Assembly: GCF_012849095.1 (NCBI RefSeq)
Contig: NZ_CP051680.1
Coordinates: forward strand, 5,704,001-5,768,000
Source of the DNA: Cohnella herbarum
GTDB taxonomy: Bacteria; Bacillota; Bacilli; Paenibacillales; Paenibacillaceae
DNA length: 64,000 nt
Direction: 5' to 3'
Both the position numbers and the translations under genes were made by a program. Shown piece by piece: positions 1 to 64,000 of the stretch. Numbering within the stretch: position 1 is the first letter of the stretch; each line of letters starts with the position of its first letter. The notes beneath the pieces were generated by a model, which worked only from the letters and a program-made list of their open reading frames with translations, was not told where the DNA came from and searched no databases.

Positions 1-105
1 GTCAAACAAATCGTGGATATCCATGAAGGAGAAATCCGGGCGGACGGAGCGCCGGACGGAGGTTCGGTATTCACCGTGAAGCTGCCGCTCGGGATGAGCC
101 CGTAA
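1..105 (+). CDS. Sensor histidine kinase, C-terminal end (partial)
   Basis: The window opens inside a gene whose last 34 codons are visible. They read VKQIVDIHEGEIRADG...GSVFTVKLPL, the usual end of a HATPase_c domain, where the last beta strands close the ATP-binding fold. The kinase would phosphorylate a response regulator that should lie upstream, outside the window. The gene ends at TAA and is followed by a good terminator at 135-168. Sensor type and ligand cannot be judged from this fragment. Confidence 0.8.
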   Translation, partial: VKQIVDIHEGEIRADGAPDGGSVFTVKLPLGMSP

Positions 106-134
106 CAACCGCATAGCACGTCTTACCTTCATAG

Positions 135-168
135 CAATCGGGGGCTTTCGGCCTCCGATTGTTTTTTT
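135..168 (+). terminator. Rho-independent terminator after the histidine kinase
   Basis: A 10-bp stem (CAATCGGGGG pairing with CCTCCGATTG) closes a short loop and is followed by seven T residues. It separates the kinase gene from the next gene. Confidence 0.85.
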
Positions 169-316
169 GTAATTCTCCATTCATTTTCAATTTAAATAAG
201 GCGAGTATAGTGTGCCTAGATGAAAGAAAAGGAGAGAGAGTTTACATGAATTAGCTAACCGTCGGAAGAGCAGTCACAGGTAGGAAAAACAATACGTTTA
301 CAGTTGGAGGAGAAAT

Positions 317-1348
317 ATGCGTCTATTTTTTCGTCGTTGGACAAAGCGCGCGGCCATCGCCCTCGCTATCCTTGCAATGGTTCTAGTCTTAATCGGCTCC
401 GTGTACGAACAATCGTCTCGCAATCGAGCCGCCGAAGATTTCCCGCCGCCTGGAAGGCTTGTGGACATAGGCGGTCGCCAGATCCACCTGAATTGCGAAG
501 GTCAAGGCACGCCGCTTGTCGTGCTCGAGGCGGGTGCCGACACCAGCGGGTCTGCGCTATGGCAACCCGTGCAGGAGCAGGTCGCCCGGTTCACGCGAGT
601 ATGCTCCTATGACCGGGCCGGCATTATGTGGAGCGATCCGGCTAAAGGTCAGCGCAACGGTCTCGCCATTGCTGAAGATTTTCACAAGGTTATGCGTGCC
701 GCGAATGAAAAACCGCCTTATCTTATGGTCGGTGCGTCGATGGGCGGCCCGTACGTCATGACGTTCACCAAGCATTACGGAAAAGAAGTCGCCGGGATGG
801 TTCTGGTCGATGCCTCGCATCCAGAACAGACCGCGCGCCTCGCTCGGGCCACCGGCGAGCCGGAAAGCGATCCGATTCCAATCGTGTTTCGAGCCCTTGC
901 GGCGGTTGCGTGGTCCGGTTTGCCAAGGCTCGTGCTTCCCGATGCCGAGGTCCCGGAGTTGCCGCCCCAGACGGCTAAAGCGATCACGGCCTATCAACCG
1001 ACATCGCTCAAGGCCGCCTTCGCGGAGGCAGCCGCATTCGAAGATTCGCTACGTGAAGCCGGAACATTCCGTACCCTCGGTAGCCTTCCCCTCGCCGTGC
1101 TCTCCAGAGGAAAGCCTTGGAGCGCTTTCAGCGAAACCGAACGGACCGCAAGCGGCCTCACGCGCGAACAGTTCGATCATGCGGAAGCGGCTTGGGCAAG
1201 CATGCAGGCCGAGCAGGCCGGCTGGTCTTCCAACAGCACGCATCAAGTTCTTGCAGACTCCAGCCACGTTATGCAGTTGGAGCGCCCGGACGCGATTATT
1301 GCCGCTATTAAGGACGTCGTCGGAAAGATAAAGAGCTCTCGAAGATAA
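317..1348 (+). CDS. Membrane-anchored alpha/beta hydrolase
   Basis: A 343-residue alpha/beta-hydrolase fold protein. A basic N-terminus (MRLFFRRWTKR) is followed by a hydrophobic segment at about 12-28, so the enzyme is probably tethered with its catalytic domain outside. The nucleophile elbow is GASMGG with Ser141. The late histidine is in DSSHVMQLERPD near residue 317, followed by the acidic/Pro pattern common in proline-iminopeptidase-like and haloperoxidase-like hydrolases. The SD GGAGGA at 306-311 fixes the ATG at 317. It sits alone between two terminators, so it is probably monocistronic. The substrate is unknown; esterase or lipase-like activity is the most that can be inferred. Confidence 0.85.
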   Translation: MRLFFRRWTKRAAIALAILAMVLVLIGSVYEQSSRNRAAEDFPPPGRLVDIGGRQIHLNCEGQGTPLVVLEAGADTSGSALWQPVQEQVARFTRVCSYDRAGIMWSDPAKGQRNGLAIAEDFHKVMRAANEKPPYLMVGASMGGPYVMTFTKHYGKEVAGMVLVDASHPEQTARLARATGEPESDPIPIVFRALAAVAWSGLPRLVLPDAEVPELPPQTAKAITAYQPTSLKAAFAEAAAFEDSLREAGTFRTLGSLPLAVLSRGKPWSAFSETERTASGLTREQFDHAEAAWASMQAEQAGWSSNSTHQVLADSSHVMQLERPDAIIAAIKDVVGKIKSSRR

Positions 1349-1405
1349 GTCTGCTGACCGGACCTCTACACGTACCGGCGCAAACGATTGATTGAGATTC
1401 GACAG

Positions 1406-1454
1406 AAAAAGGCCGAATTTGCCGCATTGCAAACGCAAATTCAGCCTTTTTTTG
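1406..1454. terminator. Bidirectional terminator between convergent genes
   Basis: An AAAAAGGCCGAATTTGC arm pairs with GCAAATTCAGCCTTTTT. There are A residues on the left and T residues on the right, so it can serve both the hydrolase (plus) and the dehydrogenase (minus) that converge here. Confidence 0.8.
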
Positions 1455-1460
1455 TTCTCA

Positions 1461-2402
1461 TTAGTCGGAATGTTCAATGAATACGGCTACCCCGCCTCTT
1501 TTGCGTCCCCTTTCGACATATTCATGTGCTTCTACAATTCGATCCATAGGATAGATTGCGTCTACGACCGGTTTAAAATGCCCGGCTTGGATTAGCGCTT
1601 TGATCTTCGCAAGACGCTCTGAATTCAATTCTAATTTTCCATCATCGATGGAGATATATTTACCTTTTGGTTTAAGCGACTTTTTGCATATTTCCTTCAA
1701 TTTAGAAGTTTTATATCTTCCGGCTGCATCGAGCACGAAGTCGTAGCGCTCGACGAGATTTACCGCATCGTCTTGGGCGTAATCAATCATTTTATCCGCA
1801 CCCAAAGCATGTATAAATTCCAAGTTTCGAGTGCTGCATACTCCGGTAACTTCAGCGCCGTAATATTTAGCCAGTTGTACGGCCGCGGTACCGGAAGTTC
1901 CCGAAGCTCCGAATATCAGCACCTGATGACCGGGTTTAATATTTCCTTCCTCAATGCGTTGTAACGCCAACAGTCCGCCATACGCGGCGGAGGTTGCCTC
2001 TTCGTAACTGATATTTTCGGGTTTTAGCGATAGACATCCGTGCATAGAGTCTGTTTCTCTCATGCATTTGTACTGGGCATAGGCTCCGAGTCCAAAACCC
2101 GTAACCCCATAAACTTGATCGCCCGGTTTAAACCGTTTGATGTCTTTGCCTATGGATTCGATTTCTCCTGCTAACACCATGCCTAGGATAGATTTTCTCG
2201 GTTTTGTTAGCCCTAAGAAGAGACGCATCGGCAGCCAAAACCGGAGCGGCAATTGCGAACCCCGAATGTAGATGTCGCTTGCGGTTACTGCCGTAGCGTA
2301 GATTTTAATGCATACTTCATCGTGCTGTGGAGAAGGTTTGTTTACTTCCTCGAGTCGAAGCACTTCCGGTGGGCCATATTTTGTACACACGACCGCTTTC
2401 AT
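1461..2402 (-). CDS. Medium-chain NAD(P)-dependent dehydrogenase/reductase (quinone-oxidoreductase-like)
   Basis: A 313-residue MDR-family oxidoreductase. The N-terminal GroES-like half (MKAVVCTKYGPPEVLRLEEV, GDQVYG) precedes a Rossmann half with the nucleotide-binding loop IFGASGTSGTAAVQLAKYYGA. The usual zinc-ligand pattern (GHE) is absent, so it resembles zinc-free quinone oxidoreductases rather than classical alcohol dehydrogenases. The frame opens further upstream at 2471, but the ATG at 2402 has the SD GGAAGGA and matches the family start. It is divergent from a TetR gene. Its promoter (TTGACT, 17 bp, TACAGT; 2573 down to 2545) overlaps the shared palindrome, so it is very likely the TetR target. 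The inducer is unknown. Confidence 0.85.
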   Translation of the reverse strand: MKAVVCTKYGPPEVLRLEEVNKPSPQHDEVCIKIYATAVTASDIYIRGSQLPLRFWLPMRLFLGLTKPRKSILGMVLAGEIESIGKDIKRFKPGDQVYGVTGFGLGAYAQYKCMRETDSMHGCLSLKPENISYEEATSAAYGGLLALQRIEEGNIKPGHQVLIFGASGTSGTAAVQLAKYYGAEVTGVCSTRNLEFIHALGADKMIDYAQDDAVNLVERYDFVLDAAGRYKTSKLKEICKKSLKPKGKYISIDDGKLELNSERLAKIKALIQAGHFKPVVDAIYPMDRIVEAHEYVERGRKRGGVAVFIEHSD

Positions 2403-2536
2403 GGAATCAATTCCTTCCGGGCTGTAATTTGAAACTTTTGACCAGAATGTAAATACCGGCAAAAAACTCAAAGGGGATATACGGAAGATACGGATCTCTC
2501 CAACCGCAAGGAATGGTATTGAATTTATTCCAAACT

Positions 2537-2573
2537 TTAATTACACTGTACAGTGTAATTAATAAACAGTCAA
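2537..2573 (-). promoter_or_regulatory. Dehydrogenase promoter overlapping a 26-bp TetR operator palindrome
   Basis: Positions 2537-2562 form a perfect 26-bp palindrome, half-site TTAATTACACTGT. On the minus strand, -35 TTGACT (2573-2568) and -10 TACAGT (2550-2545) are exactly 17 bp apart. The -10 lies inside the palindrome, so a bound repressor would block the promoter. The palindrome also lies 75 bp upstream of the divergent TetR start, which fits autoregulation. Confidence 0.75.
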
Positions 2574-2635
2574 TGCGTAATTACGCTACATATTGTTGTT
2601 TATTTGATGTCATTTTGAGAGGATTATACGAAGAT

Positions 2636-3253
2636 ATGAACGTACCCGCTCCCAAGAAAAGAGATACAAGCAAGAAGCGTGAACTCATACTTAGCAGAGC
2701 CATGGAAGTGTTTGCCGAACTGGGTTACGACAATACAAGCATGGATCGGATCGCTGATTTCGCAGGGGTTTCCAAACGCACGGTCTATAATCACTTTTTG
2801 AATAAAGAGAATCTTTTTCAAGAGGTGATTGCCATGTTTCTCAAGGAGCAACAAGTTCTGAAGCAAATTAGCTACGATCCTGCAAGATCGTTGGAAGATC
2901 AATTAACGGCATTTGCGAATGCCGAGTTGTTTTTGATTAACAGTCCCTCAAGGCTCGGATTATCGCGCGTGCTTACTTCCGTTTTTATTAGAGATATCGA
3001 CTACGCGAGAATGACCAGGGCGAAGTACGCTTCTCCTCATGAACTGTTAATAAAGTGGCTTATTGCTGCACACAAAGACAACAAACTTCATATAGACAAT
3101 CCATCGCTTGCCGCGCGGGTGTTTTACGCCATGATCGAAGGCGCTCTCACTTGGCCGGCGTTATTCCAACAGGGGATAAACACTGAAGCCGTCAAACCTC
3201 TGATGGACGAGCTTATATATACTTTCCTAACGAGATATCGCAAAGTCGTATAG
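2636..3253 (+). CDS. TetR/AcrR-family transcriptional regulator
   Basis: A 205-residue repressor. The N-terminal helix-turn-helix is clear (MEVFAELGYDNTSMDRIADFAGVSKRTVYNHF cut across residues 23-54), followed by an all-helical ligand/dimer domain. The open frame begins at 2513, inside and downstream of the palindromic operator. The ATG at 2636 gives a normal TetR length, with GAGAGG some 13 bases upstream as a weak SD. It is divergent from the dehydrogenase and probably represses both genes. The ligand domain is not of a type I recognise. Confidence 0.88.
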   Translation: MNVPAPKKRDTSKKRELILSRAMEVFAELGYDNTSMDRIADFAGVSKRTVYNHFLNKENLFQEVIAMFLKEQQVLKQISYDPARSLEDQLTAFANAELFLINSPSRLGLSRVLTSVFIRDIDYARMTRAKYASPHELLIKWLIAAHKDNKLHIDNPSLAARVFYAMIEGALTWPALFQQGINTEAVKPLMDELIYTFLTRYRKVV

Positions 3254-3309
3254 CAAACTTCGGCGAACGTCTTTTGTTCTGTTGTACACCAAAAGGGAGG
3301 TAATAAGCC

Positions 3310-3378
3310 ATGACGAAAGAACCCGGCAAGAAGAGAACGGACTCGGCTTCTAGCTGGTCCTCCCCTAGCTACCGATAA
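3310..3378 (+). CDS. Small ORF, 22 residues, unknown
   Basis: A short frame encodes MTKEPGKKRTDSASSWSSPS plus two residues, directly behind a very strong SD (AAAGGGAGG, 3292-3300). The product is basic at the front and Ser-rich at the back, with no membrane segment or signal. It lies alone between the TetR gene and the cyclase gene. The SD is the main reason to take it seriously. It could be a small spore-type protein or a leader peptide, but I do not recognise it. Confidence 0.45.
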   Translation: MTKEPGKKRTDSASSWSSPSYR

Positions 3379-3524
3379 ATATTGATAAGTGCGTCGTCCG
3401 CAGCCCATGCTCATCTAGGCAAATGATTGAAAATCAGCCTGCTAGGTGAAAACCTCTGCCAAAGGATCACACCGTACATAGTATGAGCCAACTAAGGTGT
3501 GAACGCCTGTTTCGGGGTGCAACT

Positions 3525-5387
3525 ATGGAGCTGCTGGAGAGAGTACGATTAGAAATCGAACGTTACATCAGCCGTCTGAAGACGGAACAACAGGCGAACG
3601 GGTCTTGGAAGTATTGTTTCGAAGCAGGACCCGTGACAGATGCCTATATGATGATTCTCTTAAGCACCCTTAACAGCCCAGACAAAGAGCTTATTCCCTT
3701 GCTCGGCCGGCGCTTGCTGAACAAACAGGCAGCGAATGGATCATGGAAGCAGTACGACGATGATGAAGGTCATCTCTCTTCTACGATCGAGGCTTATACC
3801 GGGCTGTTGCTATCTGGTTATTCAGATCGACATGACCGGCATATGAAGTTGGCGGAAGCCTTTATCCTCCGTAACGGCGGAATTGAGAATGCTCATATTT
3901 CCACCAAGTTCATGCTGGCTTTAAATCGACTTTATCCCTGGCCAGCTTTTTATCCGATTCCGTTATTCTTGCTGCATATCCCTAAGTTTATCCCCTTTAG
4001 CTTTTACAGATGGAGCACCTATGTTCGCACTCATTTTGCCCCCGTATTGATTCTTTGCCACCGAAAATTCTCGCTTAGGAAGCCATCCGCACCGGACATT
4101 ACCCACTTATTCGTAACTCGTAAACACAAAAAGCTGGATACAAAGAGCCGTTGGCTACATGCGTTCTCGGAACGATGGTCAGCCAACCCTGTCTCTAAGG
4201 CGGCAATTAAGAAAGCGGAGCGTTATATGCTGCAAAATATAGAACAGGACGGCACTTTAAGCAGTTATGCGAGCGCTACCTTTTTCATGATTTATGCGTT
4301 ACTGTCTCTCGGCTACGAGCATGATTCTCCTGTTATTCAGCATGCTATTCAGGGGTTAACCTCTTTTGGACACCAATTAAACGATGAGGCCCATATTCAG
4401 AACTCTCCTTCTACGGTATGGGACACGGCGCTGATTTGTCATTCTTTACAGGAAGCGGGACTAACGACGGAAGATCCGGCGATTCAGAATGCTGCTCAAT
4501 ATTTACTTGACCTTCGGCAAAGAGATCTGAGGGAGGGGGGAGGAGACAACCTTGCTCGCCTCGCGGGAGGATGGGGATTTTCTGAAAGCAGCGTCGCAAT
4601 TCCGGACGTGGATGATACGCAGGCCGTTTTGCGGGCGCTTACGCGGTTTGCAGACCAGCAATTAGATTATCGGGGGGCGTGGAGAACGGGAGTTAACTGG
4701 TTGTTAGGAATGCAAAATGATGATGGAGGCTGGGCCGCCTTTGAAAAGAACAGCATCCCATCTATGAATCGCTTATTCCGCATACAGAACTTTGCGGATA
4801 CGGCTGTAGATCCTTCTGCTGCGGATGTAACGGGTCGTACCCTTGAATTTATGGGCAGTCACTTGAAATTGACAATGACTCATCTCCGGGTTCAAGACAG
4901 CGTGCACTGGCTTATCAAAAATCAAAAAAAAGATGGATCATGGTACGGTCGGTGGGGAATTTCTTATATCTATGGGACATGGGCCGCGGTCACCGGAATG
5001 AGAGCAGTCGGGATGTCTGCCGATCATCCGATCATTCGACAAGCGATCGACTGGCTGTTAAAGATCAGGCAATCGGACGGCGGGTGGGGCGAGTCTTGCA
5101 AGAGCGATATACGCAAAAGGTATGTTCCTGCTCCCTACTCTACGGTTGTTCATACGGCTTGGGCACTCGATACCCTCATTGCCGTCCATGATCAGCCAAC
5201 CGATGAGATCGACAAAGGACTGATCAACTTATTGGAATGGAACAGGCAGAAAAGCGAACGATCAACGTACCCGACCGGTGCCGGCCTGCCCGGGCATTTC
5301 TATATTCATTATCACAGTTATCCCCATATTTGGCCCTTGCTTACGTTAAGCCACTACATGAAGAAATACAAAGGCTACTGCTTATAA
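3525..5387 (+). CDS. sqhC: Sporulenol synthase / squalene-hopene cyclase family polyprenyl cyclase
   Basis: A 620-residue terpenoid cyclase with repeated QW-type motifs (e.g. QNDDGGWAAFE, QKKDGSWYGRWG, QSDGGWGESCK). The protonating DXDD motif is DVDD at 361-364. From memory, long stretches match Bacillus subtilis SqhC (sporulenol synthase; e.g. SWYGRWG-YIYGTWAA-TGM, GWGESCKS, FYIRYHSYP-like end), which cyclises tetraprenyl-beta-curcumene in spore membranes. Length also matches that enzyme. It should be a monotopic membrane protein. The start at 3525 has GGGGTG five bases upstream; an in-frame ATG at 3483 has no good SD. The C35 synthase (YtpB type) is not nearby, so the substrate is inferred. 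Two small unknown ORFs flank it. Confidence 0.88.
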   Translation: MELLERVRLEIERYISRLKTEQQANGSWKYCFEAGPVTDAYMMILLSTLNSPDKELIPLLGRRLLNKQAANGSWKQYDDDEGHLSSTIEAYTGLLLSGYSDRHDRHMKLAEAFILRNGGIENAHISTKFMLALNRLYPWPAFYPIPLFLLHIPKFIPFSFYRWSTYVRTHFAPVLILCHRKFSLRKPSAPDITHLFVTRKHKKLDTKSRWLHAFSERWSANPVSKAAIKKAERYMLQNIEQDGTLSSYASATFFMIYALLSLGYEHDSPVIQHAIQGLTSFGHQLNDEAHIQNSPSTVWDTALICHSLQEAGLTTEDPAIQNAAQYLLDLRQRDLREGGGDNLARLAGGWGFSESSVAIPDVDDTQAVLRALTRFADQQLDYRGAWRTGVNWLLGMQNDDGGWAAFEKNSIPSMNRLFRIQNFADTAVDPSAADVTGRTLEFMGSHLKLTMTHLRVQDSVHWLIKNQKKDGSWYGRWGISYIYGTWAAVTGMRAVGMSADHPIIRQAIDWLLKIRQSDGGWGESCKSDIRKRYVPAPYSTVVHTAWALDTLIAVHDQPTDEIDKGLINLLEWNRQKSERSTYPTGAGLPGHFYIHYHSYPHIWPLLTLSHYMKKYKGYCL

Positions 5388-5524
5388 TCAATTTCACTTA
5401 TACGAGAAAGCAGCCCTGCCCCCTTTCTGGACATTCACATATGCTAGACTAACCGCCACAAAGCGGGAGAAAGCCGTTGATGGTGAGAAAGACGATTAAT
5501 ACGAAAGGAGAAATTGGAGATACT

Positions 5525-5806
5525 ATGGCTTATCTTGACCCGTATTTAATGAGAACGTTTCGGTGCAGATTCATGAATCCTATGAATTTTCACCGTGTTT
5601 GCGGAATTCTTAGGTCTCATCGATCTCAAGATTTAAGAGACCACGGTAAATGTTGCCAGATGATTGATAGGCTATCCGATTGTTTGGGAGTGCCGGTCAC
5701 ACCCGAACAAAGAGAGAACGCAGCCCAATGGCTGATGAATTGCTCTGTTGATCCTGAAAATCCTTGCCATCGTAGACGGATGTGGAGTTTAATCCATGGA
5801 TTTTGA
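5525..5806 (+). CDS. Conserved-looking small hypothetical protein, Cys/Arg-rich
   Basis: A 93-residue protein, MAYLDPYLMRTFRCRFMNPM onwards, with no signal or membrane segment. It has cysteines at about residues 14, 22, 40, 41, 49, 70 and 78 and many Arg/His, and it looks like a compact helical domain. Two SD-like runs (AAGGAG 5505-5510, GGAG) precede the ATG at 5525; an earlier in-frame ATG at 5477 is poorly placed. It lies 140 bp behind the cyclase and ahead of a terminator, so it may be cotranscribed with it. I do not recognise the family. The Cys pattern could bind metal, but no classic zinc-finger spacing is evident. Confidence 0.65.
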   Translation: MAYLDPYLMRTFRCRFMNPMNFHRVCGILRSHRSQDLRDHGKCCQMIDRLSDCLGVPVTPEQRENAAQWLMNCSVDPENPCHRRRMWSLIHGF

Positions 5807-5827
5807 TATCCTGATATGAGCACATGG

Positions 5828-5867
5828 AAGCCCGCCCTCATCTTGATTACTAGGTGGGGGCTTTTTA
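5828..5867 (+). terminator. Rho-independent terminator
   Basis: AAGCCCGCC pairs with GGTGGGGGCTT (one mismatch) and is followed by TTTTT. It closes the cyclase/small-protein unit. Confidence 0.65.
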
Positions 5868-5972
5868 ATATGTACAATTGCACCTTATTAGCCTGGGCTC
5901 GATGCAAACTGAAAGCGCTTCCGGTTGAGGGTGGATCGAAGATCATGCCCATTTTTCAAGGCACCTCCTTAA

Positions 5973-6027
5973 CAAGGTAATGTAATTAAAATAGTACCTT
6001 GACAGTCACAGTAGTGTGTCGTATCAT
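5973..6027 (+). promoter_or_regulatory. PadR-operon promoter with inverted-repeat operator candidate
   Basis: -35 TTGACA (5999-6004) and -10 TATCAT (6022-6027) are 17 bp apart, a near-consensus sigma-A promoter. A 7-bp inverted repeat, CAAGGTA (5973-5979) and TACCTTG (5995-6001), reaches into the -35, as expected for an autoregulating PadR repressor. Confidence 0.7.
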
Positions 6028-6048
6028 GCAGATATGGAGGGTGATTGT

Positions 6049-6378
6049 ATGAGCGAGAACAAAATCACATCCGACCTGCTGCGCGGACATACGGATACGA
6101 TGATTTTAAGGCTCTTGTCGGAAGCTGACCGCTACGGCTACGAGATTGTCAAACTGATTGCCGAGCGCTCGGATGGCGAGTATGAATTAAAGGAAGCGAC
6201 GATGTACTCCAGTGTCCGCCGGCTTGAGGTCGACGGTGATATTGAGTGGTATTGGGGAGATGAATCGCAGGGCGGACGGCGTAAATATTTCAGGATTACC
6301 GAAAAGGGCAAGACGACTTACGAACGCAACAAAAGCAACTGGGAGTACGCAAAGCGCGTGCTTGAAAACTTACTATAG
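6049..6378 (+). CDS. PadR-family transcriptional regulator
   Basis: A 109-residue PadR-type winged helix, starting MSENKITSDLLRGHTDTMIL and continuing through the YGYEIVKLI helix, the wing (GGRRKYFRITEKGK) and a short C-terminal dimerisation helix. The start at 6049 follows the SD GGAGGG (6036-6041). It is the first gene of an operon with two pentapeptide-repeat proteins and an ABC exporter. PadR repressors next to ABC-2 exporters commonly respond to the drug or lipid-active compound exported; the ligand here is unknown. The operator candidate at 5973-6001 supports autoregulation. Confidence 0.9.
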   Translation: MSENKITSDLLRGHTDTMILRLLSEADRYGYEIVKLIAERSDGEYELKEATMYSSVRRLEVDGDIEWYWGDESQGGRRKYFRITEKGKTTYERNKSNWEYAKRVLENLL

Positions 6379-6392
6379 GGAGAGTTGATGTA

Positions 6393-7256
6393 ATGAACGA
6401 GAAATTGACCACCTATTTGAACGGTGTTTTCGCACCTTACGACGGAGTAAAAAGCGTCACCGAATTAAAGGCCGATCTGCTCTCCGATTTGCAGGAGCGG
6501 TATCGTGAACTCAAAGCCCAAGGCAAGGACGATCAAACCGCTTTTGAGATGACCATTGACAGCATCGGCGACATTGAGCAAACGGTGCAGGAGGTCGCTA
6601 ACGTCTCCCGATCGCTGGAACGGCAGGTGGTGACAAACTTTAGCGGAAGCAATCTAGCTCAGAGCGATTTTGCAGGCGTTACTGCCCGTAAAGGACTGTT
6701 TAAGGGGAGCGCGCTTCACGGTTCAGACTTTTCGGGCGCGGATTTGACCGGCAGTTCGTTTAAGAGCAGCGACGTACGCGAAGCCAACTTTGACGGAGCG
6801 AATCTGACGGATTGCAGCCTGTCCGCGCTTGATCTCGCAAATGCAAGCTTCAATAAGACGATCCTTGTACGAACCGATTTCAGCAAGTCGTGGCTGGCCG
6901 GAGCCAAATTCATAGGCGTAAAACTAACCGACGTCAAGCTGAACCTGACCGACCTTAGTAAAACAATCTTTGAAAACTGTATCTTTGACGGAGTGGAGTT
7001 CAAATCTTCCAATCTGGGAGGGCTGTATTTGGACGGTCAAACCTTTATCGGCGTCAAGTTTGACAAGTCGGCATTAAACGAAGTTTCGTTTAAGGGCGCG
7101 ACACTCAAGAACGTATCTTTTCCGACTTCTTCGTTGTCTAAAAAATATTTCCGTGTTATCAAAACCGTCTGCTTTGACGGTGCAATGATGGATAAGTTGA
7201 CCTATGCTTCGCTAAAAGGCATGGATGCCGATGTGTCAAAAGTAACGGTTATCTAA
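6393..7256 (+). CDS. Pentapeptide-repeat protein with HAAS/DUF1700-like N-terminal domain (copy 1)
   Basis: A 287-residue protein. Residues 1-75 form a helical domain (MNEKLTTYLNGVFAPYDGVK..., SDLQERYRELKAQGKDDQTA, IGDIEQTVQEV) like the HAAS/DUF1700 domains found beside PadR regulators. From about residue 83 the chain is A(D/N)Lxx-type pentapeptide repeats (SDFAGV, ADLTGSSF, ANFDGANLTDCSL), predicted to fold as a right-handed quadrilateral beta helix. No signal peptide or membrane segment, so cytoplasmic. The gene starts 15 bp after padR with SD GGGAG. It is a tandem paralogue of the next gene. Its role is unknown; regulation or self-protection linked to the exporter is an inference. Confidence 0.82.
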   Translation: MNEKLTTYLNGVFAPYDGVKSVTELKADLLSDLQERYRELKAQGKDDQTAFEMTIDSIGDIEQTVQEVANVSRSLERQVVTNFSGSNLAQSDFAGVTARKGLFKGSALHGSDFSGADLTGSSFKSSDVREANFDGANLTDCSLSALDLANASFNKTILVRTDFSKSWLAGAKFIGVKLTDVKLNLTDLSKTIFENCIFDGVEFKSSNLGGLYLDGQTFIGVKFDKSALNEVSFKGATLKNVSFPTSSLSKKYFRVIKTVCFDGAMMDKLTYASLKGMDADVSKVTVI

Positions 7257-7270
7257 GGAGAGTTGATAGG

Positions 7271-8140
7271 ATGAATGAGAAAATAACCAACTATTTGAAC
7301 GGCGTTTTCTCATCGTACGATGAGGTAAAAAGCGTCACCGAATTAAAGGCTGATCTGCACTCCGATTTGCAGGAGCGGTATCGTGAACTCAAAGCCGAAG
7401 GCAAGGACGATCAAACAGCCTTTGAGATGACCATTGACAGCATTGGCGACATTGAGCAAACGGTACAGGAGGTCGCTAACGTCTCCCGATCGCTGGAGCG
7501 GCAGGTGCGGATAAACCTGAGTGCGATCGATCTTCAAGGGAGTGACTTCGCGGACGTTACTTTACACAAAGGAGAATTCAAAGCGGCCGAGTTGCGCGGA
7601 GCCGACTTTGCCGGCGCCGAGTTGACCGGAACCTCGTTTGCAATCAGCAATGTGCGGGAAGCCAATTTTGACGGCGCAAATCTGACAGACTGCACCTTTT
7701 CCCTCACTGATCTTACGGATGCGAGCTTCCGCAAATCCGTCCTTGTACGTACCGACTTCAGCAAGTCGTCGCTGGATGGAACAAAATTTACGGACGTAAA
7801 ACTGACCGACGTGAAGTTAAGCATGATCGACCTTAGACAAACAATTTTTGATCGTTGTATCTTTACCGGCGTCGATTTCAAATCTTCCGACCTGCGGGGA
7901 ATGCGTTTTGACGGGTACACCTTCATAGGTGTCAAGTTTGACAAGTCTGCACTGAAAGACGCTTCGTTTAGTGGAGCGATACTCAAGAATGTGTCATTCC
8001 GACTACCTTTTTCTATGACGAACAAATCTTACCGTGATTTCCAAACCGTCTGCTTTGACGGCGCGACGATGGATAAGCTGACTTATGCGGCGCTTAAAGG
8101 CTTATGGGTCGTTGATTTGTCAAAAGTAACGGTTATCTAA
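7271..8140 (+). CDS. Pentapeptide-repeat protein with HAAS/DUF1700-like N-terminal domain (copy 2)
   Basis: A 289-residue paralogue of the preceding protein. The first 75 residues are almost unchanged between copies, while the pentapeptide region (GSDFADV, ADFAGAELTG, ANFDGANLTDCTF, TDASF) has diverged much more. Both copies end in nearly the same tail (VCFDGA-MDKLTYA-LKG...LSKVTVI), and the intergenic SD (AAGGAGAGTTGAT) is similar. This points to a tandem duplication with constraint on the interaction domain and freedom in the beta helix. Copy 2 is followed 14 bp later by the exporter ATPase, so all five genes are probably cotranscribed. Confidence 0.82.
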   Translation: MNEKITNYLNGVFSSYDEVKSVTELKADLHSDLQERYRELKAEGKDDQTAFEMTIDSIGDIEQTVQEVANVSRSLERQVRINLSAIDLQGSDFADVTLHKGEFKAAELRGADFAGAELTGTSFAISNVREANFDGANLTDCTFSLTDLTDASFRKSVLVRTDFSKSSLDGTKFTDVKLTDVKLSMIDLRQTIFDRCIFTGVDFKSSDLRGMRFDGYTFIGVKFDKSALKDASFSGAILKNVSFRLPFSMTNKSYRDFQTVCFDGATMDKLTYAALKGLWVVDLSKVTVI

Positions 8141-8154
8141 GGGAGGGGAACAGT

Positions 8155-8916
8155 ATGCAATCCAATTCCATTCAAGTTAAAGGACTGCGAAAATCCTACA
8201 AGCAGCTTCAAGTGCTAAAGGGCGTAGATTTCGAGGTGGCAAAGGGCAGTATTTTCGCCCTGCTGGGCTCCAACGGGGCGGGCAAAACGACGGTAGTCAA
8301 AATTCTCACCACGCTGCTCAAATCAGACAGCGGAACCGCGACCGTAAACGGGTTCGATGTCGCGGCGAAACCCGATCATGTGCGGCAGGCGATCAGTCTG
8401 ACCGGACAATTCGCCGCCGTGGACGAAATATTGACCGGACGGGAAAATCTGATCATGATTGCCAAGCTGCGATACCTCAAAAATCCGCGTCAGGTCGCGG
8501 ACGACTTGCTTACGCGCTTCGGCCTGATCGATGCCGCTGACCGTAGGGCTTCTACGTATTCGGGCGGGATGCGCCGCAGGCTCGACATCGCCTTAAGTCT
8601 TGTCGGTAATCCGCAGATCATTTTCCTCGACGAGCCGACTACCGGGCTTGACCCCGAGGCGCGGATCGAGGTTTGGAAGATCGTTAAGGCGCTTGCCAAC
8701 GGCGGCACGACCGTACTGCTCACCACGCAGTATTTGGATGAAGCCGAGCAGCTTGCCGACCGAATCGCCATTTTGCACGAGGGTAGAATTATCGCCAACG
8801 GCACACTTGCGGATCTCAAAAAGCTGTTCCCGCCAGCAGAGGTGCAGTATGTCGAAAAACAGCCGACTTTAGAGGAAATCTTCCTCGCAATCATCGGCAA
8901 AAAGGAGGGCGCGTAA
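8155..8916 (+). CDS. ABC transporter ATP-binding protein, DrrA-like
   Basis: A 253-residue ATPase with all NBD motifs: Walker A GSNGAGKTT at 38-46, Q-loop (SLTGQFAAVDE), signature YSGGMRRRLD, Walker B IIFLDEPTTGLDP, D-loop and a switch His replaced by Gln in TTQYLDEAEQLAD. That TTQYLDEAE form is typical of DrrA-type drug exporters. The SD GGGAGGGG precedes ATG 8155. The next gene starts one base after the stop, so translation is coupled. It should energise the permease at 8918-9685 as a homodimer. Confidence 0.92.
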   Translation: MQSNSIQVKGLRKSYKQLQVLKGVDFEVAKGSIFALLGSNGAGKTTVVKILTTLLKSDSGTATVNGFDVAAKPDHVRQAISLTGQFAAVDEILTGRENLIMIAKLRYLKNPRQVADDLLTRFGLIDAADRRASTYSGGMRRRLDIALSLVGNPQIIFLDEPTTGLDPEARIEVWKIVKALANGGTTVLLTTQYLDEAEQLADRIAILHEGRIIANGTLADLKKLFPPAEVQYVEKQPTLEEIFLAIIGKKEGA

Positions 8917-8917
8917 T

Positions 8918-9685
8918 ATGGAAGCGACAAAGAAACACTTTTTTAGCGATATGAGCGTTATGCTCGAACGTTCTATGCGCCATATTTTCCGCAGCATGGA
9001 CACGATCGTCACGGTCTGCATCACTCCGATTGCGATGATGCTGCTGTTCGTCTATGTGTTCGGAGGCGCAATTCAAGCCGGAACGGATAGCTATGTGAAT
9101 TATTTATTGCCGGGCATCCTGCTGATTGCGATTGCAAGCGGCATTGCTTACACGTCCTACCGCCTGTTTCTCGATGTGCAGAAGGGGATAATCGAGCGGT
9201 TTCACACGATGCCGATTTCACGTTCCACCATACTGTGGGGGCATGCGCTGACCTCGCTCGTATCCAACGCCATATCGGTAGTCGTCATCATTCTCGTAGC
9301 GTTAATTATGGGCTTTCGTTCGTCGGCGGGAATACTGCCATGGCTTGCGGTAGCCGGCATCCTCATGCTGTTTACGCTGGCGTTAACTTGGGTCGCGGTC
9401 ATTGCCGGACTGTCCGCCAAATCGGTGGATGGCGCAAGCGCCTTTTCCTACCCGATTATCTTCCTGCCGTTTATCAGCTCGGCGTTCGTACCGACCGAGT
9501 CGATGCCGACTGTCGTTCGCGTCTTCGCCGAAAACCAGCCGGTGACCGCGATCGTGGAAGCCCTTCGTGCGCTGCTGTCAGATCAACCGGTGGGCAATGA
9601 TATTTGGGTCGCTCTTGCGTGGTGCGTCGGGATTTTGCTCGTAGCCTATTTCTTCGCGATGAGGGTGTATAAAAAGCGGGTTTAA
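8918..9685 (+). CDS. ABC-2 type transporter permease, DrrB-like
   Basis: A 255-residue integral membrane protein with about six hydrophobic segments, including ITPIAMMLLFVYVFGGAI and the last one (VALAWCVGILLVAYFFAMRVY). The ABC-2 permease signature region runs around GFRSSAGILPW and NPVTAIVEALRALL-like (here NQPVTAIVEALRAL). SD AAAGGAGGG overlaps the ATPase end. It forms the membrane half of the exporter whose expression PadR probably controls. Substrate unknown; drug or antimicrobial export is the usual role. Confidence 0.9.
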   Translation: MEATKKHFFSDMSVMLERSMRHIFRSMDTIVTVCITPIAMMLLFVYVFGGAIQAGTDSYVNYLLPGILLIAIASGIAYTSYRLFLDVQKGIIERFHTMPISRSTILWGHALTSLVSNAISVVVIILVALIMGFRSSAGILPWLAVAGILMLFTLALTWVAVIAGLSAKSVDGASAFSYPIIFLPFISSAFVPTESMPTVVRVFAENQPVTAIVEALRALLSDQPVGNDIWVALAWCVGILLVAYFFAMRVYKKRV

Positions 9686-9742
9686 ATCGTTAATTAAAGA
9701 GATTATAGAACAAATGCTCGATATATATCTGAACGTCATGTG

Positions 9743-9774
9743 AATCCACAACCGCGAGAGGTTGTGGATTTTTG
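9743..9774 (+). terminator. Terminator of the PadR-ABC operon
   Basis: AATCCACAACC pairs perfectly with GGTTGTGGATT around a six-base loop, followed by TTTT. It ends the five-gene operon. Confidence 0.88.
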
Positions 9775-9861
9775 CTATTTAAGATCCGAATTATTGCCCG
9801 AAATAACGTAGAGGAAGAGATTATGAAGTTTAATGCTACCAGCTCTTTCCGGCCGTTTCAC

Positions 9862-10563
9862 TCAATATCTTCGCACGGCGAAACGGCGGAAATGCTTTGT
9901 CACGGCAACAGGACGGCTACCTATCAGGAAGCGACGATCGCCCACTTGCCATGTATGAGTGCGTTTATCTTTTCTACGAATATAGACGTAATTGTAGGGA
10001 GAGGTGGCGTAAATGGCATAACCTTTACGGGTACAATCTCGTAGAAATTTGACGTCTTCGCCCAGAGAGAGATTGGAGAAGCGTACATTTTTGAGGACTT
10101 TTTTCCGAAACAAGAGGGTCCCTCCTTGTACGAATCCAACGAATTTGTTCTTATATTGAGGAGATCGAATTAAAAGCTTGTTGCTTGCAACGAGATAGAC
10201 CAAACATGCATGTTTGCCGATGACCTCGCTTCGCGTGCGCAGGAGCGCCTCGACTTGCTCCCTTAAATAGTAGGGCGAATAATAATCGTCGTGGTCGAAT
10301 TTAGTAATGAGGGGATATTTGGCTCTGCAGATGCCGCAATTTAAGCATTGGCCCAACGAGTGTCGCTCAGGCACTTGATAGACGGTTACATTGGGATAGC
10401 TGGCGACTTTTTTTCGCCATTCCTTTAGATTGATGCTGTCCTTATTAATGATGATAATCAACTCTTTGCGCTTGTAGCGCTGAATGCGGTAATTGTTCAA
10501 GATGTTCATGATAAAATCGGGCTGATTCGTGCACGTGATAATGGACACGCCTGGTTTGGACAA
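9862..10563 (-). CDS. Family 2 glycosyltransferase, small soluble type
   Basis: A 233-residue GT-A enzyme: N-terminal VSIITCTNQPDFI and the nucleotide-sugar/metal motif D90-H-D-D (FDHDDYY). The acceptor half ends in an Arg-rich tail (KHFRRFAVRRY). No membrane segment. The SD GGAGGA lies upstream of ATG 10563. It is divergent from a prolyl 4-hydroxylase gene. Similar enzymes modify spore or surface proteins and teichoic-type polymers; the acceptor here is unknown. A link to hydroxylated collagen-like protein is only a hypothesis. Confidence 0.85.
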   Translation of the reverse strand: MSKPGVSIITCTNQPDFIMNILNNYRIQRYKRKELIIIINKDSINLKEWRKKVASYPNVTVYQVPERHSLGQCLNCGICRAKYPLITKFDHDDYYSPYYLREQVEALLRTRSEVIGKHACLVYLVASNKLLIRSPQYKNKFVGFVQGGTLLFRKKVLKNVRFSNLSLGEDVKFLRDCTRKGYAIYATSPYNYVYIRRKDKRTHTWQVGDRRFLIGSRPVAVTKHFRRFAVRRY

Positions 10564-10797
10564 GAGATTCCTCCTCCGATTGTTTGCTTCTCCGATTCCT
10601 TATTTTATGAAATTCAATGGATGCCATTTTGCTTGGGCTAATTCTGATGTGAGGAATTGATGATACGAAATTAAAGAAGATCAGGATTTCCGCGATAACA
10701 GGTGGAAGGTATTTCATATTCTACGAGGAATTATATAAATTAACCGAAAATGAAAATTCGATTACTTCTCAGTAGTCAATAACGAGGGATGCAATGG

Positions 10798-11433
10798 ATG
10801 ACGATTAGAGAGCAAACGATTGTAAATTCATCTGGAAACAAGATTGTTACAGCGGATAAAGTGATTACGATCGTCGGTAAAATAGAAGAACCGCTTATTA
10901 TGATATTGGAAAACGTATTGAGCTCTTCGGAATGCGACACTCTGATCGATCTGGCTAAAGACAGGATGCAGCGAGCCAAAATCGGCAAATCTCACCTCGT
11001 CAGCGATATTAGAACGAACAGCAGCATGTTCTTCGAGGAAAGCGAAAACGAATTGATTCATACAATCGAAACTAGAGTATCCAATCTGATGAATATACCG
11101 ATTTCGCATGCGGAACCGCTGCAAATTTTACATTATAATGTCGGAGATCAGTATCAGTCTCATTTTGACTATTTTACTTCGGCGAATGTGGCCAACAATC
11201 GGATTAGCACGATGGTCATGTATCTAAACGATGTGGAAGAGGGCGGCGAAACGCATTTTCCTTCGCTTCGTTTTTCGGTAATGCCTAAAAAAGGCAGCGC
11301 CGTCTATTTTGAATATTTTTATAACGATAATCGTATAAATGAACTAACGTTGCATGCGGGACAACCCGTTGCGGTCGGGGAAAAATGGGTAGCCACCCAG
11401 TGGATGAGAAGACAAAGGCTTCGTTATTTGTAA
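10798..11433 (+). CDS. 2-oxoglutarate/Fe(II)-dependent prolyl 4-hydroxylase family protein
   Basis: A 211-residue double-stranded beta-helix dioxygenase. Iron ligands are His122 and Asp124 (QSHFDYF) and His186 (TLHAGQPV); Lys196 (GEKWVATQW) should hold the 2-oxoglutarate C5 carboxylate. The pattern matches bacterial P4Hs such as that of Bacillus anthracis. An in-frame ATG at 10789 abuts the SD (GAGGG 10784-10788), so the ATG at 10798 is preferred. No signal peptide, so it acts in the cytoplasm. The substrate is not adjacent. A collagen-like protein with many Y-position prolines lies at 29011-31548 and is a candidate. Confidence 0.88.
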   Translation: MTIREQTIVNSSGNKIVTADKVITIVGKIEEPLIMILENVLSSSECDTLIDLAKDRMQRAKIGKSHLVSDIRTNSSMFFEESENELIHTIETRVSNLMNIPISHAEPLQILHYNVGDQYQSHFDYFTSANVANNRISTMVMYLNDVEEGGETHFPSLRFSVMPKKGSAVYFEYFYNDNRINELTLHAGQPVAVGEKWVATQWMRRQRLRYL

Positions 11434-11488
11434 CGGACAAATAAATAAAAAGAAGCGGATTTTCACTGGAAATCAAATAAATAGTATA

Positions 11489-11518
11489 TTAGAATAATTA
11501 TTATTTGATATTTATTAT
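11489..11518 (+). promoter_or_regulatory. katG promoter with PerR-box candidate
   Basis: TTAGAATAATTATTA (11489-11503) matches the PerR consensus TTATAATnATTATAA at 12 of 14 defined positions. It overlaps the presumed -35 (TTAGAA) with -10 TATTAT at 11513-11518, 18 bp away. Repression by PerR with release by peroxide fits the downstream catalase-peroxidase. Confidence 0.68.
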
Positions 11519-11525
11519 ATTCTAG

Positions 11526-13718
<2,193 letters not shown>

Positions 13719-13731
13719 CGGCTCTTCGTCA

Positions 13732-13785
13732 AATCGGCGATCTCTCCCGGTATTCAATTCGGGAGGGGTCGCCGATTATTTTTTT
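13732..13785 (+). terminator. katG terminator
   Basis: A long stem (AATCGGCGA...CTCCCG with CGGGAG...TCGCCGATT) is followed by a run of T residues. Confidence 0.88.
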
Positions 13786-13850
13786 GAAACGGTCCGATGG
13801 TCTTTTGTTATACTATAGGAAACCCACTGTACAGAGAGTGAAGATGTGTA

Positions 13851-14483
13851 GTGAACTATACGGGAAGAATCCTTATAACGACTATCATTATAGCGTTGAT
13901 AGCGACTGCCAGGATTTATGGGTACCTCTATTACGATTATCCTCTCTTTAACTTGCCTTATTTCGGGATTGTTTCCGTAATGATCTGTTGGTGGTTGGGC
14001 AGCCAATACGACAAGGTTAAATTTTACTCCGAAAAAGATATCTTGACCTCAGTCCACAACAGGAGATTCGTCCTCCAAACCATTCCTAAACTTCTTGTGC
14101 GAATGGATAAAAGAAACGAAAAATTAAATTTGTTTCTGATCGACGTAGACGATTTCAAAAAGATTAACGATACCTACGGCCATGAAACGGGAGATAAGGT
14201 GCTTCGATATCTTTCAAACATCCTGGTTTCGAATACAACAAAAAAGGATATTGTTGCCCGTTGGGCGGGAGACGAGTTTCTGATCATTTCTCCTTCTTCA
14301 GTCGCAAAGAGTCCGGATGCGATCATAAAACGAATTAATGATGCGTTGAAGAAATTGTCCGAAGAGATAAATATTGAAGTCTCCGTCTCCATTGGAGCTG
14401 CAATCTACCCGAATGAGGCCGGAACATTGGATGCTTTGCTTCATGCTGCGGATTGTAAAATGTATGAAATGAAGTCATCCTAG
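13851..14483 (+). CDS. Small membrane diguanylate cyclase (GGDEF domain)
   Basis: A 210-residue protein with two N-terminal membrane segments (about 5-23 and 36-50) and one GGDEF domain. The active-site loop is AGDEF at 139-143; an Ala at the first position is tolerated in active cyclases. The substrate-binding region (DVDDFKKINDTYGHETGD) is intact. The allosteric RxxD site five residues before the loop reads TKKD, so product inhibition is probably lost. No sensory domain beyond the short membrane part. The start is GTG 13851 with a weak GAGAG SD. It would raise c-di-GMP, which may matter for the MshEN-containing glycosyltransferase at 47187-49247. Confidence 0.85.
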   Translation: MNYTGRILITTIIIALIATARIYGYLYYDYPLFNLPYFGIVSVMICWWLGSQYDKVKFYSEKDILTSVHNRRFVLQTIPKLLVRMDKRNEKLNLFLIDVDDFKKINDTYGHETGDKVLRYLSNILVSNTTKKDIVARWAGDEFLIISPSSVAKSPDAIIKRINDALKKLSEEINIEVSVSIGAAIYPNEAGTLDALLHAADCKMYEMKSS

Positions 14484-14496
14484 AAAGCATATTCGA

Positions 14497-16293
14497 TTAC
14501 TTTCTCAACGCGGCGGCAGGCTCCGTACGGATTAGCTTGTAGCTGGCTAAGATGCTAATTAGAATAACAACAACGCCTGTGGAAATTATGGATAGTAAGA
14601 TTTGTAATGGCGTAATGATAATGGCTACATCGAAGATCATACCGATTAAATAAGTACAGCCAACGAGGACAGCATTAAAGATAACCGACATTGCCGATAA
14701 AAGCAGATTTTCGCTGACAATTATTCTTCGTATAGTTCCTCGATTAAAACCCAAAGCGGACAGCAGCCCGATTTCCTTATATCTCGAATTTTGCAGCTTG
14801 ATGAGCAATACCGTACTGATAGATAAACCAATAGCTAAAATTAAAATAGAAACAATTAGGAACAATCGGTTAAGACCTTTGAATGTGCTTTGCAAAGCTC
14901 CGACTTCTTTAGCCGAGGTTTTACTATCGATGTTATGGTCGGCAAGCATTTGACTGACTGCAACGATATCTTCAAAGTCTGTTACATCGTAACTAATGGA
15001 ATAGCTTTTTTCTTTATCCGCATTTATATATATTTCCTTTTCAATATCGGAGCTTACAAAGAAATCATCGTAGCCTGCATTATAAATGCCGCTGATCGTA
15101 AGCATGTATTCTTTTTCGCCATATTCTAAGGCAAGTTCTTTACCAAGCAAGTTACGAATATCCTTTTCGAACTTTTTGGCAAGGCTCGGACTAAGCGCGA
15201 TTTCCTGTTCGCCTGCTTTGGGCATAGTACCGTAAGACATACTTTCAGTAGCTTTTGGCTGAGGGTATTTTTCTGCCATAACCTCGGTTTTATCTCCCAG
15301 CCTTAGAGTAACATCCGTTATTTTGTATTGATTATAAACATTTTCGATTCGCTCATCGGAATTCAACAATTCATAAACGGTTCCGTCATCCTCGCCTTTG
15401 ATATAGCCGTTGTTATAGGCGGTGTTTTTATCCTTAAAGTCCGAAATCGACTCCTCCATCCTATTCCCCGAAGATAAAGACAACATAAACGCAAGGATAC
15501 CAATGGAAATGGCCAGACTGACAGCCATATAGCGTATGAGATGAACATTGAAGTTTTTAAGTCCTCGCTTGAACGCAGAACCTTTGACAGTCTTATTTAA
15601 GCTGAGTACAGGTTGATCGGTAAGATCTGTTCCAGCATCGATCCCTTTGGCAATCATTTTTCCGTTCTCGATATGGATGACTTCATCCGCAAAGCTGCAA
15701 ATCTTCTGATCGTGAGTAATGACAACAACCAAACGGTCTTTTGAAATCTCTTTTAAGAGCCCCATCAGTTCGTTTGAGTTGCTCCGGTCTAGTGCTCCCG
15801 TCGGTTCATCGGCCAATACTATGCGAGGATTACGAATCAACGCTCTCGCAATTGCGGCTCTTTGCTTTTGACCGCCCGAAAGATTTTCGATTTTGGCATC
15901 CGTCTTTTGCGATAATCCCAGTTTATTTAACAGCTCTTTGGCATTTTTTCTATTTTCCTCTTCGATCGAAGGATTTAGCTCACATGCAAGCAAGATGTTT
16001 TCGAGTACGGTATATCCGCTGAGCAGATGGTAGTTTTGAAAGACAAATCCGATATGGTCTCTGCGATAGGCACACAGTTCATCGGCGTTCAGTTTGCCGA
16101 TCGAAGTCCCCCAAACCGTAATGTCACCGCTGTATTGGCTGTCAAAGCCTGCAAGTAGATGAAGCAGAGTGCTTTTACCAGAGCCCGATGCACCAAGTAG
16201 GCATATAAGTCCTTTGCTGGGTAAAGTAAAGCTTGTATGATTAAGAATTAGGGTATCATCATATCTTTTGCTAAGGTTATGGATCTGAATCAT
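14497..16293 (-). CDS. ABC transporter, fused ATPase-FtsX permease (MacB-like) 2
   Basis: A 598-residue fusion. The N-terminal NBD has Walker A GASGSGKST, signature LSGGQKQRAAIARAL and Walker B IVLADEPTGALD. The C-terminal FtsX/MacB permease has one membrane segment after the NBD, a large extracellular domain of about 220 residues, and three further segments near the end (LFLIVSILILAIGLSI, LLLSAMSVIFNAVLVG, ILLSIISTGVVVILISILAS). It overlaps the preceding gene by one base (TAATG), so the two are translationally coupled and probably form one heteromeric pump. Such pumps export peptides or lipids or sense membrane-active antibiotics with a partner two-component system, as here. Confidence 0.9.
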   Translation of the reverse strand: MIQIHNLSKRYDDTLILNHTSFTLPSKGLICLLGASGSGKSTLLHLLAGFDSQYSGDITVWGTSIGKLNADELCAYRRDHIGFVFQNYHLLSGYTVLENILLACELNPSIEEENRKNAKELLNKLGLSQKTDAKIENLSGGQKQRAAIARALIRNPRIVLADEPTGALDRSNSNELMGLLKEISKDRLVVVITHDQKICSFADEVIHIENGKMIAKGIDAGTDLTDQPVLSLNKTVKGSAFKRGLKNFNVHLIRYMAVSLAISIGILAFMLSLSSGNRMEESISDFKDKNTAYNNGYIKGEDDGTVYELLNSDERIENVYNQYKITDVTLRLGDKTEVMAEKYPQPKATESMSYGTMPKAGEQEIALSPSLAKKFEKDIRNLLGKELALEYGEKEYMLTISGIYNAGYDDFFVSSDIEKEIYINADKEKSYSISYDVTDFEDIVAVSQMLADHNIDSKTSAKEVGALQSTFKGLNRLFLIVSILILAIGLSISTVLLIKLQNSRYKEIGLLSALGFNRGTIRRIIVSENLLLSAMSVIFNAVLVGCTYLIGMIFDVAIIITPLQILLSIISTGVVVILISILASYKLIRTEPAAALRK

Positions 16294-18237
16294 TATCGGT
16301 CACCTGTCTTCAAGGCTGTGATTGTATGGGTCTTTAGGATGGCGATAGCTGTCGTAAAGTAAGCCGCGACGGCTGCTAAAGCAATCAACAGCGCCCCCGT
16401 TAATAACATCTTTGAATTAAGAATACTTGCGTTAAACAAGCCTTTGGTAGCTACATTGATAAGCGGCGATGCAACAAGCATTAACAGGATCGCGGTAATG
16501 GTTTCGGAGATCCTATCCGTCAAGTTAAGCAAGCTCAAATGAGCATTGTGAAAGCCGCTGACTTTATAAATCGCAAATTCTCTTCTTCTCATAAAACCTG
16601 TGATAAGGAAGACGGCAATCACCATAACGACAGCTAAAACGCCTATGATCACGCTAGAAGAGCCTGACTGTTCGGTTGTTTGCTTATTTAATCTAACGAT
16701 ATCCTCGACAAGCTCGAATCTTCCAAGAGGGACAATGCCATCCTCGTTAAGCTCGTCTTTAATCGAAATCATATCGGCAGGAGTCTTGGCACGGATAATA
16801 AAGTTGATGTTGTTATTTTTAATGTCTGCCTGCCGTCTCAGATCGTCAAGCGCGACCTTGCTGAAAAAGAAGGCATCATCGACGGAATACTCCTTCAATT
16901 CCCCTTGATAGTCATAATAGACGGTCGTATCTGCAACGCCGACTATGGTTGCGGTTATGGACGCGTCTTTTTTAACGGGCTCGCCGGTGTCCCAATTGTA
17001 CATCGTGCTGCTAAAATCAATTTCTTTCCCTATAGCTTGCTCGTTCGATAGTCCCAATGTTTTAACGAAACCTTCCGGGACAACAACCTCGTTAACTTTG
17101 CCCATCGGCATTTTTCCCGCTAACAACTTGTTGATTGAAGGAGTACTGCCTGTGCTTTGTACTTGATATTGTTTGCCGCCAACCGTTAATTGGATATCAT
17201 TAAACGCTTGTGAAAAAGCCGTAAAATCAACACGCTTATCGCCGATATATTGCTCATATAATCCGCCAATATCCTGCGTGACGTCAGCGTTCGGCTTTTC
17301 TTCCTGATTGCCGTCCGTTCCCCCCGCGCTCATAAAACTGCCAACGACGCTAATATCTTTGAGTCCTTCGCCATACGTATTAATCAGCTTGTCAAACTCG
17401 CCTTGACTGCTATCCCCGATTGTCCCGCTTACGGTTGTAAGACATAATACTCCAGCCACCATTAGAGCCAGGGTGGATACGATAAATCGCCCGAATTTAC
17501 TTTTAACATTCGTTTTGGTGAGCGTACAAGCTTTTTTGATAGATAAGGAATGACTTTCATCGTATTTAGGATTTGCCGTTATCGTTACGATAGGTTGCGG
17601 TGATGCAATCAACTCTCCTTTATCCAAGCTTATTAGGTTTGATTTATTATCAATCAGATTGGTATCGTGGGTGACAACGATAACCGTCCTGTTTTTAGCG
17701 ATAGCTTTCAGAATATCCATTGTTGTTTTCGCGGTTTTTTCGTCCAAGGCGCTTGTTGGCTCGTCAGCAATGATTACTCGCGGATTTTTCATAAGCTCTC
17801 TTGCGATGGCAACGCGCTGCTTTTGACCGCCGGAGAGATATTTCACTTTTTTGCGTGCGAGGTCAAATATTCCGAGGTCTTTTAAAATGGTTTCAGCGTT
17901 CTTTTGATTCCCATTGTTCTTTAGATACTGGGGTAACAACACATTGTCTAAGACCGATAAATCCTCGAGCAAATTAAAGTCCTGCCAAATAAATCCGAAA
18001 ATATGGTTGTAATAATAGCTTTTTTCGTTGGGATTTAAATCTTTAATGCTCTTGCCGCAAAAATAAACTTCGCCATCGTAATCTTGTTCCATGCCGCTGA
18101 CGATTTTCAGAAGAGTCGTTTTTTCCGCTGCCCGAAGCACCGACTATAAAATTTAATCCTTTCCCGATTGAAAAGGAAATATCGTTCAAAGCGATTTCGC
18201 CGTTATATTGTTTGGTCACGTTCTTGATTTCAAACAT
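16293..18237 (-). CDS. ABC transporter, fused ATPase-FtsX permease (MacB-like) 1, frameshifted in Walker A
   Basis: The gene reads from ATG 18237 (SD AGGAGG at 18253-18248) as MFEIKNVTKQYNGEIALND up to the Walker A GASGSGK. It then shifts frame in an A6 run (18124-18119) and continues as TTLLKIVSG...SGGQKQRVAIARE...VIIADEPTSALD and an FtsX permease to 16293. Removing one A restores a 648-residue protein with every NBD motif. As written, translation from 18237 would stop early. The rest of the gene shows no decay, so this is either a very recent mutation, a homopolymer sequencing error, or slippage. It pairs with the gene at 14497 and is driven by the TTAACA-type promoter at 18251-18302. Confidence 0.85.
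18119..18124 (-). other. Frameshift site: A6 homopolymer in the Walker A codons
   Basis: Six A residues on the coding strand follow GGC AGC GG. Five would keep the motif GSGKTTLLK in frame; six give GSGKNDSS and an early stop. The shift needed is +1. Confidence 0.85.
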
Positions 18238-18250
18238 TTGTTTTGTTCCT

Positions 18251-18302
18251 CCTAAACTTGATGCAACCATCGTATAACAATCGATGTTAAATCCCTGTTA
18301 AG
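18251..18302 (-). promoter_or_regulatory. TTAACA-type promoter, copy 1 of a 52-bp repeat
   Basis: On the minus strand: TTAACA (18301-18296), 5 bp, TTAACA (18290-18285), 10 bp, then -10 TACGAT (18274-18269). It is 49/52 identical to 22659-22710. It drives the two ATPase-FtsX genes. The paired hexamers with 11-bp periodicity are the kind of site OmpR-family regulators bind, and they equal the B. subtilis PhoP-box consensus. The predicted transcript starts about 25 bases before ATG 18237. Confidence 0.72.
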
Positions 18303-18340
18303 GAGCAAAGCTTCATTAGCGTAAGGTAATGATTCCAAAC

Positions 18341-18370
18341 AAAAGGGCAACCCCAAAAAGGGTGCCCTTA
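18341..18370 (-). terminator. Terminator after the solute-binding protein gene
   Basis: Minus strand AAGGGCACCC pairs with GGGTTGCCCTT around a T-rich loop and runs into TTGTTT. It splits the minus-strand block into two transcription units. Confidence 0.75.
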
Positions 18371-18423
18371 AAATTCGCAAAATGGAATGTTACGTTTTAG
18401 ATAGCTCTATTAGGACGTTCTAT

Positions 18424-19770
18424 TTACTCGTTAATGTAAGTGTTGACTCGGTTTTGAATCAGCTTGCTAACATCTTCAACTGATTTCTGGCCGCTCATAT
18501 AGGAATCAAATTCTTCAACCGCAATGGAAACGACCTTGAAATCACTAGATAAATTCGTACTCGCCCCCTCTATGAGCTTTTGCAATTCTTTAATCTTGCT
18601 TTCTACTGTATTAGCATCAACCTTCTGTCCAAGAAGTGTACCCGCTACTGCCTGCTGCTTGGCATCCTTGAGCTGTTTCTCCACAACTCCCTTATGCAAT
18701 GCAAAGCCTCCTACCATTGGCGTAGATTGCATATCCTCGGAAAGCATGAACTTAATAAAATTCCAAGCTTCATCTTGAACTTTAGACTTGCTGTTCATGC
18801 CTAAAGTGAAATACGACTTAAATGGCGTTCCGTTATTTTGTCCATTTACAGTTGGCTTTTTATAAATATTAAACTTGGGATCAAGGACTTGAGCCAAGCC
18901 TGTTGTTGGATCTAGGAGGTTAGCATTGTTGAACAAGGATTCGGAATATTCGATAGGTTCGGCGCTGAGATCACCTTCATCATACATCGATTTGATTTGC
19001 TTCATCATATCTCGAAACAGGTCGGAATCGAAATTGGCTTGACCTTGATCAATGAGCTTATCATAATTAGACTCTATATACTCAGATAACAGTTGAGTTG
19101 GGAATAGATTACCAAATGTGGCATAATCCCCACTAACGTGTTCCTTAAACTTCTTTGAAATTGTTTTGAACTCATCCCATGTCCAGGTCTGATCATCGAT
19201 TTTACTGTTAGCTTGTTTTAACAACTCTTTATTCCCAGTAAACGCGTCAAGGGCAAATGAGAATGGCATAGCATACAAACCATCTCCATTCTGGGAGTAT
19301 TTAAAGATATTCTGATAGTACTGATTTCGATCAAATTTAGAGTCTTCATCCATTAGATCATAGAAATTAACCAGCATGTTCTTGGCAACATATTTGTCCT
19401 TCGGCAGTTCATTCATTACGATAATGTCTGCCCCTTTGCCAGACATCAACTGCGTGCTGACCGTTTGTACATATTTCTCGATATCGCCTTTTGTTAAGGG
19501 CTCAGTCGATGTATTTTCCTCCGTTTGAGGTGTCGCTTTATACTCTTTAACTTCAATGTGGATATCTGGACGGATTTTTTTATATTGCTTAATGGCTTCA
19601 TCCAAATAAGGATTTGCCGACATCATTGAAATCTCAATCGTTGTGCCATCTTGACCTGAATGTTCATTAGATGACCCTCCTCCACCTGATCCCACGTTAC
19701 TGCTAGAGCATCCCGATAATACGACTACCAATGCTAATAAGGCCAATGCCCATCTTCTCTTCAAATTCAT
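18424..19770 (-). CDS. Extracellular solute-binding lipoprotein (carbohydrate ABC type)
   Basis: A 448-residue lipoprotein. The signal peptide ends in the lipobox VLSGC with Cys21 as lipid anchor, then a Gly/Ser linker. The body is a family-1 solute-binding fold (SMMSANPYLDEAIKQYKKIRPDI start; GADIIVMNELPKD; DEFKTISKKF; EAWNFIKFMLSEDMQ near the end). Sugar and oligosaccharide binders have this layout. It lies downstream of an efflux-type adaptor and two sugar-type permeases, and no ATPase of the MsmX/MalK type is present, so a shared ATPase elsewhere is likely. The ligand is unknown; sensing or scavenging rather than simple sugar import is possible given the neighbours. Confidence 0.88.
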   Translation of the reverse strand: MNLKRRWALALLALVVVLSGCSSSNVGSGGGGSSNEHSGQDGTTIEISMMSANPYLDEAIKQYKKIRPDIHIEVKEYKATPQTEENTSTEPLTKGDIEKYVQTVSTQLMSGKGADIIVMNELPKDKYVAKNMLVNFYDLMDEDSKFDRNQYYQNIFKYSQNGDGLYAMPFSFALDAFTGNKELLKQANSKIDDQTWTWDEFKTISKKFKEHVSGDYATFGNLFPTQLLSEYIESNYDKLIDQGQANFDSDLFRDMMKQIKSMYDEGDLSAEPIEYSESLFNNANLLDPTTGLAQVLDPKFNIYKKPTVNGQNNGTPFKSYFTLGMNSKSKVQDEAWNFIKFMLSEDMQSTPMVGGFALHKGVVEKQLKDAKQQAVAGTLLGQKVDANTVESKIKELQKLIEGASTNLSSDFKVVSIAVEEFDSYMSGQKSVEDVSKLIQNRVNTYINE

Positions 19771-19779
19771 TCATTCCCT

Positions 19780-20886
19780 TCAATAAATTCGGATTCGATT
19801 ACCTTCCTGCAGGGGTTCACTTGATTCAATAATGATCTCATCCTGTGGACTTAACCCGCTCACTGCTACGACTTCATCCTCGGTTGAATCACCTGTTAAA
19901 ATATAAGCTTTGCGTGCATTGAACGTATTGCCGAGTGAGCTTTTCTTCTCCTCAACGACATAGACGTAGCTTCCAGTTGCATCTTTATGAACCCATTTCT
20001 TTGGTAACGCAAAACCTTTTTCATTCGATTCCTTCTTTATATCTAGACTTACTTGTTCCCCGCCTTGAATTCCATCATCGGTGATGGAAACGACAACCTG
20101 ATAACTGGATTCTTCGGTTGAATCTTCACTATTTTCTTTCGTTGCTACTACAATCTCTTGAATGGTACCGTTAACCAATCTATTATCTTTTACCAATCGA
20201 ACGGAAACCTGAGACCCGATCTCGAATAATGCCGTATTCCCCGAATCGACAGCAAATAAAAATTCGAAGCCTTTGCCACTATCCATAAGTGTCAGTATTG
20301 CCCCGCCTTGTGAGGCATTCATGCTGATCTCTTCTGTAATCTTTGTAACTTTGCCATCAAAGGGGGCAGTCAGCGTTTGCTTGTCCGCCTTTTCTTTACG
20401 CAGCTTATTCAATTTTCTTTGCGCGATTTCAAGATCCATGTTATCCAGTTCAAAATCTCGCTTAGCTTTGTCAATGGCTTGCTCATCACCATCTCGAAGC
20501 GCAATCTTTAGGTTCTCCTTCAACACCTCCCGATTCATATTTTGCTTTTTCAGCGCCATTTCCTCTTGGTATAGCTGCTCATCCAGTTCAGAGCTGTCGA
20601 ATGTCACGAGCTTCTGACCCTTCTTTACCTCATCATTCTCTTTAACATGAATCTTCAAAATTTTAGAGCCACTCTCATTCAGCAATTCCACCTGCTTTCG
20701 CGGCGTAAGGACTCCACTCCCGTTAACATGATGGACCAATGTTTTAGAAACAAGCTTCTCCGTAATCACTTTGGGCAGCATCATCGTTTCGAGTGTGCTA
20801 CTAAAGAAAGTCAGGCCGGCCAATATCGCGAAGAACAATATAAACAAAACAGCCGTTAAACGTTGTCGCTTAGATATGCTTGTCAT
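19780..20886 (-). CDS. Membrane-fusion/periplasmic adaptor protein, MacA/HlyD-like
   Basis: A 368-residue adaptor. An N-terminal membrane anchor (about 11-28) precedes a lipoyl-type half-motif (NGSGVLTPRKQVELLNESGSK, EVKKGQKLVTFDSSEL). Next come an alpha-helical hairpin at about 105-165 (coiled-coil, Lys/Glu-rich), the return lipoyl half (LTAPFDGKVTKI) and beta-barrel and membrane-proximal domains (DGIQGGEQVSLDIKKES, ALPKKWVHKDATGSYVYVV). In Firmicutes such adaptors partner MacB-like FtsX permeases (the YknX role), and two of those lie downstream. Finding it between sugar-type permeases and their binding protein is unusual. Confidence 0.88.
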   Translation of the reverse strand: MTSISKRQRLTAVLFILFFAILAGLTFFSSTLETMMLPKVITEKLVSKTLVHHVNGSGVLTPRKQVELLNESGSKILKIHVKENDEVKKGQKLVTFDSSELDEQLYQEEMALKKQNMNREVLKENLKIALRDGDEQAIDKAKRDFELDNMDLEIAQRKLNKLRKEKADKQTLTAPFDGKVTKITEEISMNASQGGAILTLMDSGKGFEFLFAVDSGNTALFEIGSQVSVRLVKDNRLVNGTIQEIVVATKENSEDSTEESSYQVVVSITDDGIQGGEQVSLDIKKESNEKGFALPKKWVHKDATGSYVYVVEEKKSSLGNTFNARKAYILTGDSTEDEVVAVSGLSPQDEIIIESSEPLQEGNRIRIY

Positions 20887-20896
20887 CTCATTCCCC

Positions 20897-21760
20897 CTAT
20901 CCTTTAATTCCAGAAAGTTCTATGCCCTCAATAAAATACCGTTCCGCAAGAAGAAACAAGAGAATCATAGGCATCATATATAAGACCGCAGCAGCAAAGG
21001 ATACCCCTAGTGCATCTTCCTGCAAGCGAGATAGGAAAATGGACAAGGGCTGTAAAGCGGCATCCTGTAGAAAGACCAGCGGCTGCTCCACCATATTCCA
21101 GTAATCTGCAAACAGCAGAACAACCAGCGCTGCCATGCCAGGTTTCACCATAGGCAGGACGATCGTGACAAAGGAACGGAAATAGCCCGCCCCGTCCATT
21201 TTCGCAGCTTCCATATAAGCATTTGGAATCTGGAGCATAAATTGTCTGAGCAGGAACACGCCAAACGCTGCAAATATTCCTGGTAAAATAATGGAACTCG
21301 GGCTATTAATAAGCCCCAATCGATCAGACATGATGTAATTCGGCACAAGTGTGACCTGAAACGGCATGAGCATAGTGATCAGATACACAATAAATAATGA
21401 CTCTCTGCCAGGAAAACGCAGCTTCGCAAATGCAAATGCCGCTAATGTTGCCACCACGACCTGACCTATAATAATTGGAACCACCATAAATACAGAATTC
21501 CAAAACATACGAAGAAATTGCGAGGTTGAAATAAGTACCTTGAAAAATTGCTCGAACGAAACCCAATCTGGAATCAGCTTCAAATTCGCAAAATCATTTA
21601 CCTGCGTACTCCCCAACATGCCGTAATTCAGCATAATTTCCTTCTCCGTCATCACGGAGCTTACAATTGTCAGTACAACAGGAAACAGCATAACAAGTGC
21701 GATTACGGTTAAGAAGATCGTGAGTAGCAGTGTTCTTACCTGTATCTGTTTCTTGTTCAT
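20897..21760 (-). CDS. Carbohydrate-type ABC transporter permease (MalG-like)
   Basis: A 287-residue permease with six membrane segments and the EAA loop in the form EAAKMDGAGYFRSFVTIVLPMVKPG, which docks the ATPase. It is MalG-like in length, in the order behind the MalF-like gene, and in its ending (RYFIEGIELSGIKG). SD GGGGAGG lies ahead of ATG 21760. It forms a heterodimer with the product of 21775-22656. Confidence 0.92.
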   Translation of the reverse strand: MNKKQIQVRTLLLTIFLTVIALVMLFPVVLTIVSSVMTEKEIMLNYGMLGSTQVNDFANLKLIPDWVSFEQFFKVLISTSQFLRMFWNSVFMVVPIIIGQVVVATLAAFAFAKLRFPGRESLFIVYLITMLMPFQVTLVPNYIMSDRLGLINSPSSIILPGIFAAFGVFLLRQFMLQIPNAYMEAAKMDGAGYFRSFVTIVLPMVKPGMAALVVLLFADYWNMVEQPLVFLQDAALQPLSIFLSRLQEDALGVSFAAAVLYMMPMILLFLLAERYFIEGIELSGIKG

Positions 21761-21774
21761 CTATAGACCTCCCC

Positions 21775-22656
21775 TTACTCCATAAATGAACGGAACTTTC
21801 GTTCAACGCTGAAGAGCATCAGTACAATAACTAAAATGCAGAGCACCATCAAGCATGCTGCAGCCGACAGCTTCTGAATATCGAGCGATAAGAACATATT
21901 GTTCATATAGTGCTGGAGCATATAGATGCTGTCATGTGGATAGTCACCCGCAACCAAATAGATTTCCCGAAATACCTTGAATGAGTTCAGAATCGACATC
22001 AGCATAACTAAAAATCCGGTCGGTATTAAATAAATCAAGGTGATCTGCAGCTTACGAGCCCAGCTTGCTCCTTCCAGGTTTGCTATCTCGTAATATTGAT
22101 CAGGGATATTTTGCAAACCGGCCAAGAATAGAATCACGTTATAGCCAATGTTTTTCCATACATAGATAACGATAATGACTCCTTGCGCCCACTCTGATTT
22201 CATCCAATCGATCCGATCGATTCCAAGCCACTCCAATACATGATTAAAAAAACCATTCCAATCGAATAGGATCTGCCATACGAGGACGATCGAAGCTACT
22301 GGAACAACCAGTGGTAGTACATAAGAGGTGCGCAGCCAGTTTCGAAAGAAGACTCGTTTGTTAAGCATCACGGCAAGGGCAAGTGACAATACAATTAGAA
22401 TGGGAACGCCAATAATAGTAAACCAGAACGTATTCCCCATTGCCTTTTGAAAGGATGAACTGGCTAATAGGCTCTCATAATTGGCAAGCGACAACCCTGC
22501 CTCTCCGCTTGGATTCTCAAAAGAAAAAATAATACTTTGACCAAACGGAATTAAATAAAATAGAGCAAAACCAATTAAGCTCGGAGCAAGGAAGCAGAGA
22601 GCCACAAGAATCTCCTTGCGAGCCAAAATTGATAATCTCACAGCATCACCATCCAT
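21775..22656 (-). CDS. Carbohydrate-type ABC transporter permease (MalF-like)
   Basis: A permease of 293 residues from ATG 22656, or 288 from GTG 22641, which has the better SD (GGTGAT). It has six membrane segments (FLAPSLIGFALFYLIPFG first) and the EAA-like loop NLEGASWARKLQITLIYLIP. It is first in the minus-strand block and lies directly behind the second TTAACA-type promoter (22659-22710), whose predicted transcript start is only about 15-30 bases from the start codon. Confidence 0.9.
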   Translation of the reverse strand: MDGDAVRLSILARKEILVALCFLAPSLIGFALFYLIPFGQSIIFSFENPSGEAGLSLANYESLLASSSFQKAMGNTFWFTIIGVPILIVLSLALAVMLNKRVFFRNWLRTSYVLPLVVPVASIVLVWQILFDWNGFFNHVLEWLGIDRIDWMKSEWAQGVIIVIYVWKNIGYNVILFLAGLQNIPDQYYEIANLEGASWARKLQITLIYLIPTGFLVMLMSILNSFKVFREIYLVAGDYPHDSIYMLQHYMNNMFLSLDIQKLSAAACLMVLCILVIVLMLFSVERKFRSFME

Positions 22657-22658
22657 TT

Positions 22659-22710
22659 CCTAAACAAGATGCAACCATCGTATAACAAACGATGTTAAAT
22701 CCCTGTTAAG
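22659..22710 (-). promoter_or_regulatory. TTAACA-type promoter, copy 2 of a 52-bp repeat
   Basis: Same layout as 18251-18302: minus-strand TTAACA (22709-22704), 5 bp, TTAACA (22698-22693), 10 bp, -10 TACGAT (22682-22677). Three of 52 bases differ between copies. It drives the sugar-permease/adaptor/binding-protein genes. Confidence 0.72.
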
Positions 22711-22737
22711 TGATTTTCATTGGTGTGAATAAAATGC

Positions 22738-22770
22738 TTAACACTGATTTAACACATACTTAGGTACAAT
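22738..22770 (+). promoter_or_regulatory. TTAACA-type promoter of the two-component system
   Basis: TTAACA (22738-22743), 5 bp, TTAACA (22749-22754), 10 bp, -10 TACAAT (22765-22770). Spacing is identical to the two minus-strand copies although the surrounding sequence is unrelated, which argues for shared regulation. A poor -35 fits an activated promoter. Confidence 0.72.
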
Positions 22771-22791
22771 AGTAAAAGAGGTGATTTGCAC

Positions 22792-23481
22792 ATGAGGATC
22801 CTTATTGTAGAGGACGAGCTTGATTTGCAGGAAGCGATTGCAGATGGGCTTAGAATAGAGGGTTATGCCGTTGATACCTGTGACAACGGTGAAGCCGCTT
22901 ACGAGCTTTTATTTGAAGTAAATTATGACTTGGTCGTACTTGACTTAAACCTTCCGAAAATGGATGGGCTTGAGGTTTTAGCAAAGATACGAGATGAAAA
23001 GCCCGAGTTGAAGGTACTTATTCTCAGTGCCAGAAGTAGCGTTCATGACAAAGTAAAAGGGTTAGATATAGGGGCAAACGATTATTTGGCGAAGCCGTTT
23101 GATTTTGCCGAGCTGGAAGCAAGAATACGGAATTTGTTAAGGCGAAAGTTTGTGCAAGAAAGCAGTATGCTTTCCAGCGGTGCAATTAAAGTCGATTTGT
23201 CAAAGCGTATTGCACTTGTTAATGAGAATGAGATCTCGCTTACAAAAAAAGAATTTGCATTGCTTGAATACTTCTTGCTTAACAAGGATAGGGTGGTTAG
23301 CCAAGAAGAACTGATTGAGCATGTCTGGGATCAGAATGCGGATAGCTTCAGCGGTGCTATTCGAGTTCATATCGCCACTCTCCGAAAGAAGCTGAAAGCT
23401 ATTTTAAGTTATGACCCCATTGGAACGAAAATCGGCGAAGGATACTGGTTGTCGGATAAGGGGGGCGATGTGAATGCTTAA
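22792..23481 (+). CDS. OmpR/PhoB-family response regulator
   Basis: A 229-residue two-domain regulator. The receiver has the acidic pocket (VEDE), phosphoacceptor Asp51 (VVLDLNLPKMDG) and a Lys in AKPFDF. The winged-helix output domain is typical (EISLTKKEFALLEYFLLNKDRVVSQEEL, then VRVHIATLRKKL-like IRVHIATLRKKL). ATG 22792 follows the SD AGAGGTG; a TTG six bases earlier is less likely. It overlaps the kinase gene by eight bases. It probably binds the TTAACA pairs in its own promoter and in the two transporter promoters. Confidence 0.93.
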   Translation: MRILIVEDELDLQEAIADGLRIEGYAVDTCDNGEAAYELLFEVNYDLVVLDLNLPKMDGLEVLAKIRDEKPELKVLILSARSSVHDKVKGLDIGANDYLAKPFDFAELEARIRNLLRRKFVQESSMLSSGAIKVDLSKRIALVNENEISLTKKEFALLEYFLLNKDRVVSQEELIEHVWDQNADSFSGAIRVHIATLRKKLKAILSYDPIGTKIGEGYWLSDKGGDVNA

Positions 23482-24622
23482 AAAAATGTCAATTCGACTG
23501 CGACTTACGGTTATGACCGTAGCGCTTTTGACAGTTTGTTGCGTTGGTCTTACTTTCATACTTAATATTTCTGCGGATACAATGGCTACAAAGATTGATG
23601 CAACCTTGATATTACCGGCAAAAGAGGTCGGCGAAGATGGACGGGTTAATGAAAGCCCTCAATCACCGGCAATCGGCATAATATCTCCTGTTCCCTCTGT
23701 TGATTCTCAAAGAGCAAGAATGGATTTTAGAATGGACAGCATAATATATATGCTCTTAGTTATTATTGGCGGCGGATTCTTAACCTATTACATTTCGGGC
23801 AAGGCATTAAAACCTCTTGATATGCTAAATACTCAAGTGAAAAACATAAATGTGCATAATCTATCGGAAACATTATCCGTGCCGCCTACAAAGGATGAAA
23901 TCGCGGAGCTTACCGTCACGTTTAACGAAATGACGGATAAGCTGGATAATGCTTTTATGATGCAAGCCAGATTTTCCGCAAGTGCGGCCCACGAGCTTAG
24001 AACGCCTCTTGCCGTGTTGCAAACAAAGGTTGATGTATTTAAGAAGAGAGAAGATCATACAAACGAGGAATACGACGCTCTTATTTCCGTTATCGAAAAG
24101 CAAACGAGTCGCTTGAGAGGACTCGTCGGCAACCTGCTGGACATGACGAATATGGACGACAACGGAGAGCAAAGCAGCATTTGCGTAAAGGATATTTTCG
24201 AGGAAATGATTTCCGAGCTTGATCACATAGCAAAAGATAGACATGTCACGTTGAGCTTAGATTGCGATAACAGCATGGTTACCGGAAATATCGACTTACT
24301 GTATCGTGCTTTTTACAACCTTGTGGAAAACGGCATTAATTACAATGTTGACGGAGGCAAGGTTGAAGTCGTTGTAAATAGATTAAGTAAGGATCAGGTT
24401 TCAATCCAGATTAAAGATACAGGCATCGGCATTGCCGAAACGGATAAAAAGCATATCTTGGAGCCTTTTTATCGTGCGGACCAATCACGCTCCCGACAAA
24501 TGGCCGGTGCTGGCTTAGGGCTTACGATTGTCGACAGCATTATGAAAAAGCATCGAGGTACGCTTACGGTTACCGACAATGAAAATGGCGGAACTTGCTT
24601 TCATGTCATCTTGAATGGGTAA
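23474..24622 (+). CDS. Sensor histidine kinase with HAMP domain
   Basis: A 382-residue kinase. Two membrane segments (about 12-32 and 88-107) enclose a short extracellular loop of about 55 residues. A HAMP linker precedes HisKA with His173 (AAHELRTPLA) and HATPase_c (N box NLVENGINYN, G1 DTGIGI, G2 GAGLGLTIV). The small sensor loop suggests it senses through a membrane partner, possibly the FtsX-type transporters encoded divergently, as Bce-type systems do. Confidence 0.92.
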   Translation: MLKKMSIRLRLTVMTVALLTVCCVGLTFILNISADTMATKIDATLILPAKEVGEDGRVNESPQSPAIGIISPVPSVDSQRARMDFRMDSIIYMLLVIIGGGFLTYYISGKALKPLDMLNTQVKNINVHNLSETLSVPPTKDEIAELTVTFNEMTDKLDNAFMMQARFSASAAHELRTPLAVLQTKVDVFKKREDHTNEEYDALISVIEKQTSRLRGLVGNLLDMTNMDDNGEQSSICVKDIFEEMISELDHIAKDRHVTLSLDCDNSMVTGNIDLLYRAFYNLVENGINYNVDGGKVEVVVNRLSKDQVSIQIKDTGIGIAETDKKHILEPFYRADQSRSRQMAGAGLGLTIVDSIMKKHRGTLTVTDNENGGTCFHVILNG

Positions 24623-24665
24623 CAAATAGGCAGTAGCAATCGGGTGTAAAAATGGAGCGGAAGCC

Positions 24666-25130
24666 CTACATCTTTTTTACTTGAGTCGAGGAAGGCTTGA
24701 ACGTAAGGAATAATTGCCGGACGACCAGCAGGAACAATCCCGTAAATACCCAAATATCCGCAAAATTCATCGTCGCCGCCTCGGAGAAGAAGAGGAAGTC
24801 GGTCACATGATTGTACACGATCCGATCGACGGCGTTGCCGAGTGCCCCGCCGATGATAAGCGCGACGCAAACTTGCATGTACGTTCCGCGTAGTTTTCCT
24901 TGCCGACGCATATAAAGAGCAATCCCCGTCAACAGAATAACCAGAATCGCCAGAGCTCTTCCCCATCCGTGAAATAGGTTTCCGGTAGATCCCGTATTGA
25001 CGAGGTGGATCAGCCGGAAACCTCCTCCTAGAATTTCCGTCGTTTCTCCGAGCTCCAAGTGCATGCGAATCGCGATTTTCGTTGCTATATCGATGACAAG
25101 AGCGGCCGCGATAATCAAATAGAAGTACAT
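24666..25130 (-). CDS. lspA: Signal peptidase II (lipoprotein signal peptidase)
   Basis: A 154-residue membrane protease with four hydrophobic segments. The catalytic aspartates are Asp102 in GGALGNAVDR and Asp125 in MNFADIW; the N-terminal D-x-x-x-K (DIATK) region and the N-x-G turn (VNTGS) are present. It cleaves lipoprotein precursors before the lipidated Cys, e.g. those of the lipoproteins at 18424 and 26292. SD AAAGGAGG precedes ATG 25130. It stands alone, not with ileS/rluD as in many genomes, so it may be a second copy. Confidence 0.9.
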   Translation of the reverse strand: MYFYLIIAAALVIDIATKIAIRMHLELGETTEILGGGFRLIHLVNTGSTGNLFHGWGRALAILVILLTGIALYMRRQGKLRGTYMQVCVALIIGGALGNAVDRIVYNHVTDFLFFSEAATMNFADIWVFTGLFLLVVRQLFLTFKPSSTQVKKM

Positions 25131-25328
25131 AACAGACCTCCTTTATATCACAAGTTGTTCGACATATCGCGCAGAATCCCTGCCGCCACCCATTCACCGG
25201 AAACGGTTATCGTATATTTCCATAATAATTTATTGATTACCGCCGCCGTTATTTTGCTATATTATCGGTAATAGGACGATTGCGTGAAGTTAAAGCTTAC
25301 CGAACATAGCGGGGTGTGAGGACGCGGC

Positions 25329-27260
25329 ATGGATATCAATGATCTTATTGTTCTATGGAATCATGCGGATTGTAAAATCATAGATATTCGTCGCATCACG
25401 ATCAAAGCCGGCGAATCCATAAGTTCCTATTATGTGCCGTCAAGCCTATTTCTCTTGTCGATTCGCGGTGATGCTACAGCTAATCTGGGGCGGGAATTTC
25501 ATCGCATGCAGCGTTTTACGGTGCTTCATACAGGGAAAGGTACAATTCTTGACATTAACGCGGGCAACGAAGGTCTAGAATACTATAGCGTTTATTATAA
25601 AGCGATTATGAATCACCCGGTACCCTTAGAGCTTGTCACGCTATTGAAGCAGGAGCGCCCTTTTGATCATTCGTACAGCATAACGCCGGAGAATCCGGTA
25701 GCGCTGCATCGGATAATGGGCATGATGTTTAAGCATTGGGGGGAACGGCAGCCTCTTGCGCGTTTGCGCGTTCGGACTTTATTCTATCAGTTCGTGCATG
25801 AGTTGCTTCATCAAATGCAGGCGCAAGGAGTCAGTTCGGCTAAACGCGATCTGGCCGTTCAGATCGCCGCTATCATTCATGAGGATTATGCGGAATCTAT
25901 TACGCTGGAATCCTTATCGGAAAGCCTGAACTATAGTGTTCCCCATGTATCCTCCTACTTCAAAATCCGTACAGGACTCAGCCCGATCGACTACTTAATC
26001 AAGGTGCGCATCGATAGAGCGGCGGCGCTGCTGCTCGAGACAGATGCTACGCTGAAAGAAATCGCCATGGGCGTCGGCTATCAAGATCCAAGCTATTTGG
26101 GTAGATTGTTCAAAAAGTACAAGGGCGTTTCCCCGATGCGCTATAGAGAAAGGTATGCCGAGAAGAAGAGACTAGAAGATAGTCCGTCCATAACCATGGG
26201 ATCCTCCATTGTCCCCTTCGATTCATTTCACTATACTGATACCATTGATAACGATTATCAGTATCAAGGTGACGGAGAGGGAGATTTATTCATGTTTAAT
26301 CATTCAAAGCCAATAAGGTTATCGGTATTGCTGTTAAGCTTCGTTCTGGCGCTGAGCGCATGCGGCACGAACGATGCTGCGGAGACAACTACCGCGCAGC
26401 CTAGCCCCAGCAATACGCCGGTTGCATCGGAGCAACCTAAAACCAGAATCGTCAAAACGGTTAACGGCGACGTGGAGATTCCCCTGCATCCTCAACGAAT
26501 CGTTGCGGGCGAGTATCTCGGCAGTCTGATCGCGCTTGGCGTTACGCCTATCGGTACCTCCGATCATCATATTAAAAATCCTTATTTTCAGGAGTACTTA
26601 AAAGACGTCGAGAATATAGGGGAAGGTAACGGCAACAAAGAGAAAATCTTATCGCTTGAACCCGATCTGATCATTGTGGACGACTTCTATCCCGAGCTGA
26701 ACGAGCAGATGTCGAAAATCGCGCCCACGGTCGTCATTCCGTACGCATCCTTAAAAACGGTACACGAGGAGGTTGCGTATTTCGGCGAGCTGCTTGATCG
26801 AGAAGAAGAGGCGAAAGCTTGGCTTTCCGACTATGATGAGCGCATCGCCAATGCCAAGGAAAACGTGTTGAAGGCTATTCCTGCGGACAGCGCCTTTTCG
26901 GTACTTGAATTAAACGGCAAAGAGATTATGGCCGTCGGAACCAGCTTCGGTAAAGGCGGACAATCGATATACAATGGATTCGGCTTCAAGCCTCCCGCGG
27001 ATTTCGCCGCTCAAATGGCCGATCCCGGATGGGCCGCCTTCTCTGTCGAACTATTGCCGAAGTATGCGGGAGACTATATGATTCTGACTTCCAATTCGAA
27101 AACGCTGGATCAACTTAAATCGGAACCGATCTGGGAGTCGCTGCCGGCCATCAGAAACAATCGCGTGTTTGTATGGACAAGCGATCGCTCCGGGTATTGG
27201 GACCCGATAGCGATACTGAGCCAGACCGAAGAATTGGCCGCTTGGCTGACGAGCCTTTAA
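25329..27260 (+). CDS. AraC-type regulator read through in frame into a siderophore-binding lipoprotein
   Basis: A single 643-codon frame. Residues 1-150 are a cupin-like ligand domain and about 165-275 a double HTH of AraC type (YAESITLESLSESLNYSVPHV, IAMGVGYQDPSYLGRLFKKY). From Met322 (26292) it looks like an independent gene: SD GGAGAGGGAG at 26274-26283, a lipoprotein signal with lipobox ALSAC, a Ser/Thr/Pro linker, then a class III iron-siderophore binding fold (PQRIVAGEYLGSLIALGV, LEPDLIIVDDFYP). A promoter (26209-26237) and Fur-like box (26246-26260) lie between and are translated as linker. AraC-SBP fusions exist (B. subtilis Btr) but lack an internal lipoprotein signal. So it is either a stop-loss fusion or two products from one locus. 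Confidence 0.85.
   Translation: MDINDLIVLWNHADCKIIDIRRITIKAGESISSYYVPSSLFLLSIRGDATANLGREFHRMQRFTVLHTGKGTILDINAGNEGLEYYSVYYKAIMNHPVPLELVTLLKQERPFDHSYSITPENPVALHRIMGMMFKHWGERQPLARLRVRTLFYQFVHELLHQMQAQGVSSAKRDLAVQIAAIIHEDYAESITLESLSESLNYSVPHVSSYFKIRTGLSPIDYLIKVRIDRAAALLLETDATLKEIAMGVGYQDPSYLGRLFKKYKGVSPMRYRERYAEKKRLEDSPSITMGSSIVPFDSFHYTDTIDNDYQYQGDGEGDLFMFNHSKPIRLSVLLLSFVLALSACGTNDAAETTTAQPSPSNTPVASEQPKTRIVKTVNGDVEIPLHPQRIVAGEYLGSLIALGVTPIGTSDHHIKNPYFQEYLKDVENIGEGNGNKEKILSLEPDLIIVDDFYPELNEQMSKIAPTVVIPYASLKTVHEEVAYFGELLDREEEAKAWLSDYDERIANAKENVLKAIPADSAFSVLELNGKEIMAVGTSFGKGGQSIYNGFGFKPPADFAAQMADPGWAAFSVELLPKYAGDYMILTSNSKTLDQLKSEPIWESLPAIRNNRVFVWTSDRSGYWDPIAILSQTEELAAWLTSL
26209..26260 (+). promoter_or_regulatory. 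Promoter plus Fur-box candidate inside the AraC/lipoprotein frame
   Basis: -35 TTGTCC (26209-26214) and -10 TATACT (26232-26237) are 17 bp apart. TGATAACGATTATCA (26246-26260) differs from the 7-1-7 Fur consensus TGATAATnATTATCA at one position and sits at the predicted transcription start. It would give iron-repressed expression of the binding protein starting at 26292. Confidence 0.68.
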
Positions 27261-27271
27261 TTGTATTGTCA

Positions 27272-27312
27272 GAGTCCGAGACCCCCGTAAGGGATCGTCT
27301 CGGACTTTTTAT
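27272..27312 (+). terminator. Terminator after the siderophore-binding protein
   Basis: AGTCCGAGAC pairs with GTCTCGGACT, followed by TTTTT. Confidence 0.88.
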
Positions 27313-27440
27313 TTTAAAATAGCAATCCATAAGAAATAAAATATGCTATTATTTGGTAAAAAAGAGCGGAAGAGACCAGCGAGCGAGAGAGAGGTTGAAG
27401 TTAATAAACGAAGGAGGATTGTGTCGGAATCGAACCGATC

Positions 27441-27850
27441 ATGGGTTCTCCGCTTGTCGAGATGTCGCAGGAAGCCTTCTCGCTTCCTATCGTTAACGCC
27501 ATGCGTACGCAATTCTTGATGGGGACTGCGGCGGTACGTCATATGGAGCAATCGAAGGATTGTTTCGTCAATTGGCTTGTGAGGCCGGCCCGCAAGGTAT
27601 TCGAGTCATTTGTCTGAGGTCAAGCGGTTCGCGGGATATGCCCGGAGTGAGAGAAGCCATGCGTATTCATGCTAATAATGCCGGTATCTCCATCGAGGAG
27701 TTGGAGGCGAACAATGCGGAGAGCACGCTGCTGAAGAAGCTGCCGAAGCTGGCCGAAGTGGCAGACGTGGCGGTATTGTTGGCATCCGATCGCGCCAGTA
27801 CAATCACAGGAGCGATTGCCAACGTTACTTGCGGCGGTATTGTCGATTAA
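27441..27850 (+). pseudogene. Short-chain dehydrogenase/reductase remnant
   Basis: Two pieces of one SDR gene in different frames. 27441 onward reads MGSPLVEMSQEAFSLPIVNA, RTQFLMGTAAVRHM, the region before the catalytic Ser. From about 27560 another frame reads ACEAGPQGIRVICLRSSGSR and ends LASDRASTITGAIANVTCGGIVD, the usual SDR C-terminus. The N-terminal cofactor-binding part and the catalytic Ser-Tyr-Lys segment are missing. It is therefore a doubly deleted pseudogene, 130 bp behind the siderophore gene terminator. Confidence 0.78.
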
Positions 27851-27956
27851 AGGTGTACATCGGACGAAGAGGGTGGGCTGAGATAGGTCGCTAACCGACG
27901 ACCTGTTTCAGCTTTTTTTCGGTTAACGGAATATTTTCACCTGTGTATGCTTTTAA

Positions 27957-28010
27957 AATTAGTTGCAATAGCACTCTATCTAGTCTATACTCCAATTAGT
28001 TGCAATAGCA
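27957..28010 (+). promoter_or_regulatory. marR-type promoter bracketed by a 17-bp direct repeat
   Basis: AATTAGTTGCAATAGCA occurs at 27957-27973 and again at 27994-28010. -35 TTGCAA (27963-27968) lies inside the first copy, -10 TATACT (27986-27991) is 17 bp on, and the second copy follows at once. This suggests autorepression by the MarR protein encoded downstream. Confidence 0.7.
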
Positions 28011-28035
28011 TCATATTTTTTGAAGGAGGAGTACG

Positions 28036-28485
28036 TTGAAGGAGAATTGGACGGATAACGGAAAAAGTTCAACGGAGTCGCACGGCCAATATATTTCGGC
28101 CATCTATCGCCATATGCAGATATTGATCTCAGCCGAGCTGGCGCCTTATCGGATCGGGAGCGGGCAGTATATTTTTCTGATGGCAATTGCTTTTCAGGAG
28201 GCAATCACGCAGAAATCGCTGAGCGAGAAGCTGCTCATTGACAAAACGACTACCGCCAAAGCGATAGCCAAGCTGGAAGCCGAAGGTTACGTACGGAGGG
28301 AAGCCGATCCCGCGGACAATCGCTACCAACTGCTTTATTTGACGGAACCGGGTCGCGAAGCGGTGCCGAAGGTGCAGGAAGCCTTGGATCGCGTCAAGAA
28401 TAAGACCCGGAAGGGTATTACCGACGAGGAATATGCATTAATGATGGGGCTGTTAAAAACAGTGCTTCGCAATCTGAGCGAGTAG
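28036..28485 (+). CDS. MarR-family transcriptional regulator
   Basis: A 149-residue winged-helix regulator: dimerisation helices, HTH (TQKSLSEKLLIDKTTTAKAIAKLEAEGYV), wing with the conserved DPADNRYQ-L-LT, then C-terminal helices. The start is TTG 28036 behind the SD AAGGAGGA. A VOC protein follows 9 bp after the stop, so the two are cotranscribed. The promoter is enclosed by a direct repeat that it probably binds. Confidence 0.9.
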   Translation: MKENWTDNGKSSTESHGQYISAIYRHMQILISAELAPYRIGSGQYIFLMAIAFQEAITQKSLSEKLLIDKTTTAKAIAKLEAEGYVRREADPADNRYQLLYLTEPGREAVPKVQEALDRVKNKTRKGITDEEYALMMGLLKTVLRNLSE

Positions 28486-28494
28486 GAGGCTGTA

Positions 28495-28866
28495 ATGATG
28501 ATCGTACATCCGTTTATCGTAGTGGAAAATTGCAAAGAGGAAATCAAGTACTACCAAGGCGTTCTTGGCGGCGAGATCGAGATATTGCGTAAGCAAGGGG
28601 AAGAGGTACTTAACGCGGATCTGAATGTGGAGGGTGCCATCCTTAAGTTTGCCGATACCCACGCGGCGAAGCCGGTAATGAAGGGCGACTATGTGAGAGT
28701 CTTCTTGAAAATCGAGACGGAGGAACAGTTCCGAAGCATTTATGGACAATTCGCAGTCGGCGGGAGTATTCAAAGGGAAGTGTATGAAGCTCCGTTTAAC
28801 GGACTCCTGGCTATCGTGACCGACCGGAATGGTGTGTGCTGGGTGCTTTCTTATTATCGGACCTGA
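28495..28866 (+). CDS. VOC/PhnB-like small-molecule-binding protein
   Basis: A 123-residue vicinal-oxygen-chelate fold protein (MMIVHPFIVVENCKEEIKYY; GGEIEILRK; ADLNVEGAILKFAD; NGLLAIVTDRNGVCWVLSY). It belongs to the PhnB-like group, often bleomycin-resistance-like or metal-binding. It sits in an operon with MarR, so it may bind or modify the same compound. Function otherwise unknown. Confidence 0.82.
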   Translation: MMIVHPFIVVENCKEEIKYYQGVLGGEIEILRKQGEEVLNADLNVEGAILKFADTHAAKPVMKGDYVRVFLKIETEEQFRSIYGQFAVGGSIQREVYEAPFNGLLAIVTDRNGVCWVLSYYRT

Positions 28867-28940
28867 ACGGGAATTCCAATGTTGAGGGATAAATCATCCA
28901 ATTGGGGAGTCAGAACTCGCCAAGGTGAGTCGGTCCATAC

Positions 28941-28964
28941 AAAAAAGGGCTGGGACGCCCCTTT
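28941..28964 (-). terminator. Terminator of the SBBP/collagen-like gene
   Basis: Minus strand AAAGGGGC-loop-GCCCTTTTTT, about 45 bp after the stop at 29011. An alternative reading of the gene's tail would end at 28985, closer to it. Confidence 0.65.
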
Positions 28965-29010
28965 CGCAGGAAACGTGATCCAGCCTAGCATCTTAAGTTT
29001 GTCGTGACGA

Positions 29011-31611
<2,601 letters not shown>

Positions 31612-31719
31612 TTATTAAAAGAATGGATATATGCTTATAGCATACTCAATGGGTCTGTACTCCGAATGGGTCAATGTTGCTCGGCATTTGTCCAAGTATT
31701 GAATCATTTCGCAACCGAT

Positions 31720-31762
31720 GAGTTGCACTTTAAATCTATGTCTGTTAAAATGAGTGCAACTC
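31720..31762 (+). promoter_or_regulatory. Promoter flanked by a 10-bp inverted repeat (ArsR operator candidate)
   Basis: GAGTTGCACT (31720-31729) and AGTGCAACTC (31753-31762) are perfect inverted repeats. -35 TTGCAC (31723-31728) and -10 TAAAAT (31746-31751) lie between and within them with 17-bp spacing. The operon encodes an ArsR-type repressor, the likely binder. Confidence 0.72.
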
Positions 31763-31789
31763 AAAAGTTTCACATAGGAGGGGAATAAA

Positions 31790-32233
31790 ATGGACCAATT
31801 GACAGTCATGCGTTCGATTTGGATTCAGGCCTCGCGGGAGCGGACTTGGGAGGCGGTTACGGAAGCGAAGCAGTTGTCTCTCTGGTTTGCCCCTGGATCT
31901 CCTTGGGAAATTCCCGTAATGGAAGCGGGCGCTCCGGTTCTGTTCCACCACTCTCCCAATCGCTACCATGAGGGTACGGAAGTTGTCACCTTGCGGGCGA
32001 CCATCGAGAAGGTAGAACCTCTTCGCCTTTTTGCGATTCGCTGGGAACCTGAACAGTCGGGCGTGTCCAGGGTCATGACCTTTGCCCTCGCCGAAGAGAA
32101 CGACGGCACGAGAGTGACGATTACGGAATCGGGCTACGAGACGCAACGGGAACTGGAGCTAACGGAGGAGGGCTACTCGTTTTCTCTGGAGAACTTGAAG
32201 GCTTACGTTGAGGGAAGGGAGCTGCCATACTGA
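31790..32233 (+). CDS. SRPBCC/AHSA1-family protein
   Basis: A 147-residue START-like hydrophobic-cavity protein: IWIQASRERTWEAVTEAKQLSLWFAPG at the front, a central beta sheet, and a long C-terminal helix (YSFSLENLKAYVEGRELPY). The SD GGAGGGG precedes ATG 31790. It overlaps the ArsR-type gene, the standard pairing in which the regulator controls an AHSA1 protein of unknown ligand. Confidence 0.88.
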   Translation: MDQLTVMRSIWIQASRERTWEAVTEAKQLSLWFAPGSPWEIPVMEAGAPVLFHHSPNRYHEGTEVVTLRATIEKVEPLRLFAIRWEPEQSGVSRVMTFALAEENDGTRVTITESGYETQRELELTEEGYSFSLENLKAYVEGRELPY

Positions 32234-32550
32234 ACGCCGAACGAATTTTTACGGCCATTGGAGATCCGCTTCGCAGGGATTTGCTCGAGAAGCTGGCGAA
32301 GGAAAGCCCGAAGACGGCCACGCAGCTGGCCGAACTGTTCCCGATTACGCGCCAAGGCGTTCTCAAGCATCTGAATGCGCTCCAGGAGGCAGGATTGGTC
32401 ACCGTCCGTATAAGCGGCCGCGAGAAACGCTACTTCCTGACCCCGGAGCCTCTTAGCGTTCTGAGCGATTGGGCGAAGTCGGTAGGGGACATGTGGGACG
32501 AACGCCTTCCGCGACTTAAAGAAATGCTGGAAAACGAAAGAAAGGCTTAA
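32230..32550 (+). CDS. ArsR-family repressor, apparent CTG start
   Basis: A 106-residue winged helix: NAERIFTAIGDPLRRDLLEKL, then KTATQLAELFPITRQGVLKHL and the wing (GREKRYFLTPEPL). The conserved AIGDPLRR segment lies upstream of the first ordinary start (TTG 32281), so the true start must be earlier. The only plausible codon is CTG 32230, nine bases after the SD AGGGAAGGGAG and overlapping the previous stop (cTGA). No metal-binding CxC motif, so it belongs to the non-metal group paired with SRPBCC proteins. It probably represses from 31720-31762. Confidence 0.85.
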   Translation: MNAERIFTAIGDPLRRDLLEKLAKESPKTATQLAELFPITRQGVLKHLNALQEAGLVTVRISGREKRYFLTPEPLSVLSDWAKSVGDMWDERLPRLKEMLENERKA

Positions 32551-32565
32551 ATAGAAAGCGAAGAC

Positions 32566-32600
32566 AAACAGCTTACTCGATAACCCGGGTAGGCTGTTTT
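32566..32600 (+). terminator. Terminator of the SRPBCC-ArsR operon
   Basis: AAACAGCTTACTCG pairs imperfectly with CGGGTAGGCTGTTTT. A near-identical hairpin recurs at 33372-33404. Confidence 0.7.
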
Positions 32601-32793
32601 CATGTGGCCTCCGTAACCGGGGTGGGTTCCTATTAATCCTTAAACTTAATGACGGATTCTTGCTTTAATACAAAGGCAATTCCCCTAAAACTTTAGCATT
32701 TGCATGAAGGTTGTACAATAAGGAGGTAAGTTATATTCGCTAAGAAAGAGGAGGTTAAGGAATAAAATTTTCCATGAGACGGGGGTTAATAAC

Positions 32794-33309
32794 TTGTCAA
32801 TAAATCGGACTGGATTAGCAATCCCTATTTTTCCTTGCAGGTCCATAGACGATCAATTGAATTTCTACCAAGCATTAGGCTTTGAAGTGACCTATAGGCA
32901 AGCTAAACCCAACCTATACGCTTGCGTCCGTCACCCTGTCGTGGAATTGCATTTTTTCGTACTGAAACAATTAGATCCATCAAACTCTTACAGCATGTGC
33001 TATGTAAGCGTTGAGGATGTGGATGCCGTGTACAAACAATTTTGCGAAAAACTAAAAGAGGCTTACCTAAAGGTTCCCTCCAAGGGATTTCCAAGAATTA
33101 CAAAACTCAATAATTTGGCGGAAGACCGCAGGTTTAATCTAATCGATCCCTCCGGTAATCGCTTGTTGATAGGCCAGAAGCATTCCTCGCCCGCGCCTGT
33201 CCATAATGATCAATCCATTACGGTGCATCCGTCAAGGAGAGGCGGGTCACCTATCGTTATCCGATCGGGAACTCGAGGAAGCGCGGGATGCGACCGAACG
33301 ATTAGTTGA
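32794..33309 (+). CDS. VOC/bleomycin-resistance-like protein, tail probably frameshifted
   Basis: A 171-residue frame whose first 130 residues are a normal glyoxalase/bleomycin-resistance fold (GLAIPIFPCRSIDDQLNFYQ, ELHFFVLK, RFNLIDPSGNRLLIGQ). The last 35 residues are Ser/Arg/Gly-rich and atypical. Between 33206 and 33337 another frame reads an ordinary acidic helix (DRELEEARDATERLVELKEA) ending in TAA at 33337, so a single-base shift near 33200-33255 probably altered the C-terminus. The annotated start is TTG 32794 with a weak upstream context. Ligand unknown. Confidence 0.75.
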   Translation: MSINRTGLAIPIFPCRSIDDQLNFYQALGFEVTYRQAKPNLYACVRHPVVELHFFVLKQLDPSNSYSMCYVSVEDVDAVYKQFCEKLKEAYLKVPSKGFPRITKLNNLAEDRRFNLIDPSGNRLLIGQKHSSPAPVHNDQSITVHPSRRGGSPIVIRSGTRGSAGCDRTIS

Positions 33310-33371
33310 ACTAAAAGAAGCTCTAGGGGACGGTTAATCAAACGAGGAGCAGCTTAAATGGATATGAAGAA

Positions 33372-33404
33372 AAACAGCTTACTCGGTTACCCGAGTAAGC
33401 TGTT
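33372..33404. terminator. Hairpin terminator between convergent genes
   Basis: AACAGCTTACTCGG and CCGAGTAAGCTGTT form a perfect stem. The minus-strand side runs into TTTTTC, so it mainly serves the GH87 gene ending at 33426. Confidence 0.82.
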
Positions 33405-33425
33405 TGCCATGCTAATAACGCCGCA

Positions 33426-36400
33426 TTACCAGTTGTTGCCGGAAACCCTGTTGACCGTAAAGTTCGGGCTCGAGGATTCGCCGTAGATGGATGTAATACC
33501 GGGGTTATTCACTTTAACATTCGTAAAGCTTGCCGATCCGACAGCCGGTCCTTGGCCTTGTTCCGCTCTAACGACAAGCTTGATGCCGAAGCGGGCCGGA
33601 TTGTTGATGTTGACGTTCTCTACCCGGATGTTCTGCATCGCAAGAGCATTCGGATACATCGTCTGGAACATCAATCCGAAATAAACCGAGTTGTTGATAT
33701 CGATATTTTTGACCACGATGTTTTTGAAAGCCCGATCGCCGACGTAGAACCAGATCGCTCCGAAGTTCTGGTAATCGTTGATCTTGTCGTCCGCTCCGAC
33801 GCTGGTCCAGAAATCTCCGCCGGTCCGATCCAACGTAATTCCGTCGAATACCGTATCCACGTCGCCGAATCCTAAGGTGTTGTATCCGAAGCTATAACTG
33901 CTGATCGTGATTCCGGGGTAAGTCAGCGTGTCGGCGCCGTAGAGGTTCTGGAACAAGTTATCCGAACCGCCATAGACGGCAAATGCGGCAGCGCGTCTTG
34001 TGGCAACGGCAGTTAGGTTGGTGTACTTGTTGCCTACGTTGTAGGAACCGCCGGCATCGACCGCGCTGAACAAGGCGAAGGCATCGTCTCCGGTTGCTCT
34101 GGCATAGTTGTTGTCGATAATGTTGTAGGACGAACCGTTCGTCATGTTGATTCCGTCGGCGAACATATTTTTGATACGGTTGTTACGGAACGTATTGTTG
34201 GAAGAATTGACCCCCCAATACAAGCAGATGAAGTGCTCGGCCCATACATTCTGAATCGTTACGTTCTGCATGCCGTTTCCGTCGATGAATTTACCCGGTC
34301 CGTCTTGTCTGTAGATATAGTTACCCCAAGCGGACAGATCCCGGATGGTCGTGCCGTTCGCGCTTGAAGCGATATTGAATCCGACATCCGTATTGGATTG
34401 GTCTTGCGGAGCCGTCAACTTGGTGTGCCATGGACCGGCGCCGATAATTTCGGTCGCGCGTCCGTAGAGGAAGATTTTGTTGGTGATGGTCCACGTACCC
34501 GCTGGAATAAAGATCCCTTTCTTAGTCGCATCTTGCCTGAATTCATTAAGCGCCTGCTCGATGGATTTGGTTGCCGAAACTTGAACGTATTTGCTCGGAT
34601 CTGGGTTTGAAGCCGCCGGAGCGACGTTTTCCGTCTCGATCATGTCTACGTATATCGACGAGACGTCGCCGGCGTCTTTTTGAATTTTGATCTTCGTTCC
34701 CGCCGGATATACTTGGTCAAGCATCAACTGGGCATCTTCGTAGAGCCAGTAAGCTTTCGTACCCGAATTGTCGTAACCTAGTCGACCTAGCGTAGTAGGC
34801 GATGCATACAAGTAAGAGAACTTGGAGGATACGTTGAATTTGCCTTTGTTGACCCCGTCGGCGTAAATACTGACGGTTCCCGTCGTGTTTTCCGCCACGG
34901 CGTTACGCAGGACGAACGCGTTGGCCGGAGAAGTCAACGTAAACTCGACGTATTCTCCATTCGCGTCCAAGTGTACCGCGGAACGTCCGGAAGCTTCGCC
35001 GGCATAGTCGCCGATCGTGAAGTTAGGAACCAATCTCGTTCCGTTCGTCGCATTGGAAGGCAGCTCCGCTTCGATAACGGTAAACGGCATATTAGCGCCC
35101 CTTCCCGAATACAGGCTTGTCGAGCTCGTGTTGTTCGCCTGCTTAATGCTTACTTCGTTAGCATCTACGGCAACCGTCGTGGTAACCGTATAGCTGCCGT
35201 TAACGGCCGTCCAAGTTCCCAGATTCACGTTGACGGATTGCCCCGCCGCTAATGCGCCGTTATAGGAACCGTTCAAGGTTTGGACGGTTGCGCCGGCAGC
35301 GTTCTTGATCACCAAAGTGATGGCGTGAGCGCCGCCCGCGGAAGCGATGTTGCCTTGATTACTCAGATTCGCCGTTAAGGTTACGGTATTGCCGGCGCTT
35401 GGATTAGAGGGATTCCATGTCGCCGTTGCGACGAGATCGGAACTCGGAACGGGAGCGACAACAAGCGACGTCGGATTCGCGAAGCTATTGTTCGCGTCGT
35501 TCTGCTCGATGATCGCGTTGCTCTCGTCAACTTTGGAGCTGACGGCGTACGTGGCGGCGTTTTTGGTCCCGGCGTTCAAAGATACCGTTGCCGTTTGGCC
35601 TGCCGCGAGCGCGCTAACCGGGGCGGAACCTGCCAATTGATTGTTCAGGTAGAAGTTTACCGTAGAGGCAGGCGAACCGGAGTTGCCGATGTTCGATACG
35701 GTAGCGTTTAAGGTAATCGCGCTTGTTTCAAGCGGGGAAGCCGGCGTCCAGGACATGCCTGTAATCGTTAAGTCAGGGTTGGGTGCGGGAGTGCCGTAAA
35801 CTTGGAACTCGGCGACTTGACCAGCGGGAGCCCCGGTGTTGGACGTTATGTTCAACTGCAGACGTTTCACCGTCGCCGTAACCGGAATCGTGACGGTGTT
35901 GCCGGTCGACGGATTAAACGTATACGTTTGCGCCGAAACCAGGTTACTGAATGTCGTCGTATTCTGGTTGTGGCCGAGCACCTGAATCGTTTGGGTCCGC
36001 GTAGCCCATGCCGCGCCAGGGTTTAATTTAAGCACGATAGAAGTAATGTTGTGATTGGCCAATAGGTCAAGCGTTAGCTGACTGGGATTGCCGCCGCCTT
36101 CCCAATACGTGTTGGTGTCGTTATCGTTGGCGTTCGTAGCTACGAACGTGAAAATGGAGGAAGAAGCGGTAATCGGTTTGCCGGGAGCGATGTTGCCGCC
36201 AGGCGTAGGCGTTGGAGTAGGTGTAGGTGTAGGCGTTGGTGTAGGTGTAGGTGTAGGTGTTGGAGTAGGAGTAGGAGTAGGAGTAGGAGTAGGTGTTGGT
36301 GTCGTTGGATCTAAAACGATCTGGTCAAGGTTGACGTTGGCGGAGTCGCCTGCATCGAATTTGTAGGCGATCGTGTTATTGCCGGCATTCAGAGTAACGA

Positions 36401-37256
36401 TCTCTGCTTTATTGCCCCATGTATCCCAGTTCGCCAAGTTAGGCAACGAAGATTGACGGATTTTCGTTCCGTTAACGTAGAGGCTAATCGTCTGCGCGCC
36501 GCCGTTTGCGTTGCCGTACTTCAGCGTCACATTGTAGTTGCTTGCAGTCGCTACGTTAACCGTGAAGGTCGTCGTGGCGCCTTGCGTCCAGTATCCGTCG
36601 ACGAATCCCGTCCCCGAGTAGCCGGGATGGTCCGTGTTTACTTTCGCTCCGCCAGTCAATGCCGCTGACTCGGCTTGGTAAACGTTCGAAGGCGTAGGAG
36701 TTGGAGTTGGAGTCGGCGTAGTCGAAGTCGAGCCGTAAATCTCGAATTCGGATATTTGTCCCGCCGCCCAGCCGGTATTCGCCGTAAAGCTCAAGCGGAC
36801 GTAACGCGTATTCGTAGAGGCGAAATTAATCGTAACCGAGTTGTTCGCAACCGCGGGGTTAAATACATAACCGGCGGAGTTTACGATGTCAGCGAACGTC
36901 GAGCCGTTCGTGCTTCCTTGGACGGCTAGAGTTTGCGTCCGCGTTTCCCATCCGACAGGAAGTTTCAGAATGACCTGATCGATGTTCGTATTCGCGCCCA
37001 GATCGACTTGAACCCATTGCGGAAAGGCGTTGTTCGTGCTTTCCCAGTATGTGGCTGGATTTCCGTCTTTCACGTTATTCGGAGTATATACGTCGGATTG
37101 GCCGCTTGCCGTTATGGTTTTGCCAAGAGTGAGGTTAGGTCCGCCTGCGGCGGATGTCGAGGAAGGGTATAGCGTAAGCTGCGATAGCAGTAGAACGAAT
37201 GCCAAGAACAAGAGGACGACGGAGTTCTTTCTAAGCGATTCGTTTATCGATAACAT
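33426..37256 (-). CDS. Secreted multidomain alpha-1,3-glucanase (GH87)
   Basis: A 1276-residue exoenzyme. Order: signal peptide (about 1-35, ending STSAAG); discoidin/F5-8C domain (about 40-180); short Thr-Pro linker; CBM6/35-like module (NVYQAESAALTGG, about 192-318); long (Thr-Pro)n linker; second discoidin (about 355-490); two CARDB-like domains (about 495-710); a further module (PFTVIEAELPSNATNG); then a right-handed beta-helix catalytic domain (about 900-1276). FADGIN and GDDAF hold the Asp residues expected for GH87. The discoidin-CBM6-TP-discoidin-catalytic order matches Paenibacillus Agl-type alpha-1,3-glucanases, which attack fungal wall glucan. ATG 37256 follows SD GGAGGT; a TTG at 37262 is too close. 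Confidence 0.9.
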   Translation of the reverse strand: MLSINESLRKNSVVLLFLAFVLLLSQLTLYPSSTSAAGGPNLTLGKTITASGQSDVYTPNNVKDGNPATYWESTNNAFPQWVQVDLGANTNIDQVILKLPVGWETRTQTLAVQGSTNGSTFADIVNSAGYVFNPAVANNSVTINFASTNTRYVRLSFTANTGWAAGQISEFEIYGSTSTTPTPTPTPTPSNVYQAESAALTGGAKVNTDHPGYSGTGFVDGYWTQGATTTFTVNVATASNYNVTLKYGNANGGAQTISLYVNGTKIRQSSLPNLANWDTWGNKAEIVTLNAGNNTIAYKFDAGDSANVNLDQIVLDPTTPTPTPTPTPTPTPTPTPTPTPTPTPTPTPTPTPGGNIAPGKPITASSSIFTFVATNANDNDTNTYWEGGGNPSQLTLDLLANHNITSIVLKLNPGAAWATRTQTIQVLGHNQNTTTFSNLVSAQTYTFNPSTGNTVTIPVTATVKRLQLNITSNTGAPAGQVAEFQVYGTPAPNPDLTITGMSWTPASPLETSAITLNATVSNIGNSGSPASTVNFYLNNQLAGSAPVSALAAGQTATVSLNAGTKNAATYAVSSKVDESNAIIEQNDANNSFANPTSLVVAPVPSSDLVATATWNPSNPSAGNTVTLTANLSNQGNIASAGGAHAITLVIKNAAGATVQTLNGSYNGALAAGQSVNVNLGTWTAVNGSYTVTTTVAVDANEVSIKQANNTSSTSLYSGRGANMPFTVIEAELPSNATNGTRLVPNFTIGDYAGEASGRSAVHLDANGEYVEFTLTSPANAFVLRNAVAENTTGTVSIYADGVNKGKFNVSSKFSYLYASPTTLGRLGYDNSGTKAYWLYEDAQLMLDQVYPAGTKIKIQKDAGDVSSIYVDMIETENVAPAASNPDPSKYVQVSATKSIEQALNEFRQDATKKGIFIPAGTWTITNKIFLYGRATEIIGAGPWHTKLTAPQDQSNTDVGFNIASSANGTTIRDLSAWGNYIYRQDGPGKFIDGNGMQNVTIQNVWAEHFICLYWGVNSSNNTFRNNRIKNMFADGINMTNGSSYNIIDNNYARATGDDAFALFSAVDAGGSYNVGNKYTNLTAVATRRAAAFAVYGGSDNLFQNLYGADTLTYPGITISSYSFGYNTLGFGDVDTVFDGITLDRTGGDFWTSVGADDKINDYQNFGAIWFYVGDRAFKNIVVKNIDINNSVYFGLMFQTMYPNALAMQNIRVENVNINNPARFGIKLVVRAEQGQGPAVGSASFTNVKVNNPGITSIYGESSSPNFTVNRVSGNNW
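36202..36306 (-). repeat. (Thr-Pro)n linker-coding hexamer repeat
   Basis: About 105 bp of degenerate GTNGGN units encode alternating Thr-Pro inside the glucanase. It is low-complexity and prone to length change; it separates CBM and discoidin modules. Confidence 0.9.
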
Positions 37257-37710
37257 AAACAACCTCCAAATATAATGTTTTTAAATTCCGATAATGCGCT
37301 TTCATTTTTGTCAAAGGCGGAAAGCCGTTTCTTATTACCTCCTTTGCCGTGAAATATCGTAAGACTCATCGGGCATGGAACATCTTGATGGATGATAACG
37401 GTCTGGCGCACTTAGCATAAATCAGTTACATCTCCCGCTGAAGATGTATTCCTACGCTTATCGTGTGTAATCTTATTGCAATGCTTATCGATTGGCTATG
37501 TAAGGAATGACGCTCTTCGGGCCTTCGAAAATAGCAAAGGGAAATAAGGGAGGTGCGGCAGCGCTGGGGCAAGACGGGGGAGTTGCTATTGTGGGAAGCT
37601 CTTATTACTTTAAGAATCTCGGTTTTTTTTATTCCCCCAATACAAACGTATGTTCCAGTGTTATGATGAAAATAGAAAAGTATAGCGATTGCTTATTTGG
37701 AGGGACTAAA
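37257..37710. other. Divergent intergenic region with cre-like and LexA-like sites
   Basis: A 454-bp gap. Near the glucanase, 37291-37304 (ATAATGCGCTTTCA) resembles a CcpA cre site, with a perfect right half GCGCTTTCA. Near the acetyltransferase, CAAACGTATGTTCC (37643-37656) matches the Gram-positive LexA consensus CGAACRNRYGTTYC at all but one position, with a -10 TATGAT at 37662-37667. No convincing coding sequence; an open frame at 37507-37710 continues into the acetyltransferase but has no SD. Confidence 0.45.
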
Positions 37711-38226
37711 ATGTCGAAGAGAATGAGTCATCCGCAGGTAAGATTAGAGCCGTGGTCCGATGCTAACCTTGATTTGTTGCGGTTAATTAATGCTCCCGAG
37801 ATGATGGAGCATCTCGGAGGTCCGGAGACCGAGGAGCAAATTGTTGCTCGTCACAAGCGATATCTAGGAATAAGCGAGCGGGGAACCGGTCGCATGTTCA
37901 GCGTTATTTTATTACCGGGATTGGATATCGTCGGCAGCGTCGGGTACTGGGACAGCAAGCAGAGAGAAGAGAGCGTCTATGAGATCGGTTGGAGTATCTT
38001 GCAAGCTTATCAAGGTCGGGGCATTGCGACCGCAGCTGTAGCTGAAGCGATCGCAAGTGCCCGTATTCAAAGAAAGCACCGGTTTATACATGCGTTCCCA
38101 TCTATACGCAACATGGCGTCGAACGCGGTTTGCCGAAAGCTCAACTTCACGCTAGCGGGTCCATGTGAATTCGAATACCCGCTAGGGAACATCATGGAGT
38201 GTAACGATTGGCGGCTAGAGATTTGA
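37711..38226 (+). CDS. GNAT-family N-acetyltransferase
   Basis: A 171-residue RimJ/RimL-like acetyltransferase: VRLEPWSDANLDLLRLIN start, VGSVGYWDSKQREESVYEIGW, acetyl-CoA loop YQGRGIATAAVAEAI (Q/R-x-x-G-x-A/G), and a late NMASNAVCRKLNF helix. ATG 37711 follows SD GGAGGG; the frame is open 204 bases further up but without SD. A LexA-like box sits about 60 bp upstream. Acceptor unknown. Confidence 0.87.
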   Translation: MSKRMSHPQVRLEPWSDANLDLLRLINAPEMMEHLGGPETEEQIVARHKRYLGISERGTGRMFSVILLPGLDIVGSVGYWDSKQREESVYEIGWSILQAYQGRGIATAAVAEAIASARIQRKHRFIHAFPSIRNMASNAVCRKLNFTLAGPCEFEYPLGNIMECNDWRLEI

Positions 38227-38252
38227 CGAGAGGGCTTGTGCCCGGCTTCGCA

Positions 38253-38543
38253 TCAGAAGCATGAGAATGAGTCGATTCGTTCAAGATCGAAGCCGGAGAA
38301 CATCCAGAAGAAGCCGTTCCACCTAAACCCCGAGATGGACGTCCTGCCGATGAATACGGGGTAGAACCAGAAGCCTGGGCCGCTTCGAGGCCAAATATAA
38401 GTATAGCGGAACATGCATCTGGAAATGGCACCCGGATCAATGGCAAGCGTTGAAGTGAGGGGCTTCGGAGGGACCGTTTGCGGAGGCGGCGAAGAGGGTG
38501 CCTGCATCCCGCCTTGCTGTCCGAAGGGAGGCGTAAAGGCCAT
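38253..38543 (-). CDS. Small hypothetical protein, aromatic-rich
   Basis: A 96-residue protein. The Gly/Pro/Gln-rich N-terminus (MAFTPPFGQQGGMQAPSSPP) precedes an aromatic region rich in Trp/Phe/Tyr (FRYTYIWPRSGPGFWFYPVF, GFRWNGFFWMFSGFDL). The SD AAAGGAG lies ten bases before ATG 38543; a GTG at 38552 is too near it. It follows the gene at 38583, 40 bp away on the same strand. The style (Pro-rich front, aromatic core) resembles small spore-coat or surface proteins, but I do not recognise the family. Confidence 0.7.
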   Translation of the reverse strand: MAFTPPFGQQGGMQAPSSPPPQTVPPKPLTSTLAIDPGAISRCMFRYTYIWPRSGPGFWFYPVFIGRTSISGFRWNGFFWMFSGFDLERIDSFSCF

Positions 38544-38582
38544 GGTAATCACTCCTTTGGTCGTTGTATTGTCCTTGTTTAA

Positions 38583-38918
38583 TCAGATAAGCGAGATGGC
38601 GAGAAGGTTAAATAGGACGAGAGGCAGCACAAAGTTGCTGTTATTGTTGAAAGGGGGCGGCGGGGGGCCGGGAAAGAATCCGCGCGCGTAACCTTCATTA
38701 GATAAGCGGAGGTGGAGAATTCCCCTGTCGCAATGCACGATGTAACCTTCGAACACATCCCCGTCCATCGTTTCGACCTTCACCAATCGATGGGAGTGGT
38801 CGGCGCACAGCTTATGAAGATGGTCTTTGACGGACTTTAGCGCCTGGTGGACCTTAGGATTGCACTGATAGATTGGCGTCGGCGTCGGCGCCTGATTTGC
38901 CTGGGTGGGCGAGCTCAT
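38583..38918 (-). CDS. Small hypothetical protein with LSM-like strand motif and C-terminal membrane segment
   Basis: A 111-residue protein: Pro/Thr/Gln-rich start (MSSPTQANQAPTPTPIYQ); a helix (NPKVHQALKSVKDHLHKL); a segment that reads like an SH3/Sm fold (HRLVKVETMDGDVFEGYIVH, DRGILHLRL); a poly-Pro stretch (FFPGPPPPPFNNN); and a hydrophobic C-terminus (VLPLVLFNLLAISLI). ATG 38918 is seven bases after GGAGGT. It is in operon order with the aromatic-rich gene. Probably a surface or spore-associated pair; function unknown. Confidence 0.7.
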   Translation of the reverse strand: MSSPTQANQAPTPTPIYQCNPKVHQALKSVKDHLHKLCADHSHRLVKVETMDGDVFEGYIVHCDRGILHLRLSNEGYARGFFPGPPPPPFNNNSNFVLPLVLFNLLAISLI

Positions 38919-39130
38919 GGTCATAACCTCCGTTTCGATCTTGGATTATCCTATGCGAGTGCCCAGTTAGGCGTTACGGGATGCCCAAAAAACCGACTCG
39001 CCACGCGAGAGAACCGGTTCCTCCACGAATTCGATAAGATATTGAAATAATCGTCAAAGATAATATGACATACTGTTGTCATGCATGGCGGTTTATACTG
39101 ATGTCAAAAGCGAATAAGGAGTCGTTGTCC

Positions 39131-39757
39131 GTGGGTACGAAAATCGAATATCGCAAAGATTTTAAGGACATTTATTTGCCGAAAACAATGCCCGTCATCA
39201 TCGATGTGCCTAAGATGAAGTACGTTATGATCAGCGGAGAAGGCGATCCGAACGGAGAGGAGTTCGCTCGCGTGTCGGAAGCGTTATTCAGTCTAAGCTA
39301 TGCGGTTAAAATGTCTTATAAAAGTAACGAGGTGCCAGCCGGATACTATGAATATACCGTTTTCCCGCTTGAGGGGATATGGGATTTAGTCGATAAGTCA
39401 AAACCGGCGACGGATAAGAGTAACTTGAAATACACGATCATGATTCGCCAACCGGACTTTCTGACGGATGAATTATTCGATAGATTCGTAAAGCGGACTA
39501 AGAAGAAAAAACAAAACCCTTATCTTGAGAAGTTAACGTTCGGCGAGATTGCGGAGGGCTTGTGTTGCCAAATTATGCACGTTGGTAGTTTTGACGATGA
39601 ACCGGAAAGTTTTGCGAGAATGGAAGCTTTCTGCGAAGAGGAAGGATATGTACGTTCCGATTATACGCACCGGGAAATTTACTTGTCCGATCCGCGCAAG
39701 ACGGAAGTTACGAAGCTGAATACCGTGTTAAGATTTGCCGTCCGCCGGTTCCGATAG
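39131..39757 (+). CDS. GyrI-like small-molecule-binding domain protein
   Basis: A 208-residue protein of the GyrI-like/SOUL-type binding family (TKIEYRKDFKDIYLPKTMPV; YVMISGEGDPNGEEFARVSEALFSLSYAVKM; VFPLEGIWDL; LCCQIMHVGSFDDEPESFARM; REIYLSDPRKT). Start GTG 39131 lies nine bases after the SD AAGGAG (39116-39121); in-frame ATGs at 39065 and 39101 have no SD. A 6-6-6 inverted repeat ATGACA/TGTCAT is at 39065-39082. Its 3' end overlaps the MerR gene by 30 bases in convergent orientation. Such domains often partner MerR regulators. Confidence 0.85.
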   Translation: MGTKIEYRKDFKDIYLPKTMPVIIDVPKMKYVMISGEGDPNGEEFARVSEALFSLSYAVKMSYKSNEVPAGYYEYTVFPLEGIWDLVDKSKPATDKSNLKYTIMIRQPDFLTDELFDRFVKRTKKKKQNPYLEKLTFGEIAEGLCCQIMHVGSFDDEPESFARMEAFCEEEGYVRSDYTHREIYLSDPRKTEVTKLNTVLRFAVRRFR

Positions 39758-40441
39758 TTCGATTAAACGGTATAAATAGCGAATACCTCGCATGCGGCTG
39801 CGGTTGGTGTTGTTCAGGAATTGCAACGAATCTCTCGCAACCCGGCGTGCTTGCTCGAGATTGTTGTGGTCGAGCTCCTTGATCACGTTCTTGATCGTTT
39901 CTAGAGACCATATGGCCGTTCTTAACGTGCCGATAATGAGAATTTGCCGAATTTGCGTAGGGCTGAACGTACGATATCCGTTGTCTCCGTTACGCGATAC
40001 GGAAATCAAGCCCATCTTCTCCCAATGGCGAATCGCCGAAGCGGGAACCGAAGTTTCCTTCGATACCTCCCCGATCGTCATCCACCGCCGCCGTCCCCTT
40101 GCATCTACATTATCGAGTTCCTTGGTGTCGAGTACTTTTATGGTTTTTTCAGCCATGTCTTTATCCCGTTGGAGCGATGCTTGCGCTTCGTTGACGATCC
40201 ATAGGGCTTCGTCGATTTCTTGCCGGCGCAGCAGTTGAAGCACCTTGATCGTCGTGTCCACGCCGAAGCCGGGACTCATGGCGCGAATGCATTCGAAGTA
40301 TGCGATATGCGTTGCGGTATATATCCGATAACCATTGGCCCCTCGTTCCACGGGCGGAAGGATGCCCCAACTCTCGTAATGTCTCAGCGAGCTAGTGCTG
40401 ATGTTCAGGCGCTTGGCGATATCGATCGGTCTAACTTTCAA
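39728..40441 (-). CDS. Tandem MerR-domain transcriptional regulator
   Basis: A 237-residue protein with two MerR-type HTH domains. One is at about 4-70 (VRPIDIAKRLNISTSSLRHYESWGILPP). The second is at about 120-185 (MTIGEVSKETSVPASAIRHWEKMGLI, GYRTFSPTQIRQI). Each is followed by helical, Leu/Arg-rich dimerisation-like segments. No Cys metal ligands and no effector domain. Start TTG 40441 lies six bases after GGAGGTG; an in-frame GTG at 40456 overlaps that SD. Two heads in one chain could let a monomer mimic the usual dimer. It converges on the GyrI-like gene with a 30-base overlap, so antisense effects are possible. Confidence 0.85.
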   Translation of the reverse strand: MKVRPIDIAKRLNISTSSLRHYESWGILPPVERGANGYRIYTATHIAYFECIRAMSPGFGVDTTIKVLQLLRRQEIDEALWIVNEAQASLQRDKDMAEKTIKVLDTKELDNVDARGRRRWMTIGEVSKETSVPASAIRHWEKMGLISVSRNGDNGYRTFSPTQIRQILIIGTLRTAIWSLETIKNVIKELDHNNLEQARRVARDSLQFLNNTNRSRMRGIRYLYRLIELSEPADGKS

Positions 40442-40577
40442 GCCATTCACCTCCACGATTATTGCTCTTAACGATTAAAACAATCTAAGGTCGTTTTGTA
40501 AAGATGCCGCGGGTACATCGCAAGGGAAGCTTAAACTCTTACCAGAAACTTAGCTTACTCAATAATAGGCGTGGGTA

Positions 40578-40682
40578 GTCGGCGAAGGGACGCTGCGGGC
40601 GAAACGCCATACGCTGTATTTGCTGGATGAGCCGTCGACGGGCTTGCATCCCCGCGATACACGGCAGCTCATGGTGCTATGG
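40578..40682 (+). pseudogene. UvrA-like ATPase fragment
   Basis: Thirty-odd codons read HTLYLLDEPSTGLHPRDTRQL, the Walker B/D-loop of UvrA-type ATPases, with nothing of the family before or after. No start or SD. It is a relic of a UvrA paralogue, left between a MerR gene and the asparaginase terminator. Confidence 0.72.
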
Positions 40683-40711
40683 TTTGCAGTTGAAGTTTTT
40701 ATCGTAAGAAA

Positions 40712-40755
40712 AGCCGTAACCCTCCTCGTCGCGAGGGGGTTACGGCTCTTTTGTT
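40712..40755. terminator. Strong terminator, mainly for the asparaginase operon
   Basis: AGCCGTAACCCTCCT pairs with AGGGGGTTACGGCT around a seven-base loop, with T runs on both strands. Confidence 0.88.
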
Positions 40756-40765
40756 CGTGTGGCGC

Positions 40766-42496
40766 TTACTTAACGGGTAATTTCACGATTGCCGTAATCG
40801 CCTCGGCTCTCGATACGTAACTTGCCGGAGCAAAGGAGCCTCCGCTGCGGCCTTTCATAATTCCAGCATCTTTAACGGCTTTGGCGGCGCCTTTCGCCCA
40901 AGCCGGGATGGCGGCGTCATCCGCAAAGCCGGGCTGCGCGTCCTTCGCGAGCTCGTACTTCATCGCTTTGGCTATCATAAGAGTCATCTCCGCTCGGCTA
41001 ATTGGCCCGGAAGGATCGAAAGTGCCGTCGGAGTAACCGTTGACGATTCCGGCTCCAACGGCTTGGGCAACCGGAAGCTCGGCCCATTTGCCGATCTGAT
41101 CGGCGTCCGCGAAGCTAAGCTCGGCCAGGGTACCCGCGGGTTTCAGGGCTTTCATCAGCATAACGACGAACTCGGCGCGAGTTAGGTTCTGGTCCGGCTT
41201 ATACGAGTAGTCCGAGTAGCCGCTCACGATGCCCCGGGAAATCCCCTTCTTAATCGAGGAGTTCGCCCAATGACCTTCGATATCCGTGAGTTTAGATACG
41301 ACGCCGATATCTTCTTGGCTAATATCTTGTCGGCCGTATTCTTCGAACCATTGCTCGATCGTCGGCAAATCTTTCGAGAAAGCCAGAGAGAGCAGCAGCA
41401 ACATTCGGGCATGCTGGGCATTTAAGCTGTCGCCCGCGATGATGCCTTCCGTACTGCCGGGATACATCGTTCCCGAACCGGTTCTTGTCGTCGTAACGAA
41501 GACGACGCCTTGCTTGATCGCTTCGGTCCGGGCCGCGCCCATCTTGGCGGAAATGCCGCCTGCGCCGGTTCCGGCCGTCACGATTCCCTTGGCTCCGTCG
41601 GCTACGAAGCCTTTGATCGCGCCGCCGTCGGCTTCTTGGTAGGCGTAGGCGATTTCCACTAACGGCAGATCGTCCTTCGAGATCGCGGTTAAGTCGAACG
41701 GCGTTCCCCATTCCGGGCGCCCCGCTTTCAACGCTCTTTCATTCGCGCGATAGAGCGAAATGTTATCTTGATCGATGTAACCAAGCGCGCCCAGAATCGG
41801 GGATTCGAACGTATCCATGCGATGGGAGTTCGATTTCGTCACGTCTCTTGCCGTTTGAATGACATCGTTCAGCATAAGCACGGTTCCGAACGATTTCGTT
41901 TTCCCGCTGGCGGCGAGTTTGATCGCGTTGTAGAGATTGGCCGGCGCATCCGTGCCGATGGCGTCCCACGGACGCATCGCTCCCGTAACGACGACTGGCT
42001 TCTCGCTCCTGACCGTCAGATCGAGGAAGTACGCGATGTCTTCCATCGTATCCGTTCCCGTCGTGACGACGACGCCATCGTAAGTTTTCAGCGCCTGATC
42101 CACGGCAAGCGACAGATCGTAAAGCTCGGTTATGAGATAGCCGCCGGAGCCTTTATTGCCGAATTGATACGTAGATACGTCCGCGATTTTATCTTTGCGA
42201 GGCAATTGGGCGACCATGTCTTCCATTTTGTAAGTGCCCGCGCGATAGTTTTGCAAATTCGTTGGATCTCCGTCGGCCACTTGCCCGGCGATGGTTCCGC
42301 CAGTCGCGATGACGATGACGTTAGGCATCGGCGAGGTCTTGGACGTCTCGCTCAGCGCCGGAATCGGAAAGTCCGTCGCGGCTTCCGCCGCCGATGCCTG
42401 CGCGCCTCCAAGGCCGAAAAGCGATACGCCGAGTAATGCGATTAAAGAAGGAATAAGAAGTCCTTTCGGAAGTTTACCCGTTCGAGTTGCTGACAT
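40766..42496 (-). CDS. Secreted type II L-asparaginase with three SLH domains
   Basis: A 576-residue exoenzyme. Signal peptide (about 1-37), type II asparaginase domain (about 58-395), then three S-layer homology domains (about 405-576; e.g. RAEFVVMLMKAL, ISRAEMTLMIAKAM, VSRAEAITAIVKLP). Catalytic motifs are intact: ATGGTIAGQ for the nucleophile Thr, VVTTGTDTMEDIAYFLDL for the Thr/Asp, and the Lys in the TGAMRPWD-downstream region. It would hydrolyse Asn to Asp outside the cell, anchored to the wall by SLH binding to pyruvylated polymer. It lies 21 bp behind a paralogue lacking SLH, in one operon. SD AGGAGGT precedes ATG 42496. Confidence 0.93.
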   Translation of the reverse strand: MSATRTGKLPKGLLIPSLIALLGVSLFGLGGAQASAAEAATDFPIPALSETSKTSPMPNVIVIATGGTIAGQVADGDPTNLQNYRAGTYKMEDMVAQLPRKDKIADVSTYQFGNKGSGGYLITELYDLSLAVDQALKTYDGVVVTTGTDTMEDIAYFLDLTVRSEKPVVVTGAMRPWDAIGTDAPANLYNAIKLAASGKTKSFGTVLMLNDVIQTARDVTKSNSHRMDTFESPILGALGYIDQDNISLYRANERALKAGRPEWGTPFDLTAISKDDLPLVEIAYAYQEADGGAIKGFVADGAKGIVTAGTGAGGISAKMGAARTEAIKQGVVFVTTTRTGSGTMYPGSTEGIIAGDSLNAQHARMLLLLSLAFSKDLPTIEQWFEEYGRQDISQEDIGVVSKLTDIEGHWANSSIKKGISRGIVSGYSDYSYKPDQNLTRAEFVVMLMKALKPAGTLAELSFADADQIGKWAELPVAQAVGAGIVNGYSDGTFDPSGPISRAEMTLMIAKAMKYELAKDAQPGFADDAAIPAWAKGAAKAVKDAGIMKGRSGGSFAPASYVSRAEAITAIVKLPVK

Positions 42497-42517
42497 ATGG
42501 TCGTACCTCCTAAGGAA

Positions 42518-43744
42518 TTATGATGCTTGAGCTCCGGTGTCGACGTTTTGCGCTCCGTAGGTTGCGAACCAGCCTTGAATCGTTTTGAAATCTTTAGAGA
42601 AGCCCAGGGAGAGAAGCAGCAGCATGCGCGCATGTTGCGCATTCAAACTATCCCCCGCGATAATGCCTTCGGAACTTCCCGGATACATCGTTCCCGAGCC
42701 CGTTCTCGTCGTCGTGACGAAGATAACGCCTTGCTTGATCGCTTCGGTCCGCGCCGCGCCCATCTTGGCGGAAATGCCGCCGGCGCCCGTTCCTGCCGTC
42801 ACGATTCCTTTGGCACCGTCGGCCACGAACCCTTTGATCGCGCCGCCGCCGGCTTCTTGATAGGCATAAGCGATTTCGACCATCGGAAGGTCCTCTTTTT
42901 TGATTTTGCTCAGATCGAACGGCGTCGTCCATGCTGTTTTGCCGGCTTTGCTCACTCTTCCCGGCGCGCGATAGATCGAAATATTATCTTGGTCGATATA
43001 ACCTAGCGCTCCTAGAATCGGAGATTGGAACGTATCCATGCGGTGGGAGTTAGATTTCGTTACATCTCTAGCCGCTTGAATGACGTCGTTCAGCATAAGT
43101 ACGGTTCCGAACCACTTCGTCTTGCCGCTGGCCGCGAGTTTGATTGCGTTGTAGAGGTTGGCGGGAGCATCGGTGCCGATGGCATCCCATGGACGCATCG
43201 CGCCCGTGATGACGACCGGCTTTTCGCTTCTGACCGTCAGATCAAGGAAATACGCGATATCTTCCATCGTGTCCGTACCCGTCGTGACGACAACGCCGTC
43301 GTAAGTCTTCAATGCTTGATCCACGGCGAGGGACAGATCGTATAGCTCGGTAATGAGATAACCGCCGGAGCCCTTGTTGCCGAATTGGTAAGTGGACACG
43401 TCCGCAATTTTATCTTTGCGCGGCAATTGGGCGACCATATCTTCCATTTTATATGTACCCGCCCGATAGTTTTGCAGATTCGTCGGGTCGCCGTCGGCAA
43501 CCTGGCCTGCGATCGTTCCGCCCGTGGCGATGACGATAACGTTAGGTTTGGCGGACAAGTCTTTTAATTTGACGTCAGGAATAGTAGGAGGCGCCGGAGC
43601 GGGAGCTGGGGCAACAACGGGCGCAGGAGCAGTTGGAGTCGTAGTCGGATCCGCCGCGTATGCGCCCGTTGCCATAGTAAGGAGCATTGTAGCGGCGAGG
43701 CAGGTCGTTAGAAGCTGTTTTAATCCTTTTCTAGTTGATGTCAT
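42518..43744 (-). CDS. Secreted type II L-asparaginase, no anchor
   Basis: A 408-residue paralogue. Signal peptide (MTSTRKGLKQLLTTCLAATM, ending AYAAD), an Ala-Pro-rich linker (about 30-55), then the asparaginase domain. It is nearly identical to the SLH-bearing copy over most of its length (ATGGTIAGQ, TTGTDTMED, NSHRMDTFQSPILGALGYID). It ends without SLH domains, so it should be released. It is first in the operon; ATG 43744 follows SD GGAGGT. A GlnR/TnrA-type box overlaps its promoter, which points to nitrogen control. Confidence 0.93.
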   Translation of the reverse strand: MTSTRKGLKQLLTTCLAATMLLTMATGAYAADPTTTPTAPAPVVAPAPAPAPPTIPDVKLKDLSAKPNVIVIATGGTIAGQVADGDPTNLQNYRAGTYKMEDMVAQLPRKDKIADVSTYQFGNKGSGGYLITELYDLSLAVDQALKTYDGVVVTTGTDTMEDIAYFLDLTVRSEKPVVITGAMRPWDAIGTDAPANLYNAIKLAASGKTKWFGTVLMLNDVIQAARDVTKSNSHRMDTFQSPILGALGYIDQDNISIYRAPGRVSKAGKTAWTTPFDLSKIKKEDLPMVEIAYAYQEAGGGAIKGFVADGAKGIVTAGTGAGGISAKMGAARTEAIKQGVIFVTTTRTGSGTMYPGSSEGIIAGDSLNAQHARMLLLLSLGFSKDFKTIQGWFATYGAQNVDTGAQAS

Positions 43745-43789
43745 AATAATTACCTCCATGTGTGATTATTTGGCTTCGTAAGCTGAATT

Positions 43790-43818
43790 TATTGTACTTT
43801 AATGTTACTTAATATAAC
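43790..43818 (-). promoter_or_regulatory. Asparaginase promoter with GlnR/TnrA-type box
   Basis: TGTTACTTAATATAACA (43802-43818) fits TGTNA-N7-TNACA exactly. A minus-strand -10 TACAAT (43795-43790) has its -35 position inside the box, so binding should repress, as GlnR does under nitrogen excess. TnrA-type activation would normally need a box further upstream. Confidence 0.72.
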
Positions 43819-44060
43819 ATAAGTATTAAGACCTATAAGTTTTTGGACATAATCCACCAATAATGTAATTTTATTTTACATAAATATTTAATGGGTACAA
43901 TGAAATACGAGGAATCAACCTGAACGGATTTAGAAGGGGGATAGCCATGGGAGTATTCGGTTGGAGAACTTGATGAAGAAATACGAGATTGGATGATTGT
44001 CGGGATAATTACTTTCGCGTGTGTAAAGAGGGGTTTAACGGGAGAAACGCTGGTAAAATT

Positions 44061-44123
44061 ATGGCCGCGAATGTGCCGGAGCCGTCTAAAGAAGAGGTTC
44101 GGCTCATTCGCGTCTTGAACTGA
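44061..44123 (+). pseudogene. Aldo/keto reductase C-terminal relic
   Basis: The frame reads MAANVPEPSKEEVRLIRVLN then stop. It resembles KAADVPELSEEEVKLIRSLS, the C-terminus of the intact aldo/keto reductase at 54622-55524. No other part of the family is visible nearby. The rest of the gap 43745-44166 is AT-rich and holds only the asparaginase promoter. Confidence 0.65.
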
Positions 44124-44166
44124 CAAGGAGGTAAAGCGCGGGATTTTCAATTGGTCGCGATGTCTA

Positions 44167-44565
44167 TCATCCGTTGTAGGTTCGGGCAGGCGTCTTTCGA
44201 AACGTCCAATAATAATTCAGAGCAAAGTTGAACGCCGGAATAATCAATGTCACAAGGGCCTGTCCAACGGTGTAGCGCCAATGCAGCTTTTCGACAGCGA
44301 CGTACATGATCCCCGTGTTTAATAATAATCCGCTTACGGAAACGACTGTATATTTCGTTATGGAACGCCAACCCGACTGAGAGGAGGGGAACGTCCAATA
44401 CTTGTTCAATAAGTAGGATACGAGCAGAACGACCAAGAAACCGCAAGCGGATGACAACACGGGATTCATATTAAATCTTTCAACCAATAGAATGAGCAGG
44501 AGAAAATGAATAACCGTTCCGACAACGCCTACCATTCCGTACTTCATAACCACTTTGAATTTCAT
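44167..44565 (-). CDS. GtrA-family membrane protein
   Basis: A 132-residue protein with four membrane helices (KYGMVGVVGTVIHFLLLILLV; GFLVVLLVSYLLNKYWTF; YTVVSVSGLLLNTGIMYVA; LVTLIIPAFNFALNYYWTF) and the repeated N-K/Y-Y-W-T-F motif of GtrA. GtrA proteins assist transfer or flipping of undecaprenyl-linked sugars made by a GtrB-type glycosyltransferase. It overlaps that gene by four bases (ATGA) and is last in the operon. Confidence 0.9.
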   Translation of the reverse strand: MKFKVVMKYGMVGVVGTVIHFLLLILLVERFNMNPVLSSACGFLVVLLVSYLLNKYWTFPSSQSGWRSITKYTVVSVSGLLLNTGIMYVAVEKLHWRYTVGQALVTLIIPAFNFALNYYWTFRKTPARTYNG

Positions 44566-45551
44566 AGCTTCTCCGCGCTCGCGGCGACTTCCGCGTAAAC
44601 TTCAAAATTTTCGTTGCGAATTTGCCCATGCGCCTGATCGCGAATTAAGTAACGAGGCCTGCCCTTGACCTCTTGATAGATCGATGCCATGTATTCGCCG
44701 ATAATGCCAAGCGAGATCAAGACCAAACTGCCGGTAAAGAGTAAGAGCAAGATGACGGTCGTAAACCCGCTGACGGCGGTTCCCATAAAGTAGCGAACCA
44801 GCGTCTGAATGGTTAGAATAGCAGAGCCGACCAAAAAGATGAAACCGAAAAAATTTACGATTCGAAGCGGGAGGGAGGAGAAGGCGACGATCGCTTTAAT
44901 TCCCAGCTTGAATAGGCTAAATAGACTCCACTGCGTGTTTCCGTCAACGCGTTCGGGCACCTCAAACGGAATTTGCGCGCGTTCAAATCCGACCCACGCC
45001 GTCATTCCGCGAAAGAACGTATTGCGTTCGGGCATCTGCAGCCAAGCTTGCACGATTTTGCGATCAAGCAGCTTAAAGTCCGAAGCCCCGCGAAGGTCAA
45101 GTCCTGACAGCTTATTTAGAACATTATAGAATAACGAGGCGCTAAGCTTCTTGTCGAATCTTTCCTTCCCCCGGTTTATCTTCACGCATTCCACTAATTC
45201 TTTGCCTTCATGCCGCCAGAGATGGACCATTCGGGAAAGCAAGCTTGGGGGATGCTGCAGATCGCAATCCATAATGATTATGGCTCGTCCCTCCGCATGT
45301 TCAAGTCCAGCGCAGAGCGCATGCTCCTTGCCGAAATTACGGCTAAGCCGAAAGGATCTCAAACGGGTCAATCTCTGACTAAGCTGCACGAGTTGGCTCC
45401 AAGTTGCATCCTTAGAACCGTCATCGATAACGATGATTTCGAAGGAAGACGTAATGTTTTGCAGCTCCTCTTCGATTAAGCAGAGAGAACGAGAAATATG
45501 AACTCCTTCATTATAGACCGGAATAATGACCGAAATTTCAATTTCCTTCAT
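44562..45551 (-). CDS. Dolichyl-phosphate-mannose-synthase-like glycosyltransferase (GtrB/YkoT type)
   Basis: A 329-residue GT2: EISVIIPVYNEGVHI, IIVIDDGSKDATW, LSRNFGKEHALCAGLEHA and the metal motif MDCDLQHPP. Two C-terminal membrane helices (VNFFGFIFLVGSAILTI; TTVILLLLFTGSLVLISLGIIGEYMASIY) end with the usual IYQEVKGRPRYLI. It transfers a sugar to undecaprenyl phosphate for extracellular glycosylation. It overlaps the next gene upstream by 14 bases and gtrA by four, showing tight coupling. Confidence 0.93.
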   Translation of the reverse strand: MKEIEISVIIPVYNEGVHISRSLCLIEEELQNITSSFEIIVIDDGSKDATWSQLVQLSQRLTRLRSFRLSRNFGKEHALCAGLEHAEGRAIIIMDCDLQHPPSLLSRMVHLWRHEGKELVECVKINRGKERFDKKLSASLFYNVLNKLSGLDLRGASDFKLLDRKIVQAWLQMPERNTFFRGMTAWVGFERAQIPFEVPERVDGNTQWSLFSLFKLGIKAIVAFSSLPLRIVNFFGFIFLVGSAILTIQTLVRYFMGTAVSGFTTVILLLLFTGSLVLISLGIIGEYMASIYQEVKGRPRYLIRDQAHGQIRNENFEVYAEVAASAEKL

Positions 45552-47169
45552 TCACGGGCACCTCTTTCTTCTCTACTTTATATAAGCGCCATTCATATTG
45601 ATGCTTAGGGTCTTCGAAGCTTTTATAAAGAGTAGCCCAGTCGCTCCCGCGTTCGAACAAGTACGGATACGATTTATTAATCGTGCTGTATACGGGGAGC
45701 CGGGGAACTAGGATGTAGTCAATATCGCTGCTCGGCGGATCTTTAACGGCATCTTTGAAGTCGTAATCGCTCGTAATCATAAACCTCTTAGGATAGTCGC
45801 TATTCAAGATGATCATAAAGGACGCTGCACTATCTGTTAAAATATTTCCATGAGGAACATTTTCATCCAGCCACTTCGCTACAGAACGAGATAATTCAAT
45901 TCTCTTGATGTCATTCCCTTGCTTAAAGTTAATAAACGCATTTTCATCGGGCGCGATAATCGGATTTGTTAATGCATAACTGAGGAGCCCTATTGTGACA
46001 ACTAAACTGCTTAACACGACTGCGCAGTTACGAAAATTTATTTTAACTTTGCTTAATTCGTATGGAAGCCATGCTATCGTTATCGGGTATACATACATAA
46101 AGTATCTGAACCATGCGAATGACGAGGAATTCATAAGTAACAGCAGTTGTAATGCGGGCACTGAGCAAAATACAAGTATAATGACCAGTATGTCCCATTT
46201 GAATAGTCTCTTGTTCATGATTCTAAGTAATAGGACCCCGAGGAGCGGTACAGAGAACCATAGCGTTTTCTTAATACAGAGAATCAAGGCAAGAAGAGGA
46301 CTTGTAAAAACCCTCTCAAAATTAGCATCTGCTTTTAACGATTCAGACTGCGCCACATTAGAATATTCGGAATTCAAGAAATATAACGGATTACCCATGG
46401 TAGTGTAATTGAAAAAGATCCAAATGAGCCCTGAGAAAACGACAGGAAGCAGCAAAAGTGTCCATGTGGCTTCTATATAATTTAATTGTTCTTTAAGAAG
46501 GAGTTTTTCTTGTTTTGCATTAGCGGCCTTTCCAACAGCAAACCATATAATTATGAACACGGCGCACGCAAGGGCAGCGCCTACCGGAACGGCTTCATAT
46601 CTGGTCCAGAAGGCAAGTGCCAATGCGAAACCTGATTTCACCAATTTTGTAGGATCCCGCTCTTCCATCCAAAACGTAAAATTAATCATAGCGTAAAGAA
46701 GAAAATACAGATAAGGGGAATCGCTTAAACCGTTAACGCCGAACAAAAAGATAAACGGATTTAAGGAATATAAGATGACGATGCTCAAGATTAACCATCT
46801 GGGCAACCCATACCGAATGCCTGTTTTAAATAGAAGCACGGAAGCTAGTCCGGAAAATACGCTACTTACCACGACGGCAGCAAGCGAATGAGAAGCTAAC
46901 GACGGAATAATCGGATACAGGATGAGAACAATGAGATCTAGTAAGCTCGGAAGAGGGGTCCATACGAATCCGATTGCCGCCAAATGGGGATCACGACTGT
47001 ATAGAACATAAAAAGCGTTAGCTACTCGGCTGGCTGAGTCAAGATGCATATATCCTTCGATATAACTAACATAAAAACCGATCGCAAAAGCGGAAATGCT
47101 TATAAATAAAAACAATACCCAAGCTATGAGCTTATTAAATGTGCTCTGTTTTGATGATAAACTTATCAT
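45538..47169 (-). CDS. GT-C type membrane glycosyltransferase (PMT-like)
   Basis: A 543-residue integral membrane protein with about 10-11 helices. The first extracellular loop carries the acidic GT-C signature region (SYIEGYMHLDSASRVANAF), and a C-terminal soluble part is at about 400-543. It should use an undecaprenyl-phosphate sugar, made by its GtrB-like neighbour, to modify an extracellular polymer or protein. SD GGAGGAG precedes ATG 47169. The acceptor is unknown. Confidence 0.82.
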   Translation of the reverse strand: MISLSSKQSTFNKLIAWVLFLFISISAFAIGFYVSYIEGYMHLDSASRVANAFYVLYSRDPHLAAIGFVWTPLPSLLDLIVLILYPIIPSLASHSLAAVVVSSVFSGLASVLLFKTGIRYGLPRWLILSIVILYSLNPFIFLFGVNGLSDSPYLYFLLYAMINFTFWMEERDPTKLVKSGFALALAFWTRYEAVPVGAALACAVFIIIWFAVGKAANAKQEKLLLKEQLNYIEATWTLLLLPVVFSGLIWIFFNYTTMGNPLYFLNSEYSNVAQSESLKADANFERVFTSPLLALILCIKKTLWFSVPLLGVLLLRIMNKRLFKWDILVIILVFCSVPALQLLLLMNSSSFAWFRYFMYVYPITIAWLPYELSKVKINFRNCAVVLSSLVVTIGLLSYALTNPIIAPDENAFINFKQGNDIKRIELSRSVAKWLDENVPHGNILTDSAASFMIILNSDYPKRFMITSDYDFKDAVKDPPSSDIDYILVPRLPVYSTINKSYPYLFERGSDWATLYKSFEDPKHQYEWRLYKVEKKEVPVNEGN

Positions 47170-47186
47170 TTGGTTCTAGGCTCCTC

Positions 47187-49247
47187 CTACATGCTTATAT
47201 CTTTACCAATGTTCGTAGGCGTTGAGTGAACGGTATCATGACCATGCGTCGTTTTCTCCCAATAAAAGGGTTTGGTAATTAATTGAATTCCGGCTTTCAC
47301 CGCGGCTATGCTAATTAACATCCAATAAATCGGCGTTAATAGCGTGTACTTTACATTGCCGAACGAGAAAGCCTTGTTCCCGGTGTTCTGCAGTTCTTGC
47401 GTAATTCGGTAGATTCCCATGGTATTGCTATAAACGAAAAGAAAGTTACCGCAGAATAGCTCGATAGCGGCAAAGTAATAAATCGGTCCCGGGAAAAAGG
47501 TGGAGATGATATCCGATTTGGTTAAGTACCATAGGACGAGCATCGCCCAGAATATAGGGTTTAATAAGGGAAGCAACGGCGTCGCGAGAACCATGACTTG
47601 GAATCCGATGAATCCTTTGGTGCCGATCTCCCGCCATAATTTAATGGGATTCCTCATGTGAACAAGCCACGTTTGCATGTACCCTTTAATCCATCTGGAG
47701 CGTTGGCGAATCCAGTTGCCCAAGCGGCTGTTGGCCTCTTCCCAAGTACGGGAGTCCACGATAGCGGTTTTGTAGCCTTCTTTGTAGAGCCGAACGCCAA
47801 GATCCGCATCTTCCGTAACGTTGTATGGATCCCATGCGTTTAGTTTCTTAAGGACGCTCATCTTAAAATGATTAGAAGTACCGCCGAGCGGGATAGGGAT
47901 ATCCAACTGCATGACTCCAGGGAGCAGCAGCTCAAACCACATGCTATATTCGTGCGTAAACCATCGGGTTAGGATGTTCTGGTCGCTGTTAAAGTAGTTT
48001 AGCTTTGCTTGGATGCAACAGCAGTTCTCCGGCTCTTGTAGAAAGGCGAGATGAACTTTCTTTAATTGATCGGGATCGGGTCGATCCTCTGCGTCGTAAA
48101 TGACGACATAATCGCCGAATGCGCGGATGAGACCATAATTACAAGCTTTAGGTTTTGTTTTGGGAAGACTGTGCGGAACGATAAGCACCGTATAATAAGC
48201 AGGTAAATTCATGGCTTTGAGCATAACCTGCGCTTCCGTATCATCTTCCTCGATGAGTAACCGGACATCTAATTTCGCCTTCGGATAGTCCAGGCCCTCG
48301 ATATTATGAAGTAACCGCGGAATAACCGCGCTTTCTTTGTACATTGGAACGAGAATCGTATAGATGGGAAGGGTGCGTTCATCGATCGCGTCTACTTCTT
48401 CCTGGGTAAACCGAAGCTGGGCCGTCTTCTTCATCCCGAATAGGATAATCATAAATTTGAAAATCGACATCCCGATATAGGAGACTTGTATCACGATATT
48501 CGCAATAATGAGCGTCCACAACCAGTCCCATACGAATCCGGCGATCAGTATGGCCAGGAAGATGAAAAACGTAAGCCACTGAGTTAGAGTAATTGTAATA
48601 TGCGCCGAGTTTTCGGGCTGCGCTACCATCAGCTTCGTTGTGCTTTCTTGCATAAGTTCATGCTCGTAAGCGGTTTTCCATAGAAATTCCAGCTCTTCGC
48701 GAGTGGCCAGCACTTGTTCGACCGTTTGACCTAGATGTTGTTCAAGTTCAGCGAGTTGTTCCGCGGATAAGATGGAACCTACGGCTAACAAAATGCGCTT
48801 TTTATCATTGTTAATTACGATTGCATTATACGAACGGGCCATCGCTTCCGGGAGTTTGGTTTCCTGTTCGAAGGAGAACTCGCTGCCGATTCGTCCCACT
48901 TGATTTTGCGTTGCGATCGCGCGATACAATCTATCGGGTTCTATAAAACGCAAAGACAATAATATATCCCCAAGTATGCCGCCGCTCTTTTGCTGGAATG
49001 CTAGCGCTTGGTCGAGTTGATCTTGCGTAATTTCATTCGTTTGGACCAGGAATTCGCCAAGCCGTCCTTTTGAAGCCACCTTCTGAGTTACCCTTTGGAT
49101 CGTATCTCGATCGAGACCAAACAATTCGGCGATGATATCGCCAAGTCTTCCGCCATATTTCGTTTGGTATTCAATGGCCGCTTGTAATTGGTTTCCTGTA
49201 ATGAGACCTTCCTTTAACAGGGCATCCCCAATTCGTACTGCCTTCAT
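47187..49247 (-). CDS. Processive family 2 glycosyltransferase with N-terminal MshEN-like repeats
   Basis: A 686-residue enzyme. Residues 1-110 carry repeats of MshEN form: RLGDIIAELFGLDRDTI (34 on), RLGEFLVQTNEITQDQLDQA (62 on) and ILGDILLSLRFIEPDRL (91 on), the pattern that binds c-di-GMP in MshE-type proteins. Two membrane helices (about 222-265) precede a GT2 domain with YDAEDRPDP, a TEDADLG acid and QRSRW, the hallmark of processive synthases. Four C-terminal membrane helices follow. It probably polymerises and extrudes a polysaccharide under c-di-GMP control. It starts eight bases after the GDP-sugar gene. Confidence 0.9.
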   Translation of the reverse strand: MKAVRIGDALLKEGLITGNQLQAAIEYQTKYGGRLGDIIAELFGLDRDTIQRVTQKVASKGRLGEFLVQTNEITQDQLDQALAFQQKSGGILGDILLSLRFIEPDRLYRAIATQNQVGRIGSEFSFEQETKLPEAMARSYNAIVINNDKKRILLAVGSILSAEQLAELEQHLGQTVEQVLATREELEFLWKTAYEHELMQESTTKLMVAQPENSAHITITLTQWLTFFIFLAILIAGFVWDWLWTLIIANIVIQVSYIGMSIFKFMIILFGMKKTAQLRFTQEEVDAIDERTLPIYTILVPMYKESAVIPRLLHNIEGLDYPKAKLDVRLLIEEDDTEAQVMLKAMNLPAYYTVLIVPHSLPKTKPKACNYGLIRAFGDYVVIYDAEDRPDPDQLKKVHLAFLQEPENCCCIQAKLNYFNSDQNILTRWFTHEYSMWFELLLPGVMQLDIPIPLGGTSNHFKMSVLKKLNAWDPYNVTEDADLGVRLYKEGYKTAIVDSRTWEEANSRLGNWIRQRSRWIKGYMQTWLVHMRNPIKLWREIGTKGFIGFQVMVLATPLLPLLNPIFWAMLVLWYLTKSDIISTFFPGPIYYFAAIELFCGNFLFVYSNTMGIYRITQELQNTGNKAFSFGNVKYTLLTPIYWMLISIAAVKAGIQLITKPFYWEKTTHGHDTVHSTPTNIGKDISM

Positions 49248-49254
49248 TCGGTAG

Positions 49255-50643
49255 TCATCCTTCCCAACTTAGCTTGTAATCGTTCCAGTCGATGTCGTAT
49301 CTCGTGATATCCTCTTCGTCGACCTTTTCTCCAATTTGAACTTCTATCAGGTTAACGGCTTCGATGGCTTTTATCGCGTGTTTGGACCCTGCCTGAACGT
49401 GGATAATGTCTCCGGAACGCGCGATGAACTGCCGTTCGTCGACGACAATCTCGGCCTTACCGCTAATTAGAGTCCATATTTCATTGCGATGAGCGTGGAC
49501 GTGGTAACTAATATGTTTGCCGGCCCATATTTGAACTTTCTTTGTTACGACCTGCCTGTTAATCTGTTGATTATCCTCATCGATTACGCGACACCAGCCA
49601 TATTCGGTTTCTTGATACATCGGGCGCGCCGATATATCTTGGATGACGTCTTTAATCTTAGAACTAACCGACCGATCTACGACCAGTATGCCGTCGGGAC
49701 TGGCGGCAATGATAGCATTGGATACTCCCATCACAACGATAGGAATTTGCAACTCGTTAATCACGCATGTATTCTCGCAATCGTCGCTTAAGATGCCTTT
49801 GCCGTTCATTCGATTCGGCATCGTTTCCGTCCAGTCATTCCAAGTGCCCAGATCGCTCCAATTCCCCTGATAGGGATGAACGACGATATTGTTCTCGCGT
49901 TCTACGATTTGATAATCGAAGCTGATCGCAGGCAATAGATGATATTGCGACGAGAGTCTCCCATACTCCTTGGGCAAAGATCTTTCATCCAACAAACGTA
50001 AAATGTAACCTAATCGAAAAGCGAATACGCCGCAATTCCACAATGCGCCATTTTCGATTAATTCGGATGCTTCCTCAATAGAGGGCTTTTCTACAAATCG
50101 ATCTATGTTAAGCAAAGTTGCTTGTTCTTGGGCTGCGTTTGTTAGAATATAACCGAATTTTTCCGAAGGGTGCGTTGGCTTTAAGCCTATAAGTCCTAAG
50201 TTGGCGGAGGAGGTTTGGAATAGCTGGGCTAGTTGTTTAATCGAGGAGTAGAAACTATCGTCCGCTTCGACATCGACAGGCATTACGACAATGATTTCAT
50301 CGTCATCCGCACTCATTCTCGAGTGCAGGAAGCTAGAGGCTAGACAGATTGCTGGGAACGTATCTCTTCGAGTAGGTTCAAGAACAAGCGGAACTTCTGC
50401 TCCTATCTGCGATTGAATGATTTCTTGTTGTGCCCTGCTAGCGGCAATAACTGCGGATTCGGCAAGATTGTGCTCCTGTAATTTCGCCCACACGCGTTGG
50501 ATCATGGATGTCCGATATTCATCGGTAGATTCGTCGGAAGAGGTATCGCTATCCATCACTTTGATAAATTGTTTGGAACGATAGTCATTGGACAGAGGCC
50601 ACAGCCTCTTTCCGGATCCGCCGGATAATACTATTAATCTCAT
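49255..50643 (-). CDS. manC: Mannose-1-phosphate guanylyltransferase with C-terminal cupin domain
   Basis: A 462-residue bifunctional-type enzyme. The N-terminal nucleotidyltransferase has the signature LSGGSGKRLWPLSN, EPTRRDTFPAI and FVEKPS. The C-terminal cupin (about 345-450, YHVHAHRNEIWTLISGKAEI) resembles the mannose-6-phosphate isomerase half of ManC/AlgA. It makes GDP-mannose for the downstream glycosyltransferases. SD AGGGAGAG precedes ATG 50643. First gene of the five-gene glycan operon, with a long leader. Confidence 0.92.
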   Translation of the reverse strand: MRLIVLSGGSGKRLWPLSNDYRSKQFIKVMDSDTSSDESTDEYRTSMIQRVWAKLQEHNLAESAVIAASRAQQEIIQSQIGAEVPLVLEPTRRDTFPAICLASSFLHSRMSADDDEIIVVMPVDVEADDSFYSSIKQLAQLFQTSSANLGLIGLKPTHPSEKFGYILTNAAQEQATLLNIDRFVEKPSIEEASELIENGALWNCGVFAFRLGYILRLLDERSLPKEYGRLSSQYHLLPAISFDYQIVERENNIVVHPYQGNWSDLGTWNDWTETMPNRMNGKGILSDDCENTCVINELQIPIVVMGVSNAIIAASPDGILVVDRSVSSKIKDVIQDISARPMYQETEYGWCRVIDEDNQQINRQVVTKKVQIWAGKHISYHVHAHRNEIWTLISGKAEIVVDERQFIARSGDIIHVQAGSKHAIKAIEAVNLIEVQIGEKVDEEDITRYDIDWNDYKLSWEG

Positions 50644-50764
50644 AAGGCTCTCCCTCTAACGTGTAATATTCATAGATATATAGTCATAGGACTTTTTGTC
50701 TGGTAAGCGTGGAAAATATAGGTCTCTAGTCATGTAATAACTATACACCATAAAAACCCAAAAG

Positions 50765-50792
50765 ATCATATTTATAAAGAAAAAAATAACAA
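50765..50792 (-). promoter_or_regulatory. Promoter candidate of the glycan operon
   Basis: Minus strand -35 TTGTTA (50792-50787), 16 bp, -10 TATGAT (50770-50765). This leaves a leader of about 115 bases before manC with only weak hairpins. I see no c-di-GMP riboswitch in it. Confidence 0.45.
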
Positions 50793-50922
50793 AGTACACA
50801 ATATTGTCATTTACCCCATATTTAAACATGGTTTAAGAGAGCTCCGGAATTGTGCTAGGTTCGCGTAACAAACGATATTCTTATATAATCACGCTAGATA
50901 GATTGAACTTGAGGTGATAGCC

Positions 50923-52497
50923 GTGAGCGTAATTCGCTTAGAGAACGTGACGAAGAAATACGACGATTCAATGATCTTTCGGGATATCTATTTTCGCGTA
51001 AGCAAAGAGGAGCGTATCGGATTAATCGGAAGGAACGGTGCCGGTAAATCGACGGTATTTAAGCTAATTTTGGGGAAAGAGGAGCCTACGTCCGGAAAAG
51101 TGGAAATCGATCCTCAGGTGAAAATAGGGTACTTCTCGCAATTTTCGGAAATGCGCGGAAACCTGTCCGTTCAGCAAGAGCTGGAAAAGTGCTTTGAGCA
51201 AGTAGCGCTTATCGAACGGGAACTTCAGGAAGTCGGGGAAAAGCTAGGAACGGTTACCGATGGCGGCGAGATGGACGCGCTGTTGACGAGACAGGCGGAG
51301 CTGTTCGAACTAATGGAGCATTTGGACGGGTGGAACGTATCCGTCGAGATCGACACGGTGCTTACGAAACTCGGGTTCAACGATAGATCGCGGCATCAAC
51401 CGATCGACGAGTTGTCCGGAGGATGGAGAAACCGCGCGGCGCTCGCCAAGATGCTGATCGAGGCGCCGGATGTCGTCTTGCTCGACGAGCCGACGAATTA
51501 CTTGGATATCGAAGGGATAGCGTGGCTGGAGCAATGGCTGTACCGATTCAAGGGCGCTATGATTCTGGTATCGCATGACCGGCAATTCATAGATAAGGTC
51601 GTTACGCGAACGATCGAGATCGAGAACTATCATTTTCAAGAATACGAAGGGAATTATACCGACTACGTCCGCAAGAAAAAGATGCGCAAGAAGGAGCTGG
51701 ACCGTCAGTTCGAGTGGGAGGAAGAGCTGCTCCTTATGGAGTCGGAAGCCATCGACAGCCGGGCGACGCGAAAATCCGGCTCCAAGGATCGCCTTTCCCG
51801 CCAACTGGCGGATAATAAGAAACGGATCGAGCCGCATCCCGTTAACGTTCTGATCACCGACATTTACGAGAGGCTGCGATTTCCGGACAAGCTGTGCGAA
51901 GTGAAGAAGATCGGGCAAGTCTACGAAGGTCGGACGATTTTCCGGAACGTCAGCTTCGATATACAGAAGGAAGATCGCTTAGTGATCGTAGGTCCCAACG
52001 GAAGCGGGAAGTCCACGCTTATTAAGGTGCTTACGGGGCAGGAGAAGCCCGAATCCGGCGAGGTCGTTTGGGAGAAGGGCGTAAGTTACGCGTACTTTAA
52101 CCGGATGTGGGAGGAGCTTAATCCTAAGGATACCGTCAGCCATGCGGTGAACACTTATGGGTTAGGGCTGGACGCTCCGCGGAAAAAGGTGAACAAATTC
52201 CTCTCCATGCTGCAATTCTCGGAAATGGATCTAAGCAAGACGATCGGTCACCTCTCCGGCGGACAGATGGCCCGGGTCGCGTTGGCGAAATGTCTTCTTT
52301 CGGGCGCCGCGGTTATTATTTTGGACGAGCCGACGAATCATCTGGATCTCACGAGCATTCAGGTTATGGAGCAAGCGTTGATCCATTTTCCGGGCGCCGT
52401 CGTTACGGTCAGCCATGATCGGTTCTTCATCGACAAAATCGGGACCAAAATGCTCACGTTCGACCCGGTATCGGGAATCAGCGAGCAGAGTCTATAG
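50923..52497 (+). CDS. ABC-F family ATPase
   Basis: A 524-residue soluble protein with two NBDs. The first has GRNGAGKST, LSGGWRNRAALA and VVLLDEPTNYLD; the second has GPNGSGKST, LSGGQMARVALA and VIILDEPTNHLD. The charged linker (about 235-310, RKKKMRKKELDRQFEWEEE) holds the P-site tRNA interaction motif of this class. No membrane helices. ABC-F proteins act at the ribosome as translation or antibiotic-protection factors; which applies here cannot be said. GTG 50923 follows the SD GAGGTG; a GTG at 50914 overlaps that SD. Confidence 0.9.
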   Translation: MSVIRLENVTKKYDDSMIFRDIYFRVSKEERIGLIGRNGAGKSTVFKLILGKEEPTSGKVEIDPQVKIGYFSQFSEMRGNLSVQQELEKCFEQVALIERELQEVGEKLGTVTDGGEMDALLTRQAELFELMEHLDGWNVSVEIDTVLTKLGFNDRSRHQPIDELSGGWRNRAALAKMLIEAPDVVLLDEPTNYLDIEGIAWLEQWLYRFKGAMILVSHDRQFIDKVVTRTIEIENYHFQEYEGNYTDYVRKKKMRKKELDRQFEWEEELLLMESEAIDSRATRKSGSKDRLSRQLADNKKRIEPHPVNVLITDIYERLRFPDKLCEVKKIGQVYEGRTIFRNVSFDIQKEDRLVIVGPNGSGKSTLIKVLTGQEKPESGEVVWEKGVSYAYFNRMWEELNPKDTVSHAVNTYGLGLDAPRKKVNKFLSMLQFSEMDLSKTIGHLSGGQMARVALAKCLLSGAAVIILDEPTNHLDLTSIQVMEQALIHFPGAVVTVSHDRFFIDKIGTKMLTFDPVSGISEQSL

Positions 52498-52507
52498 GAG
52501 GACGAAG

Positions 52508-53258
52508 ATGTCTAAGCCCCCCTCCGCGAACGAAGGAGTCTTCTTGGCGCCTAATACCTTATACATGCCCGTCCGCTTAAGCGGATTGGATAAAATATCG
52601 GTTTTCAACGACCGGGAGGAGCCCGGTAACTTTTACCGCGTTATTCTCGTGTGGGGCGGAGAGGGTTTGCTTTATGTAAACGACGTCCCGCATGAGCTGT
52701 CCCGGGGAAGCGTGTTTCTATGCGATGCCATGCCGCGGCTGAGGTCCGATCCTCAATCCGCCTTGCGCGGAATCCAAATCGAATATCGAATCCTAACCGC
52801 CGATGGCTCCAAACCTCGGGGATTGGAACATCCTGTCCCGCTTAAGCGATGTGCTTCCGGGATATTAAGATTAGCCGCCGAACTGGAGAGTGCCTGGAAG
52901 GCGCCGCAACCCGGCGATCCGGTTCGGACTCAACAACTATTCATTGAATGGCTCGCCGAGCTTATTAATGAGATGAATGTCAGACAGCGACCCGCAGATT
53001 CGTGGCTCGGGCAGGTCCTTCATTACATGGAAACCCACTTTAACAAGGAACTAACGCGCGAGCGGATGGCCGAATACGCCAACGTAAGCCCGGAGCATTT
53101 CTCGAGAATTTTCCGAAGGCATACCGGCCGTACCTTCAGCGCTCACTTGACTCTGTTACGGATTCGCAGAAGCGCGGTCTTGGTATTATGATCCGCTCGC
53201 CGTTCTTGCTCAAACCGAAGAGTTGGCCCAATGGTTATCCGGTCTAAAAGATGAGTAG
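52508..53258 (+). pseudogene. AraC/siderophore-binding fusion with internal deletion and frameshift
   Basis: From ATG 52508 (SD AGGAGG) the frame gives a cupin-like ligand domain and the first AraC HTH (RERMAEYANVSPEHFSRIFRRHTG) and stops at 53191. The second HTH is missing. Overlapping in another frame to 53258 is YYDPLAVLAQTEELAQWL, which matches YWDPIAILSQTEELAAWL at the end of the siderophore-binding protein at 27260. So this was a regulator-plus-binding-protein gene (Btr-like) that lost the second HTH and nearly all of the binding domain. It follows the ABC-F gene by ten bases. Confidence 0.8.
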
Positions 53259-53408
53259 CAAATGGGAGGGGACATTCCCTTTGCGGAATCCTCAAGCATC
53301 CTAAAATCATCCTGAATCTCCACAATAATTTTAATATCGACAAAATAATACTTTGTACCTATAATTGTCTTGTAACTGGAAAATTATGAGACGTGGAGGT
53401 TTGTCGGT

Positions 53409-53717
53409 ATGCGCGTACGATTGAAAAATGCTGCTGGTGGCTTAAAAGAAGTGAAAGTCGGGTTTAGTTGGACAACTTTCTTTTTCGGGTTTTTCCCGGC
53501 TTTATTCAGAGGAGATCTGAAGTGGGCAGTCATCATGTTTATTACCTCGGTTGCATTCGCGATTTTTACGGCAGGCTTCGGAGCATGGATCCCAGGCATA
53601 ATCTTTTCCTTCATCTACAACAAAATGTACATCAAAGAATTGTTGGAAAAGGGTTATCACCCAGCCGATGATCATGCTCAAGCCGCATTGCAAACGCAAG
53701 GAATCATTGCAGCGTAA
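53409..53717 (+). CDS. Small membrane protein, DUF2628/HrgC-like
   Basis: A 102-residue protein. After a soluble start (MRVRLKNAAGGLKEVKVGFS) come three hydrophobic segments (WTTFFFGFFPALFRGDLKWA; VIMFITSVAFAIFTAGFG; WIPGIIFSFIYNKMY) and a polar tail (KELLEKGYHPADDHAQ). The W-F/T-F-FFGFFP-ALFRGD motif with the N-x-x-Y-I-K-x-L-L-E-K-G-Y-x-P end is typical of HrgC/DUF2628 proteins. SD GTGGAGG precedes ATG 53409. Function unknown. Confidence 0.82.
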   Translation: MRVRLKNAAGGLKEVKVGFSWTTFFFGFFPALFRGDLKWAVIMFITSVAFAIFTAGFGAWIPGIIFSFIYNKMYIKELLEKGYHPADDHAQAALQTQGIIAA

Positions 53718-53751
53718 GATGGCGTCTTGGCAGTATACATACGATTGCGAC

Positions 53752-53796
53752 AATACAGGGCACGGCGAGGTTATCGCCGTTGCTCTGTATTTTTTA
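53752..53796 (+). terminator. Rho-independent terminator
   Basis: AATACAGGGCACGGCGA pairs with TCGCCGTTGCTCTGTATT and is followed by TTTTT. Confidence 0.88.
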
Positions 53797-53851
53797 TGAT
53801 CAAGCCATCAATAGGTGTACAATAAGAGCATAATGGGGGGCTGGCTTAGCG

Positions 53852-54625
53852 ATGAATGAACAAGAATATAGAGATTTCTACGACCGGGTCGGACAATCGA
53901 ACGGTTGGGATTTCAGCAAGCTAAAATGTCGGGTCGAGGGAGAAGCGGCGGATTTATATGGGGAGGTTAAGAAGCATTGTAAACGCTCGGATCTGTGGCT
54001 CGATATCGGCATGGGCGGCGGCGAGGCTATTCTCGCCATGCGCGAAGCCGCGCTGCTCCTAGTCGGAATTGATCTGTCGGCCGGAATGGTTCAGACCGCG
54101 GAATCCAACTTGAGGGAGTCCGGAGCTCTAAACGTACGATTCATGCAAATGGATGCGGAGAATCTCGATTTTCCGAAACGGTTTTTCGACGTGGTTTCTT
54201 GCCGGCACTCGGGGTTTAGCGCAATCCAAGTGGCAAAGGTTCTATCCTGGGGTGGGGTATTTCTTACCCAGCAAGTGAGCGAAGGGGACAAATCAAATCT
54301 AAAACAAGCGTTCGGAAGAGGCCAGAGCTACGGGGATGCGGACGGGAAATTAATGAGGAAGTATGTTCAAGACTTATCGGCAGCGGGATTTACCGAAATA
54401 CAGGCGTTGGAATATGATTCAACGGAATATTATCAGACGCCCGAAGATTTGATTTTCTTGTTGAAACATACTCCGATTATTCCCGGATTCGGGCACGCTC
54501 GGGAAGATTTCGAGATTCTTAGCGCATTCATCGATCAGAATCGAAGCGATAGAGGAATCAGGACGAATTCCAAACGATTCATAATAAAGGCAAATCGTGA
54601 GGAGAACGGGGGAGAAATGAGATGA
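53852..54625 (+). CDS. Class I SAM-dependent methyltransferase
   Basis: A 257-residue methyltransferase with motif I LWLDIGMGGGEA, acidic ribose-binding GIDLSAGM, motif II DAENLDFPKRFFDVV and a following SCRHSGF segment. The SD GGGGGG precedes ATG 53852. It overlaps the aldo/keto reductase by four bases, so the two are coupled. Substrate unknown; the TehB/UbiE-like layout is not diagnostic. Confidence 0.88.
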   Translation: MNEQEYRDFYDRVGQSNGWDFSKLKCRVEGEAADLYGEVKKHCKRSDLWLDIGMGGGEAILAMREAALLLVGIDLSAGMVQTAESNLRESGALNVRFMQMDAENLDFPKRFFDVVSCRHSGFSAIQVAKVLSWGGVFLTQQVSEGDKSNLKQAFGRGQSYGDADGKLMRKYVQDLSAAGFTEIQALEYDSTEYYQTPEDLIFLLKHTPIIPGFGHAREDFEILSAFIDQNRSDRGIRTNSKRFIIKANREENGGEMR

Positions 54626-55524
54626 AAAAGAACCGCATAGGTCAATCGGCATTGCTTGTCGGCGAGATCGGGCTCGGATGTATGTCGCTTGGAACGGAAG
54701 AAGGGAAAGCGGTCGGGCTGATCCACGAGGCGTTGGATCAAGGGGTTAATCTGCTGGATACCTCCGATCTCTATGACGGCGGACGTAACGAGGAGATTGT
54801 AGGACAGGCGATCCGGGGGCGCAGAGAGAGCGTGATACTTGCGACCAAGGTAGGTAACCGACGGATTCCGGGGCAAGACGGCTGGGTATGGGATCCTTCC
54901 CGGGAATATATTTTATCGGCGGTTAAAGAGAGCCTGAAGAGACTTGGAACGGACTATATCGACTTGTATCAGCTCCATGGGGGAACGTTGGACGATCCCA
55001 TCGACGAAACGATCGAAGCGTTCGAGCAGTTGAAGCGGGAAGGCGTGATTCGGGAATACGGCATCTCCTCGATCCGGCCTAACGTCATAAGGGAATATGC
55101 TGCGCGGTCCGCTATCGTCAGCGTTATGAATCCCTATAGCATCGTCGATCGTAGAGCCGAAGAGACCGTCATCCCCTTGCTTCAGGAGAACGGAATTAGC
55201 ATCATCGCGAGAGGGCCGTTGGCCGGGGGATCGCTTGCGGCGAATAGGCAACCCGTCAAGGGTTTTCTGGATTATGAGCTGACCGAGCTGGTTGCGCTTC
55301 GGGAGCAGTTGCATGCTTTGGAGAACGCTGGACGGAGTCTCACTTCGCTTGCGATTCGTTACTCGCTTAGCCATCCGGCGGTCGCCGTTGCCATCCCGGG
55401 AGCCAGTTCGCCCGAGCAACTGGTGCAGAACCTGAAGGCCGCGGATGTGCCGGAGCTGTCGGAGGAAGAGGTTAAGCTCATTCGCAGTCTCAGTAAGCCG
55501 AATCGGTATTCGCAGCATAGATAG
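54622..55524 (+). CDS. Aldo/keto reductase
   Basis: A 300-residue TIM-barrel NAD(P)H oxidoreductase. The tetrad is Asp46, Tyr51, Lys76 and His119 (NLLDTSDLYDGG; LATKVG; LYQLHGG). The cofactor-binding end (AIPGASSPEQLVQNLKAADVPELS) is complete. Four-base overlap with the methyltransferase. A short relic of a related gene's C-terminus lies at 44061-44123. Confidence 0.93.
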   Translation: MKKNRIGQSALLVGEIGLGCMSLGTEEGKAVGLIHEALDQGVNLLDTSDLYDGGRNEEIVGQAIRGRRESVILATKVGNRRIPGQDGWVWDPSREYILSAVKESLKRLGTDYIDLYQLHGGTLDDPIDETIEAFEQLKREGVIREYGISSIRPNVIREYAARSAIVSVMNPYSIVDRRAEETVIPLLQENGISIIARGPLAGGSLAANRQPVKGFLDYELTELVALREQLHALENAGRSLTSLAIRYSLSHPAVAVAIPGASSPEQLVQNLKAADVPELSEEEVKLIRSLSKPNRYSQHR

Positions 55525-55591
55525 TTGTGGGTGCGGGAAGCTTGCTGCCGCAGGGCATTCGGGGCGATGACCCAAATATAAGCAAATAGGC

Positions 55592-55663
55592 GGAAAAGTA
55601 CAGTTATTTCGCTCCCCTTCTCATTCGGACTGAAACAAACTCATAGAACAACTGTATTTTTCC
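55592..55663. repeat. Imperfect long hairpin
   Basis: GGAAAAGTACAGTT (55592-55605) and AACTGTATTTTTCC (55650-55663) form a 14-bp inverted repeat with one mismatch around a 44-base loop. It has no coding content and could be an interspersed intergenic repeat or a bidirectional attenuator. Confidence 0.55.
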
Positions 55664-55813
55664 ATTTATTTTAGGGATAACGATCTTCGGAAGGGAATAA
55701 ACGGGATAAATCGTTACTGCTTAGGGTGGTATTAAACTGTAAGATTCGGCGATCGTTCGAAGTCGTATGATTTTGCACATCTGAAACTCCGAGAGTAACC
55801 ATGTATCTGAATT

Positions 55814-55833
55814 TAACGGAACGCTGTTCCTTT
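55814..55833. repeat. Small palindromic repeat, copy A
   Basis: AACGGAAC-N3-GTTCCTTT hairpin, left of the IS. It is related to the copies at 57712-57733 and 57763-57784. Apart from this and 55592-55663, nothing is visible in 55525-55885. Confidence 0.6.
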
Positions 55834-55911
55834 ATCTGGATTACTATACCGGTAAGATGGATTAATAAACATTCCTGTAGGGCCTAGGATTTGGACTTAG
55901 ACAAAAACAGG

Positions 55912-55971
55912 AGCGCCTCGTATGATGGGGGTGTCACGGGTCAATGCCCTAAAACCCATCATGGAGGCGCT
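55912..55971 (+). promoter_or_regulatory. Hairpin sequestering the transposase SD
   Basis: AGCGCCTCGTATGATGGG (55912-55929) pairs with CCCATCATGGAGGCGCT (55955-55971), which contains the SD GGAGGC for ATG 55976. In transcripts entering from outside the element the hairpin would block translation, a known way of taming IS transposition. Confidence 0.7.
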
Positions 55972-55975
55972 TAAA

Positions 55976-57253
55976 ATGAAGTCTACTCGAAACGACGCTA
56001 CAAATCAACGTATTGAACGAATTACCAGTCATCATGCAATCGTAGGGATCGATATCGCTAAAGATGTACATGCCGCACAGGTTACGGATTTTCGCGGGCG
56101 GACGCTAACGCCGCGCCACGTTTCCTTTACGAACACAGAAGCCGGATTCCAGAAGCTGCTCCATTGGATGCAGGAGGCGGGGGCCAAACATGGCAAAACT
56201 TCTTTCCTTGTCGGCATGGAGCCTACAGGCCACTACTGGCATAATCTCGCTGACTGGCTGCTAAAGCAAGGCATCGAGGTCGTGCTGGTGAACCCGGTAA
56301 CGACGCATCGCAATAAGGAAAACCGCGACAACAGTCCATCTAAGAACGACCCGAAGGACGCGCTCGTCATCGCCGATGTCGTCAGCCGAGGCTACTACAC
56401 AAACTACGCGCCGCAAGAGCCTGTATTTGACGGAATCAAGGCCGCGATGAGCGCTCGGGAATACTGGGTGGGGCAGTCCATCGCCTTAGGTAATCGCATC
56501 GTGCGTTGGATAGACTTGTACTTTCCTGAGTTCCGAAGCGTATTCCTAGAATGGGACGGTGTCCGGTCGTTAGCAACATTAAAGGCTTTTCCACTGCCTG
56601 TCGATCTACAGCAACTGAATGCTGACGAGGTGATGGAGGGATGGCGAAGCCAGGGGATGCGACGCGTAGCTGGAGCCAGTGGCAAAGCAAAGGCTGTAGA
56701 ACTGCTGAACGCGGCAGCACACAGTGTTGGGAAATCCAATACAAACGATGCCGCGCGGCACGATATCTTTCGCCTTTTGCATGTCTACAAAGAGACGCAA
56801 CTCATACTCGAAGAGATGCAGCGAGAGATAGAGGCGCTCTTGGAGCAGGTGCCCGTTGTGCAGCAACTCCGCAGCTTACACGGTCTAGGCACGATCACCA
56901 TTGCCTCTTTGCTTGGCTGCGCAGGCGGTCTGCATCACTACGCCCATGGAAGGCAACTGCTGCGCCGAGCCGGTCTCAATCTGGCGGAACGAACATCGGG
57001 AAAACACAAGGGCCAGATTAAGCTCTCCAAGCGGGGCGACAGCATGCTGCGCAAGTATTTGTACTTAGGGATGCTGAGCTTAGTGCGGCAGAATTCAGAC
57101 TTCAAACATTGGCACGCCCGTAACCAGCTTAAAGGCATGTCGAAGATGTATTCCATCTTCAAGCTCATTGGAAAGCTCGCACGCATTTTAATTGGCATGA
57201 TTCAACGTGGAGAAATGTATAGCAGCGGATCGCAAGATACGTTGGTCGCGTAG
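55976..57253 (+). CDS. IS110-family transposase
   Basis: A 425-residue recombinase. The N-terminal DEDD (RuvC-like) domain carries Asp26 in GIDIAKD, the Glu in MEPTGHYW and the Asp pair in KNDPKDALVIAD. The C-terminal Tnp_20 domain has SLHGLGTITIASLLGCAGG and the RTSGKHKGQIKLSKRG region, with the serine used in strand transfer. ATG 55976 follows the SD GGAGGC, held in a hairpin; an in-frame ATG at 55922 lies inside the hairpin. No frameshift or stop, so the protein should be active. Confidence 0.93.
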   Translation: MKSTRNDATNQRIERITSHHAIVGIDIAKDVHAAQVTDFRGRTLTPRHVSFTNTEAGFQKLLHWMQEAGAKHGKTSFLVGMEPTGHYWHNLADWLLKQGIEVVLVNPVTTHRNKENRDNSPSKNDPKDALVIADVVSRGYYTNYAPQEPVFDGIKAAMSAREYWVGQSIALGNRIVRWIDLYFPEFRSVFLEWDGVRSLATLKAFPLPVDLQQLNADEVMEGWRSQGMRRVAGASGKAKAVELLNAAAHSVGKSNTNDAARHDIFRLLHVYKETQLILEEMQREIEALLEQVPVVQQLRSLHGLGTITIASLLGCAGGLHHYAHGRQLLRRAGLNLAERTSGKHKGQIKLSKRGDSMLRKYLYLGMLSLVRQNSDFKHWHARNQLKGMSKMYSIFKLIGKLARILIGMIQRGEMYSSGSQDTLVA

Positions 57254-57590
57254 TCACAAGCAACACCCAGCACACCGAACAACTTACGAATACTGACCCA
57301 TTCGTGGGACTTCAATGACAAAGAACGCACAGAGAACCGAGTATCAGTTCCGTCAGGGCAATTGACCCGTCTTCTAAACGTAATCGGTCTCCACGCCTTG
57401 GACAGGTACAACGAAGGAATGTAAGGGCAAAGACCCGTTGAGTCATGGGAGGGTGAACCTCCAAGGGGACAAGTGGAGCGTGCAGCAGAGCGTTAATGCG
57501 AAGTGCGATATAACGCGACTTCTGTTCCCGCATCCCCGAACGTGTCATCGACGGCCGTCAGCCCTACGCCCCTATCGACCCACCTGACAT
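57254..57590 (+). ncRNA. Candidate bridge-RNA region of the IS110-family element
   Basis: A 337-base noncoding 3' segment inside the IS. In IS1111-group elements the guide (bridge) RNA is encoded on this side. Several GC hairpins are visible: GGGcaattgaCCC near 57355, GGGcaaagaCCC near 57425 and GGAGGgtgaaCCTCC at 57448-57462. No protein-coding content. The exact RNA ends and guide loops cannot be set by eye. Confidence 0.5.
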
Positions 57591-57652
57591 CTAAGTCATT
57601 GAAATCCTGCGAATGAGTGAGCATTCGTGAGAAAAACCCTTAAATACGAGGG

Positions 57653-57784
57653 ACGGATCTGAGATCCGTTAAATCTTATGAAATCGCGATAATGTCGAGT
57701 TTTTTGTAAGAATAAAGGAACTGATTTCCGTTATGATGTGAAAATTTATACTGACAAGTGCGATAACGGAACTGGGTTCCGTTA
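57653..57784. repeat. Cluster of small palindromic repeats right of the IS
   Basis: Three hairpins: ACGGATCT-GAGATCCGT (57653-57669), ATAAAGGAActgaTTCCGTTAT (57712-57733, wobble) and TAACGGAACtgGGTTCCGTTA (57764-57784). The last two share the core GGAAC-N-GTTCC with 55814-55833. Nothing else is visible in 57609-57828. Confidence 0.6.
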
Positions 57785-57828
57785 ACGGATATAGACTTCG
57801 TACCGCAAGACCGCCTTACTCGTCGATC

Positions 57829-58797
57829 CTACGGGATGAGCACGATTTTTCCCGCATGGGCACGGCTTTCCAGCAAAGCATGAGCGGCTGCGCCTTCTGC
57901 AAGCGCGAACCGCTTCGGCGTCTCCAACCGCAGCTCGCCGCGGCGTATCGCTTCGAAGAGCGCGTTCGAACGCTCGATTCGGTTCTCTCGGGTCGTCACA
58001 TGATTCCATAGATCGCCGCCGGTCAACGTTTTCGAGGTGTCCATCAGCATGCGAGGGTCGATCGGCGGAGGATCGCCTCCGGCCATGCCGTAGAAGACGA
58101 CGGCGCCTCGAATCCGCGTAGCGGCGAAGCTATCGAGGAGCGTCGAACCGACGGAGTCGTAAGCGACCCGCACGCCTTGTCCGTTCGATGACCAGCGAAT
58201 CGTTTCCTGTACCCAATCGTTGCCGTAGAGCAGCACTTCGTCCGCTCCGGCTCGCAGAGCTGCTTCCCTTTTGGAGGAAGATGAGGTTATTCCGAGTACT
58301 CGCGCGCCTTGGTTCTTGCACAATTGAGTCAGCAGTTGTCCGACTCCTCCCGCGGCGGCATGGATGAGCACTTCGTCACCTTGGCCGACTGGATAGCTGT
58401 CATGCGCCAGATAGTGCGCCGTTAAGCCTTGCAACAATAGCGCCGCGGCTTGCTCGAAGCTAATGTCTTCCGGCAGAGGGATAATCTTATCGGCTGGAAC
58501 GGACACTAGCTCGGCATTGGCGAACGGCGCGTCCGCGAAGGCGACTCGATCGCCGACCTGGATACCCGCGGCGTCCGGGGATACCCATTCAACGACGCCC
58601 GAGCCTTCATATCCCGCGATGTAGGGGGGATCGCCGACAAGGTGATAATTTCCCCGTCTACGATATACGTCCGCGAAGTTCAACCCGATGGCCTTCGTCC
58701 GAACCCGGACGGTACCCGCTAGCTCGGCAGGATCGGGAATGTCCGCGTAACGAAGAACATCCGGTTCTCCGAAATGCTCGAACAGGAGTGCTTTCAC
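57829..58797 (-). CDS. Quinone oxidoreductase / zinc-free MDR dehydrogenase
   Basis: A 322-residue NADPH:quinone-reductase-like protein: MKALLFEHFGEPDVLRYADI start, AIGLNFADVYRRRGNY, GYEGSGVVEWV, and the Rossmann loop IHAAAGGVGQLLTQLCKNQGA. No zinc ligands. It is a different branch from the MDR at 1461-2402. SD GGAGG lies upstream of ATG 58797. Single-gene unit; physiological substrate unknown. Confidence 0.9.
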   Translation of the reverse strand: MKALLFEHFGEPDVLRYADIPDPAELAGTVRVRTKAIGLNFADVYRRRGNYHLVGDPPYIAGYEGSGVVEWVSPDAAGIQVGDRVAFADAPFANAELVSVPADKIIPLPEDISFEQAAALLLQGLTAHYLAHDSYPVGQGDEVLIHAAAGGVGQLLTQLCKNQGARVLGITSSSSKREAALRAGADEVLLYGNDWVQETIRWSSNGQGVRVAYDSVGSTLLDSFAATRIRGAVVFYGMAGGDPPPIDPRMLMDTSKTLTGGDLWNHVTTRENRIERSNALFEAIRRGELRLETPKRFALAEGAAAHALLESRAHAGKIVLIP

Positions 58798-58961
58798 CTT
58801 ATTTCCTCCATTCTGCAGGGGGTAGCCTCTGAACTTCTAAATCTCTAAGTATTCAAGCCTCTAAAGAAGATCGACGAGATCTCCTAACATAGATCATTCG
58901 ACGGCAAACGAAGTATTCCCATGCTATCATAGCGATATACCGTTTGGAAGAGGAGTTAATA

Positions 58962-59822
58962 ATGAACCGTTACGTATTCGGAATGCTTGTCGTACTTGCC
59001 ACATCTTTGATGGGATCTTCTTTCGCGATCGGCAAGATCGGATTATCCCATGTCTCGCCGCTGCTGCTCGTAGGGATTAGATTTACTCTGGCTGGGATAA
59101 TCATGTCATTATGGATCGGGAAGAAACGTCTACCTGCATCGAAGCAAGATTGGATGAAATTATTGCTGATAGGGTTATTCCAAACGACGATCGTCATGGG
59201 ATGCATTTTCCTGAGCATGCGAACGATTTCGTCAGGAGAAACCTCCATACTGACTTTCGTTAATCCGTTGCTGGTTGTCATTCTGGGTACCGCATTTCTA
59301 GGCTTAAAGTATCGATGGTCACAGTGGATCGGAGTTTTCGTCGGTTTCGCGGGCGTATTCGTCACGCTTGGATTCCATTTGCAATTATCGACGGGCACCT
59401 TGTTGGGTTTGGGGTCCGCGCTTTCTTGGGCAATTGCGACCTTAATGGTCAAAAAGTGGGGAGCCCGGTTCAATCATTGGGTGCTTACGGCTTATCAAAT
59501 GTTGTTCGGCGGTTTGCTTCTATTATTGTTGAGCGTGATTGCGGAGTCGCCACGGTTAGAGCTGAACGCAACCTCTATCGGCGTTATCCTGTATCTTGCG
59601 ATTCTAGGCTCCATCGTACAGTTCGCTACATGGTACTATCTGCTTAGCCGAGGCGATCCGGGTAAAACTAGCGCTTTTCTGTTCTTAGCCCCGTTCTTTG
59701 GGGTGCTTTCAGGATGGCTTATTCTCGAGGAGGTCATCCATAGCTATGTTTACGTGGGAGGGCTCTGTATTTTCGTCGGAATATTCTTAGTTAATTGGAC
59801 GCCTGGCAATGGTAATCGCTAG
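58962..59822 (+). CDS. EamA-family (DMT) transporter
   Basis: A 286-residue protein with about ten membrane helices in two EamA repeats (MNRYVFGMLVVLATSLMGSSFAIGKIGL...; LLGLGSALSWAIATLMVKKWG...). The second repeat contains the conserved P-F/L-F/G-x-L-x-G segment (APFFGVLSGWLILEEV). ATG 58962 follows GAGGAG; a TTG at 58944 is less likely. It probably exports a small metabolite such as an amino acid or nucleoside. Confidence 0.9.
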   Translation: MNRYVFGMLVVLATSLMGSSFAIGKIGLSHVSPLLLVGIRFTLAGIIMSLWIGKKRLPASKQDWMKLLLIGLFQTTIVMGCIFLSMRTISSGETSILTFVNPLLVVILGTAFLGLKYRWSQWIGVFVGFAGVFVTLGFHLQLSTGTLLGLGSALSWAIATLMVKKWGARFNHWVLTAYQMLFGGLLLLLLSVIAESPRLELNATSIGVILYLAILGSIVQFATWYYLLSRGDPGKTSAFLFLAPFFGVLSGWLILEEVIHSYVYVGGLCIFVGIFLVNWTPGNGNR

Positions 59823-59900
59823 TTTCAAATTCCATATTGTTAAATTCCGATAGGTATAGTAAAGTATAGGAAAATAAGGTAGGGAAACGGAGTGGTTAAA

Positions 59901-60557
59901 ATGAGCAAGCAGTTGCTGGTCATCGTCGGAGCGGGACCCGGAGTGAGCGCGGCGGTCGCGCGAAAATTCGGATCCGAAGGATTTCGGATTGCCCTTATCG
60001 CGCGCAATCAAGCTTCGTTGGATGCGTTATCGAAAGAACTGAGGGATCGGGATATCGATACGTATAGCGTCACGGCGGATGCATCGAAGACGGAATCGAT
60101 CCAGGAAGCTTTCAAGGATATCCGCGAGCAATACGGCGTACCGGATGCGTTGCTCTATAATGCGGCCGCCATCTCTGCCTCTAAGGTGACCCAATTGGAT
60201 GAGCAACGGTTGATCGACGATTTCAAAGTGAGCGTCGTCGGAGCGTTGACGAGCGTTAAGCAGGTCGCGGCGGATTTCGCGGAACGGAAGGAAGGGACGA
60301 TTCTCATCACGGGCGGGGGCCTTGCGCTTCATCCGAATCCGGATTATGCTTCGTTGTCGATAGGCAAAGCAGGGGTTCGTTCCCTTGCGTATTCTTTAGC
60401 CCAAGAGCTGAAGCCGCATAACGTCTACGTAGGTACGGTCACGATCGGGGGCTACGTGTCCAAGGGCACTTTCTTCGACCCGGATCGAATCGCCGAGGAA
60501 TATTGGAATTTGTACCTCAAACGCGATGAAGTAGAGTTCGTATTCGCCGAATCTTGA
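59901..60557 (+). CDS. Short-chain dehydrogenase/reductase with altered active site
   Basis: A 218-residue SDR-fold protein: nucleotide loop VGAGPGVSAAVARKFG, the NAAA motif (LYNAAAIS) and a Rossmann fold. In place of catalytic YxxxK it has LSIGK (PDYASLSIGKAG), with the only nearby Tyr seven residues before the Lys, so classical dehydrogenase chemistry is doubtful. The catalytic Ser is replaced by Gly/Gly in ILITGGGLAL. ATG 59901 follows GGAGTGG; GTG 59892 overlaps it. Confidence 0.85.
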   Translation: MSKQLLVIVGAGPGVSAAVARKFGSEGFRIALIARNQASLDALSKELRDRDIDTYSVTADASKTESIQEAFKDIREQYGVPDALLYNAAAISASKVTQLDEQRLIDDFKVSVVGALTSVKQVAADFAERKEGTILITGGGLALHPNPDYASLSIGKAGVRSLAYSLAQELKPHNVYVGTVTIGGYVSKGTFFDPDRIAEEYWNLYLKRDEVEFVFAES

Positions 60558-60581
60558 TGGTAGTCACATAGCCAGATAACA

Positions 60582-60620
60582 AAAGCAACGGCGAGAACGA
60601 TCGCCGTTGCTTTATTTTTT
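60582..60620. terminator. Terminator between convergent SDR and TerC genes
   Basis: AAGCAACGGCGA pairs perfectly with TCGCCGTTGCTT, with T-rich tracts on both strands. Confidence 0.88.
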
Positions 60621-60661
60621 GCCCGGAAAGGGCAGGTTATTCGAATGATTATTTTACTCGG

Positions 60662-61444
60662 TTAAGCGACTTTGGATGGTTCCCTATCCTTACTCTTATT
60701 ACCGGATAAGAACCAACCGCTTAAGGCAATAATCAGAAGCACGGCGTAGAAAATCAGTTTCCAAGTCGTCGATTCCGCGAAATCGTGAGGGATCACGTGA
60801 AGGGAAGGATGTGCCAACGTATGGACGGCCAATTTGACTCCCACCCATCCGACGATTACGAAAGCGGCAATTTCCAACGAAGGTCTGCTTTCCAGCAGCT
60901 TCACGAACATATTCGCGGCGAATCGCATGATGAGAAGGCCTATAAACCCTCCTAAGAAGATCACGATGAAGTGTCCGCCGTCCATCCCGCCAATATTAGG
61001 TAAGGTCGTTGTCGGCAGCGCAACGGCGAGAGCTACTGCGGCTAGAATGGAGTCGATGGCAAAAGCGATATCCGCGATTTCCACCTTGATAACCGTCATC
61101 CAGAATCCGCTCTTTTTCTTTTCCGATTTCGGGTCCGCGGATTGTTCGCCTTTCTTCACGAGAACCTTTCGGAAAATGTGGTTTAGGGCAATAAACAGTA
61201 GGTATAAGGCTCCGATTGCTTGTACCTGCCATACGTCCACTAAGAACGAGATCACGAACAACGAAGCGAAGCGGAACAAGAACGCACCCGCCAAACCGTA
61301 GAATAAAGCTTTCTTTCGTTCTTTCTCCGGTAAATGTTTGACCATAATGGCAAGCACAAGAGCGTTATCGGCAGCCAACAACCCCTCGAGCGCGATTAGT
61401 ACAAGCAGTACCCAACCATACTCCAACAGTAAACCGAAATCCAT
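60662..61444 (-). CDS. TerC-family metal exporter (YkoY-like)
   Basis: A 260-residue membrane protein with seven or more helices. The acidic metal-binding motifs of TerC are intact: EGLLAADNALVLA in helix 1-2 and VEIADIAFAIDSILAA in the second half. Its sequence style and a yybP-ykoY riboswitch just upstream identify it with Mn2+-exporting YkoY/MeeY-type proteins that help load secreted metalloenzymes and relieve manganese excess. It starts MDFGLLLEYGWVLLV at ATG 61444. Confidence 0.92.
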   Translation of the reverse strand: MDFGLLLEYGWVLLVLIALEGLLAADNALVLAIMVKHLPEKERKKALFYGLAGAFLFRFASLFVISFLVDVWQVQAIGALYLLFIALNHIFRKVLVKKGEQSADPKSEKKKSGFWMTVIKVEIADIAFAIDSILAAVALAVALPTTTLPNIGGMDGGHFIVIFLGGFIGLLIMRFAANMFVKLLESRPSLEIAAFVIVGWVGVKLAVHTLAHPSLHVIPHDFAESTTWKLIFYAVLLIIALSGWFLSGNKSKDREPSKVA

Positions 61445-61502
61445 AAGCCATCCCCCTGGACTGAAATATTGACTTTATTGCCTAGTGTTTCCCAAAATGC
61501 GC

Positions 61503-61625
61503 AAAAGACCTTCAACCATGAGGACAAAGGTCTCGCTGATAACGCCGTATCGGTAATACGGAGTATAAAGCCGGGCCCTTTGCGGGTTCTCGCGACGGCT
61601 TTATGTTGCAGCTACTCCCTTTGGA
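61503..61625 (-). promoter_or_regulatory. yybP-ykoY manganese riboswitch with terminator platform
   Basis: The minus-strand leader of terC contains the conserved parts of this Mn2+ riboswitch: AAAGGGAGTAGC (61625 down), a GC helix arm (AAAGCCG...CGGCTTT), a second helix (CCGTATTACCGATACGG), and the closing TTATCAGCGAGACCTTTG (about 61541-61524). The 3' strand AGACCTT (61533 down) can instead pair with AAGGTCTTTT (to 61503) as a terminator. Binding of Mn2+ should keep AGACCTT in the aptamer and allow read-through into terC. Confidence 0.88.
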
Positions 61626-61715
61626 GTTGGGGATTTCTATGCGGTTAGTGGAAAAGCATCTCAGGGAATAAATACGTTGCGAGGATATGTTGGTTTCAAG
61701 AGATCGACACGCGCT

Positions 61716-61754
61716 TAAAAATAAAACCCGCCCTAGGTTGAGCCAGAGGCGGGC
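61716..61754 (-). terminator. Terminator of the FMN-reductase gene
   Basis: Minus strand GCCCGCCTCTGG...CCTAGGGCGGGTTTTATTTTT. It isolates the reductase from the riboswitch leader. Confidence 0.82.
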
Positions 61755-61774
61755 ATTGCGATATGAATGCTAGG

Positions 61775-62332
61775 TTAGCTTCTTAAAGACTTCAACGCGC
61801 CGCTCCATGCAAGGACCTGGCCGAGCATATTGTTGACCGAAGCTTCCTGCTTGGGGCCGGGCTTAAACGTGCTGTAATTCTCGAAGTCATTGAACAACGA
61901 CAGCAACACTTGCGCTTGCACGTCGGCTAGCTTCAATTCTCCGGCGATCTGGCGCAGATGCTCCACCGCGCGGGTTCCTCCAGCGCTGCCGTAGCTTACA
62001 AAACCGACGGCTTTGTCGTTCCATTCGTGGTAGAGGTAGTCAATGGCATTCTTAAGCGCCGCCGAAGTAGAGTGATTGTATTCTGGGGTTACGAACACGT
62101 AACCGTCGAAGCTTTTGATTTTCGCGGACCAAACCCGAGAGTGCTCGTGCTTGTAGTTGCCCATAACCGGTGGAATCGGCTCGTCGTATAAAGGCAAATT
62201 GTAATCCGCGATATCTACGATCTCGAACTCCGCGTCGCTTCGTTTGGCGGCAATCTCGTACACCCAACGCGCAACTTCTTCGGCTTTGCGACCCGGACGG
62301 GTGCTGCCGATAATAATGCCGATTCTAGTCAT
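61775..62332 (-). CDS. NADPH-dependent FMN reductase
   Basis: A 185-residue flavodoxin-fold reductase: MTRIGIIIGSTRPGRKAEEVARWV (phosphate loop GSTRPGR), FVTPEYNHSTSAALKNAIDYL and FVSYGSAGGTRAVEHLRQI, which bind FMN. ATG 62332 follows GGGAGGA; the frame is open a further 60 bases upstream without an SD. Cytosolic quinone, azo or chromate reduction is typical of the family. Confidence 0.92.
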   Translation of the reverse strand: MTRIGIIIGSTRPGRKAEEVARWVYEIAAKRSDAEFEIVDIADYNLPLYDEPIPPVMGNYKHEHSRVWSAKIKSFDGYVFVTPEYNHSTSAALKNAIDYLYHEWNDKAVGFVSYGSAGGTRAVEHLRQIAGELKLADVQAQVLLSLFNDFENYSTFKPGPKQEASVNNMLGQVLAWSGALKSLRS

Positions 62333-62705
62333 GAATATTCCTCCCATGGATGGTCGGGGCGATTGACCCTCTAGTACATCGTAGCCGAGCATGGAAAATA
62401 GTTCAAGGGAGGTCGAGGCTGAGTTTAGGATCGTTTTTGTGATCTGGTAAAAGGTCGAATTGTGATATATTTACAGTACCAGCTTGGAGGGATTCGAAGG
62501 GAATTTGTTGATAACGATATGTGCACTTTGCTCAGGTAACTTCAAAACGGAACAGAGCCTCGAGGGTAAAGTGCGGCTTCACTTTGAAGGAAAAATTCTC
62601 CGATAGATACGTTTAAAAAGAATTAAATTGCCTTTATGCTTGTCATCACGTCTGGAATCTACTATTCTTAATCTATATCTTAACTTAGAAGCGGGTGGGT
62701 AACGG
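62333..62705 (+). promoter_or_regulatory. Intergenic region with RpiR-gene promoter
   Basis: A 373-bp gap. The only supported element is a promoter before the RpiR gene, -35 TTGTCA (62640-62645), 17 bp, -10 TATTCT (62663-62668). I see no RNA gene or coding sequence in the rest. Confidence 0.55.
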
Positions 62706-63575
62706 TTGGCTAGAGTCGGTCCTAAGCTTAATCAATCGAATACATTGCTGATGATATCAAGCGTGTATTCTTCTTTATCGAAAGCCGAAAAGAAGGTAGC
62801 TGACGCGGTCCTGAGCAATCCGGAGGAAGCGGTTCTAGCTACGGTAACGGATTTAGCCGAACAGGCGGGAGTGGGCGAAACTTCGGTCATTCGGTTCTGT
62901 CGTACGCTCGGATTTCGAGGCTATCACGAATTCAAACTATCCGTCGCGCAAAATTTGGTAGATCGTCCGTCTTCGTTGTCGGATGCGGTCATCGATCAAG
63001 CGGATGACATGATGACCGTTGCTCGCAAGGTGTCGATGTACCACGAAACGATGCTGAAGAACACGATCGAGTTGCTCGGCGAGGATAGCTTGGGGCTTGC
63101 GGTCGACTTGATGTTGGCGGCCAATAAAATCTACGTATACGGGGTAGGTTCTTCGGGGATTACGGCGCTTGATCTTCATTATCGACTTATGCGGACCGGG
63201 TTTAACGTAGAAGCTCATCGGGACTCGCACATCATCGCCATGTCGGCTTCGCTATTGAAGAAGGGCGATCTCGTCTTTGTCATCTCTACGTCCGGGAGTA
63301 CGCGCGACTTGGTAGATCCCGTGAAAGAGGCTAAGGAGAACGGCGCATCCGTCATCTGTATGACGAGCCACTATCGTTCCCCGATCGTCGCTTATGCCGA
63401 TCTGGTTCTGCTGGTTCCTTCTCGTGAAATGCCTACGGAAGGCGGTGCTCTGTCGACGAAGTTCATGCAGATTCATATGCTGAGCATTCTGACGACGATC
63501 TTGTCTTTGAAGATGGAGGGTGCGGGCCAAGCTTTGGAGAAAACTGCCCGTTCCGTTGCGGATAAGCTATATTGA
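62706..63575 (+). CDS. RpiR/MurR-family regulator with SIS domain
   Basis: A 289-residue regulator. The N-terminal HTH_6 (LSKAEKKVADAVLSNPEEAV, VTDLAEQAGVGETSVIRFCRTLGFRGY) precedes a sugar-phosphate-binding SIS domain (about 105-260; GVGSSGITALDLHYRL, ISTSGSTRDLVDPVKEAK). Such proteins respond to amino-sugar or sugar phosphates. Start is TTG 62706. A ROK kinase gene follows 76 bp later, a fitting target that would make the phosphorylated ligand. Confidence 0.92.
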   Translation: MARVGPKLNQSNTLLMISSVYSSLSKAEKKVADAVLSNPEEAVLATVTDLAEQAGVGETSVIRFCRTLGFRGYHEFKLSVAQNLVDRPSSLSDAVIDQADDMMTVARKVSMYHETMLKNTIELLGEDSLGLAVDLMLAANKIYVYGVGSSGITALDLHYRLMRTGFNVEAHRDSHIIAMSASLLKKGDLVFVISTSGSTRDLVDPVKEAKENGASVICMTSHYRSPIVAYADLVLLVPSREMPTEGGALSTKFMQIHMLSILTTILSLKMEGAGQALEKTARSVADKLY

Positions 63576-63651
63576 TCGGAAGAAATGCGAGCGCGGGAAT
63601 CGTGCTTGAACAACCTAGATCGCATCTGCCTACAATGGAAGGTGAATAAGA

Positions 63652-64000
63652 ATGGAATACGCAATCGGGGTGGATATCGGCGGAACGAAGATCCATTTCG
63701 CAGCCGTGGATCGAGAGGGGCGTATTGTCGATAGTCACCGGGTGCCGAGTGAAGCGCAATTAGGCGCGGATCACGTGATGAGCGTCGTGCTGAAGGGCGT
63801 CGACGCTACGATCAAACGACTGCCCAGCGGTGCGATAGCTACGGGAATCGGCGTAGGAAGTGCCGGTCAGATTAATTTCGAGACGGGAACGGTGGAGTAT
63901 GCGGGCTCCCAACTTCCGGGCTGGACGGGAACTCCGATTACGAGGATTCTGAAAGAGAAGTTTCATCTGCCGGCGTATGCCGATAACGATGTGAACGCGA
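63652..64000 (+). CDS. ROK-family sugar kinase (partial, cut by window end)
   Basis: The first 116 codons read MEYAIGVDIGGTKIHFAAVD, the ATP phosphate-1 motif of ROK kinases, then GIGVGSAGQINFETGTVEYA and ending YADNDVNA. AAGGTGA is the SD before ATG 63652. It probably phosphorylates a hexose or amino sugar (glucokinase or N-acetylmannosamine-kinase type); specificity residues and the zinc motif lie beyond the window. Confidence 0.9.
   Translation, partial: MEYAIGVDIGGTKIHFAAVDREGRIVDSHRVPSEAQLGADHVMSVVLKGVDATIKRLPSGAIATGIGVGSAGQINFETGTVEYAGSQLPGWTGTPITRILKEKFHLPAYADNDVNA

Follow-up and report, generated by a model that had tools for sequence, protein, structure and literature searches.

The PhoP box of Bacillus subtilis is composed of TTAACA-like hexamers that recur with an 11-bp period. 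The closest likeness to the promoters described below is found in streptococci, where CiaR-activated promoters follow the layout TTTAAG-N5-TTTAAG-N10-TATAAT and where, in Streptococcus pneumoniae, CiaR has 15 promoters, most of which it activates (accessible portion of PMC3091779). A CiaR-like box of the BAS0540 type, NTTAAG-N5-TTTAAG, is given for Bacillus in the available part of PMC4938410, and the WalR/VicR box is written TGTWAH-N5-TGTWAH in the corresponding part of PMC4168254.

In the window, that is, the whole 64,000-nucleotide stretch of the Cohnella herbarum genome analyzed here, a sequence-only reading had pointed to three promoters with the pattern TTAACA-N5-TTAACA-N10-TACnAT, and all three were found on the strands and at the coordinates it had assigned to them, with identical hexamers and spacings (Table 1). 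As far as the accessible CiaR text permits comparison, they resemble CiaR promoters in the direct hexamer repeat, the N5 spacer, the N10 distance to the -10 element, the OmpR-family regulator, and the targeting, predicted in the present case, of the regulator's own and linked genes. They differ from them, within the same limits, in the hexamer, which is TTAACA at all three sites and not TTTAAG with its essential final G; in the recognition helix, which is IRVHIATLRKKL in the local regulator and VEVYVSKVRKKL / VVEVYVSKVRKKL in CiaR; and in number, with 3 sites in this genome versus 15 promoters in S. pneumoniae. The BAS0540-type box, again judged from the available text, is likewise a direct repeat with N5 and has the system's own promoter among its targets (predicted targets, in the present case), but its hexamer is another one and its predicted regulon is scattered. 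No description of a TTAACA direct-repeat regulon like this one was found in the openly licensed literature, to the extent of its accessible text. We consider it highly likely that the adjacent two-component system uses the three sites as operators and that its regulator would activate its own gene, the permF block, and ABC1-ABC2; a single regulator would thus very probably govern both its own gene and two unrelated sets of transporter genes.

Table 1. Genes, promoter sites, and other elements of the locus (window coordinates)
Feature	Coordinates	Strand	Basis or remarks
OmpR-family response regulator	22792..23481	+	Response_reg and Trans_reg_C above cut-off; recognition helix ...FSGAIRVHIATLRKKL
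Sensor histidine kinase (HAMP, HisKA, HATPase_c)	23474..24622	+	Domain matches; encoded alongside the regulator
permF, MalF/UgpA-type permease	21775..22656	-	BPD_transp_1; start is ATG, or GTG five codons further in as in relatives
permG, MalG/UgpE-type permease	20897..21760	-	BPD_transp_1
HlyD / RND_mfp-type periplasmic adaptor	19780..20886	-	TIGR01730 above its cut-off
Extracellular solute-binding lipoprotein (SBP)	18424..19770	-	SBP_bac_1
Terminator-like hairpin between SBP and ABC1 promoter	18343..18369	-	Fold -21.5 kcal/mol, z -3.5
ABC1, fused ATPase-permease, MacB-like	16293..18270	-	ABC_tran; MacB_PCD below cut-off
ABC2, fused ATPase-permease	14497..16293	-	ABC_tran and FtsX; MacB_PCD below cut-off
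Site 1, box and -10 before ABC1	18301-18269	-	TTAACA gggat TTAACA tcgattgtta TACGAT; counterpart boxes before ABC1 in relatives
Site 2, box and -10 before permF block	22709-22677	-	TTAACA gggat TTAACA tcgtttgtta TACGAT; same box before permF in L045, L046, L049, L052
Site 3, box and -10 before response regulator (predicted autoregulation)	22738-22770	+	TTAACA ctgat TTAACA catacttagg TACAAT
Repeat copy 1 (box, -10, leader of ABC1)	18250..18302	-	50/53 identical to 22658-22710
Repeat copy 2 (box, -10, leader of permF)	22658..22710	-	50/53 identical to 18250-18302

With its receiver domain, its C-terminal winged helix (Trans_reg_C), and an adjoining kinase gene, the regulator has the makeup of an OmpR-family two-component system. 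The genes on the opposite strand had been taken for one "hybrid transporter block"; they fall into two sets that differ in origin, namely a MacB-like ABC pair and the MalFG-HlyD-SBP genes, and the latter have their own two-component system elsewhere. The ABC pair recalls MacB-type ABC exporters (5nik and others) in that ABC2 matches MacB over residues 16 to 277 and has an FtsX domain; unlike those exporters, it is found in a Gram-positive and consists of two fused ATPase-permeases encoded next to each other. A link of MacB/FtsX proteins with two-component systems in Paenibacillus was not found in the openly licensed literature. The reading frame of ABC1 is broken within the part encoding the ATPase domain (open frames 18043-18270 and 16293-18140) and is continuous in relatives such as L044, L050, L057, L064, L058, L062, and L205. 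(L050 is a locus of Cohnella endophytica, and genome G041 belongs to the same genus as the window genome.) The hairpin at 18343-18369 was revealed by folding and was not listed by a pattern-based terminator scan; since ABC1-ABC2 lies behind this likely terminator, it needs a promoter of its own, for which site 1 is the candidate.

The pattern TTAACA-N5-TTAACA-N10-TAnnnT has three matches in the window and none in 100 window shuffles. A genome scan, a follow-up already suggested by the sequence-only reading, returned only sites 1 to 3 in 8.52 Mb (8,522,788 bases; reversed-pattern control, 0), so that all three exact matches fall in one 4.5-kb stretch. With one mismatch allowed, the scan yielded two further, scattered sites (control, one match), and the bare pair TTAACA-N5-TTAACA occurs six times in the genome (control, 0), three of the six being sites 1 to 3. 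Chance as the origin of the sites is ruled out by the shuffles, the genome count, and the permuted-hexamer controls across loci given below.

Sites 1 and 2 belong to a repeat, and the 52 bp with 49 identities attributed to it earlier lie within a best ungapped segment in which 50 of 53 positions are identical. Site 3 is outside this segment, as had also been claimed; it agrees with sites 1 and 2 in hexamers and spacings, in the three final bases of N5 (GAT), and in part of the -10 element, and its flanks differ. The repeat might suggest that sites 1 and 2 are nothing but a duplicated promoter segment and site 3 a chance likeness, and the target promoters of relatives, too, have a common spacer and leader, by which they are related by descent. 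We nevertheless regard this explanation as extremely unlikely, given that no exact match is expected from shuffling, that a box with at most one mismatch precedes the regulator gene in 17 of 22 loci with differing flanks, and that target and regulator sites covary in L062 and L066 (see below). Site 3 as a mere copy of the repeat is likewise ruled out by its unrelated flanks and by the conservation of the box before the regulator in relatives. If the three sites are operators of one system, as we prefer, the promoters at sites 1 and 2 would be copies of one ancestral target promoter, and the regulator promoter would be an independent instance of the box.

As for the mode of control, a head-to-tail dimer of the phosphorylated regulator would occupy TTAACA-N5-TTAACA on one face of the DNA. 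The bound dimer would cover the -35 position, with 10 bp left to the -10 element, and would activate by retaining RNA polymerase at a promoter without a good -35 element, acting through site 3 on the regulator's own gene, through site 2 on permF-permG-HlyD-SBP, and through site 1 on ABC1-ABC2. Binding, phosphorylation, a signal, and activation rather than repression are what we infer here, the direction of control being read solely from position. The local regulator might instead occupy the three boxes as a repressor, to be released by a signal, and the overlap of the boxes with the -35 position would suit this, as a repressor might equally well obstruct that position. However, no consensus -35 element is present at any site (a sigma-70 consensus scan of 18150-22850 gave six promoter-like sites, none of them at sites 1 to 3), and the N5/N10 geometry is that of CiaR-activated promoters as given in the accessible CiaR text, both of which make repression improbable. 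Because the geometry is as in CiaR promoters, most of which are activated by CiaR, activation, with a head-to-tail dimer placed next to the polymerase, appears, by analogy, the likeliest mode.

Relatives were picked by their regulator, not by the motif. Eighty loci were kept, of which 21 (L044-L064) encode a regulator that shares 65% identity or more with that of the window. In the 22 loci formed by the window and these 21, with a site defined as a match with at most one mismatch and TAnnnT 10 or 11 bases on, we counted 40 sites, whereas each of 12 permuted hexamers gave 0 or 1. Seventeen precede the regulator gene (17 of 22 loci), 22 precede linked targets (18 of 22 loci), and one lies elsewhere (L058:438); the relatives are not mutually independent. 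The loci without such a site before the regulator are L044, L053, L062 (2 mismatches), L063 (none up to 2), and L064 (none), and those without such a target site are L053, L061, L062 (2 mismatches each), and L063, the last of which contains no site at all with two or fewer mismatches. Target promoters keep N10, and the regulator promoters of L047, L051, L054, L055, and L056 have N11. In a search of 295 family genomes, the exact pattern was present in seven of the eight whose regulator is at least 89% identical; in total, 47 exact sites, spread over 37 genomes, compare with 17 for the reversed control. Starting from the motif instead, a relative of the regulator was found in 18 of 29 loci from other genomes (L010-L038). 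The L029-L035 loci, which belong to another genus, have TTAACACCAAATTAACA sites before a UgpC-type ATPase, a sugar-binding protein, and others; no relative of the regulator is located within these 3-kb loci despite similar pattern matches.

Gene order in the relatives varies. Downstream of the kinase gene and on the same strand, with the site in between, are the ABC pair in L057 and L064 and a small secreted protein gene in L058, L059, and L060; L058 also has an FtsX permease with a site downstream of the kinase. A site precedes a secreted-protein gene beyond the kinase in L054, and L048 has separate sites, one before a lipoprotein gene and one before ABC1. As far as these arrangements indicate, the putative operator stays with its target when the gene order changes (L057, L058, L059, L060, and L064). 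In L062 (Oceanirhabdus), the three sites upstream of genes (regulator, redoxin-type lipoprotein, and ABC1) all have TTTATA as the second hexamer, and a fourth, weak match is located inside a gene; in L066, both sites carry TTTACA. Such covariation within L062 and L066 is expected if one regulator binds all sites of a genome. The proposed tie between the three promoters and the adjacent OmpR-family regulator is, then, supported comparatively, by the regulator sites (17 of 22 loci), by the target sites (18 of 22), and by the movement of sites with the target.

The same hexamer consensus and 11-bp period are known from the B. subtilis PhoP box, and phosphate control had been put forward as an alternative, with the sites as PhoP boxes and the promoters as part of the phosphate regulon. 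The accessible text of PMC4415409 does not show this consensus. In the 20 kb that surround pst and phoPR in this genome, we found five TTAACA-type pairs with two mismatches, one of them before pstS, so that cross-binding by PhoP could occur. However, no site with at most one mismatch exists in those 20 kb, and the genome's three perfect sites are all located at one unrelated system. Moreover, the local regulator is not PhoP: the genome's own PhoP is 33% identical to it and has a different helix (TVDVHVSSLRKKL), and across genera the presence of the box tracks the local regulator. The PhoP alternative is therefore disfavored, and we hold it to be very unlikely.

Read on the opposite strand, the sites become TGTTAA-N5-TGTTAA and could be boxes of WalR (YycF), which would place the genes under cell-wall control. 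The reverse complement of all sites does fit TGTWAH-N5-TGTWAH (PMC4168254), and reverse-strand TTAACA-type pairs are among the predicted YycF sites of Staphylococcus epidermidis (PMC5405149), as far as the accessible text of either source goes. Strand, spacing to the -10 element, and regulon are nevertheless different from what that text gives for WalR/VicR. A WalR regulon should be scattered, whereas only three full sites, at one locus, and only six bare pairs occur in the genome; the genome's own WalR-like regulator is about 33% identical, with the helix TVDVTIRRLREKL versus AIRVHIATLRKKL in the local regulator; and both the fixed distance to the -10 element and the linkage to the local regulator would be left unaccounted for. 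We give this explanation hardly any weight.

Regulation by the adjacent system is also consistent with the distribution of the box over recognition helix classes. Among 97 regulator loci, a box was found within 300 bp in 19 of the 28 with an RVH helix and in 1 of the 69 others (L071); in 40 of these 69 no helix was recognized, and many of them are from G+C-rich phyla. The counts include related loci without correction for relatedness. They omit L129 and L130, which repeat the loci L053 and L061, and L145, where the protein is the same; L124-L128 did not enter them, and no usable match came from L108, L142, and L143. When 60 permutations of the hexamer were compared, TTAACA matched 20 loci and the next best matched 2. 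Where K takes the place of the R of RVH, 1 of 21 loci has a site, and the non-RVH loci L138, L146, L148 (K-type helix), and L149 (no helix recognized) contain TTAACC/T pairs at two mismatches. Regulators with the RVH helix may constitute a subfamily that uses the TTAACA-N5-TTAACA code in several genera and for several unrelated targets. In one group of regulators, about 46% identical, the box precedes a thioredoxin-like gene, and a DsbD_TM (CcdA-type) gene comes next.

The MalFG-HlyD-SBP unit has a distribution of its own. Relatives of HlyD (E up to 1e-30) occur in 127 of 290 family genomes, and since relatives of permF, permG, and SBP lie beside the adaptor gene in all 30 loci listed (window included), permF-permG-HlyD-SBP form a unit. 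No account of units combining HlyD with a sugar permease was found in the openly licensed literature, within its accessible text. Six loci (L205-L210) were taken with longer flanks; in each of them the unit and a second OmpR-family system, RR2/HK2, are divergently oriented, and in none does the unit promoter have a TTAACA site at two or fewer mismatches. In the window, L045, L046, L049, and L052, the unit is located directly behind a TTAACA promoter, and in the genomes of the latter four loci (G182, G129, G194, and G198) no relative of RR2 exceeds 45% identity (E up to 1e-50). The best RR2 match in the window genome is 64% identical; it is 77% identical to a second-copy paralogue and hence not cognate.

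Between units of the two kinds, homology begins at the ribosome-binding site and start of permF. The permF leaders of L045, L046, L049, and L052 carry an ATG-tat-like stretch that looks like the beginning of an FtsX gene, namely the one occupying that place in L047, and such an FtsX-start-like stretch is also present in the ABC1 leaders of L051, L054, L055, and L056; we read it as the fossil of a displaced FtsX gene. ABC2 (E up to 1e-100) is absent from G182, G129, G194, and G198 and present in G000, G041, G241, and G287. Only in the window, among the 22 loci, are both gene sets behind TTAACA promoters; in G241 (L205), both sets are located side by side, with the unit under RR2. The unit has apparently been captured behind the TTAACA promoter from another, now missing, two-component system, in a case of rewiring by promoter capture. 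On balance, we lean toward a joint reading in which the MalF-MalG-HlyD-SBP unit gave up RR2/HK2 for the TTAACA promoter of an unrelated system, behind which it was captured, with the FtsX-start fossil remaining in the leaders of some relatives; the promoter would then have been doubled in the window, where one regulator would drive both the unit and the MacB-like pair, and the RVH regulators would be the subfamily that applies the TTAACA-N5-TTAACA code across genera and targets.

In summary, the predicted regulon appears to be new, the kind of promoter (an OmpR-family direct repeat) was already known, and the apparent regulatory rewiring, a well-resolved case, is the more surprising part. An uncharacterized two-component system gains a specific candidate operator, and its whole regulon in this genome is predicted to comprise three promoters. 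The HlyD-adaptor and sugar-type permease unit is common in the family and unexplained, and its occurrence under two two-component systems offers a natural experiment in regulatory evolution, in which the breakpoints are visible at base level. The regulator family, for its part, would keep one DNA code while swapping its targets, which include MacB-like ABC pairs, FtsX with an ATPase, secreted proteins, redoxins, and the MalFG-HlyD-SBP unit.

The four-gene unit behind one of the box promoters, encoding two sugar-importer permeases, an exporter-type HlyD adaptor and a solute-binding lipoprotein, was conserved in all 30 loci examined (L175 to L204) and contains no ATPase gene of its own. In ABC1, the MacB-like fused ATPase-permease predicted to be a target of the local OmpR-family regulator, the reading frame is broken within the ATPase domain; either an assembly error or decay could be the cause, and the frame is unbroken in several relatives (L044, L050, L057, L058, L062, L064, and L205). 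In one further relative, L053, ABC1 is largely absent and the boxes are degenerate, with two mismatches apiece, as if the regulon were in decay.

Features of the transporter block (window coordinates)
Feature	Coordinates	Strand
ABC1	16293-18270	-
MalF-MalG-HlyD-SBP unit	18424-22656	

Upstream of four regulators outside the RVH helix class (L138, L146, L148, and L149), the paired hexamers read TTAAC[CT]-N5-TTAAC[CT], which suggests that the recognition helix determines the sixth base; this helix is of the K type (K replacing the R of RVH) in the first three, while none was recognized in L149. In genus g6 (L029 to L035), TTAACACCAAATTAACA sites with a -10 element at N10 lie upstream of a UgpC-type ATPase gene and of a gene encoding a sugar-binding protein, with at most three exact matches per genome. 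No relative of the local regulator was found in these 3-kb loci, and the box may be used there by a different regulator.

Finally, where the regulator is ~46% identical to the local one (L011 to L023 and L163), a conserved TTAACAAGGATTTAACA promoter precedes a thioredoxin-like gene, behind which lies a DsbD_TM gene. Redoxin and Fer4_5 genes are among the targets in L062, and the two observations together hint at a thiol redox theme.
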